This document shows, in pieces, positions 1-64,000 of a DNA stretch of 64,000 bases. The notes beneath the pieces were generated by a model. It saw only the letters and a program-made list of their open reading frames with translations, searched no databases and had not been told where the DNA came from. Source of the stretch: Ciborinia camelliae (lineage: Eukaryota; Ascomycota; Leotiomycetes; Helotiales; Sclerotiniaceae); contig JANPYM010000002.1 in assembly GCA_025890175.1 (NCBI GenBank), positions 2,056,537-2,120,536 on the forward strand, given 5' to 3'. Positions within the stretch are counted from its first letter, which is position 1. Each line of letters opens with the position of its first letter. Both the position numbers and the translations under genes were made by a program.

Positions 1-993
1 GTCCTCTGATTCTTGTAAGCACTCTCCACCCCATCCTGAATCAATAAATCTAGAGTCAGCAGCATATGGAATATCATCGTCATCATCATCTTCTTCGTCA
101 TCATACTGGTCTTCTTCGTCCTCGGAGCTTTCGTATGGTATGGTCATTGCCTCGTCATAGTCGTAAGGGTCGAAAGCGGGAGTCGGTGACTTTTCCTGGT
201 CCGAATCATGCATTGCTTTGAGCTGATCATGGAAATATTCCTCATTGTAGTCCTGGTCGTGTTTCTCAACGTAAGGTCCATACTTCTCCGGAGTTACTGG
301 TATAGGCGCATCGGTATCGTAGTTTGACGTGGTACTATTCGGCCGGTCGAGATACTCACCTAGATGATGATGATGATATTGGATTTCGTGAGCCACCTGG
401 CTCAGGTCCATATCTAGCTGGTCGCTCATGGGTTGTAATGGAAAGAAAGTGGGTGGCTCCATGAAAGGGGATGAACTTTCGCCGCACGCTTGTGATAGCG
501 ATGGGGAGCTTGCCCGGGAGAGGGAATCGGACCTAGAAGGCCAAATTTTTGGAAGAGAATACCCACCATCTTCGATTGATGGGGAGCTTGAGATCTTGTC
601 CATCATATCATCATCCATGCTATCCTCCCCTTCACCATCCGCCATGTCTCCATCTTCGCCCCTAGAACCTGTCAAACCTCCATTCTGTGTAATTGCCAAA
701 TCATCTTGCTGACTGTTCCCATTCAAAGCAGAGGTCACTTCAGCGGCCAAATCATCACTCGTATAATCTTGTATCATTTGTCCTTCGCCATTGGTCCATT
801 CCCTTGACACACGTGGACTTCGATATTGTTCATCTGCGACTTCTGCTGCGACTTCCCGTAATGCTTCGGCCTGATGTGGAGCGGGCGACCCATTGCCTAA
901 AGATGCAGCATTTGCATGCTTTTTCGAATGATCTTGCGCAGACGGGGCATTCTGGTCCTGAAGATCAATTGAATCTATAAAATCAGCTACCAT
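1..993 (-). CDS. N-terminal part of a Bud14-like SH3-domain protein (cut by the window edge)
   Basis: An uninterrupted minus-strand frame runs from an ATG at 993 to base 1 (331 codons) with no stop, so the gene continues outside the window. The protein is acidic and of low complexity. It has the motif DDDMMDKISSSPSIEDGGY about one third of the way in, and a DEEDDDDDIPY stretch followed by SGWGGECLQESED at the cut edge. From memory of the family, these are the N-terminal hallmarks of fungal SH3 proteins related to yeast Bud14, a Glc7 phosphatase regulator of cell polarity and formins. The SH3 domain itself would start just beyond base 1, so it is not seen. The start is the first ATG in this frame after upstream stops. 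I see no intron. Assignment rests on motif recognition only. Confidence 0.6.
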   Translation of the reverse strand, partial: MVADFIDSIDLQDQNAPSAQDHSKKHANAASLGNGSPAPHQAEALREVAAEVADEQYRSPRVSREWTNGEGQMIQDYTSDDLAAEVTSALNGNSQQDDLAITQNGGLTGSRGEDGDMADGEGEDSMDDDMMDKISSSPSIEDGGYSLPKIWPSRSDSLSRASSPSLSQACGESSSPFMEPPTFFPLQPMSDQLDMDLSQVAHEIQYHHHHLGEYLDRPNSTTSNYDTDAPIPVTPEKYGPYVEKHDQDYNEEYFHDQLKAMHDSDQEKSPTPAFDPYDYDEAMTIPYESSEDEEDQYDDEEDDDDDDIPYAADSRFIDSGWGGECLQESED

Positions 994-3900
994 TGAAGGG
1001 CGACAGCGAGGTAATTTTAAACCCACCAGCGCGAATGATTTCCGGGCGCGTCATGTCTTGATCGTAATGCGAGGTCGCAGACCCTCGAAGAATAATAATT
1101 CTGGTTCTGTGGTGGTTTATTTAACTACCACTTTATGAGATGATTTGTGACAGGCACGGAGCACAGATTATGATTAACATCCAAATGAAATTCAGCGAGA
1201 TTGCTCTGCCACATCTAATACCCTGAAGTCGTAATGAAAAGGAGTGAATAGGGTAAGATAGCCAACGAATAATTGTTGGTGAAGCGTCCAAAAGAATAGA
1301 GAGATCAAGAAATTCAAGAAGGTTTTCGAGGCTTGTTTTTTCCAAAGTTAGAGACAAGTAAATGAATTGTCAAGCCTTAACACGGGGGGTGATAGGAGGA
1401 GGACCGACTTTGGACCAGCAAGTCGTCAACAAGAAATGAGATGAGACTTTCTAATGAAAATCAATGAAAAAAGGAGTGTGATCGAAAGTAAGGCGTTTAT
1501 TATTAGTACAGTAAAATAGGTAGGTATTTGATGATTTTGATCAGATATATATAAAATTGAAACTATACTATTGTGTGACAGTAATTGATGTATGAATATA
1601 AGAACTGAACTGGTACTGTAGTGTATTGTATTGATTGTATTGTATTGTGTTATAGTAAATCTAGAACAATTCTCTGAAATAATTCTTGAACGAGGTTGGA
1701 GATTGGGAGATTGGAGGTTGAAGGTTGGAAGGTTGGAAGGTTGACCATATTCGAAAATGTTTCAATTGATTTGATTGTACCTAGATAGGCAAGGTATTCA
1801 TTGGAATCATTCATTCATTCTTCTCTCAAAGTATGGATGGAGTACCTATGATTGTTTTTTTTTTCTTTTTTTTTCTTTCTTCACTACCTACTGTACACAA
1901 TTATGCAGCACATCAGTACGAGCTATAACAGCCAAGACTTTTCCCTCCTGAAAATAATAAGGTTGGTACCCGAAAATACCTACGGAGGATATATCTGTGG
2001 GTAAAAGAAAAAGTATATCTAATTGGAAGACTGATGAGGGTGAAGGAATGAGCCAGTGAGGGATCTCTCTCCCTTCCAAGGTTTTTTGTCTAACGGGTCT
2101 GTTGTATTAATCAAATTTCAATTGATTCATTCTTAAGGTTCCAACCCCGCGTTTTAAAAGTAGCTGATTATTGTATGCATTATTAGCTACACTAACGGAT
2201 GCCAGCCTGCCAGGGCATCAGATTCACATAAGGTATTCCATTGTTGTTTTCGGGTCTCATTAAGCAAGGAGTACTGTATACACAGTGTGTTTATTGTAAA
2301 TCAGGGCGATATACTGTATACAACAATATACAGCCCAACGGTTGACCTATGCAAGCCATGCAAGCCGCTCAAGCTGTGCAAGTTCTACAAGTTGTACATA
2401 CATCTCATGAAGTCATCAAAGAGGCAAAGAGCTACAAGCTACATACAGTACAGCATACAAAGAATACCTACCCAGGATCCGAAGGATTGCCCAAGGAGAA
2501 CAAGGACGAGGACGAGGACGAGGACGAGGCCGAGGACAAATACCGGTAATAATGTTTCATGCTTCCCATTCAGAAATACCTACATACTGTATTTAGATCA
2601 TTGGATGTACTCTAAGGAACCAGAAGATTTATTCTGTACCTGTACTGTGCCTGTGCCTGTGCAAGTGCAAGTGCCCATAATTCATTTCTCCTAGCCTCTC
2701 CAATGCTCCATCCATTTTACCTAACATTGATAAGCATCAATTGATGTTCCACAACTCGCTGAAACATTTGGAAACAATAAAAAAATGAGCCACACAGGAA
2801 CCAAAAAGTCTTATCTGTGTGTGGCTGGAAGTCTCTCTTTGCTGTGGATACGGATGCGGACAAATCACCGTGAAGTGAAGTCATATCCGAATGCTACTGT
2901 ACCTAGGTAGGTACTCTTAAACTACCATCAAAACTACGAACTACGAAATAGGTATGTAATCTGCGATGACCTCAAAAATCAGAACCTCTGCCTCTCTCTG
3001 CCTTTTGAATTCATTTCTTCGCCCCTTTCCCTACCGAGTACCGATATATCTAAATAGGTACATATCTATACTGCAGTACAATTAGCTTCTTTGGATTCCG
3101 AGTCCTTCGATAATCTTATCATCTAGAGGTAGGTAGATCTAAAAGTCACCCTACCTATTTCCTGCTTATCGTTGAAGTGAGAAAGCCCCCCGCCTCCCCC
3201 ACGTACTCAACTACCTATTAAACATGGTGGCACTACAGTTCTCTACCTACAGAGCAGTCGAAAACTCTCTGCTGCAGAAAAAATGTGCTCCTCTCCTGCC
3301 TTCTTTTTAGCTATGTATAATATCCGGGTTTATCCGATGGAGAAGCGGGACGGAAGCCATTTATCTGCATGCCTGATTAAATGACTAATAGGTAAGTGAT
3401 AGCCCTGATCACCGTTGCGAGGCAACATGCCCAGGTGGGAACAAGTTTTTGCGAGTGCCAATTGGCCAAAGTCTTTGGGTAGGTTGGACCTACCGTACCT
3501 CCCTAGCAATAAATCATGCGGGAGTTGAGTTGAGTGAGTTGAGCTGATCTTGAAAATGTCATCTTACATTGTTCTGATAAGGGATCTTAGTCTTCTCGAT
3601 CAGTTATTCCGAAATATTATGCTTTGCTTGCTTCCATTACTGCCAACAAACAAACTGCGGAAGCACCACCTGAACGTGCTACTTACCGAGATCCAATCCA
3701 ACAGATCCCCAAATTCCCCATGTTTTTCGTAGCACCAAGTCACCCCCCCTAATAGCTTAACAGCACCAAGCTTTCTTCCAAGGCACTTCCAAGGCATGTC
3801 ATCTTTCCTTGGCGATAGGACAAAGAAAAGCCACGCTTTCAAGATTCTTCGGTTGTTCGAAGAACCTTTTGAGATGAGATCATCTTAATAATAATTCTGA

Positions 3901-6109
3901 TGCTCACAAAAGAACATTGGTGAAAAGGATGAAAGAGTGAAAGGCTGGATTGGATGAAAGGATAAAAGTCCGTCCCTTGAAGTTGAAGAGGACAAAATTT
4001 GCACATCATTGTGCAAAGTGATTTCGCTTCGGGTGCACCGTGCAAGATTTATTAGACTTAATTGATACTTATTACTGTAACCACATAGGGGATAAAATGA
4101 AACGACAAAGTGGGAAAATTCCACGCCATCGCAAATTTTCATCGACCATCATGGCCGGACTTTGGCTTCCAGGTTTAGATTGACTGGCCTAACCTGGCTA
4201 ACTTATCAAATTCTTCTCTTCCCTTCGGCAATGCTTTGACCTAAGCTGGAGAGGGAATGGAAAGATTGGGTAGAAGGGGTAGACTGGGTAGACTGGTTAG
4301 TAGGTAGTGCCGGACAAACAGAATCCTGTATGGTCTGTATGTACTACATGGACCAGCACCGTACAGCCTGTACAGGGTAATAGCTAGATCATATTACCAT
4401 GTTGATGCGAAAGCACTCGTAGATGCATGGATTGGTCAACTCGTACATGAAAATCCTAACGATACGTACGGGTACTATACGAGCCCGTCGCCCGAATCCG
4501 AGTCCGGTGCATTGTAGAGTTCCGAAGATCGCTGTTCAATAATGCTTAGTTTGGCATCAGCTACTTGAGTTTAGTATGACAGGGCAGGATTTGAGTTTGG
4601 GTTTTTGGTACCAGGGGAGGGGAAAAGGGAAAGGATCACAGATGGGACCCCGGCGTACCGCATGATACAGTTCAAAGGTACGGAGGACGGAGGATTTCTT
4701 GAAGAGTAGAGGACCGGTATTATTTTATCTGGAAATTTTTATATAAAAAAAGTATAAATATATAAATCAATCAATCAATCAATCGAAACAATATCTAGGA
4801 ATGTAATGTTCGAATCATATGGAACATTCTGTTGATTCATCAGTCGTCATTATCAGTCAAGTACAGTAGGTATTTGTGGGAAACTGGAAAGAGAAAGAAA
4901 AAGAGAGGGAGAGGAAGGTGGTTTGGGCATTACAGTAACAGCATTGTACTTTATCAGGTCCTTCATACCCAATAGGCTAAGGTCGGTAAGTAAGTATAGG
5001 TAGGTAGGTAGGGTAGATGCTACTGTAGATAGATAATTGAAGCATCCTAAGAATTGATCCGGGATCAACCCCCTGGAAAATTGCACGTACAGTATGGTAC
5101 GGACTGCTGGACCGCTGGACTACTGGACTGCTGTGGTATTGTACGTAGCATTATTATCCCATTAGGTAGGTATACAAATAAACTCAAATGACCTTTCATC
5201 TCATAACCAACCATACTGTACTACTTAAGTTACTGTACTTCACACTGCACACTCACCGCACACTGCACACTGCACGGAATCTCAATTGACTTGATTATTT
5301 GATTTGATTTGATTACTTAGCTACTAGTTACCTACCTACCCACCTCCCTAGCTAATGGATACACCTCTTTAACCTCTCTCGAGTCTCTATTATTAACCTC
5401 ATTGCGTTGGTCGTTCGTCCCTACTGTGCCTACTATACTAGCCACCAGGACCAGTTTGAGCAATTTGCATTATGTATGAAACTGTTCTCGAACAGTTTAT
5501 GAATCCGAATATAAACACGGCATAGATACCTTAAAAAGCTCTTGATCCCAAAATCAATCCATATATACTTATCATAAAGTACATACCATCCCTACCGAAC
5601 AATCCTCTATCTTCTACCTTTCCATTGGATTGGCCTCTTTTTGATATATATCGTATTGTACTCTCTACTACAGTGTACTCTACTGTACTCCGGTATACAG
5701 TTTTTAACACCACTGAATTGATTGATGCATGAATAAACTCTATTTTATTATTATTTCTATTATTACCGTGATTTTCATTATTATATTATTATCATTATCG
5801 TTCTCTCTTTGAACCATCCTTTCCCTTTTGATCTTTTGACTCCCCGATCGATAGAGTATTATCAACAAAGCCTGAACGACTCAAAGATTGACTGATCTTC
5901 ATTCACGAATTGACGAATTCACGCATTATACACGAACATCCCATCCACGAATATCGCAACCCAACATATCTTATTCGTATCCTACCCTACTTATTCGTCC
6001 AGCGCAACAACAAAATTCACTAAAAGGAAACAAAATATCATTTTAACATGTCGATAACTTCACATTGATCCTATATGAGCGATTAGCGGCAGGGCCGCCA
6101 CCCAAACAG
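994..6109. other. Gene-free divergent intergenic region, 5.1 kb
   Basis: This lies between the SH3-protein start and palH, so it contains both promoters. It holds only short, low-complexity ORFs. Visible content: GGTTGGAAGG-type repeats (1695-1745), a GAGGAC hexamer run (about 2505-2535), an ATCA tetramer run (4766-4784), repeated TAGGTAGGTA/CCTACC motifs, and an AT-rich stretch just before palH. I found no tRNA, rRNA or transposon open reading frame. Confidence 0.6.
6048..6086 (+). promoter_or_regulatory. Two minimal uORFs in the palH leader
   Basis: ATG at 6048 opens a 6-codon frame (M-S-I-T-S-H) ending in TGA at 6066-6068. ATG at 6075 opens a 3-codon frame (M-S-D) ending in TAG at 6084-6086. 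Both precede the palH ATG at 6110 by less than 65 bases and could dampen translation if the leader extends upstream of them. The transcription start is not visible, so this is inference. Confidence 0.5.
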
Positions 6110-8350
6110 ATGAAAATGGACCGAAGACAGTTAATCAACAATTTGAAGCCTTCGTCTACTTCGTCTACAACCGTTACTCGACCTCATTGTACACCGTTCA
6201 CCCTTCCCTCCAATGGCATTATCGATCTCGGCGAATCCCAATATTTCACCCTCACAACCAATGCCATCTTCACTCCTGAATGTACAGGTACCGCCGATAT
6301 TGTTATAACAAATGCAGGCACTCCCACATCGTTCATTGATCTCCGCGATCCCTTCTACGCTTCCACGATACCGGAATGTTACGCACTCGCTGCCACGACC
6401 GTCATTGCATACATGCTTGTCATTATGCTCTTTATTACCCCAAGAACATTTCTTGTTCAAGGTGCGGTAGTCTTGGGACGACGCGGATTTACGAACGGAC
6501 CATCCGGTAGTGATGCTGGCATTGGCATTGGCGGAAGACCTTGGTTACAAAAGGTTGCAGCATTGACGGTTGCCGTTTCTCTGACAATCGCGACGGCAGA
6601 TACTTTTCGTGTCGCGGAACGCCAATATAATCAAGGGTTCATGAATGCAACGGCATTACAAGAAGAAGTCGATGGCGGCATGGAACTCAAGATCATTCGT
6701 GTTATTTCGGATACATTTCTATGGCTTGCGCAAGCCCAGACTCTGATAAGATTATTCCCACGGCAGCGAGAGAAAATTATAATTAAATGGACGGGATTTG
6801 CTTTGATTTCACTGGATGTTTTATTTAGTCTCCTGAACAACTTTGTCTACAAAGGCACTTCACGGCCCCGCTCTTTTACAGATGCTGTACCCGCCTTGGC
6901 CTACCTCTTTCAGCTCGCCCTCAGTCTTCTGTACTGTGCTTGGGTCATTTACTATGGTATCTCGAAGAAGCGCTACGCGTTTTATCATCCGCAAATGCGG
7001 AACATATTTCTTGTGGCATTGTTATCGCTAGTATCAGTGCTGGTACCTGTGGTTTTCTTTGTCCTCGATATATCGAAGCCAACCCTTGCTGCGTGGGGTG
7101 ATTACGTCCGATGGGTTGGCGCAGCAGCAGCAAGCGTTGTGGTGTGGGAGTGGGTGGAGCGAATTGAAGCACTAGAAAGGAATGAAAAGAAAGACGGGGT
7201 ATTAGGAAGAGAGGTCTTCGATGGAGATGAAATGCTAGAGGTCACTCCAACGTCGGATTGGACAAAACATTTCCGCAAAGATAACGATGATAAGGGTGGA
7301 ACTGCTTCGGGTTCTACTTGGCCAGCAATGTCTGGGCTGGCTAGCCGCTATAGGCCGCGTGCTACAAATGATGTCGAAGCCGGGCCTGGTTCCGGCCAAC
7401 GTACAGCCAAAAATTTATTAACAACTCGTCCTCCATTATGGCCTGCTCGGCCACCACCTGTTGCTACCCCTATCAACAGGTCAGATACGGCCAGCGCCGA
7501 GAGCACTGTCTATGCAGTGAGATATCATCCCATTGGCGAAGCAAGCCCACCAATCATTAGCAGAAATACAGCTCCTTCGAGAAGTAACAGTGAAGATATA
7601 TCAATTAGCAGGTCGGTCAGTAATGAAGACGTTAATTCTGACAAACCAGTTGTTATCGAGCAGGTTACAGATGTTGCTGTAGAACCAGCAGTTGACAACG
7701 GTCATGTTTGGCACTGGAGGACCCTCAATCCTTTTCGGCATCGAGTTCAAGGGCCTCCAGCAGAAGTTTCGTTACATACTCCGAAACCTTCGACAAATTT
7801 TTCTTGTCATGAATCCTCGAATCTGTGGGACATGCGCGCCCGAATTGAAGGCTTCGCAGCCACTCAAGCAGAAAGGTTCCGTGAAAAGACGCGCCCCACA
7901 GTCGATACAGAGCCTCTTCCTCTCACTGTGATCCCAGCACCAAGTCGAAGGCGTGCTGTGACGACGGAATCGGAGGAGCCGGTGATAGATCCAATTAGTC
8001 CAACGCGTGTAGTATCATCTCATATGGAGATTGACGCATCGGGACAGCATGCAAGAACATGTGATCCTTACACTCCAGATAGTCTCCAGCGACATTCCAT
8101 CACCCATCGTGGGAGCATTTCAATTGCAACGGCGGTGCAATCAGAAATCGATCAGCGAGCCAACGAAAATACGACTTCCTCGCCCACCCTTATCGCCAGC
8201 CGTTATACACCTCCATTTTCGAGTTCACGCAGTAGTCCCCTGCAGGCTCGAAGTCCCGTCGCGCCGGCGCTCCCCCCAATTATAGATGGTTTACCAGTCA
8301 CAACTATACCGGCGCCCCCGCGAAGGCCCAGGGTGGAAGATCCTTCCTGA
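6110..8350 (+). CDS. palH: pH-response sensor PalH/Rim21, seven-transmembrane protein
   Basis: Intronless frame of 746 aa from the ATG at 6110; a second in-frame ATG at 6116 (MDRRQ...) is equally plausible. The N-terminus has the family motif HCTPFTLPSNG followed by a Cys-containing extracellular segment. Several hydrophobic helices fill the first ~330 residues, with a conserved stretch between them (GRPWLQKVAALTVAVSL, ADTFRVAERQYNQGFMNA). A long, polar, Ser/Pro/Arg-rich cytoplasmic tail makes up the second half. In the family, PalH senses alkaline ambient pH at the plasma membrane and, through arrestin PalF and ESCRT, triggers proteolytic activation of the transcription factor PacC. The frame is open upstream to 6065, but only through a TTG codon. 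The tail diverges fast in this family, so its length alone is uninformative. Confidence 0.93.
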   Translation: MKMDRRQLINNLKPSSTSSTTVTRPHCTPFTLPSNGIIDLGESQYFTLTTNAIFTPECTGTADIVITNAGTPTSFIDLRDPFYASTIPECYALAATTVIAYMLVIMLFITPRTFLVQGAVVLGRRGFTNGPSGSDAGIGIGGRPWLQKVAALTVAVSLTIATADTFRVAERQYNQGFMNATALQEEVDGGMELKIIRVISDTFLWLAQAQTLIRLFPRQREKIIIKWTGFALISLDVLFSLLNNFVYKGTSRPRSFTDAVPALAYLFQLALSLLYCAWVIYYGISKKRYAFYHPQMRNIFLVALLSLVSVLVPVVFFVLDISKPTLAAWGDYVRWVGAAAASVVVWEWVERIEALERNEKKDGVLGREVFDGDEMLEVTPTSDWTKHFRKDNDDKGGTASGSTWPAMSGLASRYRPRATNDVEAGPGSGQRTAKNLLTTRPPLWPARPPPVATPINRSDTASAESTVYAVRYHPIGEASPPIISRNTAPSRSNSEDISISRSVSNEDVNSDKPVVIEQVTDVAVEPAVDNGHVWHWRTLNPFRHRVQGPPAEVSLHTPKPSTNFSCHESSNLWDMRARIEGFAATQAERFREKTRPTVDTEPLPLTVIPAPSRRRAVTTESEEPVIDPISPTRVVSSHMEIDASGQHARTCDPYTPDSLQRHSITHRGSISIATAVQSEIDQRANENTTSSPTLIASRYTPPFSSSRSSPLQARSPVAPALPPIIDGLPVTTIPAPPRRPRVEDPS

Positions 8351-8639
8351 CCTGACAGAGCAACTCTGGTAGTAGTAGTAGGTAGTAGTACGATTCTTGA
8401 TTTTGAGCATGGGCATGAGCGTTGGCGTTGGAACTGGGAGCATTTGCATTTGCATAGCATGGCATGGCATAGCATAGCATAGCGATATTTGATATTGGTC
8501 TTGGTCTTGGTATTATATATACCTATATAGGTATTGGGACACGACTGGCGATTCGCACACACAGGAGTTCTCCAAAATTTCACGGCCGCCGGATTGGGAT
8601 TGGGATTGAATGGGATGGGATGGAAATGAATGGCTAAGG

Positions 8640-8740
8640 AAAAGAGGGCAAAGGTTGGGGTTGGGGTTGGGGTAAGGATGGGGTTGGGAATAGGGATAGG
8701 GGTAAGGATGGGGTTAGGGATGGGGATTGGGATTCGGATA
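8640..8740 (+). repeat. G-rich GGGGTTGGGG-like tract
   Basis: About 100 bases of short G runs separated by TT, ATA or AA (GGGGTTGGGGTTGGGG, GGGATAGGGGTAAGG, GGGGTTAGGGATGGGG). Irregular, strand-asymmetric, and capable of G-quadruplex formation. It resembles telomeric sequence only in parts. Confidence 0.7.
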
Positions 8741-9527
8741 GAGATACCACAGATACGCACGCAAGAAACACGAACTTCGCTTGAAGGTGCCATTGTATAT
8801 ATACATATAGTCGTACCGACTTAATCAAGGCATCATGATGAGATGACGAATTACACTTTTTCTTTTGACTTTTTTCTTTTTTTCGTTTCCTTTTCCTTGT
8901 GAGGGGGGTGAAAGTTGAAGAAGTCTTTCTTTTTTTCTTCCCGCGGGAGGGGGAGGGGAGTGAGTTGTGTGATTTGTTCTTTGGCTTTGGCTTTTCTTTA
9001 GATGGGTGTATATATATATATATATACCTACCTACTACCTACCTACCTATAGGTATTTAGATAGGTGAAATTTCAAATACGCTATATCAATTTCATGTTC
9101 TAGGTAGGTAGGTATATATATATATATATCTATTATACCTATATAGCTTGGCTTGTGTGGTTTGGCTTGGTTTATAGTCTTGACTCTTAAGGAGGTAGGT
9201 ATCTAGGAATCTTCAAATTACCTAGATAGGTCCTAGGTCCTAGATCCTAAAGTCGATCCCTTTTTGCCCTAGAGATATAGACATAGACATAAAAATGATG
9301 ATGATAATAAATACAATAAAAATACAAATAAAATACACAATCATCTTCTTCCTCTTCTTGCTCTCTCCCTAAAAATCAAAAATCAAAAATACCAAAAACA
9401 CCTTCCCCTCGCCTTCGCTTCCCCTCGCTTCCCCTCGCTTCCCCTTCCCCTTTCTCAATCCCCAATCCTCCATTCCTTATTCCTCATTTTCATCTCTCGA
9501 TTATTATTTGAATGCTCAATCTGCGCT

Positions 9528-9682
9528 CCTATCTATCTATCCATCCATCTATCTATCCATATATCTATCTATTCATATATCTATCTATCCATATATCTAT
9601 CTATCCATATATCTATCAATGCAAGTTCCGCTCCACCTCCCTCTTCCCTTTTCCCACCTACCCCAAACCATCGATCCATTCA

Positions 9683-9725
<43 letters not shown>

Positions 9726-9768
9726 TTCCCACCAATGAAATCAATTAATCAATCAATCAATCAATCAT
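9528..9768 (+). repeat. ATCTATCC / TACT / AATC microsatellite cluster
   Basis: Three tetranucleotide-type arrays in 240 bases: ATCT/ATCC (9528-9617), TACT (9681-9725) and AATC (9746-9768). Length polymorphism is likely. Confidence 0.85.
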
Positions 9769-10366
9769 CCCATTCAATTCTATTCAATCCCATTAATCAC
9801 AATATACCTACATATACATCACACCAGCCTCACACATACATACACACATCAGCCTCATACACACGCTCACACATACAACATCGGATCTTCCATCTCTCCT
9901 CCACCTCTCCTTCACTTCTCCTACACCTCCTTCTCCTCCACCTCCCGCATCTCTCATCTCTCATCTCCCCCCAATTCCCATTCCCATTCCCATCCCCACC
10001 CCCCCCCCCCCCCATTCCGATTCCGATTCCCAATCCCAATCCCAATCCCAATCCAAAACCAAGAACTTTATATCTCCAAAATAGAAAAACAATCCTTTAT
10101 ATCATCATTAAAACTATACTATATACCTAATTCCATCTCCCTATCTTCCTATCTTCCCATCTTCCTATCTTCATATCCCCTATCTTCCTACCCGCCCGTC
10201 TATTCACCATCTCCCATGCCATCTCCCATCCTATCCCATCCCATCCTATCTATCCTCATCAAACCACCCCCTCCCACCACCTCCCGCCACCTCCCTCTTC
10301 AAGCCATCCCATCCCATCCATTCCATCCATTCCATCCATTCCATCCATTCCACCCTCCCACCCTCC

Positions 10367-10376
10367 NNNNNNNNNN
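10367..10376. other. Assembly gap (10 N)
   Basis: Ten N bases sit inside a C-rich tandem-repeat tract, so the gap length is probably arbitrary and the repeat unresolved. Any count of repeat units or ORF crossing this point is unreliable. Confidence 0.97.
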
Positions 10377-10972
10377 CCCCAAAAAACCACCCAATAAAAC
10401 CCATATTCATATCCATACCAATCAATACCAATCCATAACCATCCATAACCATCCATTCCCATCAAAAAAAAATTCCATACAAGAAGAAGAAGCGAACCCA
10501 AGAAGCGATTGTACAGTGGGTAGGTAATATCCATTCATTCATTCAATCCATAATATACATCTCTCTCTCCATCTCCCTTTCCCGCCCCATCCACCCCTAT
10601 CATTCATACACACAACATAACATAAAAGAAAATCCAATTTCTCGGTTTTTTTGGTCGAGATTCTTTAGTGTCATGAAATGTATGATATGTATGATTGACA
10701 AATGATGGATGAAGAATGACGAGAAGAAAAATCGGCGACGGAACTGGGAGAGGCCTGTTGCTTTTTATATATAAAGGCGTTGTTCATGAGCATCGTATCC
10801 TCATATCTTCAGATCCACGACCACGAACACATCCTCATCCACATTAATAGATACCACTTAATTTCGGATAAGAACCCCGAGGATGCTCAGATCCCTCTAT
10901 TTCTGACCCTCTCCAACCATTTACGTATTCCCCCACTGGTTCTGAATTCCACAAATGGTTTCATATCTCAAC

Positions 10973-12558
10973 TCAAGAGTCGTACTTGATATTTTCCTTT
11001 CTATTCGTGACCGCGTCCGTTTTGACTTCCACCCCCGAGCTCTTTCCATTAATCGAATTTCCATTCAACTTAATTTTCGGCTGTGGACTCTCAGCCAAAG
11101 CCGCCTTGGCAGCCACTGCATCTACTCCCTGTTTAGCCAACGCATCTAATCTCTGTTCCTCCGCCAACTCATTCTCATCATTATCACTTCTATCGTCCTC
11201 TACTATGCTCATAAATACGAATCGGTATGCGATACGCAAAATATAGAATAACCAGAAGAGATTGAGAGCTTGCAAACTTGCAAGGAGAATGGTGGAAAGA
11301 ACGTGCGAGAGTGGACACTTGAATTGTCCGCCCGCCCAGTCCATTTCGTAAGGTCCGATGGTTTTGAATTCGTTGAATTCTGAGTAGAGAATCTTTAGGT
11401 TCAGGTAATGTCGGAGGTAGACCCAAGAGGCGATGAAGACTGCGAAGTAGGGTCCTACTAGAGGGTGATCTATGTAATTGAGGGTTTTGGATGACTGGAA
11501 TCATGTTAGTCCGAATTATACATTTTAGGTAAAGGGGAATCGTGGACACACAGCTAGGAAGAAATCACTGATATCGTGAGTGATATAAACTGCCAATCCC
11601 ATATATGTGAAGTGAAAGCGGTAGCTCCCCCCGATAAGACACAACGACACAATATGATGTCCGACCAACTCCTTGTAATCCTTCCTAGGCTTCTCCAAAC
11701 CCAAACATAAAACGATAGCCTGCTGCGCCCAGTACGCGGCCTGGAACAGATAATAGAATTTAAATATGCCCTCGTGTGTTTTATGTGGGAACCCCTCATA
11801 CATTCCGCGAGTATTGAAATACCAGACTGGTGTCCGGCTCATGACGTATAAACCACAAGGACCAAGAATACCAAAGTATATAGCAGTATACATTTGTTCC
11901 ATGAATCTCGATTGTTTTGCCCTGCTCTTCAACCCACTATTGCGAGCCAATGGTCGGAGAAATTTCTGCATGATGAATTCTCGAGTGAAGGATAACACCA
12001 CAATGTAGAAAGCCACCAGAGCAAAATCCCACAGCCCTTTGCCATATTGAATTGGTGTTCCCGGGGCAGCACCTTCTTCTGGAGGAATTTCATACGCAGG
12101 AAATATAAAATAGTGTACGGGATTCGATTTCGTCGGATTGATAGCATATAAGCAGAGGACCGCCGCAATGATGGCCAGAGGTGTAACCCAAGTATGCTTC
12201 AACGCATATCTTTTGTATTGCTGCAAAAGGGTCTTGGCTTTCCGCCTTTTCGAATATGGTTTCTTTCGATCTCTATCCGCCTGGGCCTAAATACGAATAT
12301 ATCCGTCAGTACATGCAATTTTGTCTGTGGAGAAGAGGGAATGGCATTGACCTTGATTGACCCAGGTGAAGGCGGTCTAACATCGACTGTAGCAAAGGCT
12401 GGCGCACCTGTATCTCCAGCTCTGATCTCACCGCCCAACCCACTCGAACGTCGTCTTATTCTCGGTTTGTCGATACTGCTCGGCCCATTGAGAGGTGTCA
12501 ATTTATCCTGCTTTGCTGTTGATACCAGCTGCGGGAAAGATTCAGTCGCAGCAGGCAT
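10973..12558 (-). CDS. LAG1: Ceramide synthase (TLC-domain, Lag1/Lac1 family)
   Basis: Three exons on the minus strand: 12558-12352, 12286-11552 and 11494-10973, giving 487 aa. Intron 2 (11495-11551) is clear: GTGTGT donor, CTAAC branch, CAG acceptor. Intron 1 (12287-12351) has a CTGAC branch and TAG acceptor, but its donor is weak (GTCAAT; GTTAGA further upstream is an in-phase alternative). The protein acylates sphingoid bases with very-long-chain acyl-CoA in the ER membrane. The Lag1 motif is visible: paired histidines H279-H280 in KELVGHHIVS and the downstream HDISDFF acidic pair near residues 307-310. There are about six to eight hydrophobic helices and a polar, charged C-terminal tail (EDDRSDNDENE), typical of fungal ceramide synthases. 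The start is MPAATESFPQ; the frame upstream offers only a TTG. Fungi usually have two paralogues, and I cannot say which this is. Confidence 0.94.
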
Positions 12559-14033
12559 ATTTCGAAACACGATGAGCAACCAATAGTGTATTGTCAATCA
12601 ATGAACGTCGAAACTTTGATGATGATTCACAACGTCGAGAATACCAAGAGGTGGTCAATTATGATAGAAGTGTAATGAATCTCAAAAATCATACAATAGT
12701 GCAAAGGAAACATAGAAGGTGTTGGGGATTTTATGTACTTGGGGGCATTCAACTTTTAAATCAGCCAGCCCTGAAGATACTCGGTACGACAGTGAGCTTA
12801 AATTTTGTCTGGGATTCTCGGATGTATCAAATATTAAGTTAACCTTGGACTTGGACCTTGGTACAGTACTGCGGAAGTGTAAGTATCGTATCGCATCTCC
12901 ACAATTCGACATCATTCCCCTGTTATCAACTTATCATTCGTCAAAGGACAATTCCGCAGTACACACACCGAACAATGCACTCTTTTTTACAGTAGAGAAT
13001 TTACATCATGAATGCCATAATAGTATTGATATATTTGATTTCCTCTTACCTAAACATTGCAAACAGAACTTCATTCGAGTTACGTTATAATATATGTGTT
13101 CTACTTCTGGAAAATGGAATGGATGAGTGGAATTGGCCAAAAGGGGCTCTTCATCATTCCCTTTCAAAGGTTTGGTTGGATTTGAATTCTACTACCTACT
13201 CTTTATGCCTATGTAGGTAGGTATCTACTGGTTTCGTAAGAACTAAGGTAGTCTAGTACCGGCCGGCTGTGCTGTATATCTCTTCATGAGACGAGACGGG
13301 ACATCGAGGATCCCACTTATTCTGATTCTTTACCTAAGCCCCATAGATCATTCATTGGTCAGCTCGTACTTTCCATCTCAGCAGTTTCTGGCTCGTAGTT
13401 TTCACTTACATGTTAGGAGTTGCAAACAGGAGTGTTCTATACATACCTACCTACTCGGGAGATTTGTGCCCAAAATGGACCAAAAGCCCAAGCCGGCAGA
13501 GTGTCCATCCAATACCGGTAGGCCGGGTCCGGACTGGTATAAATGAGAACTTTAAATTCACGATATACAGTACCTAAAAAGTTTTGAAAATATGTTGTGA
13601 ATTTCAACAAAATAACTGTTTCAAAGAGAGTTGATATATTGAATAGGTAGGTTTAATATTCCAAATAGGTTAATATATTAATTAAGTTAGTAAACAGACC
13701 ATATCAACATTCTATATTGAAATAATTCGATAAAAGTAGTTAATATATATGCTATAGCAAGCTCACCGGGAGTTCACCGGAACGAAACTTGAGCCAAGGT
13801 CACCGGGGATTCTAAACACCGACTAAGTTCACCGGGAGGAAACTCATCATGGCCAATGCCCACTTTCCCATTCGTTTGTGCCAAGCACGTGACTATCAAT
13901 CCTTCCCACATCAACAGCCCAGTTTCATTAGTCATCACCCATCACTAGCGTCTCGCGGCAAGCAACCTCACGAAATCTCCAAAATTACCTCCCAATCGTA
14001 CCACCCTTCGCATCCCCAATTGTCACAGCCGCC
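12559..14033. other. Intergenic region between divergent LAG1 and COX4
   Basis: 1.5 kb containing both promoters. AT-rich segments (13550-13750) and several small ORFs without recognisable domains or codon bias are present. The TCACCGG cluster just before COX4 is listed separately. Confidence 0.55.
13763..13835 (+). promoter_or_regulatory. Cluster of four TCACCGG repeats upstream of COX4
   Basis: TCACCGG occurs at 13763-13769, 13774-13780, 13800-13806 and 13829-13835, all in the same orientation, 200-270 bases before the COX4 ATG. Flanks vary (CTCACCGGGA, GTTCACCGGAA, GTCACCGGGG, GTTCACCGGGA), so this is a repeated core rather than a simple tandem duplication. A transcription-factor array is the obvious reading, but I do not know the factor. 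Confidence 0.5.
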
Positions 14034-15030
14034 ATGTTTCTCCAACGCTCAGCCATTGCTGCTGCTCGCAGAGCAGCCGTCTCCCCAGTCGTGAGACGCA
14101 GCTTCACTACTAGCATGATTAGAAGTATGTGCCATCTTCTCTGCCCCATTCCGAATACCAAAATTCGGCCCCCGGATGGATCCTGGTTATGAAGCTTTTG
14201 GGGGGAGAGAGGGAGAAGGGGGAGATTTGGCCCTTGGGAATTACTCGATTGACTAATTGCCATGTATAGGAGAAGCCGCACCACCCGCCGGATCGAGCGA
14301 CAAGAAGATGAAGAAGTTCGAAGGTTCGTTCTGTTCGCAAACCACTCCGGGGGAAGCCTCCGCTCCGGAGTAGCGCATGGGAAAATGAGGAGATGGGAAC
14401 GAAAGTTGGGGCAGATGGGCTGATCATGCAATACGCACCACGTACAGAAATCAAAAGCGAAGCCGACCTCATGGGTCCCGGTGCCGCCCCGGGAACCATC
14501 CCTACCGATCTCGAGCAGGCGACTGGTCTCGAGCGTCTTGAGATCTTGGGAAAGATGCAGGGAGTCGATATTTTTGATATGAAGCCTTTGGATTCTTCCC
14601 GAAAAGGTACGCACGACCCGGGAGGGAAAGTTGGGATTGGGTTGTTGTGTTTGGGGTTTGGGAGATCGGATGAATGAGAATGGATTTGCTGATTAGTGAG
14701 AGATGTGTAGGCACGTTGGATAACCCAATTGTTGTCAAGTCTTTCGGTGATGAACAATATGCCGGTTGTACTGGATACCCAGTTGACTCGCATAATGTTA
14801 TCTGGCTTACTGTGCGTTATCCCACCTTCCAGCTTTCCTTCCCCATACTAACCCCCTTCCCCCAGATGACCCGCGATCGTCCCGTCGAGCGTTGCCCAGA
14901 GTGCGGAAATGTTTTGAAGATGGAATATGTTGGTCCACAAGATGATGCTCACGATCACCACCATGATGATGGACACCATTACGAGGAGCCAAAGACTTTT
15001 GCTGATTTCGTTCGTCCGGAATACAGATAA
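14034..15030 (+). CDS. COX4: Cytochrome c oxidase subunit 4 (zinc-binding, COX5b-type), mitochondrial
   Basis: Five exons: 14034-14124, 14270-14323, 14448-14606, 14711-14811 and 14866-15030, closing in phase to 189 aa. Donors are GTATGT, GTTCGT, GTACGC and GTGCGT; ACTAAT/ACTAAC branch sites are visible in introns 1 and 4. The first 30 residues are basic and Ala/Ser-rich (MFLQRSAIAAARRAAV), a mitochondrial presequence. The mature part carries the strongly conserved DLMGPGAAPGTIPTDLEQATG and GIDIFDMKPL-like core. The zinc site is C121, H129, C145 and C148 (YAGCTGYPVDSHN, RCPECGN). The protein is a nuclear-encoded subunit of respiratory complex IV at the inner membrane. A His/Asp-rich insertion (DAHDHHHDDGHH) precedes the usual C-terminal TFADFVRPEYR. 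It is convergent with the HMT1-type gene. Confidence 0.97.
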
Positions 15031-15798
15031 ATGGAGAGGGGACGGTGCTGGGGTATTAACAATGATAGACGAGGGCAGGAATGTAGAATAGCAGAGCGCG
15101 AAGTTGACATACTCTCATTGCTTCCTGCTAACCATGCTTAATTTGATCACATTCGAAGGTGCGCTCGTGATCAATCTTCAATGTTTAGAGTTTCAATTTT
15201 GAACTGCCTATTTTCATTTTGATTCGATTATTTTGTTTGGTTTGGAATTGCTCCGGTATTCTATGTAAAGCACGAGTTTTACGTGTGATTTTGTCCACCC
15301 CTCCCCACCCCATTCTTTTTTGAAGCGAACCCAACCCCACGAATTTCCAGCAACTAGCTCACACTTTCCCATCCCCCCATATCACGGCTAGCCCTTTTCC
15401 GAGCCCAAACGTATAAATCCGTAGATAAAGAAAAAAAAACTCAATCGCTAACCTCCAAACATGCTTCATTTATGCTCGAGTCGTGAATCATCGTCGCGGT
15501 ATGCATGTGCATTATAAACAGCGAAATAGCAAAGGCCAAATCTCACAAGTTGTGTGACAAGATCAAGGGGTTTTGTGGAGGATCCCCTCGATTTTTCAAG
15601 ATAAGAAATCTCAATGATGCTGAATGATAAAGAGAACCCCAGTCCATTCATATTGAAATGAAAGGAGTTTCTTTGCCACCAGTACATTCAATTTGTAATT
15701 GGCGGCCATTGAGAAATATATAGTAGAATAGTTCCATATTAGTTTGAGGCGGATTGGGAACACATTCAAAAGAGGGGGCCTCAAGATAGTAAGGTCGG
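15031..15798. other. Convergent 3' intergenic region (COX4 / HMT1)
   Basis: 770 bases between two converging stop codons, holding both 3' UTRs. T-rich and C-rich stretches occur, but I see no ORF of substance and no RNA gene. Confidence 0.55.
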
Positions 15799-18700
15799 TT
15801 AGCGGCTATTTGACTTGTCTGACTTGTCGATACCCTTTTTATTGTCCGATTTGACATTCCCTTTTTGCTTGTCTTCATCTGATTTGTGGCCATCGGAATC
15901 CGAACTAGAGCTAGATTTGGAACTAGAGCTGTCGTCATGAACTCTACCCTCAACGGTTCTGATAAGAGCTCGTGTCGCTAAATTGGAGGCGATGAGGGTC
16001 CTACTACTGTGATGGTCTCTCTCGTATTCGTTTCCTTCCGCAATGCCATCGTTGACTTTGCTAGAATGGTTGCCAGGAGTTTGAATGGACGCGGCTTCAC
16101 TAAGAGCTCTAGCTCTAGCTACCATTTCAGATGCTTTCTCGGCTGCTCTTTCGGCTCTGATTTGCTTCTTCCACATCTGCGCGTATCGTCCCTTTTTGAG
16201 TAACAGCTCGCTATGAGTTCCAGCTTCAGCAACCTGCCCAGCATGAAGGACCAAAATTTGATCTGCATTGGTGATGGTGGACAGTCGATGGCTATAATCC
16301 TGCGTGTTAGTAAAGGATAATAATGGAGAAGTGGTTGAACTCTTACGCGATAACTAGCATGGTACGACCTTCAGACAAAGTCGTTAATGCTTCTTGAATA
16401 TGTTGCTCCGTATCGGAATCCAACGCAGCGGTAGCTTCATCAAGCATGATGATCCGGGGATTCTTGATAATAGTTCGTGCTATTGCAACTCGCTGCTTCT
16501 CACCACCACTGAGACGAAGACCTCGCTCGCCAACTTTCGTATCGTATCCATCCGGAAACCCCATTATCTTATCATGGATCGAAGCAGCTCGACAGGCATT
16601 GTAAATATCTTCATCAGATGCATCTTGGTTGGCATACCGAAGATTGTACATGAGAGTCTCATTAAAAAGGATTGTGTCCTGTGGTACAACACCAATGTGA
16701 TGTCTCAGCGAATCTATGGTGATATTCTTGATATCGTGACCGTCGAGTTGTATACTGCCATCCTCGGTATTATAAAATCGAAAGAGTAGCCGGAAGACGG
16801 TGGATTTTCCTCCTCCGGATTCTCCAACGAATGCTGTAGTGGTGCCTGGTTTGCAGGTAAAAGTCAAATCCTCCAGTGCAGGCTTGCGGGCATCATAAGA
16901 GAATTTAACGTGATTGAAGTTGATTTGACCCTCGCATGCTGGCAGTGGCATAGCACTTGGCTCGTCAACAACAGTCGGCTCTTCTTTGAATAGTTCAAGA
17001 AGACGTTCGCCACTGATCATGGCGCTCTGAACTCCTCTATAGAAAGATCCGAAGAAATTTAGGGGTTGTTGAAGTTGACCCATGTATGTTATTAGAGTCA
17101 CAAACTGTCCCACTTGTCGCTTACCAGTTGTAACTTGGTATGCAGCGATAAAAGAAGTTACAAGAAGTCCAGCCATAAAAACCAAGTTTTGACTGATGTT
17201 GAGGATATTCAGTGAAATAGTCACTTTAAATTCCATCTTCTGAAAAGCCGAGACCGCTTGACGGTAACGATCGAATTCATAAGTTTCAGCATTGAAGTAT
17301 TTAACCGTCTCATAAGACGTTAAAGAGTCATTCTTGACAGCATCCTCCTCGCGACTGAGAGTTTGCATTTGTCGACGTTGGTCTGATCGCCATCTTGCCA
17401 TTCGGATGGTAAGATAAAGATAGGAAAAGGTGATAATGCTAACCACGAGAGCGTAGTATGCGTCGAAAGCATAGGCAAAATAACCAATAGCTACGCCAAG
17501 GTCGAATATCATTGGAAGAACCTGGAAGGTCACTTGCTCAAGGAAATTATTGATGGCATTACCCTTACTAAGTGCTGATAGGACTTCTCCGGTGCGTTTT
17601 CCGAGATGGAAATCTAAACTCAGACCATGAACATGCTCAAATGAGGCAGTGGTCAGGGCCTTATATGAGTACTGTGAGATTGGGATCCACAGAACCGATC
17701 TCGCAGCCCCTAGGATTCCAGAAGAGCCTTGAAGAAACTTGAAGGCAATGAGTAGAGAAATAGACAACCAAGGCATCGTGGCCTCTTTATCGTCATCACC
17801 AGAAAGCGCATCGGTGACCCTTCCGACTTGCAAAGGAACCGCGATGTTCACTATTCGCTGCATGACAACCAGCAGGAAGCAAACAACGACTACTATTTGC
17901 AAACGAACTGATCTAGCTGGCCACAGGTATGGAAAGAAGAGCGAATATCCTTTCAAATACTCCCACCATGTTTTCGTTGTAGCCGTAGTAGGCTTATAGA
18001 ACGCGGGCACTTCGTCCACACGCCGCTGACCAATCGGCCTTCCCTGAATGTCGACACCATGTACTGCAGAGCCATTTGCGGTCGCATGTCCATTCAATGA
18101 CAAGGAGTCTGCAGCAGACGCATTTGCGATTGAACCGTTTCCAGAGACATGTCCATTTCCATTTGCTCGGCCATTGAAAAGAAGGGGACTGTTCTCGTCG
18201 GGGTCACTGCTGCTCTGGCGACTTTTATTTTTCCCTTTGAATGAACGTTCCAGGGTGAAGACACAATAAAAAGCTACGCAGAAGAAAAGCAGAACTACCC
18301 GAATTGCATCGAGTACAAGCTCAACAATTTCCCATTGGGTTGCGTATTTGTGAAATTCCGGATCGTAAATAATAAGTGAGTTGAGTTCTCGGTGAGCTGA
18401 GGTATATAAAGATAACGAAGCGACCAGTAGCAGAATTTCGCAAACCAACGCAACCAACCATGTAACCTGATGTGCAATCGAAGGTGATGGTGTTGTGTCG
18501 ACTAAGGAAATGAGAAAAACACTGTAAAAAAAGAGAGAGGCGCAAACGTATATCTGCATTCAACAGTGATCAGTATCTATTTCATACAAAACATAACCCA
18601 GAGAAGTGAAAACTCACAGCAGTTGCTTCGCCACACCACCAACCGTTCTCCCGTTTGTCGAGAGCGTGTACCACAATATTGATCGCATTGCCGAGAAACG

Positions 18701-19037
18701 TTACCAAAACACCAGCCGAAAGCCAGAGAAATAATAATTTCCGAACAGGACTGAAATCCTGCAACCTGAGCTTATCTCTGTCTTGTTTTGTCCGCCTCAC
18801 TGATCGAGGTAAAGGTTTTCCGCCAGGACCTGTGAGAATTGGTCCAGATTCATCCGAAGACTCTGCAGTCAAAATGCTGTGTGTGATGAATGAGATAAGA
18901 AAGACGACTAAAAGGACCCATGGATAATTGAAGTGTGTAAGGTCCAATATTGTTGCTGTGGTATAAGTACCAATTCCACCGGTTCCATTCGAATAAATAT
19001 CAGAGCTCGAGCTCAAGACTCGATTGATACCCGCCAT
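15799..19037 (-). CDS. hmt1: Vacuolar half-size ABC transporter, HMT1/Atm1-like
   Basis: Three exons, 19037-18618, 18553-16347 and 16291-15799, joined in phase (0, 2) to 1039 aa. Introns are 64 nt (GTGAGT...GCAG) and 55 nt (GTAAGA, ACTAAC branch, TAG). An N-terminal hydrophobic extension (about residues 35-340, several helices, with an Asn/Gly-rich loop) precedes the six-helix ABC core and one nucleotide-binding domain. Motifs: Walker [10 protein letters not shown] near 717, signature LSGGE near 821, Walker B IIMLDEA near 841. The switch His (AHRLST) is encoded across the last intron. This N-extension plus TMD-NBD layout fits fission-yeast Hmt1, which carries glutathione/phytochelatin-metal conjugates into the vacuole, rather than mitochondrial Atm1, which lacks the extension. 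The C-terminal tail is Ser/Asp/Lys-rich. Substrate is inferred from family only. Confidence 0.92.
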
Positions 19038-22000
19038 TACAAGTATATTAAGTGAATAACTCCCCTTCCTTCCCTCGTCAGTATACCGATTTAAAAAGCG
19101 ATCGTGGACAGCTCATGACCCTTTCGACTTGGACGAGCTTGTTTTGAAGTTGTATCTCGAGGGAGAGCGCGATGCCGAAGCGGCTGTGGCTGGCCGTGTG
19201 GCAATATACCGAGGTATAAACGATTGAAATTGGACTGATACCTAAAAGAAATTCAAGATATTTGATCAGCGAAAGGGATTTGACTTTTGAACATTCACCT
19301 GCGATTTGCGGTGTACCCAGCAAATGCAGTTTGTGTCGTCGAGTAGAAAATATGGTCAACGAATGTTTTGAAGGTTTGGGTGTGGAGGCAGGCACGGGAG
19401 GTAAAGGTAATTGAATCTGATGGTGGCGGAGATGATGGTGGGGAATCTTCGCTCGAAAAATACTTTTAATAGCCTCGTATGGTACTAGTAAACTGAATGT
19501 ACTTTTTAAGTTTGTACTATATGTGAGGATGAAAAAGTATGTGAAGGAGAATGAAGATGAATGAGTATGGATGGGAATATGAAGATGGGGATAGAGATGG
19601 AGATGGAGATGGAGATGAAGATAGAGACGAAGAAGATGAAGAAGATGAAGAAGAAGATGATGATGATGAGATGAAGATATACAATGAAGAGAAGAGAAGT
19701 AACCGTCGTATAACAACTTGAAAGGTCAAGGTATCAAGATGTACGGAGTCGCTTGAATGTTGAAGTTAATAAGAAAGGTGCAGTATAGTATAAAAACAGA
19801 AAACTTCCTCCAGGTACAATTTGTATGCTTATATCAGAGGATGATGATGTTGATGATCTAGGGTTCAAAAAAATAACATGATTTTTATATATATCTTACC
19901 TTTGCTCTTGCACTTTTGAAACCCTTTCCAGATACCTAGGTAGGGTGATAGGTACAAACAATGAGTAGGTACTCTCTTTGACTTCCTTCCACTCCAACCA
20001 AGTTGAGTTGTTGACTTTCCCACTGTGCTCTCTGCGGTCTGGTATCTGCTGTCTGCTGTCTGCTGTCTGCTGTCTGATGTCTGCTCTCTCCTCTCTCAAT
20101 ACTGGGTAGTTAACTTGCAATACTCTTGGCTGGCTTGCTTTTGATTTCAAATTTCTGAATTCAAATCTTCTTAACTTTTTTTTTCTGATCGTTCCAAAAT
20201 ATTGGGACCCGGATACTTAAGGTTGTAATAGCTGGAGTATATGGACAATGAATAATGTCGACAATAGATGCGCCAGCTCTGTGCAAAGGTGCAGGGACTT
20301 GGTGGAGGCAACAAGGCAACAGGCAATATGCAATATCAAAGGCCAAAGCCAAAGACTTGGGTTTCAATAATAATAATAATAATAAAGACGGGATGAAAAA
20401 ATCAAAACAAAAATAAATAAAGGGTGTGATTCCGTTCCCTCAAATCGTTCTAATTGATTGGATTTTTTTGTTTGGTATCTCTAATGATTGGGTGAATGGA
20501 TGAAGTTTCTTATATTGCAATGCAGTGAATTGTACCGGTATTGTATTATTGTGAATGCTGTCGGTATGGATGTAGGTACCTTACGAATGAACAGTACAAT
20601 CTTTTTTCTCTTAGACTTTCGAGTTCCGCTTCTTTTCGATTTTCTCGTATTTTCATACCTGTTGGATGTTTCGTACTATACCTCTAGTAGTTGATGGGTA
20701 TTGGGAGCCATCTCATTTCTTTGACCGCCAGCAGAGCACAGGCATGATAGTCAAGCAAGGCATAGTGTGCTTCAGATCCATATGAATTAGAGAGTCGTAT
20801 TATGTCCACCAATGATGTGGGAGGTGCTATGGGGACTTTGCTTGATGAGGGCTCCTATGCGCTTTGGATTGCTCCATCAATTCAAAGAGGAAGAGTTTCC
20901 TGATTGATGAAGGTTGGGAGATTGAAGGTAAGCTGGGACTCGGGAGGAGACAAGCTGGAATTCACTCCACAAAGAGTTTAAGTTGATATTATACACTGCA
21001 TATTTGCCTACCTACCATATTTTTTCAAGGATGCGACCCATGCATCATCAATTGTGTAGGTATGCAATAGGTATGTACCGTATCATGCACCGATATATGT
21101 GGTTGATGACTGGTGTAACAGATACGAAATAGTAGCGATGTTCAATGTTGCCCAGATATGGCTGAAACTATTCGGTACTTCGTACATTCACGAGTATTCT
21201 TGGCTCCTGGGGGATCATTGAGATGGGAGGATGGGATCATGCGAGAGGATGGTTCATGGAAAGGAATGAATCGAGCAACAGGCTTTAAGACTCCAGACTC
21301 TAGACTTCATACATGGTGAGGGTATAGCAGCTCATATTATAAGGGGCCGACGTTGTTACGGAAGCATTTATTAGCACTGTGCAGCTGCTACGCTATGATG
21401 AAGATGTCTCGGTAAGTATTCCAAGGTTGTATTGTTTGTTACCTTTGTGTCATTATTGTATTGTACAAGAGTACGAAATTAGGTAGGTATAACAAATTAG
21501 CCATTCTAATAATCTCTCACGACTCACGAGTCACTTTGCCCTTTGCCCTTTGCCTGCTACCCACTCAGTATTGGGCAGTATTTGAATTTTTGACCCTCCA
21601 CCACCCCCTCTTCCTTCCCGTCCCCTACAGATTTACCAGATTCTACAGATTCCTCTACCGGTATTATCACCCCAGTAGTATGGATGAGGCCTAGACCTTT
21701 GCGATCTAATGGCACCACAGTTGCACACAAACTGAAGCCACAGAAGGTCTGAGCGCCCACCTGCTACCAAATTTCTATTGCTTTGCAGGAAAACCCCACT
21801 TCATCCCTGATCAGTGATAACCAGAATTTCCGCTAAAGCACTTGAGGATGAATCAGGATCGACTGCATGTCAGATATTAGGTGTTACTGACACGTGGTAA
21901 TTCATGGCCTAGATGTATTCCATGTATTCCCTATCCTATCGTTGAGCGGAGTATCTGCATTCGTATCTAATATGTTGCCAATTTACCTGAAGTGGTTTGG

Positions 22001-25000
22001 GCACTTGGGAAGTGACGGTGTATGTACTGTAGGTTCAATATCTACCAGGTCCAACCGTCCAAATAACTGTTGTATTAACGACTGCATGGTTACTACTGTA
22101 TGATATACTACGCGAACCTTCAAACGTTCTCATCCCGCCGGGGAAACAAAGAAATCTATTCCGTGGAAATCACGATAACTTGCATCCAAACAGAGCAATT
22201 TCAGATCCGAGGCATTCATCATACATGTAACGACCTGCATCTTTCCAGCATCACACATCAAGCTCTACACACAAAGCATCAAGCATCGTTATTAAGCAAA
22301 TACTACATTGATATCACGGACAAAGTACGGCACTGTACAATAGTAACAATACTGTGTTGCATTCTGGTAGCGAATTCCGATCTGGCTTCACCGAAGTTGG
22401 CGTATCTTACCCCTCGTCGAGACTCGCCAAAGCAGCAAAGATTGACAGACATCTACCTAAGTAGTAAGTACCCTTGTACCACTTTTATTGCCAATATGTC
22501 AAGAGACTCTAGTCCTCTACAGACTACACCTTAATGTGATGCATTCATTGCTGCCATCGGGCAGATATCATTCATACATATCATATAATTCACGGAATTG
22601 GGCAGAGCTGTCGTGACACTCGGGCCGACCTCACAGATGCGTAACAAATACTTATTCTAATCCATTAACTTACATTACATACAGTACTTTAATAATATAT
22701 GTATACCCTCCAGGCTCCAATAATCTGAAGGGTGTGATTGTCAACGAGTCAACGACCGACCCCCCATGGCCATGAAATAATCAATAACGGCATGCTACTT
22801 TACCTCAGGTTCGATCGAGATTGGCGGTGAGTGAGGCATTCGAACTTCGGAGGCTTTTAGAATGGCCGGCTGAGTGGATTTTCCCTGTCAAATTTTCTTT
22901 TCCTTCTTTCAAATTCATGTACAATGTTATCATCTCATATACTAGATGTTAGAACTTAGAAGTATATAGGTACTACTAGGTAGGTACTAGTTCTAGTTCG
23001 AGTCCTAGTTTTAGTCTTGAAAAGTAGCTCGATGTGCTGGGCTGCTAGCCCTGCTAGGTGTTCTAGGTATCTTCGAGAAGGAAGAAGACCGAAGGTATTG
23101 TGGGGTATGAAAAAGTATGTATTTTCTTTTCTCTTCAGCCACAATATGCCTGCCACCTCATATTTTTTTTACAATAAACCGGTGAACCGAACTTAGTCTT
23201 TTTTTTTCATGACCGCTAAAGCTTCTAATTCCGTCTATCTCGTTAGTGTGAGATAAAGGGGCTCCAAACAAGGAGACCGGATAACAGTTTGTTTCTCGAG
23301 CTATCTTCGGACCTCTGTACCTCGCCAATTTCCCCTCAGAGAAGACAAAATTCATTGGCGGTCGATGGGGATCGATGCATCATGATTACACTTGATTAAA
23401 AGATTCGGTTCCGGTCAAGTTATCTTGCATCACCATACATATTAGCATCTTATCGGCTTTGCCGCTTACTCATATGCTAGCAATCCTTCTTGCATTTCCG
23501 CCGCTATCACATTCTAAATACGTGCTTCTAGGTAGTAACCTATCTGATCTGGAGAGTTTGAAATGTCCTTTCTCCCCTCGGAATCAATATTCTAGTCACA
23601 ATGAGCACTTAGTGATCATAATTTCTTGATAGACCGATAATCCCTACCTTACCATGGTCGAACTTATCCTTTGAGTCTGACAGGTCGAACGATAGCAGGA
23701 TTTCTGCATCAAGATCCCACTTCGACGTATTATACGTTTCACTTGTACCAAAATGGGCCACTCTGCGAAGTTTATGAAATTATTGCAAACGTCATTTGGC
23801 GATGGAGTGTGAAATCTTTCATTTCATTACGAATATTTCTTCAGGAACACTTTCTGCTGCATATAGAATGACTGATATAGCCCCAAATATTACCTCAAGA
23901 CACCCACACCTTCTCGCAGTGCTCCATGCTGACATCAGCACATGCATGCTGCGAAGCCCAACTCTTCCCCGCGAACCATATTTCGCGATCTGTCCCTGCA
24001 TATATGACAGCTCCATTTAGCCTTAATGTTCGAATTCTTGGTTCGCATCCGCATTTTTCATCATACATAAATGAGATGAGGAGAACGTTACTTTCCTGCA
24101 GGAATTGATAGTTCGTATACGAGAATACACTGATATCGGGCATGGCAGCTACTAATTTGGGAACCCGGCCGAAACTCAGAGGGGTGCCTACTAATATGGC
24201 ATGGCTTAACAAGAGAGGAAACTCGTCGTCAATGGCTCCGGAAAATGCCAAGCCACCGGCATGTAGTCTGTACGCCACGCACATAAATCACACGTCTTTG
24301 CCCGAGAACCGGTACCACTATTTCAAGTCCTATGGTTCACGCTGAAAGTGCCGCAAGAAAGAGGCATGGCATAAGACATCTCGGCCCAGAATTGCCATTT
24401 TTCCCAGCTACCCGGCAAGTTACCGATACTCGCGCTTCTCTCGTACGACATCTGAATCACTTGTGTAACCCGAGAAGGTCACAAAATGGAGTTCGAAACG
24501 AGCTGCATGATTATTTCGCAAACCAATGCCAGAAACCGACAAGTTTTCCCACATCGGTGTTCCCATATACTATATTTTGTGGGACAGCCTCGAGAGCTAT
24601 CCATGCAAGCATGTCACCTCGAAATCTGCCAAAACATCATCACAATATCCTCTTATCCTGTGGTGTCCTGTCATATTCTGCCATATCCCTCGCAGTTTTC
24701 ACTATCTATCTTCTCATATCAGCTATCGCTCCCTTCACATGCCGCAGAAAAATCTTGCTTCGTGCAGAGCAACGACTTGACCGTACAAGTGCGCTCGATT
24801 TCACACAGTATTTGTGATATCTTTACCGCTGTTTCATAGTTTTGCATTCAGCTGCAGCACCTCAGTGACAGGTTGAGCCGCATGATGATGCAGAAGTTTA
24901 TAGGATCGATCAGTGGATGCATGGAAAGTTTCCAAAGATCCAAATCATTTCGCTTTCATTGTTGCGAGAAACACTCTCTCCATTTTCTATGCTGGAAGAG

Positions 25001-27888
25001 ACAATCCTTCGCTGCATGGTAAGTGCCTGGCTTTATGTATGTACAATTACCTTGATTTGATCATGTTTGCGACGTGCTTCGTTTTGTCTTCTTGCTTCCG
25101 AATTGTGAAGTTTCAATACCCAAATCCAATAATCATTGGACGTAGTACTTTCAAGCTCTCTAAGAGTCAATATCCAGATGGTTAAATACAAATCGAATAT
25201 CAGATGAATACCTGATTATGCATTGGAATTGTAAACAAAACGACCCAAAATGCTGGCAGTTCGCATCTCTAATATCACCATGTCATTCTCACCATTCTTT
25301 AAAAAATGCATGTATGCTTCATTCACCAGTCAACCAACCAATGAATGGCCCGCAAGGAATATATGCCATACCATATATATTTCCAAATTTCGTTACTACT
25401 CTCACCAAACATATCCCCGTGGTACAGTGGTCTACGCCTCCACCTATGCCATAGTAATCGGGGCCCTCTCAATCGGGCCAAATAGGGGACAGTTTGGTAC
25501 AGTCATCTTATAGTACAGAGTTGATTGGGACTTACAGGGCTTCACGGCCTGTTGTGGTTTTGCCATTTTCTTCTTCAGTATTTCTTTTTTTTTTGCCCTG
25601 CAAGATATCTTTTGGTACGTTGAGAGGTTGCGACCGCCTCGCCTATCTTTACAAACACCCACCCACCACAACCAAAAAGACGAATAATTTCAAAGGTCAA
25701 GAGCTTGACTTCGATCAGGAAACCCTTTATTTAATACGCCAGTCACCTAGCTATATAGAAAAAAGCAATAAGAAATTCAACTAAGAACTGACTGACTGAC
25801 TGACTGCTGAATGAATGAAAACGAACTTTTTATCAAAAAAGTGAATCTCAACCACACTGCTTGATATATCTTCATCTCCAACGATCCACTCGGTCCCGCT
25901 TATCCCCATTTACATATATCTCATCGCGTCAATTTCTCGTCGCCCTATGGTATGGACCCGCTCTCAACTGCTTTCTCTGTTGTGGATCTGGGGACTCCAC
26001 CATCCCGTCGCCATCACCACCGCCATCGCTCCCGAAATCCCCGATCCCTTCTTCTTTTATTTTGTTCGTTACCTTGGATATGTGAACACGTAATATGATA
26101 TTCATAGGTAGGTAGATTATGTGAGGAGGAAGGTAAAGGTTTGTATTTCATTTGTTTATTCAATTGATTCATACCTCATAATATTTCTGCAGGTGTCTAC
26201 TAAATAGTATTATCTGTGTATCTGTGTCTAGATAAGTTGGCTTAATGATGCCGTGGAGTGATATTGAGATACTACTAGTATGTATTGACTCGACCGAGTC
26301 GAAAATATAAAGTTGAATTATTTTTAATTGAAACTGCGCATTTTACATGGGAACTTACACTGTTCTGTTCCCTTGTTGCACTATTTGCGGATGGGTGTTG
26401 TTCATTCATCTGTATATGGTTATTACATAGGTACTATAATAATATCATCACAATCGCTCATCGAAGAGAAGACCTGTTAACTTGAGGCCCCCTTTAATGC
26501 TGGAGCCTTTATATCCTAGGTAGTAGCATCATTAACATCACCACATACTACAAAATTATATAATAGCAGGTTGAGAAACAAGTTTAAGTATACATTCCAG
26601 AAAGACCATTAAATGGATGAGAATTCCCAATCACTGCAATTACTACAATTACCCAAGAAGGTAGGTACTCATTGAATCCTCAGTGAGAACACTGACTGAC
26701 TTCATTACCTACTTTGCATCCGTTCAACTAAATCCAAGAGCAAAGAAACCAACAACCACCATCAAACCACTAGCATAAAAAACATTCTCATACCGGCCGG
26801 CAGCTTCAGCTTCATTTCCAACATATCAGTCGCCTAAAATTAAAATCAATCATTGACTGCATCGTATCCCAGGAGGCAAAAAAATACCCAAACTTGAAAG
26901 TTAAATTTGGCGAAAGAGGTAATTTGATATGTACATAGGTACTATGGTACTATGAAGCTACCAACAACACAATATATTGTCATCTTTATTTACCTATTAA
27001 ATGACAAGATAACTGATCGCTGAAATTTCCGCTAGGGATCTGATATTGTTCTTGCGCACCGGGCAATGAATGATATCAGGGGCTCCCTCGCAATACTTGG
27101 CATTGTGATGGAAAAACAAAAATAAGAGGGGATTTTGGATATTGAATTTATCTACGTAATATATTCTCATTGATATATCAAATATGTTTCCCACCTAAGT
27201 ATTCCAAGGATCCAAACTTCTCATCCAGCTAACAGCTAACAGCTAACAGCAGAAAGAAGACCGCGGGAGATGTGAATAAACAACATTAAAGCGTATATGA
27301 AAGATTGGATTAGATTAGATGTAGAGGGAAGAAGTGAAAGATTCAACCTATACTCAAGTAGTAGCTAAAGTTCTAAAGGAAAGGAGAGGAAAGGAATACA
27401 AGCATCAATGAGAGGTTTATAGAGAAAATTATCAATGAAGTTGTAAATGCCAGTGATTGGGATTGAGAAACCATAGGAACCCCGTTGAAAATCATTTGAG
27501 CAATGGAAAATACTTGAGTTGGGTGACTGGTTGATGGTGGTGAGATATAACCTTCATGTAGAATATGAATATGGTATTGGTTGTTTAGGGGTGCTCTTGG
27601 ATACATACCTAGGTAGGTATGTACCTATTTTTAATATTCGAACGGAAGGCTTAAACGTTGGATGAGGCATTTAGAACAATCTTTACTCAGGCAAAGGGAT
27701 TCAAGGAACCAATTTTAATTGTTCTACTTGGATAATTCTTTCTTATTGCAAAAAGATTATAACATTAAAAGCCTTGAATCGATAGAATAATTTCATGTCT
27801 ATTCATACGCTGACCGAACATCGCTCTGGATGTATAAACGTAACTCCCGAAATGCCAAACTAAACTCCCGCGCAAAACAACAGGCTTC
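19038..27888. other. Gene-poor region of about 8.9 kb
   Basis: Between the HMT1 start and the CUL4 stop I find no gene I can name. Contents: a purine-rich GATGGA/GAAGAT microsatellite (19578-19680), TGTCTGC heptamers (20047-20085), an AAT run (20366-20385), a GACT run (25786-25806), scattered TAGGTAGGTA motifs, and one orphan ORF (23895-24284, listed separately). Other ORFs are short, overlap on both strands and lack domains. Decayed transposons cannot be excluded without a similarity search. Confidence 0.5.
23895..24284 (-). CDS. Orphan ORF, possible remnant or exon of an unknown gene
   Basis: A 129-codon minus-strand frame has a balanced, protein-like composition (Trp, Cys and Gly spread along it; for example LRLNGAVIYAGTDREIWFAG). 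This contrasts with the low-complexity ORFs around it. Immediately upstream on the same strand, short frames such as SWEKWQFWAEMSYAMPLSCG (about 24340-24400) also look protein-like, but I could not join them in phase with a convincing intron. I do not recognise the family. It may be an exon of a lineage-specific gene, a decayed gene, or chance. Confidence 0.2.
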   Translation of the reverse strand: MCVAYRLHAGGLAFSGAIDDEFPLLLSHAILVGTPLSFGRVPKLVAAMPDISVFSYTNYQFLQESNVLLISFMYDEKCGCEPRIRTLRLNGAVIYAGTDREIWFAGKSWASQHACADVSMEHCEKVWVS

Positions 27889-30664
27889 TTATGCTGTATA
27901 TGTATAAGAGCCACTATCTTCTCTCTCGATATAATCTTTCTCAAGTAACTCTATACAAATCGTTAGTGTATCTCACTTAAAAGGATATTGACAACAACAA
28001 GGGAAAAACTTGCTCTCAATGTTCTTCTTAATCTCCGCCGGTTCCACAGCCCCTCTCCTCTTCATGGCGTCAATAACTTCCGCCACCAAATTCTGATGCG
28101 TCATCTTTTTCCTTGACTTCATGATCCTAACAATCGCAGCTTGGGTTTCAAAACTTCTATCTTTAGCAATCTTCTCATGCGTTTCTTGATTCTCCTCCTT
28201 GGTCTCCTTCATTTGAATTTGATTAATTTTAATCCTGTATTTGGAATCCGAGAAATTGAGGTTGATGGTAAATGTATCAGTATGATTGACATCTCTACCC
28301 TTGGGGTGCTTGGTCAAGATTCGAATTTTGGCACACGCAAGGGACTGAAGGGTTCGTTCTAATTCGCCATCGACGAGCCCCGTTGCTTTGGAAATATCCG
28401 TGTAAGAAAGGTGGCCACCATGCTCAAGATCATTAAAAAGAACGAGTACTACGGCTTGGAAACCGCTAACGAGGAGTTCCTTTACACCCTTATCAAAAGT
28501 TGCCTTGACAACGCTGTGTGCAAGAGAATGTTTCCAAGTCAATCGACGACCATGATGTTTGTGCTTATAATGTCGGTCATACTTCTCAATATGCCTTGCA
28601 ACCTCTGCAGGAAGGTTGACTTCGATATCCGGATAGCTTGGCCAAGATGATGATGAAAGGACACTGACTTGGAGATCCAATGTGGTCTTACTTGTATTGC
28701 TGAGTGACTGCTTATATGAGATCATCTCGTCGCGAGAAAGTTCTTGATCCTTGAACATCGTCTCAAGCCTATGAGTGAATGTGCTACCACATTCGTTCCT
28801 TAATTTAGCAAGCATGTTCGCTTCGGCGTCCTGACTTGCACTGCGTGCCATCAATAGGCGACGTGCCAAATCCTTTTTGTAAAATGTCTCAAATACATCT
28901 TTACCTTCAATGAAACGAAATAGCTCCAGACCCTGTTCCAGTTGACGGTCCAGTTCTGCGTCCTCGTCACCGGTACTGGCTTGTCCTTTCTTCTCGGCCT
29001 CATATCGATCTGTGGCATCGGTTACGAGAGAACGAGGCACAGCTTTGAGTCCCCCACGCAGTAGAAGATCCATATATTTCGCAATCATTTCTCCAACTTT
29101 AGAAGTCTTTGTACCCCATGCTTTAGCAACTTGACGGTGGTTTATAAATTCTCCAAATGCATCCCGAAGACAGAAAGTAAACGTTCCATCTCTATTGAAT
29201 GCATCACGGATGACGATATCCAGTGATCGCTTCAACTCGAGTAGACGAACGACCATTTCATCGCCTCTTTCCTTGTCCATTGCAATAGATGAACCAACTA
29301 TTCGTATGTAGTTGGCGAAGGGTATCTTGAGCTGTGCCTGAATATTTGAAAGGCTCAAAAGCTGATACAAAGACTTCAGCGATGTCATTGCTTCGTCTTC
29401 TAGAAGCTTGGACACGGCCACCGTCTCTAGCAGGACACCCGAACGTTTGCTGATCAAAATCTCGTGGGCGGTATCGAGTAGTGTTTTCTTGGTAGTGCTA
29501 TCGAAATTAAATGTATCGCAACGGAGACTTTCTTTTCGCAGAAGATTATCGCAAGAGGAGATATATTCTCTTAAGGGCGAGGAGCTCTGCTCCGTCGCAA
29601 ACTCTTCGAGGTAGGCTGAAGAGATTTCCTGGAATCGTTTCTCGAAGAGATTTGTGTATATACCTAGGATATGAATCGTGGCAATCGAAGCTCTGAGAAG
29701 GACCGAATCGAACAAATCCAGGCCTTCTCTATCATATCTAACAAGCTCACATATCCCTGATATAGCCTGCGTTCCTACTTCCTTAACCTCCTTTCCCTTG
29801 ACAAATACTATTTCGCGGAATTGTCGTATGCCCATGTCCTCGAGTTGCGGAAGTGTCTTCGAGTTCAGCAGATGCGATCTATCAAGATAGCTGAATATGG
29901 ACCTTAGTAATACCTGATACTACTATTAATAGCGTTCTCATAGACGGATACACTTGCAATTGCAGTCCTACCAGCTGAGTTCTCCATTCCCCCCATACTT
30001 TCTCCACAGTCCGCAGACTTTCCACCGAGTTAAGACCTGAGTTGCGTGCAAGAGCGGGGAAGAGGTCATCCTTGATATGTCTGTGGCAACGCCTTTCTAG
30101 ATGCCTGTATAGCTGATCTGCCTGTTCTTCTCCACGTCGACAAATTGTTTCGACTCCACGACACCTGTAACATTGGCGAGTTAGTAAATATCCAGAAAGA
30201 GTTACAACACACTGGGGAGTATGATAAGAAAGAACTTATTAAACCTACAAAACTTCCAATGGGGATACTGGCTGCTTGTTCATAAAAACCGATGTCAAAG
30301 CATCATCCAGCTCGTCCCACTTATTCTTGAAATACTGCTCCCTATCGTTTGGAGAGGTTGTCCTCAGGTTCTTAATCACCAGTCTCTTCGCTCCAGTATG
30401 TGGTTGGAAATTCGAAGGTCTTGTCAAATCTATTGTCGTTGGGCGCGAGACCCCCATCGTCTTACTCATATTGGGTTGCAGATCAGGATTTTTTGAAGAT
30501 TGAAATGTCCTCAATCTTTTCGAAGGATCCCTAGATGTACCAGAGGACGTTGAAGTATTCGTTGGGTTGCTTATTGAATCTTGGGGATCGCGATGCTTTC
30601 TTTTGCCTGGAGTTTTGGAGGAATTCGAGGAAGTATCAACTGCGCGATCGTGTGAAGGCCACAT
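27889..30664 (-). CDS. cul4: Cullin-4, scaffold of CRL4 ubiquitin ligase
   Basis: Four exons, 30664-30249, 30164-29972, 29913-28014 and 27950-27889, giving 856 aa in phase. Introns are 84, 58 and 63 nt; the last is GC-AG (GCAAGT donor, CTAAC branch). Conservation fixes the joins: EVL|CRGVE, WRTQL|VLLRSIFSYLDR and KKNIE|KLLEKDYIERE. The N-terminus is polar (residues 1-95), followed by cullin repeats. The cullin-homology region contains FRFIEGKDVFETFYKKDLARRLL (here split across the line: RFIEGKDVFE, FYKKDLARRL). The neddylation site is K802 in IVRIMKSRK and the protein ends with the winged-helix YTYTA tail. Cul4 binds Ddb1 adaptors and Rbx1; in fungi it acts in DNA repair, replication control and heterochromatin/DNA-methylation pathways. 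The N-terminal GAKRLVIKNLR favours Cul4 over Cul1/Cul3. The start is MWPSHDRAVD; the frame upstream has only TTG. Confidence 0.95.
27951..28013 (-). other. GC-AG intron in cul4
   Basis: 63-nt intron whose donor reads GCAAGT after ATTGAGA, with a CTAAC branch and TATAG acceptor. Splicing here restores the universal cullin C-terminus ending YTYTA; reading through gives a Cys/Phe-rich unrelated tail and an early stop. Confidence 0.9.
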
Positions 30665-31512
30665 TGAACAGAAGAAACCATAAATAATATGATTTCGCCT
30701 TCCAGTTTTGTTGTGAGGGGTCGATTTTAGTGGCCGCAAGCTCCCCGGCTTGTTGGATTGGCGATTATGCTGTAACTCCTACTGCAGCTCTTTCTACGTG
30801 TCAGATCACAACATTAATGCTGATTGTACATTGAAGACAGATAAATCTTTCTTCTTTCCTTTTTCTCTTGTACTTCGGAATTCCTGTGGATGTTACATGA
30901 GGGGAAATGGATAGGTATGGATGGGAAGTTCGGATATGCTAAAGACGCGAACTATGGAACGGTACGCAGACATTAGTTTATTAAGCAGGGGAAGCGATAG
31001 GCGATAGGCGATAACGGCGATAAGGGCTCTCTTTCTAGTTTCTACCCCGTAGACTACAAGGTTATTATGGTATGGGGAAAAGCAGGCCAAAACTCAATCT
31101 TTATTACGCTTTTTGCGATATCAAAATTTTATACAAGTATAGAATCCCCCCAAAAAGTTAAGAGGGCGATTCAAGAGGTTTGAATGTTTAGTTTTACTTA
31201 AGTCAATGTATTGGTGATATTAATGTGATATCAATCAAAACCTAACTAAAAAAAAGAGACAGGCTCCCTGGAATCTATCATCACTTACTTTATCAATGAA
31301 TAGAGGTAGTGAGTATATAAAGTACATGAAATTTGAGGACTATAACATCCATTTAATCAAGTTATGATGTTTGGCATTCCAAACTCTATACACGAGCACC
31401 AAGTCATCGTTCCTCCTTGAATTAGGTATTATATGATGATGACTGCAGGTGATTTCTATTTCATCACCCACGCGTACTTGGTACACAAAATATCTAATCC
31501 AAACTCATGCTC
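30665..31512. other. Intergenic region CUL4-NUP192
   Basis: 850 bases between the cul4 start and the NUP192 stop (both minus), so it holds the cul4 promoter and the NUP192 3' end. The sequence is AT-rich with no supported ORF. Confidence 0.55.
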
Positions 31513-34500
31513 TCAAGTAAATGATCTCAGAGTAGGTCGCTTTTGAATAATTATCTCCTCGAACTAATAATATTGTCAGAAATCGAAATAATCGAGGCTA
31601 TAGATTCAAAGGAACTATCACTTACATCGACAAAGCGAGTTATAGTCATGAGTAGCATGAATGAGTCCGATATATCAACAACGCTCTGTTCTATGACGTT
31701 GTTCTCAATCCCAAGTCCCGCAGATCTTTTAAGTACAGCTAAGATAGCTGCTCTGTTGTCGACGAGAAATCTCCTCCCTTGGTCCAGACTCTGCTCATTT
31801 TGTAAGCCACGGCTTACGAGAGCACAACAAATGACCCTCATGATTGCTGCAAGTAAGCTATAATGTCTGCTAACAGCCCCGGAGTCTATAAAATTGAGCC
31901 TCAATTAGCACACGCATAAAATCTACCCAAACACAAAACTTACCAATCTGAAGGTCGGTATCGAGGGCAAATAACCCTGAGACCAAAATTGAATGAAACA
32001 GGCCTGAATTTAGTACAGCGGTAGCTCCCGAGCGAGTTTGTGATATATGAACAAGCAGTGCCAACCTCGCATAAAAGTCAGATAGAAGTGTAGTTGCATC
32101 TATGGCAAGTTAGTGTATATCCAGCTTCAACCCTGAATGTATTCTCACCTTCGTTTGATGCTTCCTGTAAAGCATTTCCAAAGTCCCCGATGGATTGTAC
32201 GAGGATGCTTATAAAGTTAAGACGATTGAGAGACTCAATGATGTAATTGGAGTTTTCCTGTTTGGCCATTTTCACCAAGGCCCCGAGAAGTAGCAATGCT
32301 GAAATTCTGCAATGCTGCTCTCCGACTAAGGCATCGTCGCAGATTACATCTATTAATCGATCACCTGCTAGTTTAACTGTCTGCGTACTATGCGGTTTGC
32401 GTAATCCAGGAATAGGAGCAGGACCTCGATTGCCCCGGCCAGCACGGTGAGTGCCGCCGTTGAGGTTGTTGGGATTATCTATTTCAGGATTGATGGGAGT
32501 TTCAGTCTCTGATGTTCCTGTAAGATAACGATAGCTGACGCTATAGAAGAGTTCTTTCAGGGGACCGTTGGCGCCAACGACATTGATGGCTCTGAGAGAC
32601 AATTCGAATACATGAAAGAGCTTATCGCTTAGGTTTTGTCCTAGATCACCTTCTTTGAAAGCGTCCGAATCTAGATTCAAACTAAATAAGAGCGCCTTGG
32701 TGAGTTTAGCTAGCTCTAACGCTTCAGCTGCATTCTCCAGACAGTTTTCTAGCCTGGGAAGTATTATTTGCAAAGTCTGCAATACGAAAACTATTTTAGT
32801 CGATTCATCGTAAGTCATGGTCTCTATCATCACAAGCAATAACTGAACCCAAGATTGCAGTGCCTTACGTCGAGCTGCCTTGAGTTCCTTTAACTTGTTG
32901 TCGATAAAGTAGTAGTTGAAAATCATCTTGGCTTCAATATTGAATGTAGTCATGCTTTGAGGATTTTCAAGTTTCTTTGTAGCCATGAGCTCGTATCTTC
33001 GTAAAGTCAGAAGCTCTTCGAGTTTCATCATGTTGAACAATGAAAGCGAATCGCTGCGGATCTCCTCACAAACGCTGACATCGATATCTTTGAACCAAGA
33101 CAATGAGCCAAGAGATATTGATTGATCCAAAGGAATATCCATGAAGTCGAAAAGATCGAAAACGGAACAATGGTCAATTTGCTGACCTTCTTCCACCATT
33201 GTTGACCCAAGAAAGGTATTGAACATCCGCTCCTTTAAAGAAGGCAAATGACTGAGTGCTATCTTGCGTAATTCAGCAGAGATATATTGCAAGACAACAG
33301 CGCGTTGGTTCAAGAAGTTTGAGAGGCAGGAGGCAGAAGTGGAATCCAAGAACTCAGGATCTGCGAGATCTCGACCATCCCATAGCAAGCCCGGCGTAAT
33401 CAAAGTTTGTCTAATGAACATTTCGAAGAACGAATTGTTAGAGCGCATCTCTATCATGACAATATTGGACGAAATGGGTGAGTGCCATAGCTGCTTAAGC
33501 AGCCGTAGGCATTTGTATGACAAAGAAATTTGCCATGAAGAAATGCTTCCATCGGCCTCGAGAGATGTGTTGTTTGTCAGCTTTAAGATTGAATGAAATA
33601 ATGAAATTCGACGGCTGAAAAGAGAGTCCACATCAACCTCTATACGGTCATCTCTGCACTGGAACCCAAGAAGCAAGTGCGCTATTGTAGTCTGGCCGGG
33701 GCAGGCTTCGAGACAAGCAATAAGAAAGTCCAATATATGGACTTTAATGATATATGAATCGGACGTTTGGCCTTGGGTTTCGTCAATACTAGCTTCTATC
33801 TCTTGGAGGAGTGAGCGCGATATTGCTTCCGCTGCATTGTTTTCCTCCAATGCAGCAATTGCCTTGTTACGATCAATCCTCCTGTTACCTACTTTAGCAG
33901 CAGGGGCGAGCCCTGGTGAGGCAGAAAGTTTCTCAAGTAGTTTCAAGGATACTATCACCAATTCAGGATTACCAGAGCTACAGTATAGGCCCAGATCAGG
34001 AATGATAGTTAAGTGATTTAGTACTCCATCCTCGAAAGATGCGTACGCGGCATTCGGAACAGGAGTGCGGCGATGACTTGCTTGACGCTTGATTAAAGGT
34101 CGAACGATATCTCGGTAAGTTGGCTGCAAGTCCATAATCAGCGTCACTGCACGTATCCCTTGTAGAAGACACATAATTGATGGAGAATCAGGAGCCGCAC
34201 TGGCAACTTCATTAACGTCTTGATGAATCGCGGTAAATATTGAATCCATTACGCTGGAGGTGTACACCCATTCCATTACCCTGGAGAATGGATGCAACAA
34301 GACATAAGTTTGCAGATCGGACGTTCTTATGGCAGTGTCGACTGAGACGTTGGAACGATTTGCAAATATCACAAGATCTTCGTTGAAAGTTTCCAAACAA
34401 GTCGTGATGAAAGTAAGACAAGTCAGCTGCAGCAATCTCAGCTGTATAGGGTCCATTATTTCACTCATTCTTGATCCAAAAACTTGGCCGACGGCGAAAT

Positions 34501-36962
34501 CAACGTAAGGATCTATTCCCGGCATGCGACTAGAAGCTCCTAGGAGTTCAGGGAATGGTAGGCCATCTCGCAAAGTGGTATCATCTTCGTAAGGTAACAC
34601 AAGTGCATGAAGTAGCATAATGAACGCATCGGGTTCTTCAAAACCCGTACCAAATTTGCGGAGGATTGCATCAGGTGCATAAGAGGGGGGTACTGTATTT
34701 CTTTGAGTGCTGGCATTATGGGCATAACCCCCAGAAATCCAGATGTCGAGGGCTGTCCACAGATACTCGGCCGCTGGTTTTGTTTTGTTACTTAGCAAAG
34801 AACGCAGTGCTGTGAATGCACCGGCTCTAAATCGAGGTGGTATCGAACTAGCTGCAAGTTGGAAGAGCAGGTCGGTAAGTTGATATGATGGATGCTGCAT
34901 CAAAAATTGTCTGGCAACAGCACTATGCGAACAGAGCTGAGATATGAGGCGGAGATAAGACTCCAGCATAATGTAAGATTCTGGCTCTAGTTCTGCTTGA
35001 TCATGATTCGGCTTCCCATGACGATATGTTTGAGCTTGTGGTACTGGTTGATCTCGAAGTTTATTTGTGAAAAATGCTAGCTCTTTGAAGATTTGATTCC
35101 ATGTGAGCGCATGAGCCCGCTTCATTCTCCCGGCTTGAGGACTTTCGTCGAGCAAAAATTCGTGTGCAGCAGTAGCACACTCTTCATCACCTGAAATTGC
35201 CTGTAGCATTTCGCAAAATGCCGAGACAAGGGGAGTTGAGGCACGTCGAGAAGCCCAGTACATGAAACCAATCAATACACCATCTGGAACGTCCCAAAAT
35301 CCATCTAAAGCAGCCTTTGGACGGCCGTCAAAAGCGTAAGAAATGATAACTATGAATCGCTCCAGATCTAGATCGTGCTCATGCTCATGACTGAGTTGAC
35401 GTTGCTCATCCTCATCGATCCTCAACTTTCTTAAGACATCTGGTAGATTCGTTATAAAACTTTCGATGAATGTCTGCAATTGCTCCATGAATTGGTCTTC
35501 GAAAAAGTCGGAGAAAGAGACTGAATCAGACAAGAGCTGGGGAGCCTTTCTCTGTAGCCATAGCCGGAAGCCTTGACGTGACGGTTCCGACCAACTCGCG
35601 GCTTTGACATCAGCAGAAAGAGACAACAAGAAATCAAAAGCGCCATCTTTTAGAGCCTCATTAAACTGCTGGGAGCGTTGCTTGGCCTCTGACGTTTCAT
35701 TAGTGAGTTGGAGAAATGGAAGATGTATGGATTTAGCTAACCTTCCTCAAGATTAATTCCATGTGGTAACCCATCATGGTGTTCAACATAAAATCCGCTA
35801 TACTCCGCCAACCACCATGCTCGAAATGCGGCATGAGCATAAGGCAATACCCATGCATTCTGGTCGGTTTTGACATTGATTTTCTTATCCAGCGCCCTTG
35901 CATCTTGTATCGTGGATCCACCTTCTGGAGAACCAAAGCGCCAAATATACGCAGCCAAAGCTGGAAATTGATGCACTGTAATCACTTGTTAGTCGAAGAA
36001 TGTGGTGTTGTAAAACTGTAGACAGCTTGAAGTAGTTTTGGTCCTAAATACGAAACTAGAGAATGCTTACCCAAAAGATTATCATATTTGTCCGCTTTCT
36101 TCAAAACATCCAGGAGTAGCTCGAAATCTCCCACGACAGAATGGTCTGCTTTCACCAAGTACAGTACAATAACGCCTAGTAATTCATGTTGTTTGATCAG
36201 ACTATGTCGCTGATACTCCATGATTTCCAAAAGATCTGGTTGCGATGGTTGTCCCAATACAGATGCACTGCTAACTTTGTCGGAAATCTTCTGGAGCCAC
36301 TGCCTGATATCACCCATAGCAGAAATACATTTTGAAATGAAAGTTTGCGTATTGCTTGTAGTTGTAGGTTTAGTTGTAGGTTTGGTTGTAGGGTTAATGA
36401 GGATCGTTTCCGTGATGATTCGTTCCAGGTAAGCCTTTAGTTCCAGCTCCTGCTCCGAATTGCCCTCCAATTCGGCATTTTGCTTGAGTGTAAGACGCAA
36501 ACAATCCAACAAAAGCTTCCGTCGCTGATGAAAGCGAATTATGGAGCAGGATAGAATTGAGCGCCCTGTCGCATCGGCATCGGCTTGTGCATCAAAGAAG
36601 ATTTGGGATGCTTCAACTTCATCAAGGTTCAGTTCGTCCGCTACTTGAAAGGTTCCCTGCTTAAAGTCGTCATTGATCTCATACATCACCCCATCTCGCT
36701 CGACATTTCCTATCATAGTCATATTAAATTTGTGTCCTCGCCATGGATGATTCGAATCGTAGAAAGGTAACACACCTGTTTCGATACTCTTCCGACTTTG
36801 CTCATTCCGATTCTTCTGGTTCAGGAGATTACGAAAAGCTGCAATATGAGCTTCTAGTTCAATAGCTAATCGGTCAAGATTCGAGAGGCGAGAATTTGAC
36901 AGCGCAAGAAGGTCCGAATGCAAGGCTTGGATTTCATTCAAGCTACTGAACTGCTCCGCCAT
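31513..36962 (-). CDS. NUP192: Nucleoporin Nup192 (Nup205 homologue), inner ring of the nuclear pore
   Basis: Six exons: 36962-36071, 35975-35742, 35688-32149, 32099-31944, 31885-31626 and 31563-31513. These total 1710 aa, close to yeast Nup192 (1683 aa). Introns are 49-95 nt with GTAAGC, GTTAGC, GTGAGA, GTAAGT and GTAAGT donors; all phases match. The N-terminus (SSLNEIQALHSDLLALSNSR) and the conserved segment HQFPALAAYIWRFGSPEGG identify the family. The rest is a long alpha-helical solenoid without enzymatic motifs, as expected for this scaffold that binds Nic96, Nup53 and linker nucleoporins. The last exon encodes FEEIIIQKRPTLRSFT. An unusual PTTKPTTKPTT repeat lies near residue 200. It is divergent from TEL1, 505 bases away, suggesting a shared promoter region. 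Confidence 0.95.
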
Positions 36963-37467
36963 TGTTGAGAAGGATGCGCCGAGGCTCTGGACACAGGGAA
37001 TTGATCTGGCATAGAACTCATAAAAGTTCGAAAGTGTATTTTTGTATTCCTTTCATGGCAAGTTGTAATTGTTTTTCTTGTCGCAGAGGCTGTAAGTTGG
37101 TAGTTTGAGCTTTCGTACGGTCATATAGAAAATTATTTGATGGAGCAAACAAGCGATGCTATTTTTGAAGCTGTCCCTGCACACGAAAAATCGCGTCGCG
37201 AAAGGCCAAACCATCAAAATAATTAAAGGTGCCCAACGACTTACGAATAGGTCTCACGAAATTATAGTTCTACGGTGCTGCCAACTTCTGCGAACCTCAA
37301 AAATGCGAAGGTGCTTAATGTGCCTACCTTTTGATACAATTTTACTGGAGTCTGAAGGCCTTTGGAGCTCCTCCAATTATAATTCATAAGTCCGACATAT
37401 CCATAACAAGCCGTGAGAGCTTCAATCTAGGAATGCTTCGAGATAGATGTGATCGCAGTTTCTCAAA
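36963..37467. promoter_or_regulatory. Bidirectional promoter region of NUP192 and TEL1
   Basis: 505 bases separate the two divergent start codons. There is no TATA-like box at an obvious fixed distance for either gene and no ORF with support. The role is inferred only from the head-to-head arrangement. Confidence 0.5.
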
Positions 37468-40400
37468 ATGTCACCATCATATGGAGATCCGGAGGTAAAT
37501 TTGAAGCATATTCTAGGTAATGAATATTCTTGATTGGCTGTTCTCTCGCAATAAAGTTAAACAAATCTCAGGTATCTTGAAAAATAGAAAGGGAGATTTC
37601 ACCAAGTATCTGAAAGGTAAATCTATCTAGTCCAAGTCATGGAGCTTGGCAGATTTACAGCTGCTAATAACTGGCGGGAACTAGATCTAAAAGACATCTT
37701 TCATGGTATCCACAAGGCCGATAATGTGTATGTCAGATATTCATTCGCCATTGAAGGTTTTGACCTAATCTAGACACCAGGGATCAACTTAAAGACGATA
37801 CATACCACAACATATTCGAGATTCTATTCGAAATTGTGATCGAGGAGAAACGGAAACATCTAGTCTCTGCAAAGTCAAAAAAACAGTCGGCCACTAGGTT
37901 GGAATCTTGTTCCGAGGCCATATATTCCATCGTGCAGGCCGGGGTATACAAGTTTAAGAAGAGGACCATAAACGCTCTGATTACCCACATTATTGATACA
38001 ATTCCTACATCCACTGGAGACTACTTTCAGCTGATAGCAACTGATTATCTCAAGGCACTAGGCTATCTGCTCGAGCAACCAGCCATTGCAGAAGGTCTAA
38101 AGGATATTCGGACTGAACTTATCGACTTTTCCGTCGGTGGTATCGAGTTGTACCTGGGGGATGCTGACGGAGATCTATCAGAGTCTGGCAATGGAATTGG
38201 CCATCCATCACTGCCCAAATCTTCCACCGGGCTGGGAAGTATTCCAAAGACACCAAATTCGGTGTCTAGGCAAAACGTCGGAGACCTTTGCCAAATTCTC
38301 TTCTCGCTCCTTTCTACTACCAACAATCCTCCATTCACAACTCTTGAGCGAATGGCCGACATAATGATGCGCTTGCTACAGTATCTGAATTCGAATGTAA
38401 GCAAGCTACATCAGGTAGCATTCTCAGTTCTTAATATCGTGTTATCATTTTTCAGTGAAGATCATACCTCGTTTTCGTTTTCAATTGGTCGAGAGTTGCT
38501 TCCTTTGATGTGTCGACTTTGGCAAGGTAAAGCAATAGCTAAGGATGAAATGATTAACTCTGTGCGAGATGAAATGTTGATTAGTTTTTACCACATCCAT
38601 CTACACCTGGAGAGCAATATTATGAGCAATGATGATGTCGAGCTGCACGATAATCTGAACAATTTGCTTGAAGTTTTAAGAGCAGATTATTCTAGGCGCT
38701 CAGACCGTGATCAACTCCAGTTAGACGATGTGGAAATCTTAGATTTGAGTTCCAGACAGATGAGCTGCGATCCTTTTCGTTTACATTGGTTCCGACTCAG
38801 ATCTCATAACAATCGCACGGCTGAACGTAACTGGGCAAACCTACTCGCCATGGCTATTCTAGAACGATTAGTGAGGGTCAAAGAGCACATACATCAAGTG
38901 ACACCTAAACTGCGAGATGATTCGGATATTTACCCACGAAAGCGCCAACGCGTTTCTCAGTCATCCGAAAGGTTACTCGATCCTCTTAAGTCGGACGATC
39001 AGAAAATACGTTTGGCAGGTTTGCAACTGATACCATTCTTACTGCAAGACTGCAAACTCCCAGCTTCTTCGCTGAGAGAGTTACTGGATCATTTGGGCAA
39101 CTGTGCCTTGGACAAGCGTAGTAACATTGCATCGTGGGCTTTACTTGGTATAGCAAGGTCAGTACTATGTTATCCTTGACCTGTCATAACTGACAATCAA
39201 GTCACAGTTGTACATATCAGGTATGTGCTGCAGAGGAATCCTTAATAGATTGGAAGCAGCTCTGGCATAGCGGAGCTAAATCGCTCACTTTTGCGGGTAC
39301 TTGTCGCGCCGCTGCTCTGGCGCTTCATGCAATTCATGCCAAACTCCTGGTTGATTATCATGACATCGAAGACAATGTGAACGCAATCATCACTGCAGCT
39401 GACATTAGTGGCCCGCCAGTCCTCTGTGACTCATCGATTTTTCTGGTCGACCACTTGTTGCAAGTTCACGTTGGTGAAGCTCCTGGCGCAAGCCTAGCAG
39501 CGTGCCAGCATGTGATCCGCTGGGTTTTCGGAAGATGGAATCCAGGTATGAAACTCATTGTGCTATGTTTGATGAAAACTTACAAATCTCAAGCCGATAG
39601 ATTATTCATTGCTCGATATGGAAACCATTTGCGCCCTTCTTACTTTGTTAAGTTGTTGCGGACAAGCCTTGGCCTACCAAGATTGCCTGTGTACTCAAAC
39701 AGTCGTCATATAGGAGGTGTACTGTCTCAGGCATGGCAACAACACTTGGATAGCGAAAAGGTTCTCCGTTATCTCTTACTACTTGACGATGGTCCACCTG
39801 TCGAAGCAGATTTCGTGTGCCGATCCTGTCCAAAGTCCACCGCAGATTATGATGTGATTTTCCAATTAGATAGTGCTCACTTCAGTTCTACCCGAAAGCT
39901 GATACTCGAGTTTCTATTGTCCAAATGTAACGAGCTTCTGCAAATCTGGAGAAGCTTTAATGCAGAACGTTCTCTGCAGATTTCCACTGATATGTATCGA
40001 GGCTCACTAAATACATGTATCACTGGTCTTCTCCTACTACCGCATTTTGCCAATGCCAATTTAGAGCAGTTATCTATTTTAGGGGAAGACCTCCGAGGAT
40101 TGAGTGATGAGTTGCTGGGATTTTTAAGAAGATCCGATGCCAAAGATTTTCAGGCCACCCAAGAGTTTATTGACACTCTTTTACAAACCATCCAGCCTCA
40201 TATCCCTCCATGCGATTCCACTCAATCCAAGCACGTCGTGGAGCAGAATTCTCAGTTACTGCAATTTTTAAGTCTTGTCGCAGGAGAGATCAAGCGTCGC
40301 CGTTTAAGGCCAGAGTCACTTTCAGCGCTTGATGATGATGCCATGGATATTGATGATGAATTTTCCACCCAGAAGAGTCACTCAGCAATAGAAACGCAAA

Positions 40401-43400
40401 AGCTGAATATTCCCAGGCGAGCTATGGCACTAGAAATGAGTTCTTCATCCTTTTATATAGATACAGTATGCCGACTAATGCTAGTCGCTGGCATGCATGA
40501 GTCCCCTGAAAGTTGCACGGTGCCAACTTCTTTCATCGATGAGCTACTCTCTATGAAGGATGAAGAAATACTATCGTGTCGTCCACTCATGCGCGACATA
40601 CTCCAATCTGATCTAGTGCTTGATGAGACGCATGCCTATCACCTTCTCGAGCGTGTGGGGCACATTCTATCATCAGCCGATTTCATGGCTAGCGAAATTG
40701 CCATGTGCGCATGCTTGGACGTATTGGTAGGACTTTTACCTATCTGGTCAGTGGAAGAGCAGAGTCCTTTTGGGATTCACGCTACGCAACTTTATGATTT
40801 TCTAATTTCACGGATCCAAAAAGGCAAAGCTTCAACAGTTGTGCAGCTAGGGATTGTTAATTTGCTGCGACAGCTTTTGAGAACGAATCAGAATTATGGA
40901 AATGCACCTTCTCGACCCTCGCCACGTACAAGTCTGTTGGCGCTTCTCGAAAAGGGTACTGCTTCTACGAAGTTTTTCATTGGTGGTCAGCTCTCGGAAA
41001 TATTTGAGCTGTTCACGTTGAAAGAGCATGACAGAATATTTGTAGATGTGCTTGAGCTCTTACCTTCTGATCCAGAATTCTTGGAAGGCATCGCGCTTCG
41101 ACTTTATGTCCTAGCCAAACTAGCTTCCCGTTGGTCAACGCTTCTGCGAAGATGCATTTACCATATCTTCGAAACTCCGGGTAGAATTCTTGGTTCTGTT
41201 CGGCATGCAACTCGGTGTTTATCCATTGTTGCTTCTGCGCTCGCAGTGCAAAGTCCACAAGAGCTGTTTGCATTATTTGCGCCTCAAATTCTCTACACGT
41301 GGCTCGAGATAGAGACAATGGACGATATACCATACCAAATATTTGGCTTCGCTACTCTCAGCGAGTTATTGGTATTTGCCCAGGAAGAGGCGTCCGCCCT
41401 TATGATGATGCGGGGTCATGATTCCCAACTGGATCACCTCGCCGAGCTGCTAAAGATTCCCGCAACCCAGCTACTTCAGAAATGTTTTACGAAAGTTATG
41501 GCATATTGTATTGCCAACGATATAAGCATTCCGCCTTCGAGTGACAAGAAACATATAAGTGGTGAGATTCGACTAAAAAAACGCCTCGGTCAAGAACTGT
41601 TCTTGGAATGTGTCAATCTCCATTTTACAGATATATTGGCTACCCTATTTAATATCATAGACCAAGAACAGCATGTCGAAAAGTCATTTGCCAAGGATGA
41701 GAGCTTGGTGTATGCTGCCACTATTATGGGGAAAATTAAATCTCTGAGCTCGTCCGAGATCGCCTTGCCTGCAAACCAGCAACCTGCGTTCAAAGCAAAA
41801 TACCTCTCACATGAAATCAAACATTTGTGTGCAAGAACAGTGCATGAGGCAGGCGATTTATACACTCCAAGTTTAGTAGCTTTCATTTCTAGAAAGTTAC
41901 TTAGAACTATCCACCCTGCACTTGGATCGCTGCATGCTTGCTCTGTATTGCGGAAGCTTCGTGTTCTGATCTCGCTTGCCGGAAACTCTGTAACTCAAGG
42001 TTATCCTTTGGAAATGCTTCTTCGATCTGTAAGGCCTTTCATCAAGGACCCTGAATGTGCAGATGATGCTATCGGAATTTTGCAATATTTGTTGAGTCAG
42101 GGCTCAGAATACCTAAAATTATCCCCATCGTTTGTTGCAAGTATTACCCTTTCAATACTCGGATCTTTGCGTGTCTTCATGCAGGAGAGTAGATCTAGCA
42201 CAACACAGGAGAGTCAACACCAAGCTACAATGTCCAAGGCTCAGAAGTTTCATCTCTGGGTTGGGAAGTATGCTTCTAAGTATGAATCTCCTGTTTTGGT
42301 GGGATCTTTGAGTTCAAGTTTCAAATCTCTCGTGGCCTCTGCTCAGGAGGTTCGAGCAATCGGGAATGCTGAAAAAGGAACAGTAGAAAGCACACTGCTG
42401 GACCAGCTACTGGAGGATGAAAAGAATGGAGGCGCTTTACTGACCCTACCTGCTAGAAAGCTCGCGCTCAGTATGCTCTGCTCCGAATTTCAATGTCCTA
42501 CCTCGTTCAGGGCCGATATATATGGCGAAGATGCAGCTGCCGAAGAAAGGGCTGCTGTCGTCTGGAAATCTTGCAGAGGAAATTCATCGAATAAACAATA
42601 TATGTCTTGGGCCGCGCGGGTACTCGGGAGAGCTTTTGCGGCTACTGGCCATGTGCACCACGAACTTTTGCAAGAATCCACATTGTCCCAAATGAAGGAA
42701 TTAAAGACGCCATCCAAAGTTAACCTTCGAGCAAGGGCATGCATATTGAGTATTTTACAATCGTTAATCTTAGGGGATGATCGTTCATCAGTGGGAATTG
42801 CCGAGACGGCTTTACGTATCATTGTTACAACTTCAGACGAGCAGATTTTGGAAATCAGTCGTCAAAGCTTATCACCCCCAGTGTTCGAGGCGTCAGCGTG
42901 GAATCCATATCCTGTTCCACCCTGTGAGATCACAGAACCTGTAAATGATGTGAATAGCTTAGGGGACCATCTCGAGGCAGATTCCATCCTTTGTCCTAAT
43001 TGGCTACGGGATCTCTCTACTGCATTGGTCAGAGCTGTCCCTCAAGACCCCATACTGTGTGCCTTAGCGCCAGTACTTAGGGATGTACCAGACTTTGCCG
43101 ATCAATCATTTCCGTTCATTCTCCACCTTGTACTCTCCACAGATTTCCCGGCACAAAAGAATAACCGTAACCAAATCTCTAATGCATTTGCGGTGTGGTT
43201 TTCCAAGAGTCAATCCGTCGAAAAGAACAACCTGAAAACGCTCATTAACTCAATTCTGTATTTACGCACTCAACCTCTACCTCATGAGAAGTCTTCGGCG
43301 GATCGTTTGCATTGGTTGGATCTCGACTACCTTAAAGTCGCTACAGCAGCCATGCATTGTGGAATGTTTAAAACGGCTCTAATATTTGTCGAAGAATACC

Positions 43401-46400
43401 AATCGATCCCAATCAAATCATCTCGACGTTCTTCAATGATGAAAGACGGCGGTGAGGCTCCCGAGATTCCCACAGACTTACTTCTTGCAATTTTTGAGAA
43501 CATTGATGACCCGGATCTATATTATGGAGTGCAACAGACAGCCAGCTTAAGCACGATATTAGCTAGGCTAGAATATGAGAGGGATGGGCCTAAAAGTCTT
43601 GCGTTCAGAGGGGCACAATATGACAGCCACGTTAAGCAGCAAGACCCTGGAGCCGCCCTGGACGCACAGTCTCTTGTTAAGGCACTGGATATGCTTAGCT
43701 TAAGTGGTCTTTCTCACTCTCTGCTGCAAGCACAACAGAACTCCGGAACAGCTTGCACATCATTGGATTCTATGTTTCGTACCGCTCGTAAACTAGAACA
43801 ATGGGACATTCCAGTCCCTGCAAGCGACAACCACTCAGTGACGATATACAAAGCCTTTCAAGCGGCTCATCTTGCTACTAACCGTGGAACGTTCATGAAA
43901 GCAATAAATGAAGGGCTTGGGGGTACAATGGAACGCCTCGTGCGAGACGACCTTAGTGCTAGTGCCCTTCATGAATCACTTAGGACCTTGGCGGCTCTTT
44001 CTGAAATGGATGAAGTACTTAGCTCTCAGGGATCCGAAGAATTTGAAGAAATTCTAGCCAGATTTCAAAAGCGATCCGAATGGATGAAGACAGGGAGGCA
44101 AGTACTTCTCATATTCGATCATAATCATAGCTAATACGAATATAGGTTTGACGATATTAGTCAGATGATTTCTTGCAGGGGCACGACCTTAAGTACCCTG
44201 AGCCAGCAACCACGTCTTCGAGATATACTCAATCTCTCCTCTCAAGATACAAGACTAGTGGAAGTGCATGTTGCTCTCATGGCTTCGTCGCTGAATCGTG
44301 CTCATGGTGCTCTACAAGAATCTTTATCTCTCGCAACTTCATTGATTGATCTTATCAAACCGTGCCAGTCCCTTGGTTTGGAAATTGAAGCTGCAGTTCA
44401 TATGGAGACCGCGGATGCATTGTGGGAGCAAGGTGAAATGACATCCTCGATAGGCATGTTGCGGGCCTTGGACAATGCATCCTTCTTAAAGGCGCAGACT
44501 ATATCTGTTGGTCGTCCTGATCTCCTATCGAAGATTGGTCACCAAGTCTCTGAAGCCAGACTCGAAAAGCCTGATCGGATCATTGAGAAATATCTAAAAC
44601 CTGCACTCAAAGACTTAAAAATGTCTGATGGCAATGAAGCTGCAAAGGTTTTCCATCAGTTCGCAGTATTTTGTGACCAACAACTACAAGACCCTGACAG
44701 TTTGGAAGATTTGGAACGAATGAAGAAGTTGAGCGAGATGAGATCCAGTGATGTTGCCGACTACGAAGAACTCCTGAGAAAGGCCACGTCGTCGACAGAG
44801 AGATCAAGACATGCTAGTCATCTAAAAAAGGCCAAGGCATGGCTCGGACTAGACGAGCGAGAGTATCGTCGCCATTGCTCTAGCAGGGAAGAGTTTTTGC
44901 GCCAATGTTTGGAAAATTACCTTCTTGCTTTAGGTGCTTCGGATAACCATGATAGTAATGCTCTACGTTTTACGGCACTATGGCTTGAACATTCTGCGGA
45001 GAATTTTGCCAATGAAGCTGTCGCCAAAGTTCTTGCCAAGGTACCTAGTCGAAAATTCGCCACGCTGATGAACCAGCTGAGTTCTCGTTTACTTGATAAT
45101 AGCTCGACATTTCAGCAACTTCTATTTAATCTAGTTCTACGAATCTGTACGGATCATCCATATCATGGAATGTACCAGATATATGCTGGGTCCCACAGTC
45201 GGCCAAATAACAAAGATGAAATAGCTGTTTCGAGGAATAAAGCCACCCTCAAGGTTTCAGAGCAACTTAAAAGAGGTGAGAACTCACAGGCAATTTGGGT
45301 TGCGTTGGGCGCCGTCATACAGCCATACACTCAGCTCGCAGGCGAAAAAGATGATCAGAAGTATAAAACAGGTAGAAAGCTTTCAATTAAAGATTCCCAA
45401 GCAGGGCTAAAACTCAACAATTCCCTGAAAAGGCACTCAATTCCTCCCCCGACAATGCAAATAGATCTTCGTGCAGATAAAAATTATTCCAAGGTTCCGA
45501 AAATGGTCAGATTCGAGTCACAGATGAGCATCGCATCTGGAGTAAGTGCACCAAAGATCATCACTGCCGTGGCGGACAACGGTGCGCGATTTAAACAATT
45601 GGTATGAACACAGCATAAGGGACATCAACATTATAGCTAACATCTATTAGGTAAAAGGCGGCAATGATGACCTGCGCCAAGACGCCATCATGGAACAGGT
45701 GTTCGCGCAAGTCAGCGAACTCCTAAAAACAAACAGAGCTACTCGGCAAAGAAATCTCAGCATCAGAACCTACAAAGTCCTACCATTGACCTCCATAGCT
45801 GGCGTCATCGAATTTGTTCCAAGCACTATCCCCTTGCATGAATATCTCATGCCAGCACACGAGCGCTTCTATCCGAAAGACCTGAAAGGAGGCGTATGTC
45901 GCAAAGAGATTGGGGAGGTCCAAGGTCAGTCAACGGAAGCACGAGTAAAGAAATTCAGATGGGTCACCGATCGTTTCCATCCTGTCATGCATTACTTCTT
46001 CACAGAACACTTCAATGATCCTGATGAGTGGTTCACGAAACGCCTAGCATATACCCGCAGCACAGCTGCTATATCAATTCTAGGCCACGTTCTCGGTTTA
46101 GGAGACAGGCATGGACACAACATACTTCTCGATTTCGAGAGTGGTGAAGTGGTACATATAGATCTTGGTGTAGCCTTTGAAATGGGCCGGGTTCTTCCAG
46201 TCCCTGAATTGGTACCTTTCCGTCTCACCCGCGATATCGTCGACGGAATGGGCATAACGAAAACCGAAGGTGTATTCCGACGATGCTGCGAATTCACCCT
46301 CTCTGCTTTGCGCAAGGAAGCCTATAGTATTATGACGATTCTTGACGTTCTACGATATGATCCATTGTACAGTTGGTCTATATCACCGGTGCGACTTGCA

Positions 46401-46725
46401 AAATTGCAGGCAGCGCAAAGTGTAGCACCGGAACCGGGAATGGGACACGAGAGAGATGTTGGGAAACAAGCAGTCAATCAACCAAGTGAAGCTGATAAAG
46501 CTTTGACAGTGGTTAACAAGAAATTGTCGAAGACATTGAGTGTGGAAGCTACAGTCAACGACTTGATCAATCAAGCTAGTGACGAGAAAAATTTGGCGGT
46601 TTTGTATTCAGGTATGTTCTATTACTTCTATTCCGTCTCTTCTTTCTATTCATCTGGTGTAACGACTTCATCTATTTGGAACGGATTGCTAATCAATACC
46701 TATAGGTTGGGCTGCATATGCGTAG
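37468..46725 (+). CDS. TEL1: Serine/threonine kinase Tel1 (ATM)
   Basis: Eight exons: 37468-37516, 37572-37616, 37661-37705, 37774-39157, 39208-44097, 44146-45601, 45651-46611 and 46706-46725. These total 8850 nt and 2949 aa, the usual Tel1 size, with every phase matching. The first three exons are 45-49 nt and encode the N-terminal TAN-type segment ([16 protein letters not shown]). A long HEAT-repeat region follows, then FAT. The kinase domain (about 2620-2900) has GGNDDLRQD, catalytic [10 protein letters not shown] (D2775) and VHIDLG (D2794). The FATC tail ends [20 protein letters not shown] is diagnostic of ATM/Tel1 among PI3K-like kinases. Tel1 is recruited by Mre11-Rad50-Xrs2 to double-strand breaks and telomeres. 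Intron 5 (44098-44145) uses a GC donor. The first three short exons and the donor at 37706 (GTATCC) are the least certain parts. Confidence 0.96.
44098..44145 (+). other. GC-AG intron in TEL1
   Basis: 48-nt intron with donor AG|GCAAGT, a GCTAATA branch and ATATAG acceptor. Only this donor keeps the frame and yields [13 protein letters not shown]; the GT four bases downstream leads to an immediate stop after any in-phase join. Confidence 0.88.
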
Positions 46726-49075
46726 AGACGCAGAGAGATGATCAGAAAACCACATTCAGAAGAAAACTGTACAAAGATGTATATGGGGACAAATTTCCAT
46801 TTTAAAGCATTGCTATGTATCATATTTGCGTAAAATGTCCATGATTTGAATTGCGTTATTGGAGGCATAGCTTGGTGTTCTAGATTAGCTTTTTTCTCTG
46901 GGATAGGACATCGAATAGATAGTCAGAAATGCAATAATTTGTGATGAGGCAGGAGTCAGGAGTTGCTTTAAACAAATTCTTTGAAGATAGAAATTTGTCA
47001 CTGCCAAATTCAGTCCAATCTCTTTTCTTCAGTAGGAATAGATAGTGATGAACTTCCTTGTGATTAGCTTATACTGCACCATTATTTGTTTTTTTGCCCT
47101 ATGGTTTGCAACTTTCACAAGCATGAACATTTTGAAGCAATATGGGATAGCAACTTGGTTTTAAGTGCGAATGTTCAAATACGACTGCTCATTCCCGATA
47201 CACCTAGTTGGGACCCCGATCTCAATCCTTGAGTATAGTATCACTCCTCTATTTAACCTCGACTATTCTTTACTACAACTCCAAAGTAATTCTAAGCCCG
47301 ACGAAGTCATAGGAAATGAAGTCATAGGAAGACTACACGACTGGCACTGAGGTGTTTCATCATCACCGGCAAGTAAGGAGCTTTTGCAACTGGAGCAATA
47401 CCAAAGAGCCATAATCTGATAAGGTTGTAGGTTAGAAGTAAGTCTTCTTTGTGATGATAGTTATTGGCTGCTTGCTGAAAGGTTTCTTCTGGCAGGTTTT
47501 CAACTTGACGTTTCTTGTGCTGGGGAAGGCGAGTCTAGATATTCCTATATGCACACTTCCCCAGGGTACCTTTGGGTGAATTTTGTGTAAATACCCCTTT
47601 TATTTCTGACGAAATTTTGAGCATCATTCATCATGTCCCTTGCTCAAGCAAAAGTCACGTCGTATTTTTGATTCACGATAGCTTCAGTTGCTCACCAAAG
47701 CATTGGGATTTCATAAGATCCTTCTGGTCTGACTGTCATGAAAACTCTTGTTCATTGGTTACTTTTGTATCTTGGCATGATTATCAGCACTAACCTTTGA
47801 TCGACATTGATTCATTTATATCAGCTATATGATTTGAGGTGCGTTGAACATTTTTATATGGAATCCTTCAGCGTTAATATGCATTGCAAACCCAGGGTAC
47901 CGAGATAGAAAGCATTTGTTGTTTTAGTATCGATTGTTCAATTTGTGTTTGATTTTTATAGATTTTATTTAGAATTAATTTGATAATTGAATTGAGAAAT
48001 AATATTGGCGAGAGCATCGTCCTGGGAACCTCATTAACAATATATCTTGGTAGTCTTGAAATTGCACAAGGTCAATGGTGTTTATTTTGTTTATTTCGAT
48101 ATAAAAGATGTCAAAATTATTTGCTCTCGCACATCACAAATCTCAAATCTCGTATGGACCTTGATACTGATTAACTGGTATCAACCCCTTTTGGCCTAGC
48201 CTCCTCAAATTCCTTACTGACATAAATACTCCAGAACCATTCATAAAATCTATCTAGAATTGATTGACATCCCGTCGGTCGGCGGAGATGGACATCAGCA
48301 ACCCTCATGTCCGCTCCCGAATGTCCGTTTTAGCAAGGGATGTTCAGCACAGTGGTGACACGAGCAAAAAGAAATTACTAAATGGGGCGAAGTCTCATTC
48401 CTAGCGCCCGTCAGCCTTACTGGATCCCTAACCCTTCAAACACTTACACGTTCCCATCACTTCTTTTGACGTCTACCTAGGTACCTATCTATTTCTAGAA
48501 GTCGATACACTACCTAGTCGCTAAATAGTTGAAGCTCCTCGAATATGCATTGGCCCTATGTGATCTCGCTAAATATAAGATTTTTATGTTATCTCGATCT
48601 CATGCCCAAAGGGGTAATCAAGAAGTTCGGACGCGACAACGCTGGAATGGGAGAGGCTGTGTTTGAATTTGAATGGAATGGTAGCTCGTAAAGTACGTAC
48701 GTATGAGCTATGTATGCTATTTGATTCATTGATACATGCATATCAACGGGTGTACGTGGGGGCATTTTGTAGCCTTGCTTCAGCATGGATTCAAGCTTTG
48801 AGATGAGCGGAAATTTAACATCTTATGCTCCTATCCTGTACCTATGATTATTGATCAGCTTACCCATAATAAGTTTATTTATTGTATCGCTTTTATTTAC
48901 TTCACTTTTTGCCTTCAGATAGAGTCCCTCGTTGCCATCAAGTCCTTTTCTGTACTCTGTTTCTTTAAATTCGAAGTTGGATTTGAAGTCCCAGAACCAT
49001 TTCAGACTATAATATCTCAAAGCCCTCTGAATAATCCCGTTTTGTATTTAATACTTCGGGGCCCTCGCCGCCAAA
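46726..49075. other. AT-rich intergenic region TEL1-RTA1
   Basis: 2.35 kb in which I see no gene. The short ORFs are compositionally AT-driven. It holds the TEL1 3' UTR and the promoter of the RTA1-like gene. One CCTAGGTACCTATC motif of the dispersed repeat type occurs near 48475. Confidence 0.55.
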
Positions 49076-50261
49076 ATGGTCACCGAAAGTGCGTATCTAG
49101 AAAGCAACACTGATTCTCATAAACTTACAATCCCATTTCACAGCTGCTAGTTACTACGAATATGATCATCCATCGAAGGGAGCAGCCATTGTTTTCGCCA
49201 TATTATACACCGCAACTTTCATTTGCACAGCATTCCAGTACATATGGCTGAAAAGTTGGTTTTGGCTATTCATGGTTGTGGCAGCAGCGAGTAAGTTTCA
49301 CGAAATTCACAGAGAATAATAGAATATATCGAAGGCATGTTACTAATACTCAATAGTGGAATCGGTTGGATATATAGGTCGAGTCTACTCGGTTTATAAT
49401 ACGGATGATAGAAGTGAGTAGACAATTCTCATTTCGAGGTTTATTTACCATGCTCACGAATGCAGATGCCTATATCATCCAATTTACACTCATTTTTCTC
49501 GCACCTGCGCTTATGGCTGCATCTTGCTACATGGCAATGGTATGTGTTTATCCCTCTCCATTCTGTCAATCAAACCTACCTACACACACACACAATCTAA
49601 CCAACCCAGGGCCGAGTCATCCTCCACGCAACTCCCACCTCCTCCCGCACGATCAAAAACCTCTGGGTTCCACCCCGCTGGATGACGCCTATCTTCGTAA
49701 CCTGCGACGTCATCGCCTTTCTCATCCAAGTTTTTGGCGCCACCTCTGCCACCTCCAAAGACCCCAAGACGGTCCAGAAGGGCTACAACATCATGAAAGT
49801 GGGTTTGGTCATCCAACTATTATGTTTCGGATTCTTCTTGGTCGTTTCCTTGCGGTTCCACGTGGTTTCCAAACGATTCCAGAATTCGTGGCCGGATACG
49901 CAGTGGAAGAAATTGCTGATGGCGATTAATATTGCTAGTGCGCTGATTTTTGTAAGATCCGTTTCACTTTATCCGTGCTCCTTCATTCACGTATATCGTG
50001 TCTTCGTTAGTACTGATAAATTCACAGGCTCGTTCGATTTATAGAATGATTGAGTTCACCAGTGGCTCGGGCGGCTATCTCACGGTTCACGAATGGAATT
50101 TCTATGTCTTTGAAGCCCTGTTGATTCTTCCGGTTCTGGTGCTTTTTAATGTGTATCATCCGGCGAAGTTCTTGAAGAATGTGGGATGGAAACAACAGAG
50201 AGAAAAGTTAGACCTTCCTTTTGCAGAATCTAGCTTGGAGAATATAAATCCACGTCGATGA
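49076..50261 (+). CDS. RTA1-family seven-transmembrane protein (lipid-translocating exporter-like)
   Basis: Six exons: 49076-49088, 49144-49290, 49357-49413, 49466-49539, 49610-49951 and 50028-50261, in phase to 288 aa. The first coding exon is only 13 nt (M-V-T-E plus one base; donor GTGCGT). Family signatures: YYEYDHPSKGAA at the N-terminus, MESVGYIGR after TM2, LAPALMAASCYM, GRVILHATP, then FRMIEF-type (IYRMIEFTSGSGGYL) and NVYHPAKFL near the end. About seven hydrophobic helices are visible. The family includes yeast Rta1, Rsb1 and Rtm1, implicated in sphingoid-base or lipid translocation and resistance to 7-aminocholesterol or other toxic molecules. Substrate of this member is unknown. 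The gene is convergent with the sugar transporter, 418 bases apart. Confidence 0.93.
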
Positions 50262-50679
50262 TTGATGATTGGGTCGGATATGAATGTCCAAATATATGGG
50301 GGGGCAAAATTTTGATTCGGTGATAGTGAGTTAAAAGGGGGATGGTGGTTTAAGTGCAGTCTATTGGAATTATTTGGGGAAAAACCCGGTCGAGGGTGTA
50401 GAGGGTTTTGGCTTTGGCGTTCATCCTGGTAGAACTTTTTCTTTACGACCTTGCAAGAATATCTCCTAGGTTTAACGGCACTAGTGAGCTTGTATACACC
50501 CATCTACTTCTTTTTATATAAGTAGACTAGAAAGAACGTCTTTAATTCATAAATTTACTCCAATAATTCAATATTATTTCCCATTGACAGTCAAATAAAG
50601 CGTAGAACATCTCACCTCCAGATACTAAGAAGTTCCCATCATTCCGGCGACCTTATAAATTCATCCATTACACCAATAC
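50262..50679. other. Convergent 3' region RTA1 / sugar transporter
   Basis: 418 bases between two stop codons, AT-rich in the second half, with no ORF of note. Confidence 0.5.
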
Positions 50680-52731
50680 TCACACATGTTTCATCTCTTC
50701 TGTGGCACCATCATGATCCTTTCCCTCAGCTCGCAAATCTCCACCCGTACGCCCATTCCTCACCTCCAATCCAGTCATCTCAACTTTTTGTCCGAGTCCT
50801 TGCGCTTCCTCCCCAGTTTGTTGCAGTCCCGCCACAGCGACTTCATCACCAAACACGGCCGATATTTCCTCCAACGAAAGTTTCGCGGTCTCCGGGAAAA
50901 ATAAATATACAACTTACGCAAACATGAGCGATGAATTTCCCACATGAGATGCTGTCACGGGGGGGGGGAATAACTTACTGGGGATAAACACGATGCACCA
51001 TGATATAATCACAAAATAGTACTTCCACTTCACTTCGACGAATCCTATGGGTGCGGTTTGAAGGAGGATGATTGTGGCTATGGGAAAAAATCAAAAATGA
51101 AATTGGTCGAGGTGTAGGATAGGAGGGTTATATATATAGGGTTGGATTTCGACATACCAGCAAATTGACCAAAAAGCGAAAATCCCATTCCGATAGGTCT
51201 AATTTCCATAGGAAAGATCTCGGAGACGTAGAGATACATCGTCGTATCACAGAATGTGCTGAGAATCCCATATCAGCCAATAACCCACGATTAAAAGAGA
51301 ATCATCTTGGGAATGCCCTTGGAAAGTGAGGTAAAAGAAAATAAAGAAAATCCCGAATCCGTTTGCGATCTTATTGTCTGTTCCCGCATAGACGGCTGTT
51401 ACCCCTACTAGACAGGAGGTGGTGATCAGACAGCCAGTGAGTCCCGTCAAGAACATTAGTCGTCGAGAGTTGACTTGATCGTGTAGCCATGCTCCGAGTG
51501 GATTGTAGATTACAGCTGGCGAGGAATTTGTTAATCAATTGTTCAAGTGCATCTGAATCTGACTCCCATAATTACCGGCAGTAGTTAGCCATACGGCTGA
51601 TAATAGTAGGGGCATTGAGCCAGAAACACCTAGTCCAGTGTACAATATGACGGCGTAATTATTCTGGCACTAGTCAGTACAAGGAATGGTTATGTTTCTA
51701 AACCTATGTGGCTAGTATCAACATACTATTACCAATGGACCTGCAAATTCAGCACCCCATTGAGTTAAAAATCCTAACATCATTCTCTTCCGATAGCTTT
51801 TCTTGGTCCAGCAAGCCATCCAGCGATTATGTCCAGTCGAAGCAACTCTCTCATCCTCCAAACGGATTTGCTCGCGAATCTGGTGAAATTCATTTTGGGC
51901 ATTGCTGTGACTAGAATCTTGTGGCGAGGCACGTATCTTCTGAAGAGTTTTCCACGCATCATCTAATCTACCCTTCGAAACGAGCCACCGAGGAGATCGA
52001 GGGATGAAGAAAGAGCAAACGAGAAGAAGCAACGGCGACACAGATTGAAAAATGAGCGGAAATCTCCATGCAAAAGATTCATTGACTCGACTTGCGAAAT
52101 AGCAAGCGTATCCTAACCATCCGGCGAGTGTATACCCGACGACGAGAAATATGGCGTGTTGACCCACGAAGAATCCACGAATATTGGGGGTGGAAAGCTC
52201 GGCAAGATACATGGGACATACAGTGACGAGAATACCGATGCCGATTCCAGATACCACGCGACCTACGTGAAACATTCTATGTATACCCACTGTCAAATCC
52301 CAATATACATTTCGAAAACTGAGAGATAACCTACGATAGTGCAAGAGCTCCACCCTGTAATAGACCTCCGAGTAAAGAAAGCACAGCTCCAAATTGTATG
52401 CTCGACTTTCGTCCATATGCTTGCGCAAACCACATGATGAATAAAGTGCCTATGGCTCCGCCGGTACTATAGAGTCCATTCGCAGTGGCTATGGCTCGAG
52501 TCGTGACTCTCGCATATCCGGGCTCGTGTTCGAGGGGAAGCTCAAAATACCGATACCATCCCGGCTGGCCAATCGTGCTGGCGATTATAGAAGAGCTGTA
52601 GCCATATGTCTATATGAGTTGTCGTCGCCGTAAGTAACTAACTGGAAGAAGATGTAAGATTACCAGATTAGAGCACATACGAGGGAGCCTAGTCCAACTA
52701 CCACGCATATTAGTTTGTTATAGCCATTCAT
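50680..52731 (-). CDS. MFS sugar transporter (hexose-transporter family)
   Basis: Eight exons: 52731-52681, 52609-52335, 52276-51727, 51669-51576, 51515-51317, 51258-51158, 51077-50979 and 50912-50680. These total 1602 nt and 533 aa, the usual length, with all phases consistent. Twelve-helix MFS sugar porter signatures: TYGYSSSIIAS in TM1, GRKSS in the loop after TM2, MYLAELSTPNIRG, IPRSPRWLVSKGR, WGAEFAGPLVI, YVSEIFPMEIRP and FFPETAKLSLEEI. It acts in the plasma membrane; the sugar cannot be deduced. Introns are 57-80 nt. Intron 5 (51259-51316) has a non-GT donor (GG|GCATTC), and without its removal the frame ends early. Either it is a weak GC-AG intron or the gene is damaged here. The acceptor of the last intron is GTAAG, preceded by a C-rich tract. 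Confidence 0.88.
51259..51316 (-). other. Intron with weak GC donor in the sugar transporter
   Basis: 58-nt interval starting GCATTC and ending TTCTCAG, with a GGCTGATAT branch-like site. Removing it joins LTFQG to TFCDTTMYLYVSEIFP, the expected family sequence. The donor lacks the GCAAGT context that usually supports GC donors. Confidence 0.75.
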
Positions 52732-54202
52732 TTTGTTGGGCTTTTCAATCATGCGAAGCCGGAGAGTGCAAAAAACTGGTTAATAATCGAAAGGAATGCT
52801 TTGAGAAAAATCTAGCCTCGTTTCATACATCTGAAGGATGGTGTTTGTTTACCATCTGTTTACCATCGGTGAAGAAATACTCCTCGAGGTATGACGACTT
52901 TAATTACTACTACTGTAACAAGATTATGATAAGGTTGTGCGATGTAGAGTTTGTGCTTTTGTTTTGAGCCACTTTCTTAGGTAGGTATAGACTGATATCA
53001 CCAAACAAGCGTTATTGTAACATCACTCTCTCATAACTCAGAAAGTGTCCAGAGATCGCTGAATTGAAGAGGAATCAATGAATCCCAGGAGACTGCGTGA
53101 ATGAATGACGATAGGATTTCCACCCCCTTCTCCCCGCGTCAGATATACATTTGCGATTACTATCACTGCATATCACAAGTACGCCTCGTCAAAAGAGGTC
53201 CTATCAGAAACATGGATGTCAACTGATGCCGTAGTCATCGCCGATAAAATCAGCTCCCACATCCCCATTTTCCCCGTCTATGGCGCCACTGAAAATGGCG
53301 GCTAAATGACATCGACCAATCTGGTTATATAAATATGAGCTCTGATCCCAATATATAAGCCGTATTTGAACATTTAACCAATGATCTCTAGACTCCACGA
53401 GATAGATGGTGAGTATAAAAGATGAGAAACTCCCACCAGTCTACCAGGCTACTAGCCCAATTCATCTTTCCAAATTGCCCAGAATAAACCAAATGACGCT
53501 CAAAATATCCATTTTGGAAATATCCAGAAAGGAAAAATCAGTGTAAATATTGTGGCAGGAGTGATGATATAATACCTATGATTGATTGTGTTATCAACAG
53601 GCTAGGTTGTATTATCAATTCTATCCCTATAAAAACAACCATAGCATCGAATTATGAAATTATGTACCACAACTTGCGAGTTGCTGAAATGTGGATGTGA
53701 GTTGATTTCATTGTGTTTTTGTGGACACAAAAGTACATGTTTAATGTTAAGTTATTGTGTGTCGAAGAAGGGGTAGGATTTAGTCCTTATTTAACGAGAA
53801 TGAAATGTTTTCAATGGCAATGGGATATTGCCTATATCTTTCGGGATTTCAAGCGGCCAATAAAAAGATACATTACCTTGTAACAACGGATTTTTAAAAG
53901 AGCTCAAGATAAATCTCCTACCCAGGGAGTTTCGATTTGTTTTGAAATTCTTTCAAGGGTGGTATGGTGTTCAATCAGGATAAGTTTTGTTGCCACCGGC
54001 GTCGGTATTAGATGGGCCTTTGCACAAGATATGTTGGCTGAGTATGAATGACTGCAGAATGGTGACGAGACAATCGGTGTGTCGGTTACCAAGAAGCTAA
54101 TTGGCCTTGACCTTCGTCCCAACCCTAAGACCAAACAGGAAACCTTGAAAGAACGTCACGTAAAGATCAATGACTAGGTAGGTGGCGGCTTCCTAACTCT
54201 AA
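52732..54202. other. Intergenic region upstream of the sugar transporter
   Basis: 1.5 kb of AT-rich DNA with the transporter promoter and short unsupported ORFs. A 76-codon minus frame at 53904-54134 lies downstream of the receptor relic but has no recognisable similarity to the missing part of it. Confidence 0.5.
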
Positions 54203-54715
54203 TTAAACGTAAAACAAACGGTAGTAGAGGAATAGAAGACTGAGTTTTGCAAACAGTTGTTGCATACCGAACTGAGCTGCCATGATATATCCAGCCTATC
54301 GTGAGCGTGCGATTAGGGAGACGCCTAGCTGTATTTTGTTTATGCTGAGCTTGCATACCTTTGTTATCTTAACTATGTCATCTTTTTTGAGCTTCACAAT
54401 ACTTTTTCCGTTCATCACTACCAAGACTAGGGAGTATATTGTTAGTATGATTCATGATCAACCCCAACGAAGTTGGAAAGAATTACGTTGAAGAATTGGA
54501 TACTAGAAACTCGCCATACAAAAGTGGCACACAACGTATGCGATGTAAAAGAAAGTAGCCAAGACTGCGAATAACTCTTCCCAGTTAGTCTTGCGAGCAG
54601 TACGCTTCATAGCCACAAATCGGAGCACAGTAGCCAATATGGCCAGCCCTGCTCCTATGACAGCTATAATGAAAGCTGTCTGTTGCCAAGAATCATTGGA
54701 AATATCAAAACCCAT
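54203..54715 (-). pseudogene. Truncated PTH11-like / rhodopsin-domain receptor relic
   Basis: Three exons can be traced: 54715-54520, 54426-54359 and 54295-54203, joined in phase to only 118 aa. Splice sites are intact (GTATGG/CTAG, GTATGC/ATAG, with TACTAAC and CTAAT branches). The peptide has TM1 (FIIAVIGAGLAILATVLRF), the basic loop MKRTARKTNWEE, TM2 and then the helix LFAKLSLLFLYYRLF typical of fungal rhodopsin-domain (SAT4/PTH11-like) membrane proteins. It stops with TAA right after that helix, whereas family members run to about 350-400 aa with four more helices. No further family motif appears in the next 300 bases. I call it a 3'-truncated pseudogene; a short functional variant is possible. 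Whether the ATG at 54715 or one farther upstream in the open frame (to 54892) is the start is unclear. Confidence 0.6.
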
Positions 54716-56382
54716 GATTAATGCAAGATAAATCTTTATGACGATTTCAATCAATGGTGTTCGATGGAAAAGCTTTGTGTGTGAGGTCAAAGTAGACTGA
54801 TGTGAGATTTTGAGGCTCGTGCTCCATGGGAAAGGAGCATCTAAAGAGTATATCGAATTGCTTAGCTTCCCTGGAGCTGAAGATGCTAACACCCTTCAAG
54901 TAAAACCACTGAAGGTATGCTTGTATTTCTATAAAAAAAGGTTCACCAACACGCCATGGCCAAAAAGACATATCTGGGAAGCTGGGTAGGCCTTTTTCAG
55001 TCCCCTCACAGAAATTTCAGGATCCCATGATCAAATTCAGCGTCTCCTCAAGTGTTCGAAACGTCACCTAGATAAACGCTCAAGAAACCCAGGCTCGAGG
55101 TATGCAGTCTGATTTCCCACATCACAATGTATGTAGGTAGTTTTTACAGACAATGAGCAAGCGGCAAGAATCGCTAAAGCTGCACTTAGTAAGGGATGTT
55201 GTGTTTATCCATGTTTCAAGCATAGAACTGGTGCAGTGGTGCGTTGATCCCTGCAATCATCACTGAAGTTGGGTAAATTGAGGCTTCACAAGCAAGCATT
55301 AGATTACACCGTCGGAAATACGGACGTTCAATATTGTGCATTGGTTGTTGTTGTCGACAACTCGGTTTCAACTTTTGGGTATTGGAGCTCGCACGCAGGT
55401 TTTCACACTCGTATTGCAGAAACCCACATTCCATTGCTGGTCTTCTCAAAGAATTGGGGGCCAGGAATCCAAACAGCTAGGGTGCCAAGTAAATGTGGTA
55501 AGTACAGCCGGGACAGTTGGTCATCCTCTTCTCATAATTAGACCATCTCCAAAAATGAATTTTCATCTGCTCTGTACAGATGTCCACTGGCAGAGATTTT
55601 CTTGGATTGCAACCACAGCCAAACTGCAAATTTGTGTACCCATTTATTGTGGTGCTCGAATTAGTCAACTAGCTAGCATATCCTCAAAAACAAGCCTCTC
55701 GACATGCAGGCAGCCCCCAAACAGGGAAGTCCTGCGGGAAACAATCCATTTAAGATCATTGCCTATGGTTCTTTCCTGATTGACCCCCGATGGCAAAACA
55801 GGATTTCGAGAAACTGCAGGAATCCCAAGATAGTGGACCGAGTCTATTCAGATAGATACATGCAAAGCGGGGTTGGAAATTCGGAAATTGGTGTTGTGGT
55901 GTGGATTTTGCAACTGAGATTCTGAAAGTATGCGTGTAAGAAGAGTACGAAAGGTATAGATTCACTTTTTTCTCTGCAGATGAAGATGGAAGAAAACAGT
56001 GCCGCGTATATAGACTTTCTCTTTTGCCCAGCGAGCTATCGGCTGGCAGAAAATTGCCTGCAGACTCGGAGACGGTAAAAATGATTAGATAGAGTCGAAT
56101 CAATACCGCATAATAGGTACAAGTATACTTCACAAATACTCATGATTTAGATACAAAGTGAATTATTTAATGATCCGATTTTTGGGATAGTAAATGTGCT
56201 TGATCAATCCCTTCTTATAATATATTATCACTCCAAATTTTGCGTAGTAGGATCGTGTGGATGTTAAAACCATGAATCTGAAGTTCATTCTATAACTAAT
56301 GCTTCATCAACTTGGAGACAACCAATCCATTGAAATATCCCAACTAGTTGGATGGACATAACCAAGAGGAAACGGCCAAATC
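54716..56382. other. Intergenic region with overlapping anonymous ORFs
   Basis: 1.7 kb. ORFs of 70-147 codons overlap on both strands between 55216 and 56133, but none shows a domain and no exon chain could be built. Nothing else is visible. Confidence 0.45.
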
Positions 56383-57652
56383 TCAAAACTCGCGACTCTC
56401 ACCAACGGCCCACACGTCGAACACTCCTGTTTGAGCAAGGCCCTTGATTTCTAAAGCCTCCTTAAGCTTTTTCGGCGGCTCATCGATAGCTTCACTTGTC
56501 AATGCCCAGGTACCCCAATGAATGCCCAATGCCTTCCTACATTTCGTATCTTGAAATATTTCCACAGCATCATACGGACTTGCGTGAACTGGACTGTACA
56601 TGAAGCGTGGAGCATATGCTCCAATCGGGATCAGTCCTAGATCGAACGGACCTCGTAGATTTCCAATTTGAGAAAAGTTCGGGTTCCGGGGAAGCTCATC
56701 GAAGCCCGGTCCGAGTTCCTCGATTTCCTCTGGCACACAGCGGTATCCTGTATCACCGGCAAACCAAACGGACTTGCCGCCAGATGTGACGGCCCAGGAT
56801 ACCCACAGTGAGTGATTGAAGTCAAATAAAGTTCGCATGGAACCATGCTGGCTGGGCAGACACGAGATCTGCGCCACGATGCGTTTCGGAGGAGATGCAG
56901 CACTTTTGTCGTCGCGGCTTGTTGTGTCCAAGTTGGCTAGTTCAGTTTGAGGGTCATTCGTCGTCCTTTCTAAAACTATCTCGCCATTATCCCACCAGTC
57001 CATCTCCGTCACTGCACTAATACCCATATCGTGGAACCACTGGGCTAGTTTCAAGCCGACGAAAAATTGCACGTCAGGGTTTCTGCGAAGTATTTCCTTC
57101 ACGCTTGTCTGTGACAGGTGATCGGGATGGTCATGACTAATGAATACAGCATCGATGGGAGGCAGTTCGTCCACTTTACAGGCGGCGGGCGTGAAGCGCT
57201 TCGGTCCCATCCAGCTATAGCGCTCCTCAAAGACGGGATCAAATACAGCTCGAAAGCCAGATGGGAATTCCACGAGACAACTTGCATGGCCTAGCCATGT
57301 TGTGCGGAAGGAATTACCGGTGCGCGATGCTGAAAATACAGGTTGCATGACGGGAATTTTCGCTCGGGATATGTCTGGAAGGGGCAGCTTGCCTTGCAGC
57401 CGGTAACTGGATGTTCGGAATATCAGTTTGGGGTTCTTCTGAAACTGATTTTATTTATTGGGAGGAAAATTGTACGTGCCGGAAGAAGATGAATATGGCG
57501 CGAAGAAAAGACATGTTCCTCCATCGTCCAAATGAAGGGAATGGATTTTGGAATTTAATCAGCTTTCCGATTTGGTCTTTGACATGATGTGTTTTGCTGC
57601 TGTCTGGTGCGGTGCCAGTCTCTACGGAAATACTGCAGCTGTAGGTGCTCAT
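56383..57652 (-). CDS. NAPE-PLD-type phospholipase D (metallo-beta-lactamase fold)
   Basis: The main exon ends at 56383 and is open from 57438. A first exon 57652-57476 (MSTYSCSISVETG...) supplies the start and the motif KFQNPFPSFGRW seen in this family. The join by GTACAA...TTTCAG gives a 37-nt intron, short for this window, so the exact acceptor is uncertain; the model is 410 aa. Motifs: TTWLGHASCLVEF, zinc-binding SHDHPDHLS, PSQHGS, WFAGDTGYR, LIPIGAYAPRFMYSPVHASP and GIHWGTWALTSE. The family hydrolyses N-acylphosphatidylethanolamine to N-acylethanolamine and phosphatidate; the yeast relative Fmp30 is mitochondrial and linked to cardiolipin. The fold and metal ligands are seen; the substrate is inferred. 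An ATG-CAA-TGA uORF overlaps the start codon. Confidence 0.92.
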
Positions 57653-58728
57653 TGCATGGATAGATAGAAGAAGCTGCTGGGGAAAGAGTCTTGTGATTAG
57701 ATGGCCGAACTTTGATTTGTTATCGCAAAGATCCGTAACCTATATGCAATATATAGATAGGTAGGTAATGAACAAGACGAGGTCTCAGAAATATTCAAAG
57801 CAGATTTGTCAAGCTCTTGCGAAGTTTATCTGTCACGCCACTCACGATATTGAATGGAAAATGGAATTGGGATAAGAAAATATAGAAATTGAATATTATA
57901 TTATCCGTTTCCTTGATTCGTTATCCGGAATTTAAAATATTTTCCGGTAATCTATCAAGTCCACGTATGATAATATCCCGAAAAGAAAGTTTTTGATTGG
58001 ACTGTGCCGTATACCAACATGTTATGATCGACAACTAGCCCATCTGGAGTCTGAATATGTCCCGGCTGTGCTTTTGAAACAGTTGTTAACTTATCGTCTA
58101 TATTTGCACCGCTCTTATTGGCTCATTGTGGTGGTCTTCCTTAAGTCTTGAAGGTGAGGTGGTTTGTGATGCGAGGTTGGTCGATTGGTTGACCCGTCGT
58201 GGGACATTGAGATGAGATGATAGCGGTGAATACCTACCAAGAGGCTGATATCTTGATAGGTGAGTGCTTATACGGTATACCACTATTCACCGGGCAACTA
58301 GAATATCTGCATACTTCGAAACTTGTGTTGGTGTTAAGTTAGTATTAGTGTTGGTGTTGAAAATTACAACTGCAGATCTGCCACCACGTTCTCAGTTACA
58401 CCAATGATAAAAACAAAGTCCATTAGAATTATTACTGTACGCCGTATACACGGCTCCCAAAAGAAACCTATTTGCCGCATAGTTGCAAAGTTGAGATGTG
58501 CAATTCTGCATCGTGGTTGTTGTAAGTATCAGCGTGTTACAAAGCTGTTGGCCATGACTCTGTAATGCATTTCTTGCATCGCAAAACAGTCTGGTCTTCA
58601 TACCAAGAGCCTTTGAAAACAATGTAAAATCTTGATTAAAGAATATAAAGTTGCCATTCCGTTTTAAATAAACTCATTAGGACATTAATCTCTGCCACTC
58701 AAATCCTTCCCGAGGTCTGATCATCTAT
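57653..58728. other. Intergenic region NAPE-PLD / ML protein
   Basis: 1.1 kb of AT-rich DNA with the NAPE-PLD promoter at its left and the ML-gene 3' end at its right. One ATAGGTAGGTAATG motif lies near 57760. I see no supported ORF. Confidence 0.5.
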
Positions 58729-59576
58729 TTAATTTTTCTGCATCCAGGGGATGTTAAGTTTGTCAGATGTGTTACGCAGACACCTATAATCATCACGTTC
58801 TGGAGGACATTGGAGATCGAATTCCGTTTGAAGACAATAAATCCTATCTCCCTCCGGAGTCTTAGCATCAAATTTGACGCTCCATTGTCCCTATACAAAG
58901 TCATGAGCCACCAGTCTGATCAAGGATACCTAGCCTAGTCATAATATACTTACCGGAGCGACCAGCCAGTCCGCAAACCACCCTGCGTAATCAATGAAGA
59001 CGGACCCTTCATTCGGTGGACAGGCTTTTTCGGGTTCGTTTGAATCGGGAGGCTGGTGCATTTTCTCGAGATAATCACATATGTTGAATGTCCCATTGAA
59101 CGTACCGAAGTCTCCTGTATTTGCGGTGATATTGAATTGATAATCTACGGTTGAGTATGGTGAGATGTCGCGGGTAAAGTTGCCTACAAAATGACGTAGA
59201 TGTTAGTTAGATAAATTGTTTAGACTTAATTGGGAAATGACGAAATAATAATCTTGATAGTAATTACCCCAGATAAAAACATCGATTTCTTCAACCCTAA
59301 AATATCAAATTAGATTATGAACTAAACTCAAGCCGACGGTCAAATCGTTACTGAGACATACAAAATAGGTTTGGGTCTGTTGACAATGCGCTCGATATCC
59401 AGGAGATCTGTGTCGCGGGATTCTGGACACAATTTGACAATTGAATCCCCGGATATTTCTCCAAGGCTATTTGAATTTCCAAAAATCAGAGGATTTTGTT
59501 GAACTTCCTTGACTGCTTTAACTAGTGCAGCTGCGTATAGCACGCAGATTGGAAAGAGTAACATGGTAAAATGCAT
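58729..59576 (-). CDS. Secreted ML-domain (NPC2-like) lipid-binding protein
   Basis: Four exons, 59576-59362, 59296-59268, 59183-58954 and 58890-58729, in phase to 211 aa. Introns are 63-84 nt with GTATGT, GTAATT, GTAAGT donors and ATTTTAG/GTAG/ATAG acceptors; exon 2 is just 29 nt. A signal peptide is evident (MHFTMLLFPICVLYAAALVKA). The rest matches the ML fold pattern: KLCPESRDTDLLDIERI, a short strand then WGNFTRDISPY, TGDFGTFNGTFNICDYL, KACPPNEG, a Trp-rich segment, and VAPGQWSVKFDAKTPEGDRI followed by YCLQTEFDLQC. In fungi the closest known group is the phosphatidylglycerol/phosphatidylinositol transfer and NPC2-like proteins. This one is longer, with an extra tail, and diverged, so lipid binding is an inference. 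An upstream in-frame TTG could extend the frame but would bury the signal peptide. Confidence 0.75.
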
Positions 59577-60355
59577 TGATTGAGTGAGATATGGTAGTTG
59601 AAGACTAAGGGAAATGCGCTTAAATTTGAGTTCAAAAAAACAGGAGGAGAGTAAGGAGGTAAATCCAAACAAAACGTTAGAGATGCGTAGATGTGCTACT
59701 AAGCCCTGCGGCACATATGTGGCTGACTCACTTGCATCTGCTCAAACACATCACCAACAATGCCCTGTAATCCTCTTGAGATTTATTGGATTTAGACTTC
59801 AAAGATAAATCCTTTCCACCAAACAGTTTGACTTGATTTCTCTCTTCCTGAGCAAGATTAAGACTGTGCCAACTATAGCAGTTTCATACCATTTCAGCCT
59901 GATGGTGAAATCCCTCCCAACTTATAGAACATCCCCAACCAACCTCTTTAAACCTCTTTCACAAAGAAGTCCAGTCATCAAAAAAGTTTAGGATACTTGC
60001 TCATCCTAATAAGACTGCACAGGCAGAGAATAACATTCTTTGAGTTATCGATATGATGTTATTATATGTCATGTCAAAATAAGTTATGGTCAAACTCATG
60101 ATGAACATGGACCTGACTGAAAGATAAACTTGGTTTGGTGGGACCCAAGTACCCTGAGCCAGAGTGGACCGAGTGGTAACTTTCTCGCTTACCAGTACTG
60201 TAGTATCCACTCCACTCTTATAATAAACAAAAGAGAAAAAATCTTCAACAAATGCATTAACATATCAAAAAGACATTATAGACCCCTCAGCCCTTCAAAA
60301 AAGAGTCCTAAAATTACCATTAGATGGCTAAATGACCAAAAATGAAAATATCAGA
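59577..60355. other. Intergenic region ML gene / tRNA-Met
   Basis: 780 bases with the ML-gene promoter and the flank 3' of the tRNA. No further tRNA or ORF is supported. Confidence 0.5.
60338..60348 (-). terminator. Pol III terminator T-runs after tRNA-Met
   Basis: In tRNA sense, TTTT (60348-60345) and TTTTT (60342-60338) begin 8 and 14 bases past the discriminator base, the usual place for RNA polymerase III termination. Confidence 0.65.
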
Positions 60356-60484
60356 TAGCAAGTCCCAGTTTCTGTCACGTGATGTTAGTATTTTGAATTA
60401 TTTTTTGAATTTGGAGATGAAAGCTTACCGATCTGGGGACCTCCGGGTTATGAGCCCGGCGCGCTTCCACTGCGCCAACTTGCT
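60356..60484 (-). tRNA. Initiator tRNA-Met(CAU) interrupted by a 57-nt T-loop insertion
   Basis: Exon A is 60484-60429 and exon B is 60371-60356. Joined, they form a 73-nt cloverleaf with no mismatch. The acceptor AGCAAGT pairs with ACTTGCT. The D stem is GCGC/GCGC, the anticodon arm CCGGG-CTCATAA-CCCGG, the T stem CCCAG/CTGGG, and the discriminator base A. It has the eukaryotic initiator hallmarks: A1-U72, three G-C pairs closing the anticodon stem, and a T loop AUCGAAA with A54 and A60 instead of the usual T54. The insertion falls between G57 and A58, splitting the B box. Its borders and branch site are those of a spliceosomal intron, not of a tRNA intron at 37/38. Either this is an active gene needing unorthodox splicing, or a recently interrupted pseudogene. 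The perfect stems favour recent or ongoing function. Confidence 0.85.
60372..60428 (-). other. Spliceosomal-type intron inside the tRNA-Met T loop
   Basis: 57 nt in tRNA sense, starting GTAAGC and ending GTGACAG, with TACTAAC about 13 nt before the AG. These are the same signals and size as the mRNA introns of this window. The sense strand has no run of four T, so it lacks a pol III terminator. One G can be assigned to either border; the GT-AG choice is preferred. Confidence 0.85.
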
Positions 60485-61013
60485 TGTTGTTTGATGAAGG
60501 TTCTGCGTGATTTTGGATATATATTGGGGAAATTGCAGATGGACCGATTGTGGAAAGAATGAGTCACAGTACAAGAGAATTTTCTCAAATAGGAAAGAGG
60601 GGCACCATTCGGGATCATTTCGGTATATTTTCTTTTGGGTGAGGTGGAACGGACAAAAACTGTAACTGTGTAAGATGACTGTAAGTGCAACATCAAAGGC
60701 AAAATTGTGTGAATGCAATGGATTTTTTGTATCGAGAGCATTTACTCGTTCTTTTCATTCTCAGTTATCTCATGACAAGATAGATATCTGTATCATTTTC
60801 TATCTACTCAGTACAGAATACTACCATACATCAAACCCCCAAACATATAATCGCTAACTTTTTGCATCAGGATATCAAAACATCATAAAGCTCCGTTGCA
60901 CTCCCCGAGAATAATAACAACCAACATGCTATACCAGAAAAACTTTTCACCATTCGTCCTTCTAGATTTGTATACCTCAAGACTCACTCAGAGCCTCTTC
61001 ATTCACAAGCATC
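60485..61013. other. Intergenic region tRNA-Met / LysM gene
   Basis: 530 bases holding the 5' flank of the tRNA and the 3' end of the LysM gene. ORFs crossing into the tRNA are chance frames. Confidence 0.5.
60518..60524 (-). promoter_or_regulatory. TATA-like element upstream of tRNA-Met
   Basis: TATATAT lies at -34 to -40 relative to the first tRNA base, in a CCCCAATATATATCC context, and CAACAA lies just before the tRNA. TATA-directed pol III transcription of tRNA genes is known in fission yeast; here it could compensate for the split B box. Inference. Confidence 0.4.
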
Positions 61014-61700
61014 TTAAGAGATAACAGTGAGACTGTCTGAAAGAGGTTGGCAGTTCATTGGAATGGTAAGAACGGGCGAAAGGGATTCAACCGAATCACT
61101 GTATCTGTATCCAGTGTTGAATCCAAACAATTGACCAACAGTAGAATTGTATTCCTCAGCCAAATCCTTGTACACACCGTAAGTGAACTGATATGGTTGA
61201 ACAGTACACTCAGAAGGACTGCATTGGGGTAATTTCATGTAACTGGTAGTGGTAATAACTTCATCAGCAGAGGAGACACCGAGCATGGAAGTGATAGCCT
61301 CGGTTGAGATGACGGAAACATCAAGGTTGAATTTGATGGCGATTTTGTTGAGGGTATCGTTGCGGACGGGGGTGTAGGTGTGAGGTCCTCCGTAAACACA
61401 GGAGGTGGTATCGTTCGATGCAGTGAGGAGACACGAATCATTGTCTGGATTGCAAACTTCGGCCGGAATGATCAAGACGAAACCGGTGTCAATGTATTCA
61501 GCATCTGGCATTCTGCTGGCGCGAGCAATATCACAAACACCGCGGTTGGTGGCGGCGGCAATGCTGAAGATGGTATCGGTTTCGGTTACAGTCCAGGTGG
61601 AGGCAGTGGTATTGAGGTTTGCTGTCGTGCAATTGGTATCCTCAGCGAAGGCAATTGAGGCCAAGCATGAAGCGAGGAGGGTAGCTTGAGAGATCTTCAT
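61014..61700 (-). CDS. Secreted LysM-domain protein (candidate LysM effector)
   Basis: Intronless, 228 aa from the ATG at 61700. A clear signal peptide (MKISQATLLASCLASIAFA) is followed by a Cys-rich mature protein without membrane anchor. LysM 1 spans about 36-79 (WTVTETDTIFSIAAATNRG ... LIIP), LysM 2 about 107-158 (HTYTPVRNDTLNKIAIKFN), and a third weaker repeat about 170-214 (YQFTYGVYKDLAEEYNSTVG ... VLTIP). Several N-glycosylation sequons (NCT, NTT, NDT, NST) are present. Fungal LysM effectors bind chitin oligomers and keep them from plant immune receptors, or shield hyphae from chitinases. That role is inferred from family and from the absence of any catalytic domain. The longer frame upstream of 61700 (to 61955) has no signal peptide and looks like leader sequence. 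Confidence 0.92.
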   Translation of the reverse strand: MKISQATLLASCLASIAFAEDTNCTTANLNTTASTWTVTETDTIFSIAAATNRGVCDIARASRMPDAEYIDTGFVLIIPAEVCNPDNDSCLLTASNDTTSCVYGGPHTYTPVRNDTLNKIAIKFNLDVSVISTEAITSMLGVSSADEVITTTSYMKLPQCSPSECTVQPYQFTYGVYKDLAEEYNSTVGQLFGFNTGYRYSDSVESLSPVLTIPMNCQPLSDSLTVIS

Positions 61701-63573
61701 TATGATTATTGGAAGGTCGTGGGGTTCGAACTGTGGTTTGTATAAGAACAGATTATCTAGTAAATGACTGAATGACTGAATGACTGAATGAATAGATGAG
61801 AAAAGCAGAGAACGATTGAAACTTCTTATAGTTGAAGCTTTCACCTGTACATACAGTCTGGCCCTCCTGGCGCCCTGGGTATTCTGTAAGTACCGTGCGT
61901 ACCAAGTGCGGATTGATGCGCTGACTGGGGGTATTGTGGATATCCCGTGGCCCAACTGAGCTGAGGTAAATCACTGCATCACATCAATATGTTCCAGGGC
62001 AATGAACGAGTAACTGAAACCTTCAGCTACCTACTTCTCTGTCTCTGGCCAAAATTATCAGGATACAGGTGGTGCGTACACCCTGCTACATACTGAATGC
62101 ATACAAGATACCCATCTATCCGGGCATGCACGTAAACAGTTGTGATCAATGCATATTGAAACAAGCAACAGCAAAAGGAATTTTTAGATGGACCGAAACA
62201 TCTAACCTTACTTGGACGGGTTTTGAGGGAGGTCAAAGTCGTGCCATCGTAATGCATTACGAATCTACAATACAAGATAGGCGGCGAAAGGGGAACTTTG
62301 GATGTTCCACGCGAAAAATGATAGTGGGTCACCCCGCATTGCCCACCTACATTGAAGAATCAGGACCTTCGGTACCGAAAGTCTTGGCTGAAGTTTGAAG
62401 AAAAATAAACATTTTGTTTGATCTTGATAATTGAGGCGTGTCCGAGTATCAGTAACTTTTTGAAAATATCAATTGCCAGGTTATTTTTGCAGGAAAAGCG
62501 TCCAAAAGATAAATGAGTACCTAACTTCCAGTTTAGGAAGTTGTTGCTGGTCTAGTTTTCAGTCGGTTCCGACGATAAGGCTGGGGTCAATTGACGCCAG
62601 TAAGGAGTATCAAAAAATGATTGGAAAGATGGACCTTCAATTTCGTTCATGTTGAAAAAAGTGCCTCAATTGCATATTTGCGGTGAGCCACACACAGCTG
62701 GCAACACGAGCGGCACCGCAAGCAAGATAGATGCTGAGGAGTCGTTGACGTTAGTCCTTTTCTTTCAGCCGATCGCAGTCTGGATTCCTAGTGGGATTCG
62801 AGACTAATAATGAGACTACGCAAAGATATCAGGTCATATTCCACTTGATCAGAATGGGTACCAATAATATGGTGTAGTATACACCACAAAGGGAACTCGT
62901 AGCTGTTGCGGAATATGATGAAAGCGTCATCATGCTACAGTGGATATGATTGAAGATATTTGCGTTAAATCCATATGGTTTTATTTGTATTTGGTTCCGC
63001 GTTGCATTTAGATTTCAAATCCATTATTCGTATTACGAATTCTCAAAGATAGATGTCTCTAGCATATAAATGCGCAAGTTGTGCTTGAACTCCAAGTTGG
63101 CAGATTCACATTTTTTGGAATGTTTTCATGTCTAGAAAGAAGGAAGGATAAGTAGACTCTTTCCAGTTTTCATTGCTAGGAATTGACTTGTATGTTAAGA
63201 TCTGATACATATCACCTGTTGATTATTCTCATCTGCATAATCTTAACACGATTTGACGTTATTTCAGATCCAAGGGTTGAGTCAATAGACCAGTCACATA
63301 GGTGATTGCATTACTCTCCGATTTCAAAAGATCCAGCGCATGTATGATTCATTTCTTCAATAGACGGTCTATTCAGTGCCTCAAAACGAACCTCCTATGC
63401 TCTTATCGCCTTACAAAATCAGGAGAAATGTATATATGTTGAGCCAATACGAGGACCAAATATCAAAAAATTACCCTCTTCTTGGGCCATCTTTATTTTC
63501 TTTTCATTGGGAAAGTTCTGGAGGGAATGTTTTTTTTTTTTTTTTGAAGAAAGGCCTCATGTTTCAATATACC

Positions 63574-63604
<31 letters not shown>

Positions 63605-64000
63605 TGCCATAATCATTATCCGAAATGCCAAAGTCCCAAAAACAATGTACGACCTGCTCTGCGGCTCCATCCTTCCACCTCAAGGCGTCGCTTTTTCATA
63701 TATGATTGAAGTGGGGACAAGTAAAGTGGATGATGGGGAAAGTTCTAAATTTGAGGTTAAATTTTACAGTCAAAGCGTATCTAGAATTGTACACCATCAC
63801 CAAGGAGGGCTTAATTCCACCACTAATTTATATCGGTCGCATACTTGGTCTCAGTAGTATACCTAGTCTCGATCATAAAGCTGTTATGGAATCTTGTACT
63901 GGAAATATCATTCTATGGTATATTGTTACTCTTGAAGTTGTTTCAAGGAAACTCATTTCTGGAAGTTGTGGGTTAATATCATCAAGAAAATTAATGGGTT
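61701..64000. other. Gene-free right end with microsatellites
   Basis: The LysM promoter is at its left, with GACTGAAT octamers at 61768-61795. A 16-base T run (63530-63545) and an AT dinucleotide array (63578-63604) lie near the right end. The frames at 62069-62398 (+) and 63507-63857 (+) are not recognisable as proteins; the latter is seeded by the AT repeat. A gene continuing past the right edge cannot be excluded. Confidence 0.5.
63578..63604. repeat. AT dinucleotide microsatellite
   Basis: About 13 AT units, 32 bases after a 16-base T run at 63530-63545. Confidence 0.9.

Follow-up and report, generated by a model that had tools for sequence, protein, structure and literature searches.

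Putative spliceosomal introns in the T loop of two nuclear tRNA genes of Ciborinia camelliae

The split initiator tRNA gene and its intact copies

The window, the whole stretch of 64,000 nucleotides analysed from the fungus Ciborinia camelliae, contains on its minus strand (60484-60356) a gene for the initiator tRNA-Met (iMet) which is interrupted in the T loop between positions 57 and 58 (57|58). Its 5' exon (60429..60484, minus strand; tRNA positions 1-57) comprises the 5' strand of the acceptor, the D arm, the anticodon arm with CAT, the 5' strand of the T stem and the T-loop bases ATCG, and its 3' exon (60356..60371, minus strand), which provides the T-loop bases AAA, the 3' strands of T stem and acceptor and the discriminator A, pairs with the 5' exon across the intron at 5/5 and 7/7 positions respectively. 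The mRNA-type intron of 57 nt in between (60372..60428, minus strand) reads GTAAGC...TACTAAC...ACAG, and its branch-site sequence TACTAAC at 60384..60390 (minus strand) places the presumed branch A, as read from the sequence, at 60385, at a distance of 13 nt from the end of the intron. In the joined molecule the acceptor (7/7), D (4/4), anticodon (5/5) and T stems (5/5) are paired throughout (21/21 pairs). A sequence-only reading of this DNA had placed the gene and its 57-nt insert (60372-60428) exactly to the base, with a cloverleaf that is complete after joining, and every sequence feature tested agrees with the mRNA-type signals (GTAAGC, TACTAAC, ACAG) which it had pointed out.

ARAGORN calls the joined exons tRNA-Met(CAT) and makes no call on the unjoined sequence, in which Rfam recognizes part of a tRNA at 24.7 bits, short of the gathering score of 29; run on the window, ARAGORN and Rfam (at its gathering score) detected nothing. 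As those standard tRNA finders miss split genes, more of them may be hidden in fungal genomes.

In the genome examined (46.2 Mb, 27 contigs), the joined iMet exons are identical over 72/72 nt to three uninterrupted iMet genes, with the 5' exon at 100% identity and the intron missing from all three. The presence of several intact iMet genes elsewhere had been named beforehand as an observation that would speak for a pseudogene, and three such genes indeed exist. On its 3' side, the flank of the split gene is similar to that of one intact locus (L002) at a level not reached by shuffling (score 45 vs a maximum of 31 in 300 shuffles) and, by BLAST, matches the 3' side of another (L003; 75%, E 1.2e-4). 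In the shuffle test the 3' flanks of L003 (36 vs 41) and L004 (19 vs 33) fail, and the 5' flank of the split gene passes against none of the three intact loci. Since no sequence similar to the iMet intron was found elsewhere in the genome, there is no sign of an introner-like family.

At a distance of about 0.3 kb from one intact iMet gene there is a decayed iMet-like copy (26.3 bits; L003 1121-1191, minus strand, near C27:1935711), whose changes look by eye like C-to-T/G-to-A decay. It exemplifies how a dead copy can appear in this genome. Searches for relatives in prokaryote and viral collections gave no matches, as expected for a fungus. For a protein of the window, among the best 120 of 1522 matches, the top identity that carries an organism name belongs to Sclerotinia nivalis (85% over 65% of the query), and the best-scoring named match to Lachnellula cervina (70% over 96%). 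This result is compatible with the Sclerotiniaceae assumed in the sequence-only reading, at a resolution short of the genus.

A second split gene for tRNA-Ile

One partial tRNA family match led to a second split gene on the same contig, a tRNA-Ile(AAT) at C12:2449844-2449970, with an insert of 54 nt at the T-loop position 54|55 that displays GTAAGT, TACTAAT and GTAG and a branch A 13 nt before its end. Joined, it pairs at 7/7, 4/4, 5/5 and 5/5 positions (21/21) and is called tRNA-Ile by ARAGORN, which makes no call on the unjoined sequence. No other copy of this sequence was found in the genome. Regular tRNA-Ile(AAT) genes are represented by seven pattern matches (C2:658529, C2:1754641, C12:4245104, C12:4250530, C15:117334, C23:2441104 and C25:1607799), of which three were fetched and confirmed; each of the three has an ordinary intron in the anticodon loop, which in one case measures about 75 nt. 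The split and the regular gene are identical at 53/74 aligned positions and differ at 21, and by hand count the stems show seven two-sided pair changes and one change to wobble with zero pairs broken; four of those eight changed pairs fall in the T stem, across the intron. Such paired changes show that the fold was constrained at some time, which does not imply constraint after the gain of the intron.

By eye, the two tRNA introns have only the splice signals in common, and they occupy different T-loop positions; on those grounds their gains look independent, and gain of introns by tRNA genes at least twice is the best reading of the two loci.

How many more such genes exist was addressed by pattern searches and by a splice scan, which retains an intron-like segment if its removal yields a T loop, a T stem of 5/5 pairs and an acceptor of at least 6/7. 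Over about 0.3 Mb of partly overlapping DNA, the scan returned only the split iMet and the split Ile gene. The T-loop 54|55 pattern gave six matches in the genome, among whose fetched loci the scan kept only the Ile gene; five matches to an elongator 57|58 pattern were rejected, with 2, 2, 4, 4 and 3 of 5 T-stem pairs and, by eye, introns in coding sequence. Two split tRNA genes are a lower bound, the genome-wide search having covered GTANG donors at the T-loop positions 54|55 and 57|58. The Rfam tRNA search was lossy, with 62/2182 candidates scored, and missed the three intact iMet genes as well as the split iMet gene.

Introns of the mRNA type in U6 and U3 genes of the same genome

The sole U6 gene above the Rfam cut-off (C25:1810274-1810380, L040) contains a 53-nt mRNA-type segment, GTAAGT...CTAAC...TAG, whose boundary was read by eye rather than from a scored joined model; the gene matches Rfam well from the UGG region onwards, and the segment sets its 5' stem-loop (GCC-TTCG-GGC) apart. 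Both U3 genes found (C25:446625, L111, and C26:1271515, L112) possess an mRNA-type intron at the same 5' site, GTGAGT or GTAAGC...CTRAC...CAG, between the common flanks ATCGACAATACT and TCAAAGAATCAT. Together with the second split tRNA, those U6 and U3 introns in the same genome make the iMet case more than a lone oddity. A further U6-like match at C6:53104 (29.9 bits) lies below the cut-off.

Identity of the inserts

The sequence evidence that the iMet and Ile inserts are introns is strong. Both are GT-AG segments with the fungal donor consensus (GTAAGC..CAG in iMet, GTAAGT..TAG in Ile), and both contain, as TACTAAC and TACTAAT respectively, the branch motif RCTRAY at a distance of 6-36 nt from the end of the intron, a definition taken from work on fungal U3 (PMC5832005). 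Their lengths of 57 and 54 nt would fit mRNA introns of this organism, to judge from two small reference sets, five pattern-picked introns of 47-55 nt located by eye in coding sequence and 16 loosely picked candidates of 43-109 nt. How readily such signals arise by chance was estimated with the rule GTRNGY, CTRAY 6-35 nt from the end and YAG, applied to both strands of the window: 3/127,886 stretches of 57 nt pass (~2e-5), the iMet intron itself being within that window, and so does 1/127,892 stretches of 54 nt (~8e-6). Pairing of T stem and acceptor, on the other hand, gives four matches per 20 Mb of random strand and hence about 18 expected for both genome strands, so that this test is weak alone and the full cloverleaves together with the identity of iMet to its intact copies are decisive.

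The positions 57|58 and 54|55 are not the 37/38 of introns of the Sen type. In the bulge-helix-bulge (BHB) layout, intron nucleotides 2-5 pair with nucleotides 2-5 of the second exon; in the single register examined by hand, this central helix forms 0/4 pairs in iMet and 2/4 in Ile. The introns alone fold weakly (0.0 and -2.1 kcal/mol for iMet and Ile respectively). Both tRNA introns bear spliceosomal signals. Use of the unspliced RNA as such was considered and rejected, the loop by eye then being left without a matching T-stem strand in either gene.

Transcription signals around the split genes

As a reference, 78 ARAGORN genes in the fetched loci provided 74 distinct flanks. The 12 bases CATCAAACAACA directly upstream of iMet (60485..60496, minus strand) recur 6 nt before the split tRNA-Ile. 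The motif CATCAA, which was chosen after the split genes had been inspected, is present in the 35 nt upstream of 15/74 tRNA genes vs 27/1824 background pieces, and at both split genes. A TATA-like ATATATAT (60517..60524, minus strand) is located at -40 to -33 of iMet; in the tested range, TATA is found in 46/74 tRNA flanks vs 309/1824 background pieces, and the iMet gene possesses it, whereas the split Ile gene does not. Downstream of iMet, TTTT and TTTTT (60338..60348, minus strand) resemble Pol III terminators: TTTT begins 7 nt (iMet) and 5 nt (Ile) past the gene end and occurs within 40 nt downstream of 59/74 tRNA genes vs a window background of about 17%. The lack of TTTT within the intron was discarded as a sign of Pol III transcription, as 13/16 loosely picked candidate introns are also without it.

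In both the iMet and the Ile gene the internal B box is split by the intron. The best B-box-like sites within -60..+350 reach -0.7 (iMet) and 2.5 bits (Ile), at a background median of 1.7 and a 90th percentile of 6.6, so that no clear replacement B box is seen at the split genes within this range. With the same matrix, ordinary tRNAs have a median of 18.4 bits and the split iMet junction about -10, and intact iMet genes score only 3.3, which makes the matrix weak for initiator-type boxes, among which a weak one might escape notice. In vitro, an upstream TATA allows yeast tRNA genes to be transcribed independently of TFIIIC (PMC3978253), which suggests that Pol III transcription of the split genes is possible.

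Discussion

Two nuclear tRNA genes of this fungus, we propose with a probability of roughly 0.6, have their T loops interrupted by U2-type spliceosomal introns that are removed by the spliceosome before the tRNA ends are processed. Transcription of each split gene, probably by Pol III, would give a precursor and, because the intron splits the B box, would rely on upstream TATA/CAA-type elements together with the A box. The spliceosome would excise the intron from the tRNA precursor in the nucleus; as T loop and elbow could form only after intron removal, splicing would precede end processing, with RNase P, RNase Z and the T-loop modifying enzymes acting thereafter, and the spliced tRNAs may then be used in translation. 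The reading is supported by the exact GT..TACTAAC..AG insert of iMet in combination with 72/72 identity, by a different intron in Ile with the same 13-nt branch A spacing and 21/21 pairs, and by a Pol III-like start and stop at iMet and a CAA element and terminator at Ile. The wider proposal, that the spliceosome serves as a tRNA-maturation enzyme, with a minimum of two Pol III precursors, including that of the initiator, becoming functional only upon T-loop splicing at the price of the B box, and that tRNA genes are open to spliceosomal intron gain, stands at even odds. The suggestion of the sequence-only reading that the iMet tRNA or its precursor is processed by the spliceosome is thus upheld in part: its intron by sequence, the second tRNA case and the U6 and U3 introns favour it, and the intact iMet copies and the broken B box weigh against it.

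The main rival is that mRNA-type introns entered two redundant tRNA genes, for example by reverse splicing, with loss of the B box and genes that are silent or whose transcripts are degraded. We regard this as unlikely yet serious: the B box is broken in both genes without a clear substitute, synonymous genes remain for both (the three intact iMet and the regular Ile-AAT genes), and a 2014 review regards a eukaryotic tRNA gene with a T-arm insertion as a pseudogene when it is one among many synonymous genes (PMC4090602). Given the intact iMet copies and the broken B box, a silent gene is conceivable, and intact exons may reflect only a recent insertion. Against dead genes speak the zero stem pairs lost in either gene and the zero exon bases changed in iMet, the 21/21 pairs which the Ile copy keeps despite 21/74 differences from the regular gene, the retained start and terminator elements and the intact splice and branch signals in both.

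Improbable, though less so than the explanations that follow, is a location of both tRNAs inside Pol II transcripts, a lncRNA or a 3' UTR, from which the intron would be spliced and the release of the tRNA would be optional. In favour of such transcripts are the lost B box and the position of iMet, which follows the stop codon of an ORF on its own strand (61014-61970) at about 0.5 kb, whereas about 0.4 to 3.4 kb upstream of Ile (L104) no same-strand ORF of at least 90 codons is found, the longest ORF in 2 kb of sequence on the downstream side of Ile (L105), beyond the nearest 0.4 kb, is on the opposite strand, and Pol III-type terminators follow both genes. The protein of ORF 61014-61970 (minus strand) looks by eye like a secreted one.

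An intron of the Sen/BHB tRNA endonuclease at an unusual site, as in archaea, nucleomorphs and Cyanidioschyzon, is very improbable. T-arm introns of that type are known and the eukaryotic Sen complex may act without a strict local motif (both PMC4090602), but there is no BHB in the single register tested, the introns fold weakly, and GT, branch and AG signals would have to coincide in both genes. Chance or an assembly artefact is negligible. T stem and acceptor alone would give roughly 18 random matches per genome (both strands), but iMet agrees with its intact copies over 72 nt, both loci have full cloverleaves when joined, and random intron-likeness is ~2e-5 (57 nt) and 8e-6 (54 nt).

Introns of the mRNA type in fungal U6 snRNA genes were reportedly described by Tani and Ohshima in 1989 and Canzler in 2016, and a Mol Biol Evol title of 2000 is said to announce spliceosomal introns in ascomycete nuclear rDNA. 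In fission yeast, splicing of an mRNA-type intron is documented for the U6 precursor, which is made by Pol III (PMC10484740). Like the split tRNAs, fungal U6 is a Pol III non-coding RNA gene with a short intron that bears mRNA splice signals, present also in this genome, but U6, unlike a tRNA, is a component of the spliceosome and a natural site of reverse splicing, and the promoter of a tRNA lies inside the gene. U3 introns are reported from 78/147 fungal genomes, Botrytis cinerea and Sclerotinia sclerotiorum being listed, and share with the split tRNAs a structured non-coding RNA, the intron layout GT..RCTRAC..YAG and an occurrence in only some paralogs (PMC5832005); U3 is, in contrast, a snoRNA of about 270 nt with its intron near the 5' end, whereas the tRNA fold measures 72 nt and is interrupted in its T loop. 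The rDNA introns are likewise of the mRNA type and reside in structural RNA not made by Pol II, although this is rRNA transcribed by Pol I; those of lichens are removed by the splicing machinery (PMC8527467).

Most nuclear tRNA introns occupy the 37/38 site and are substrates of the Sen complex, which cuts them (PMC4090602); they interrupt tRNA genes as those here do, which in contrast are split in the T loop at 57|58 and 54|55 with GT, branch and AG signals. The T-arm introns of archaea, nucleomorphs and Cyanidioschyzon agree with ours in location but are BHB or very short inserts (PMC4090602). The main text of this review contains no word starting with 'spliceosom', and the open-licence literature searched yielded no description of a nuclear tRNA gene with a spliceosomal intron.

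If the proposed splicing is true, tRNA joins mRNA, U6, U3 and rRNA as carriers of spliceosomal introns; iMet, of which identical copies persist without interruption, would for that reason be a clean case of intron gain and would test the action of the spliceosome on a short, probably uncapped tRNA precursor.

As a separate observation, ARAGORN lists tRNA-like genes with very long anticodon-loop inserts of 46-87 nt and odd isotype calls (L047, C6:1288571; L052, C3:697299; L059, C3:1965561; L069, C3:1967672; L070, C2:2159636), two of which are located about 2 kb apart.
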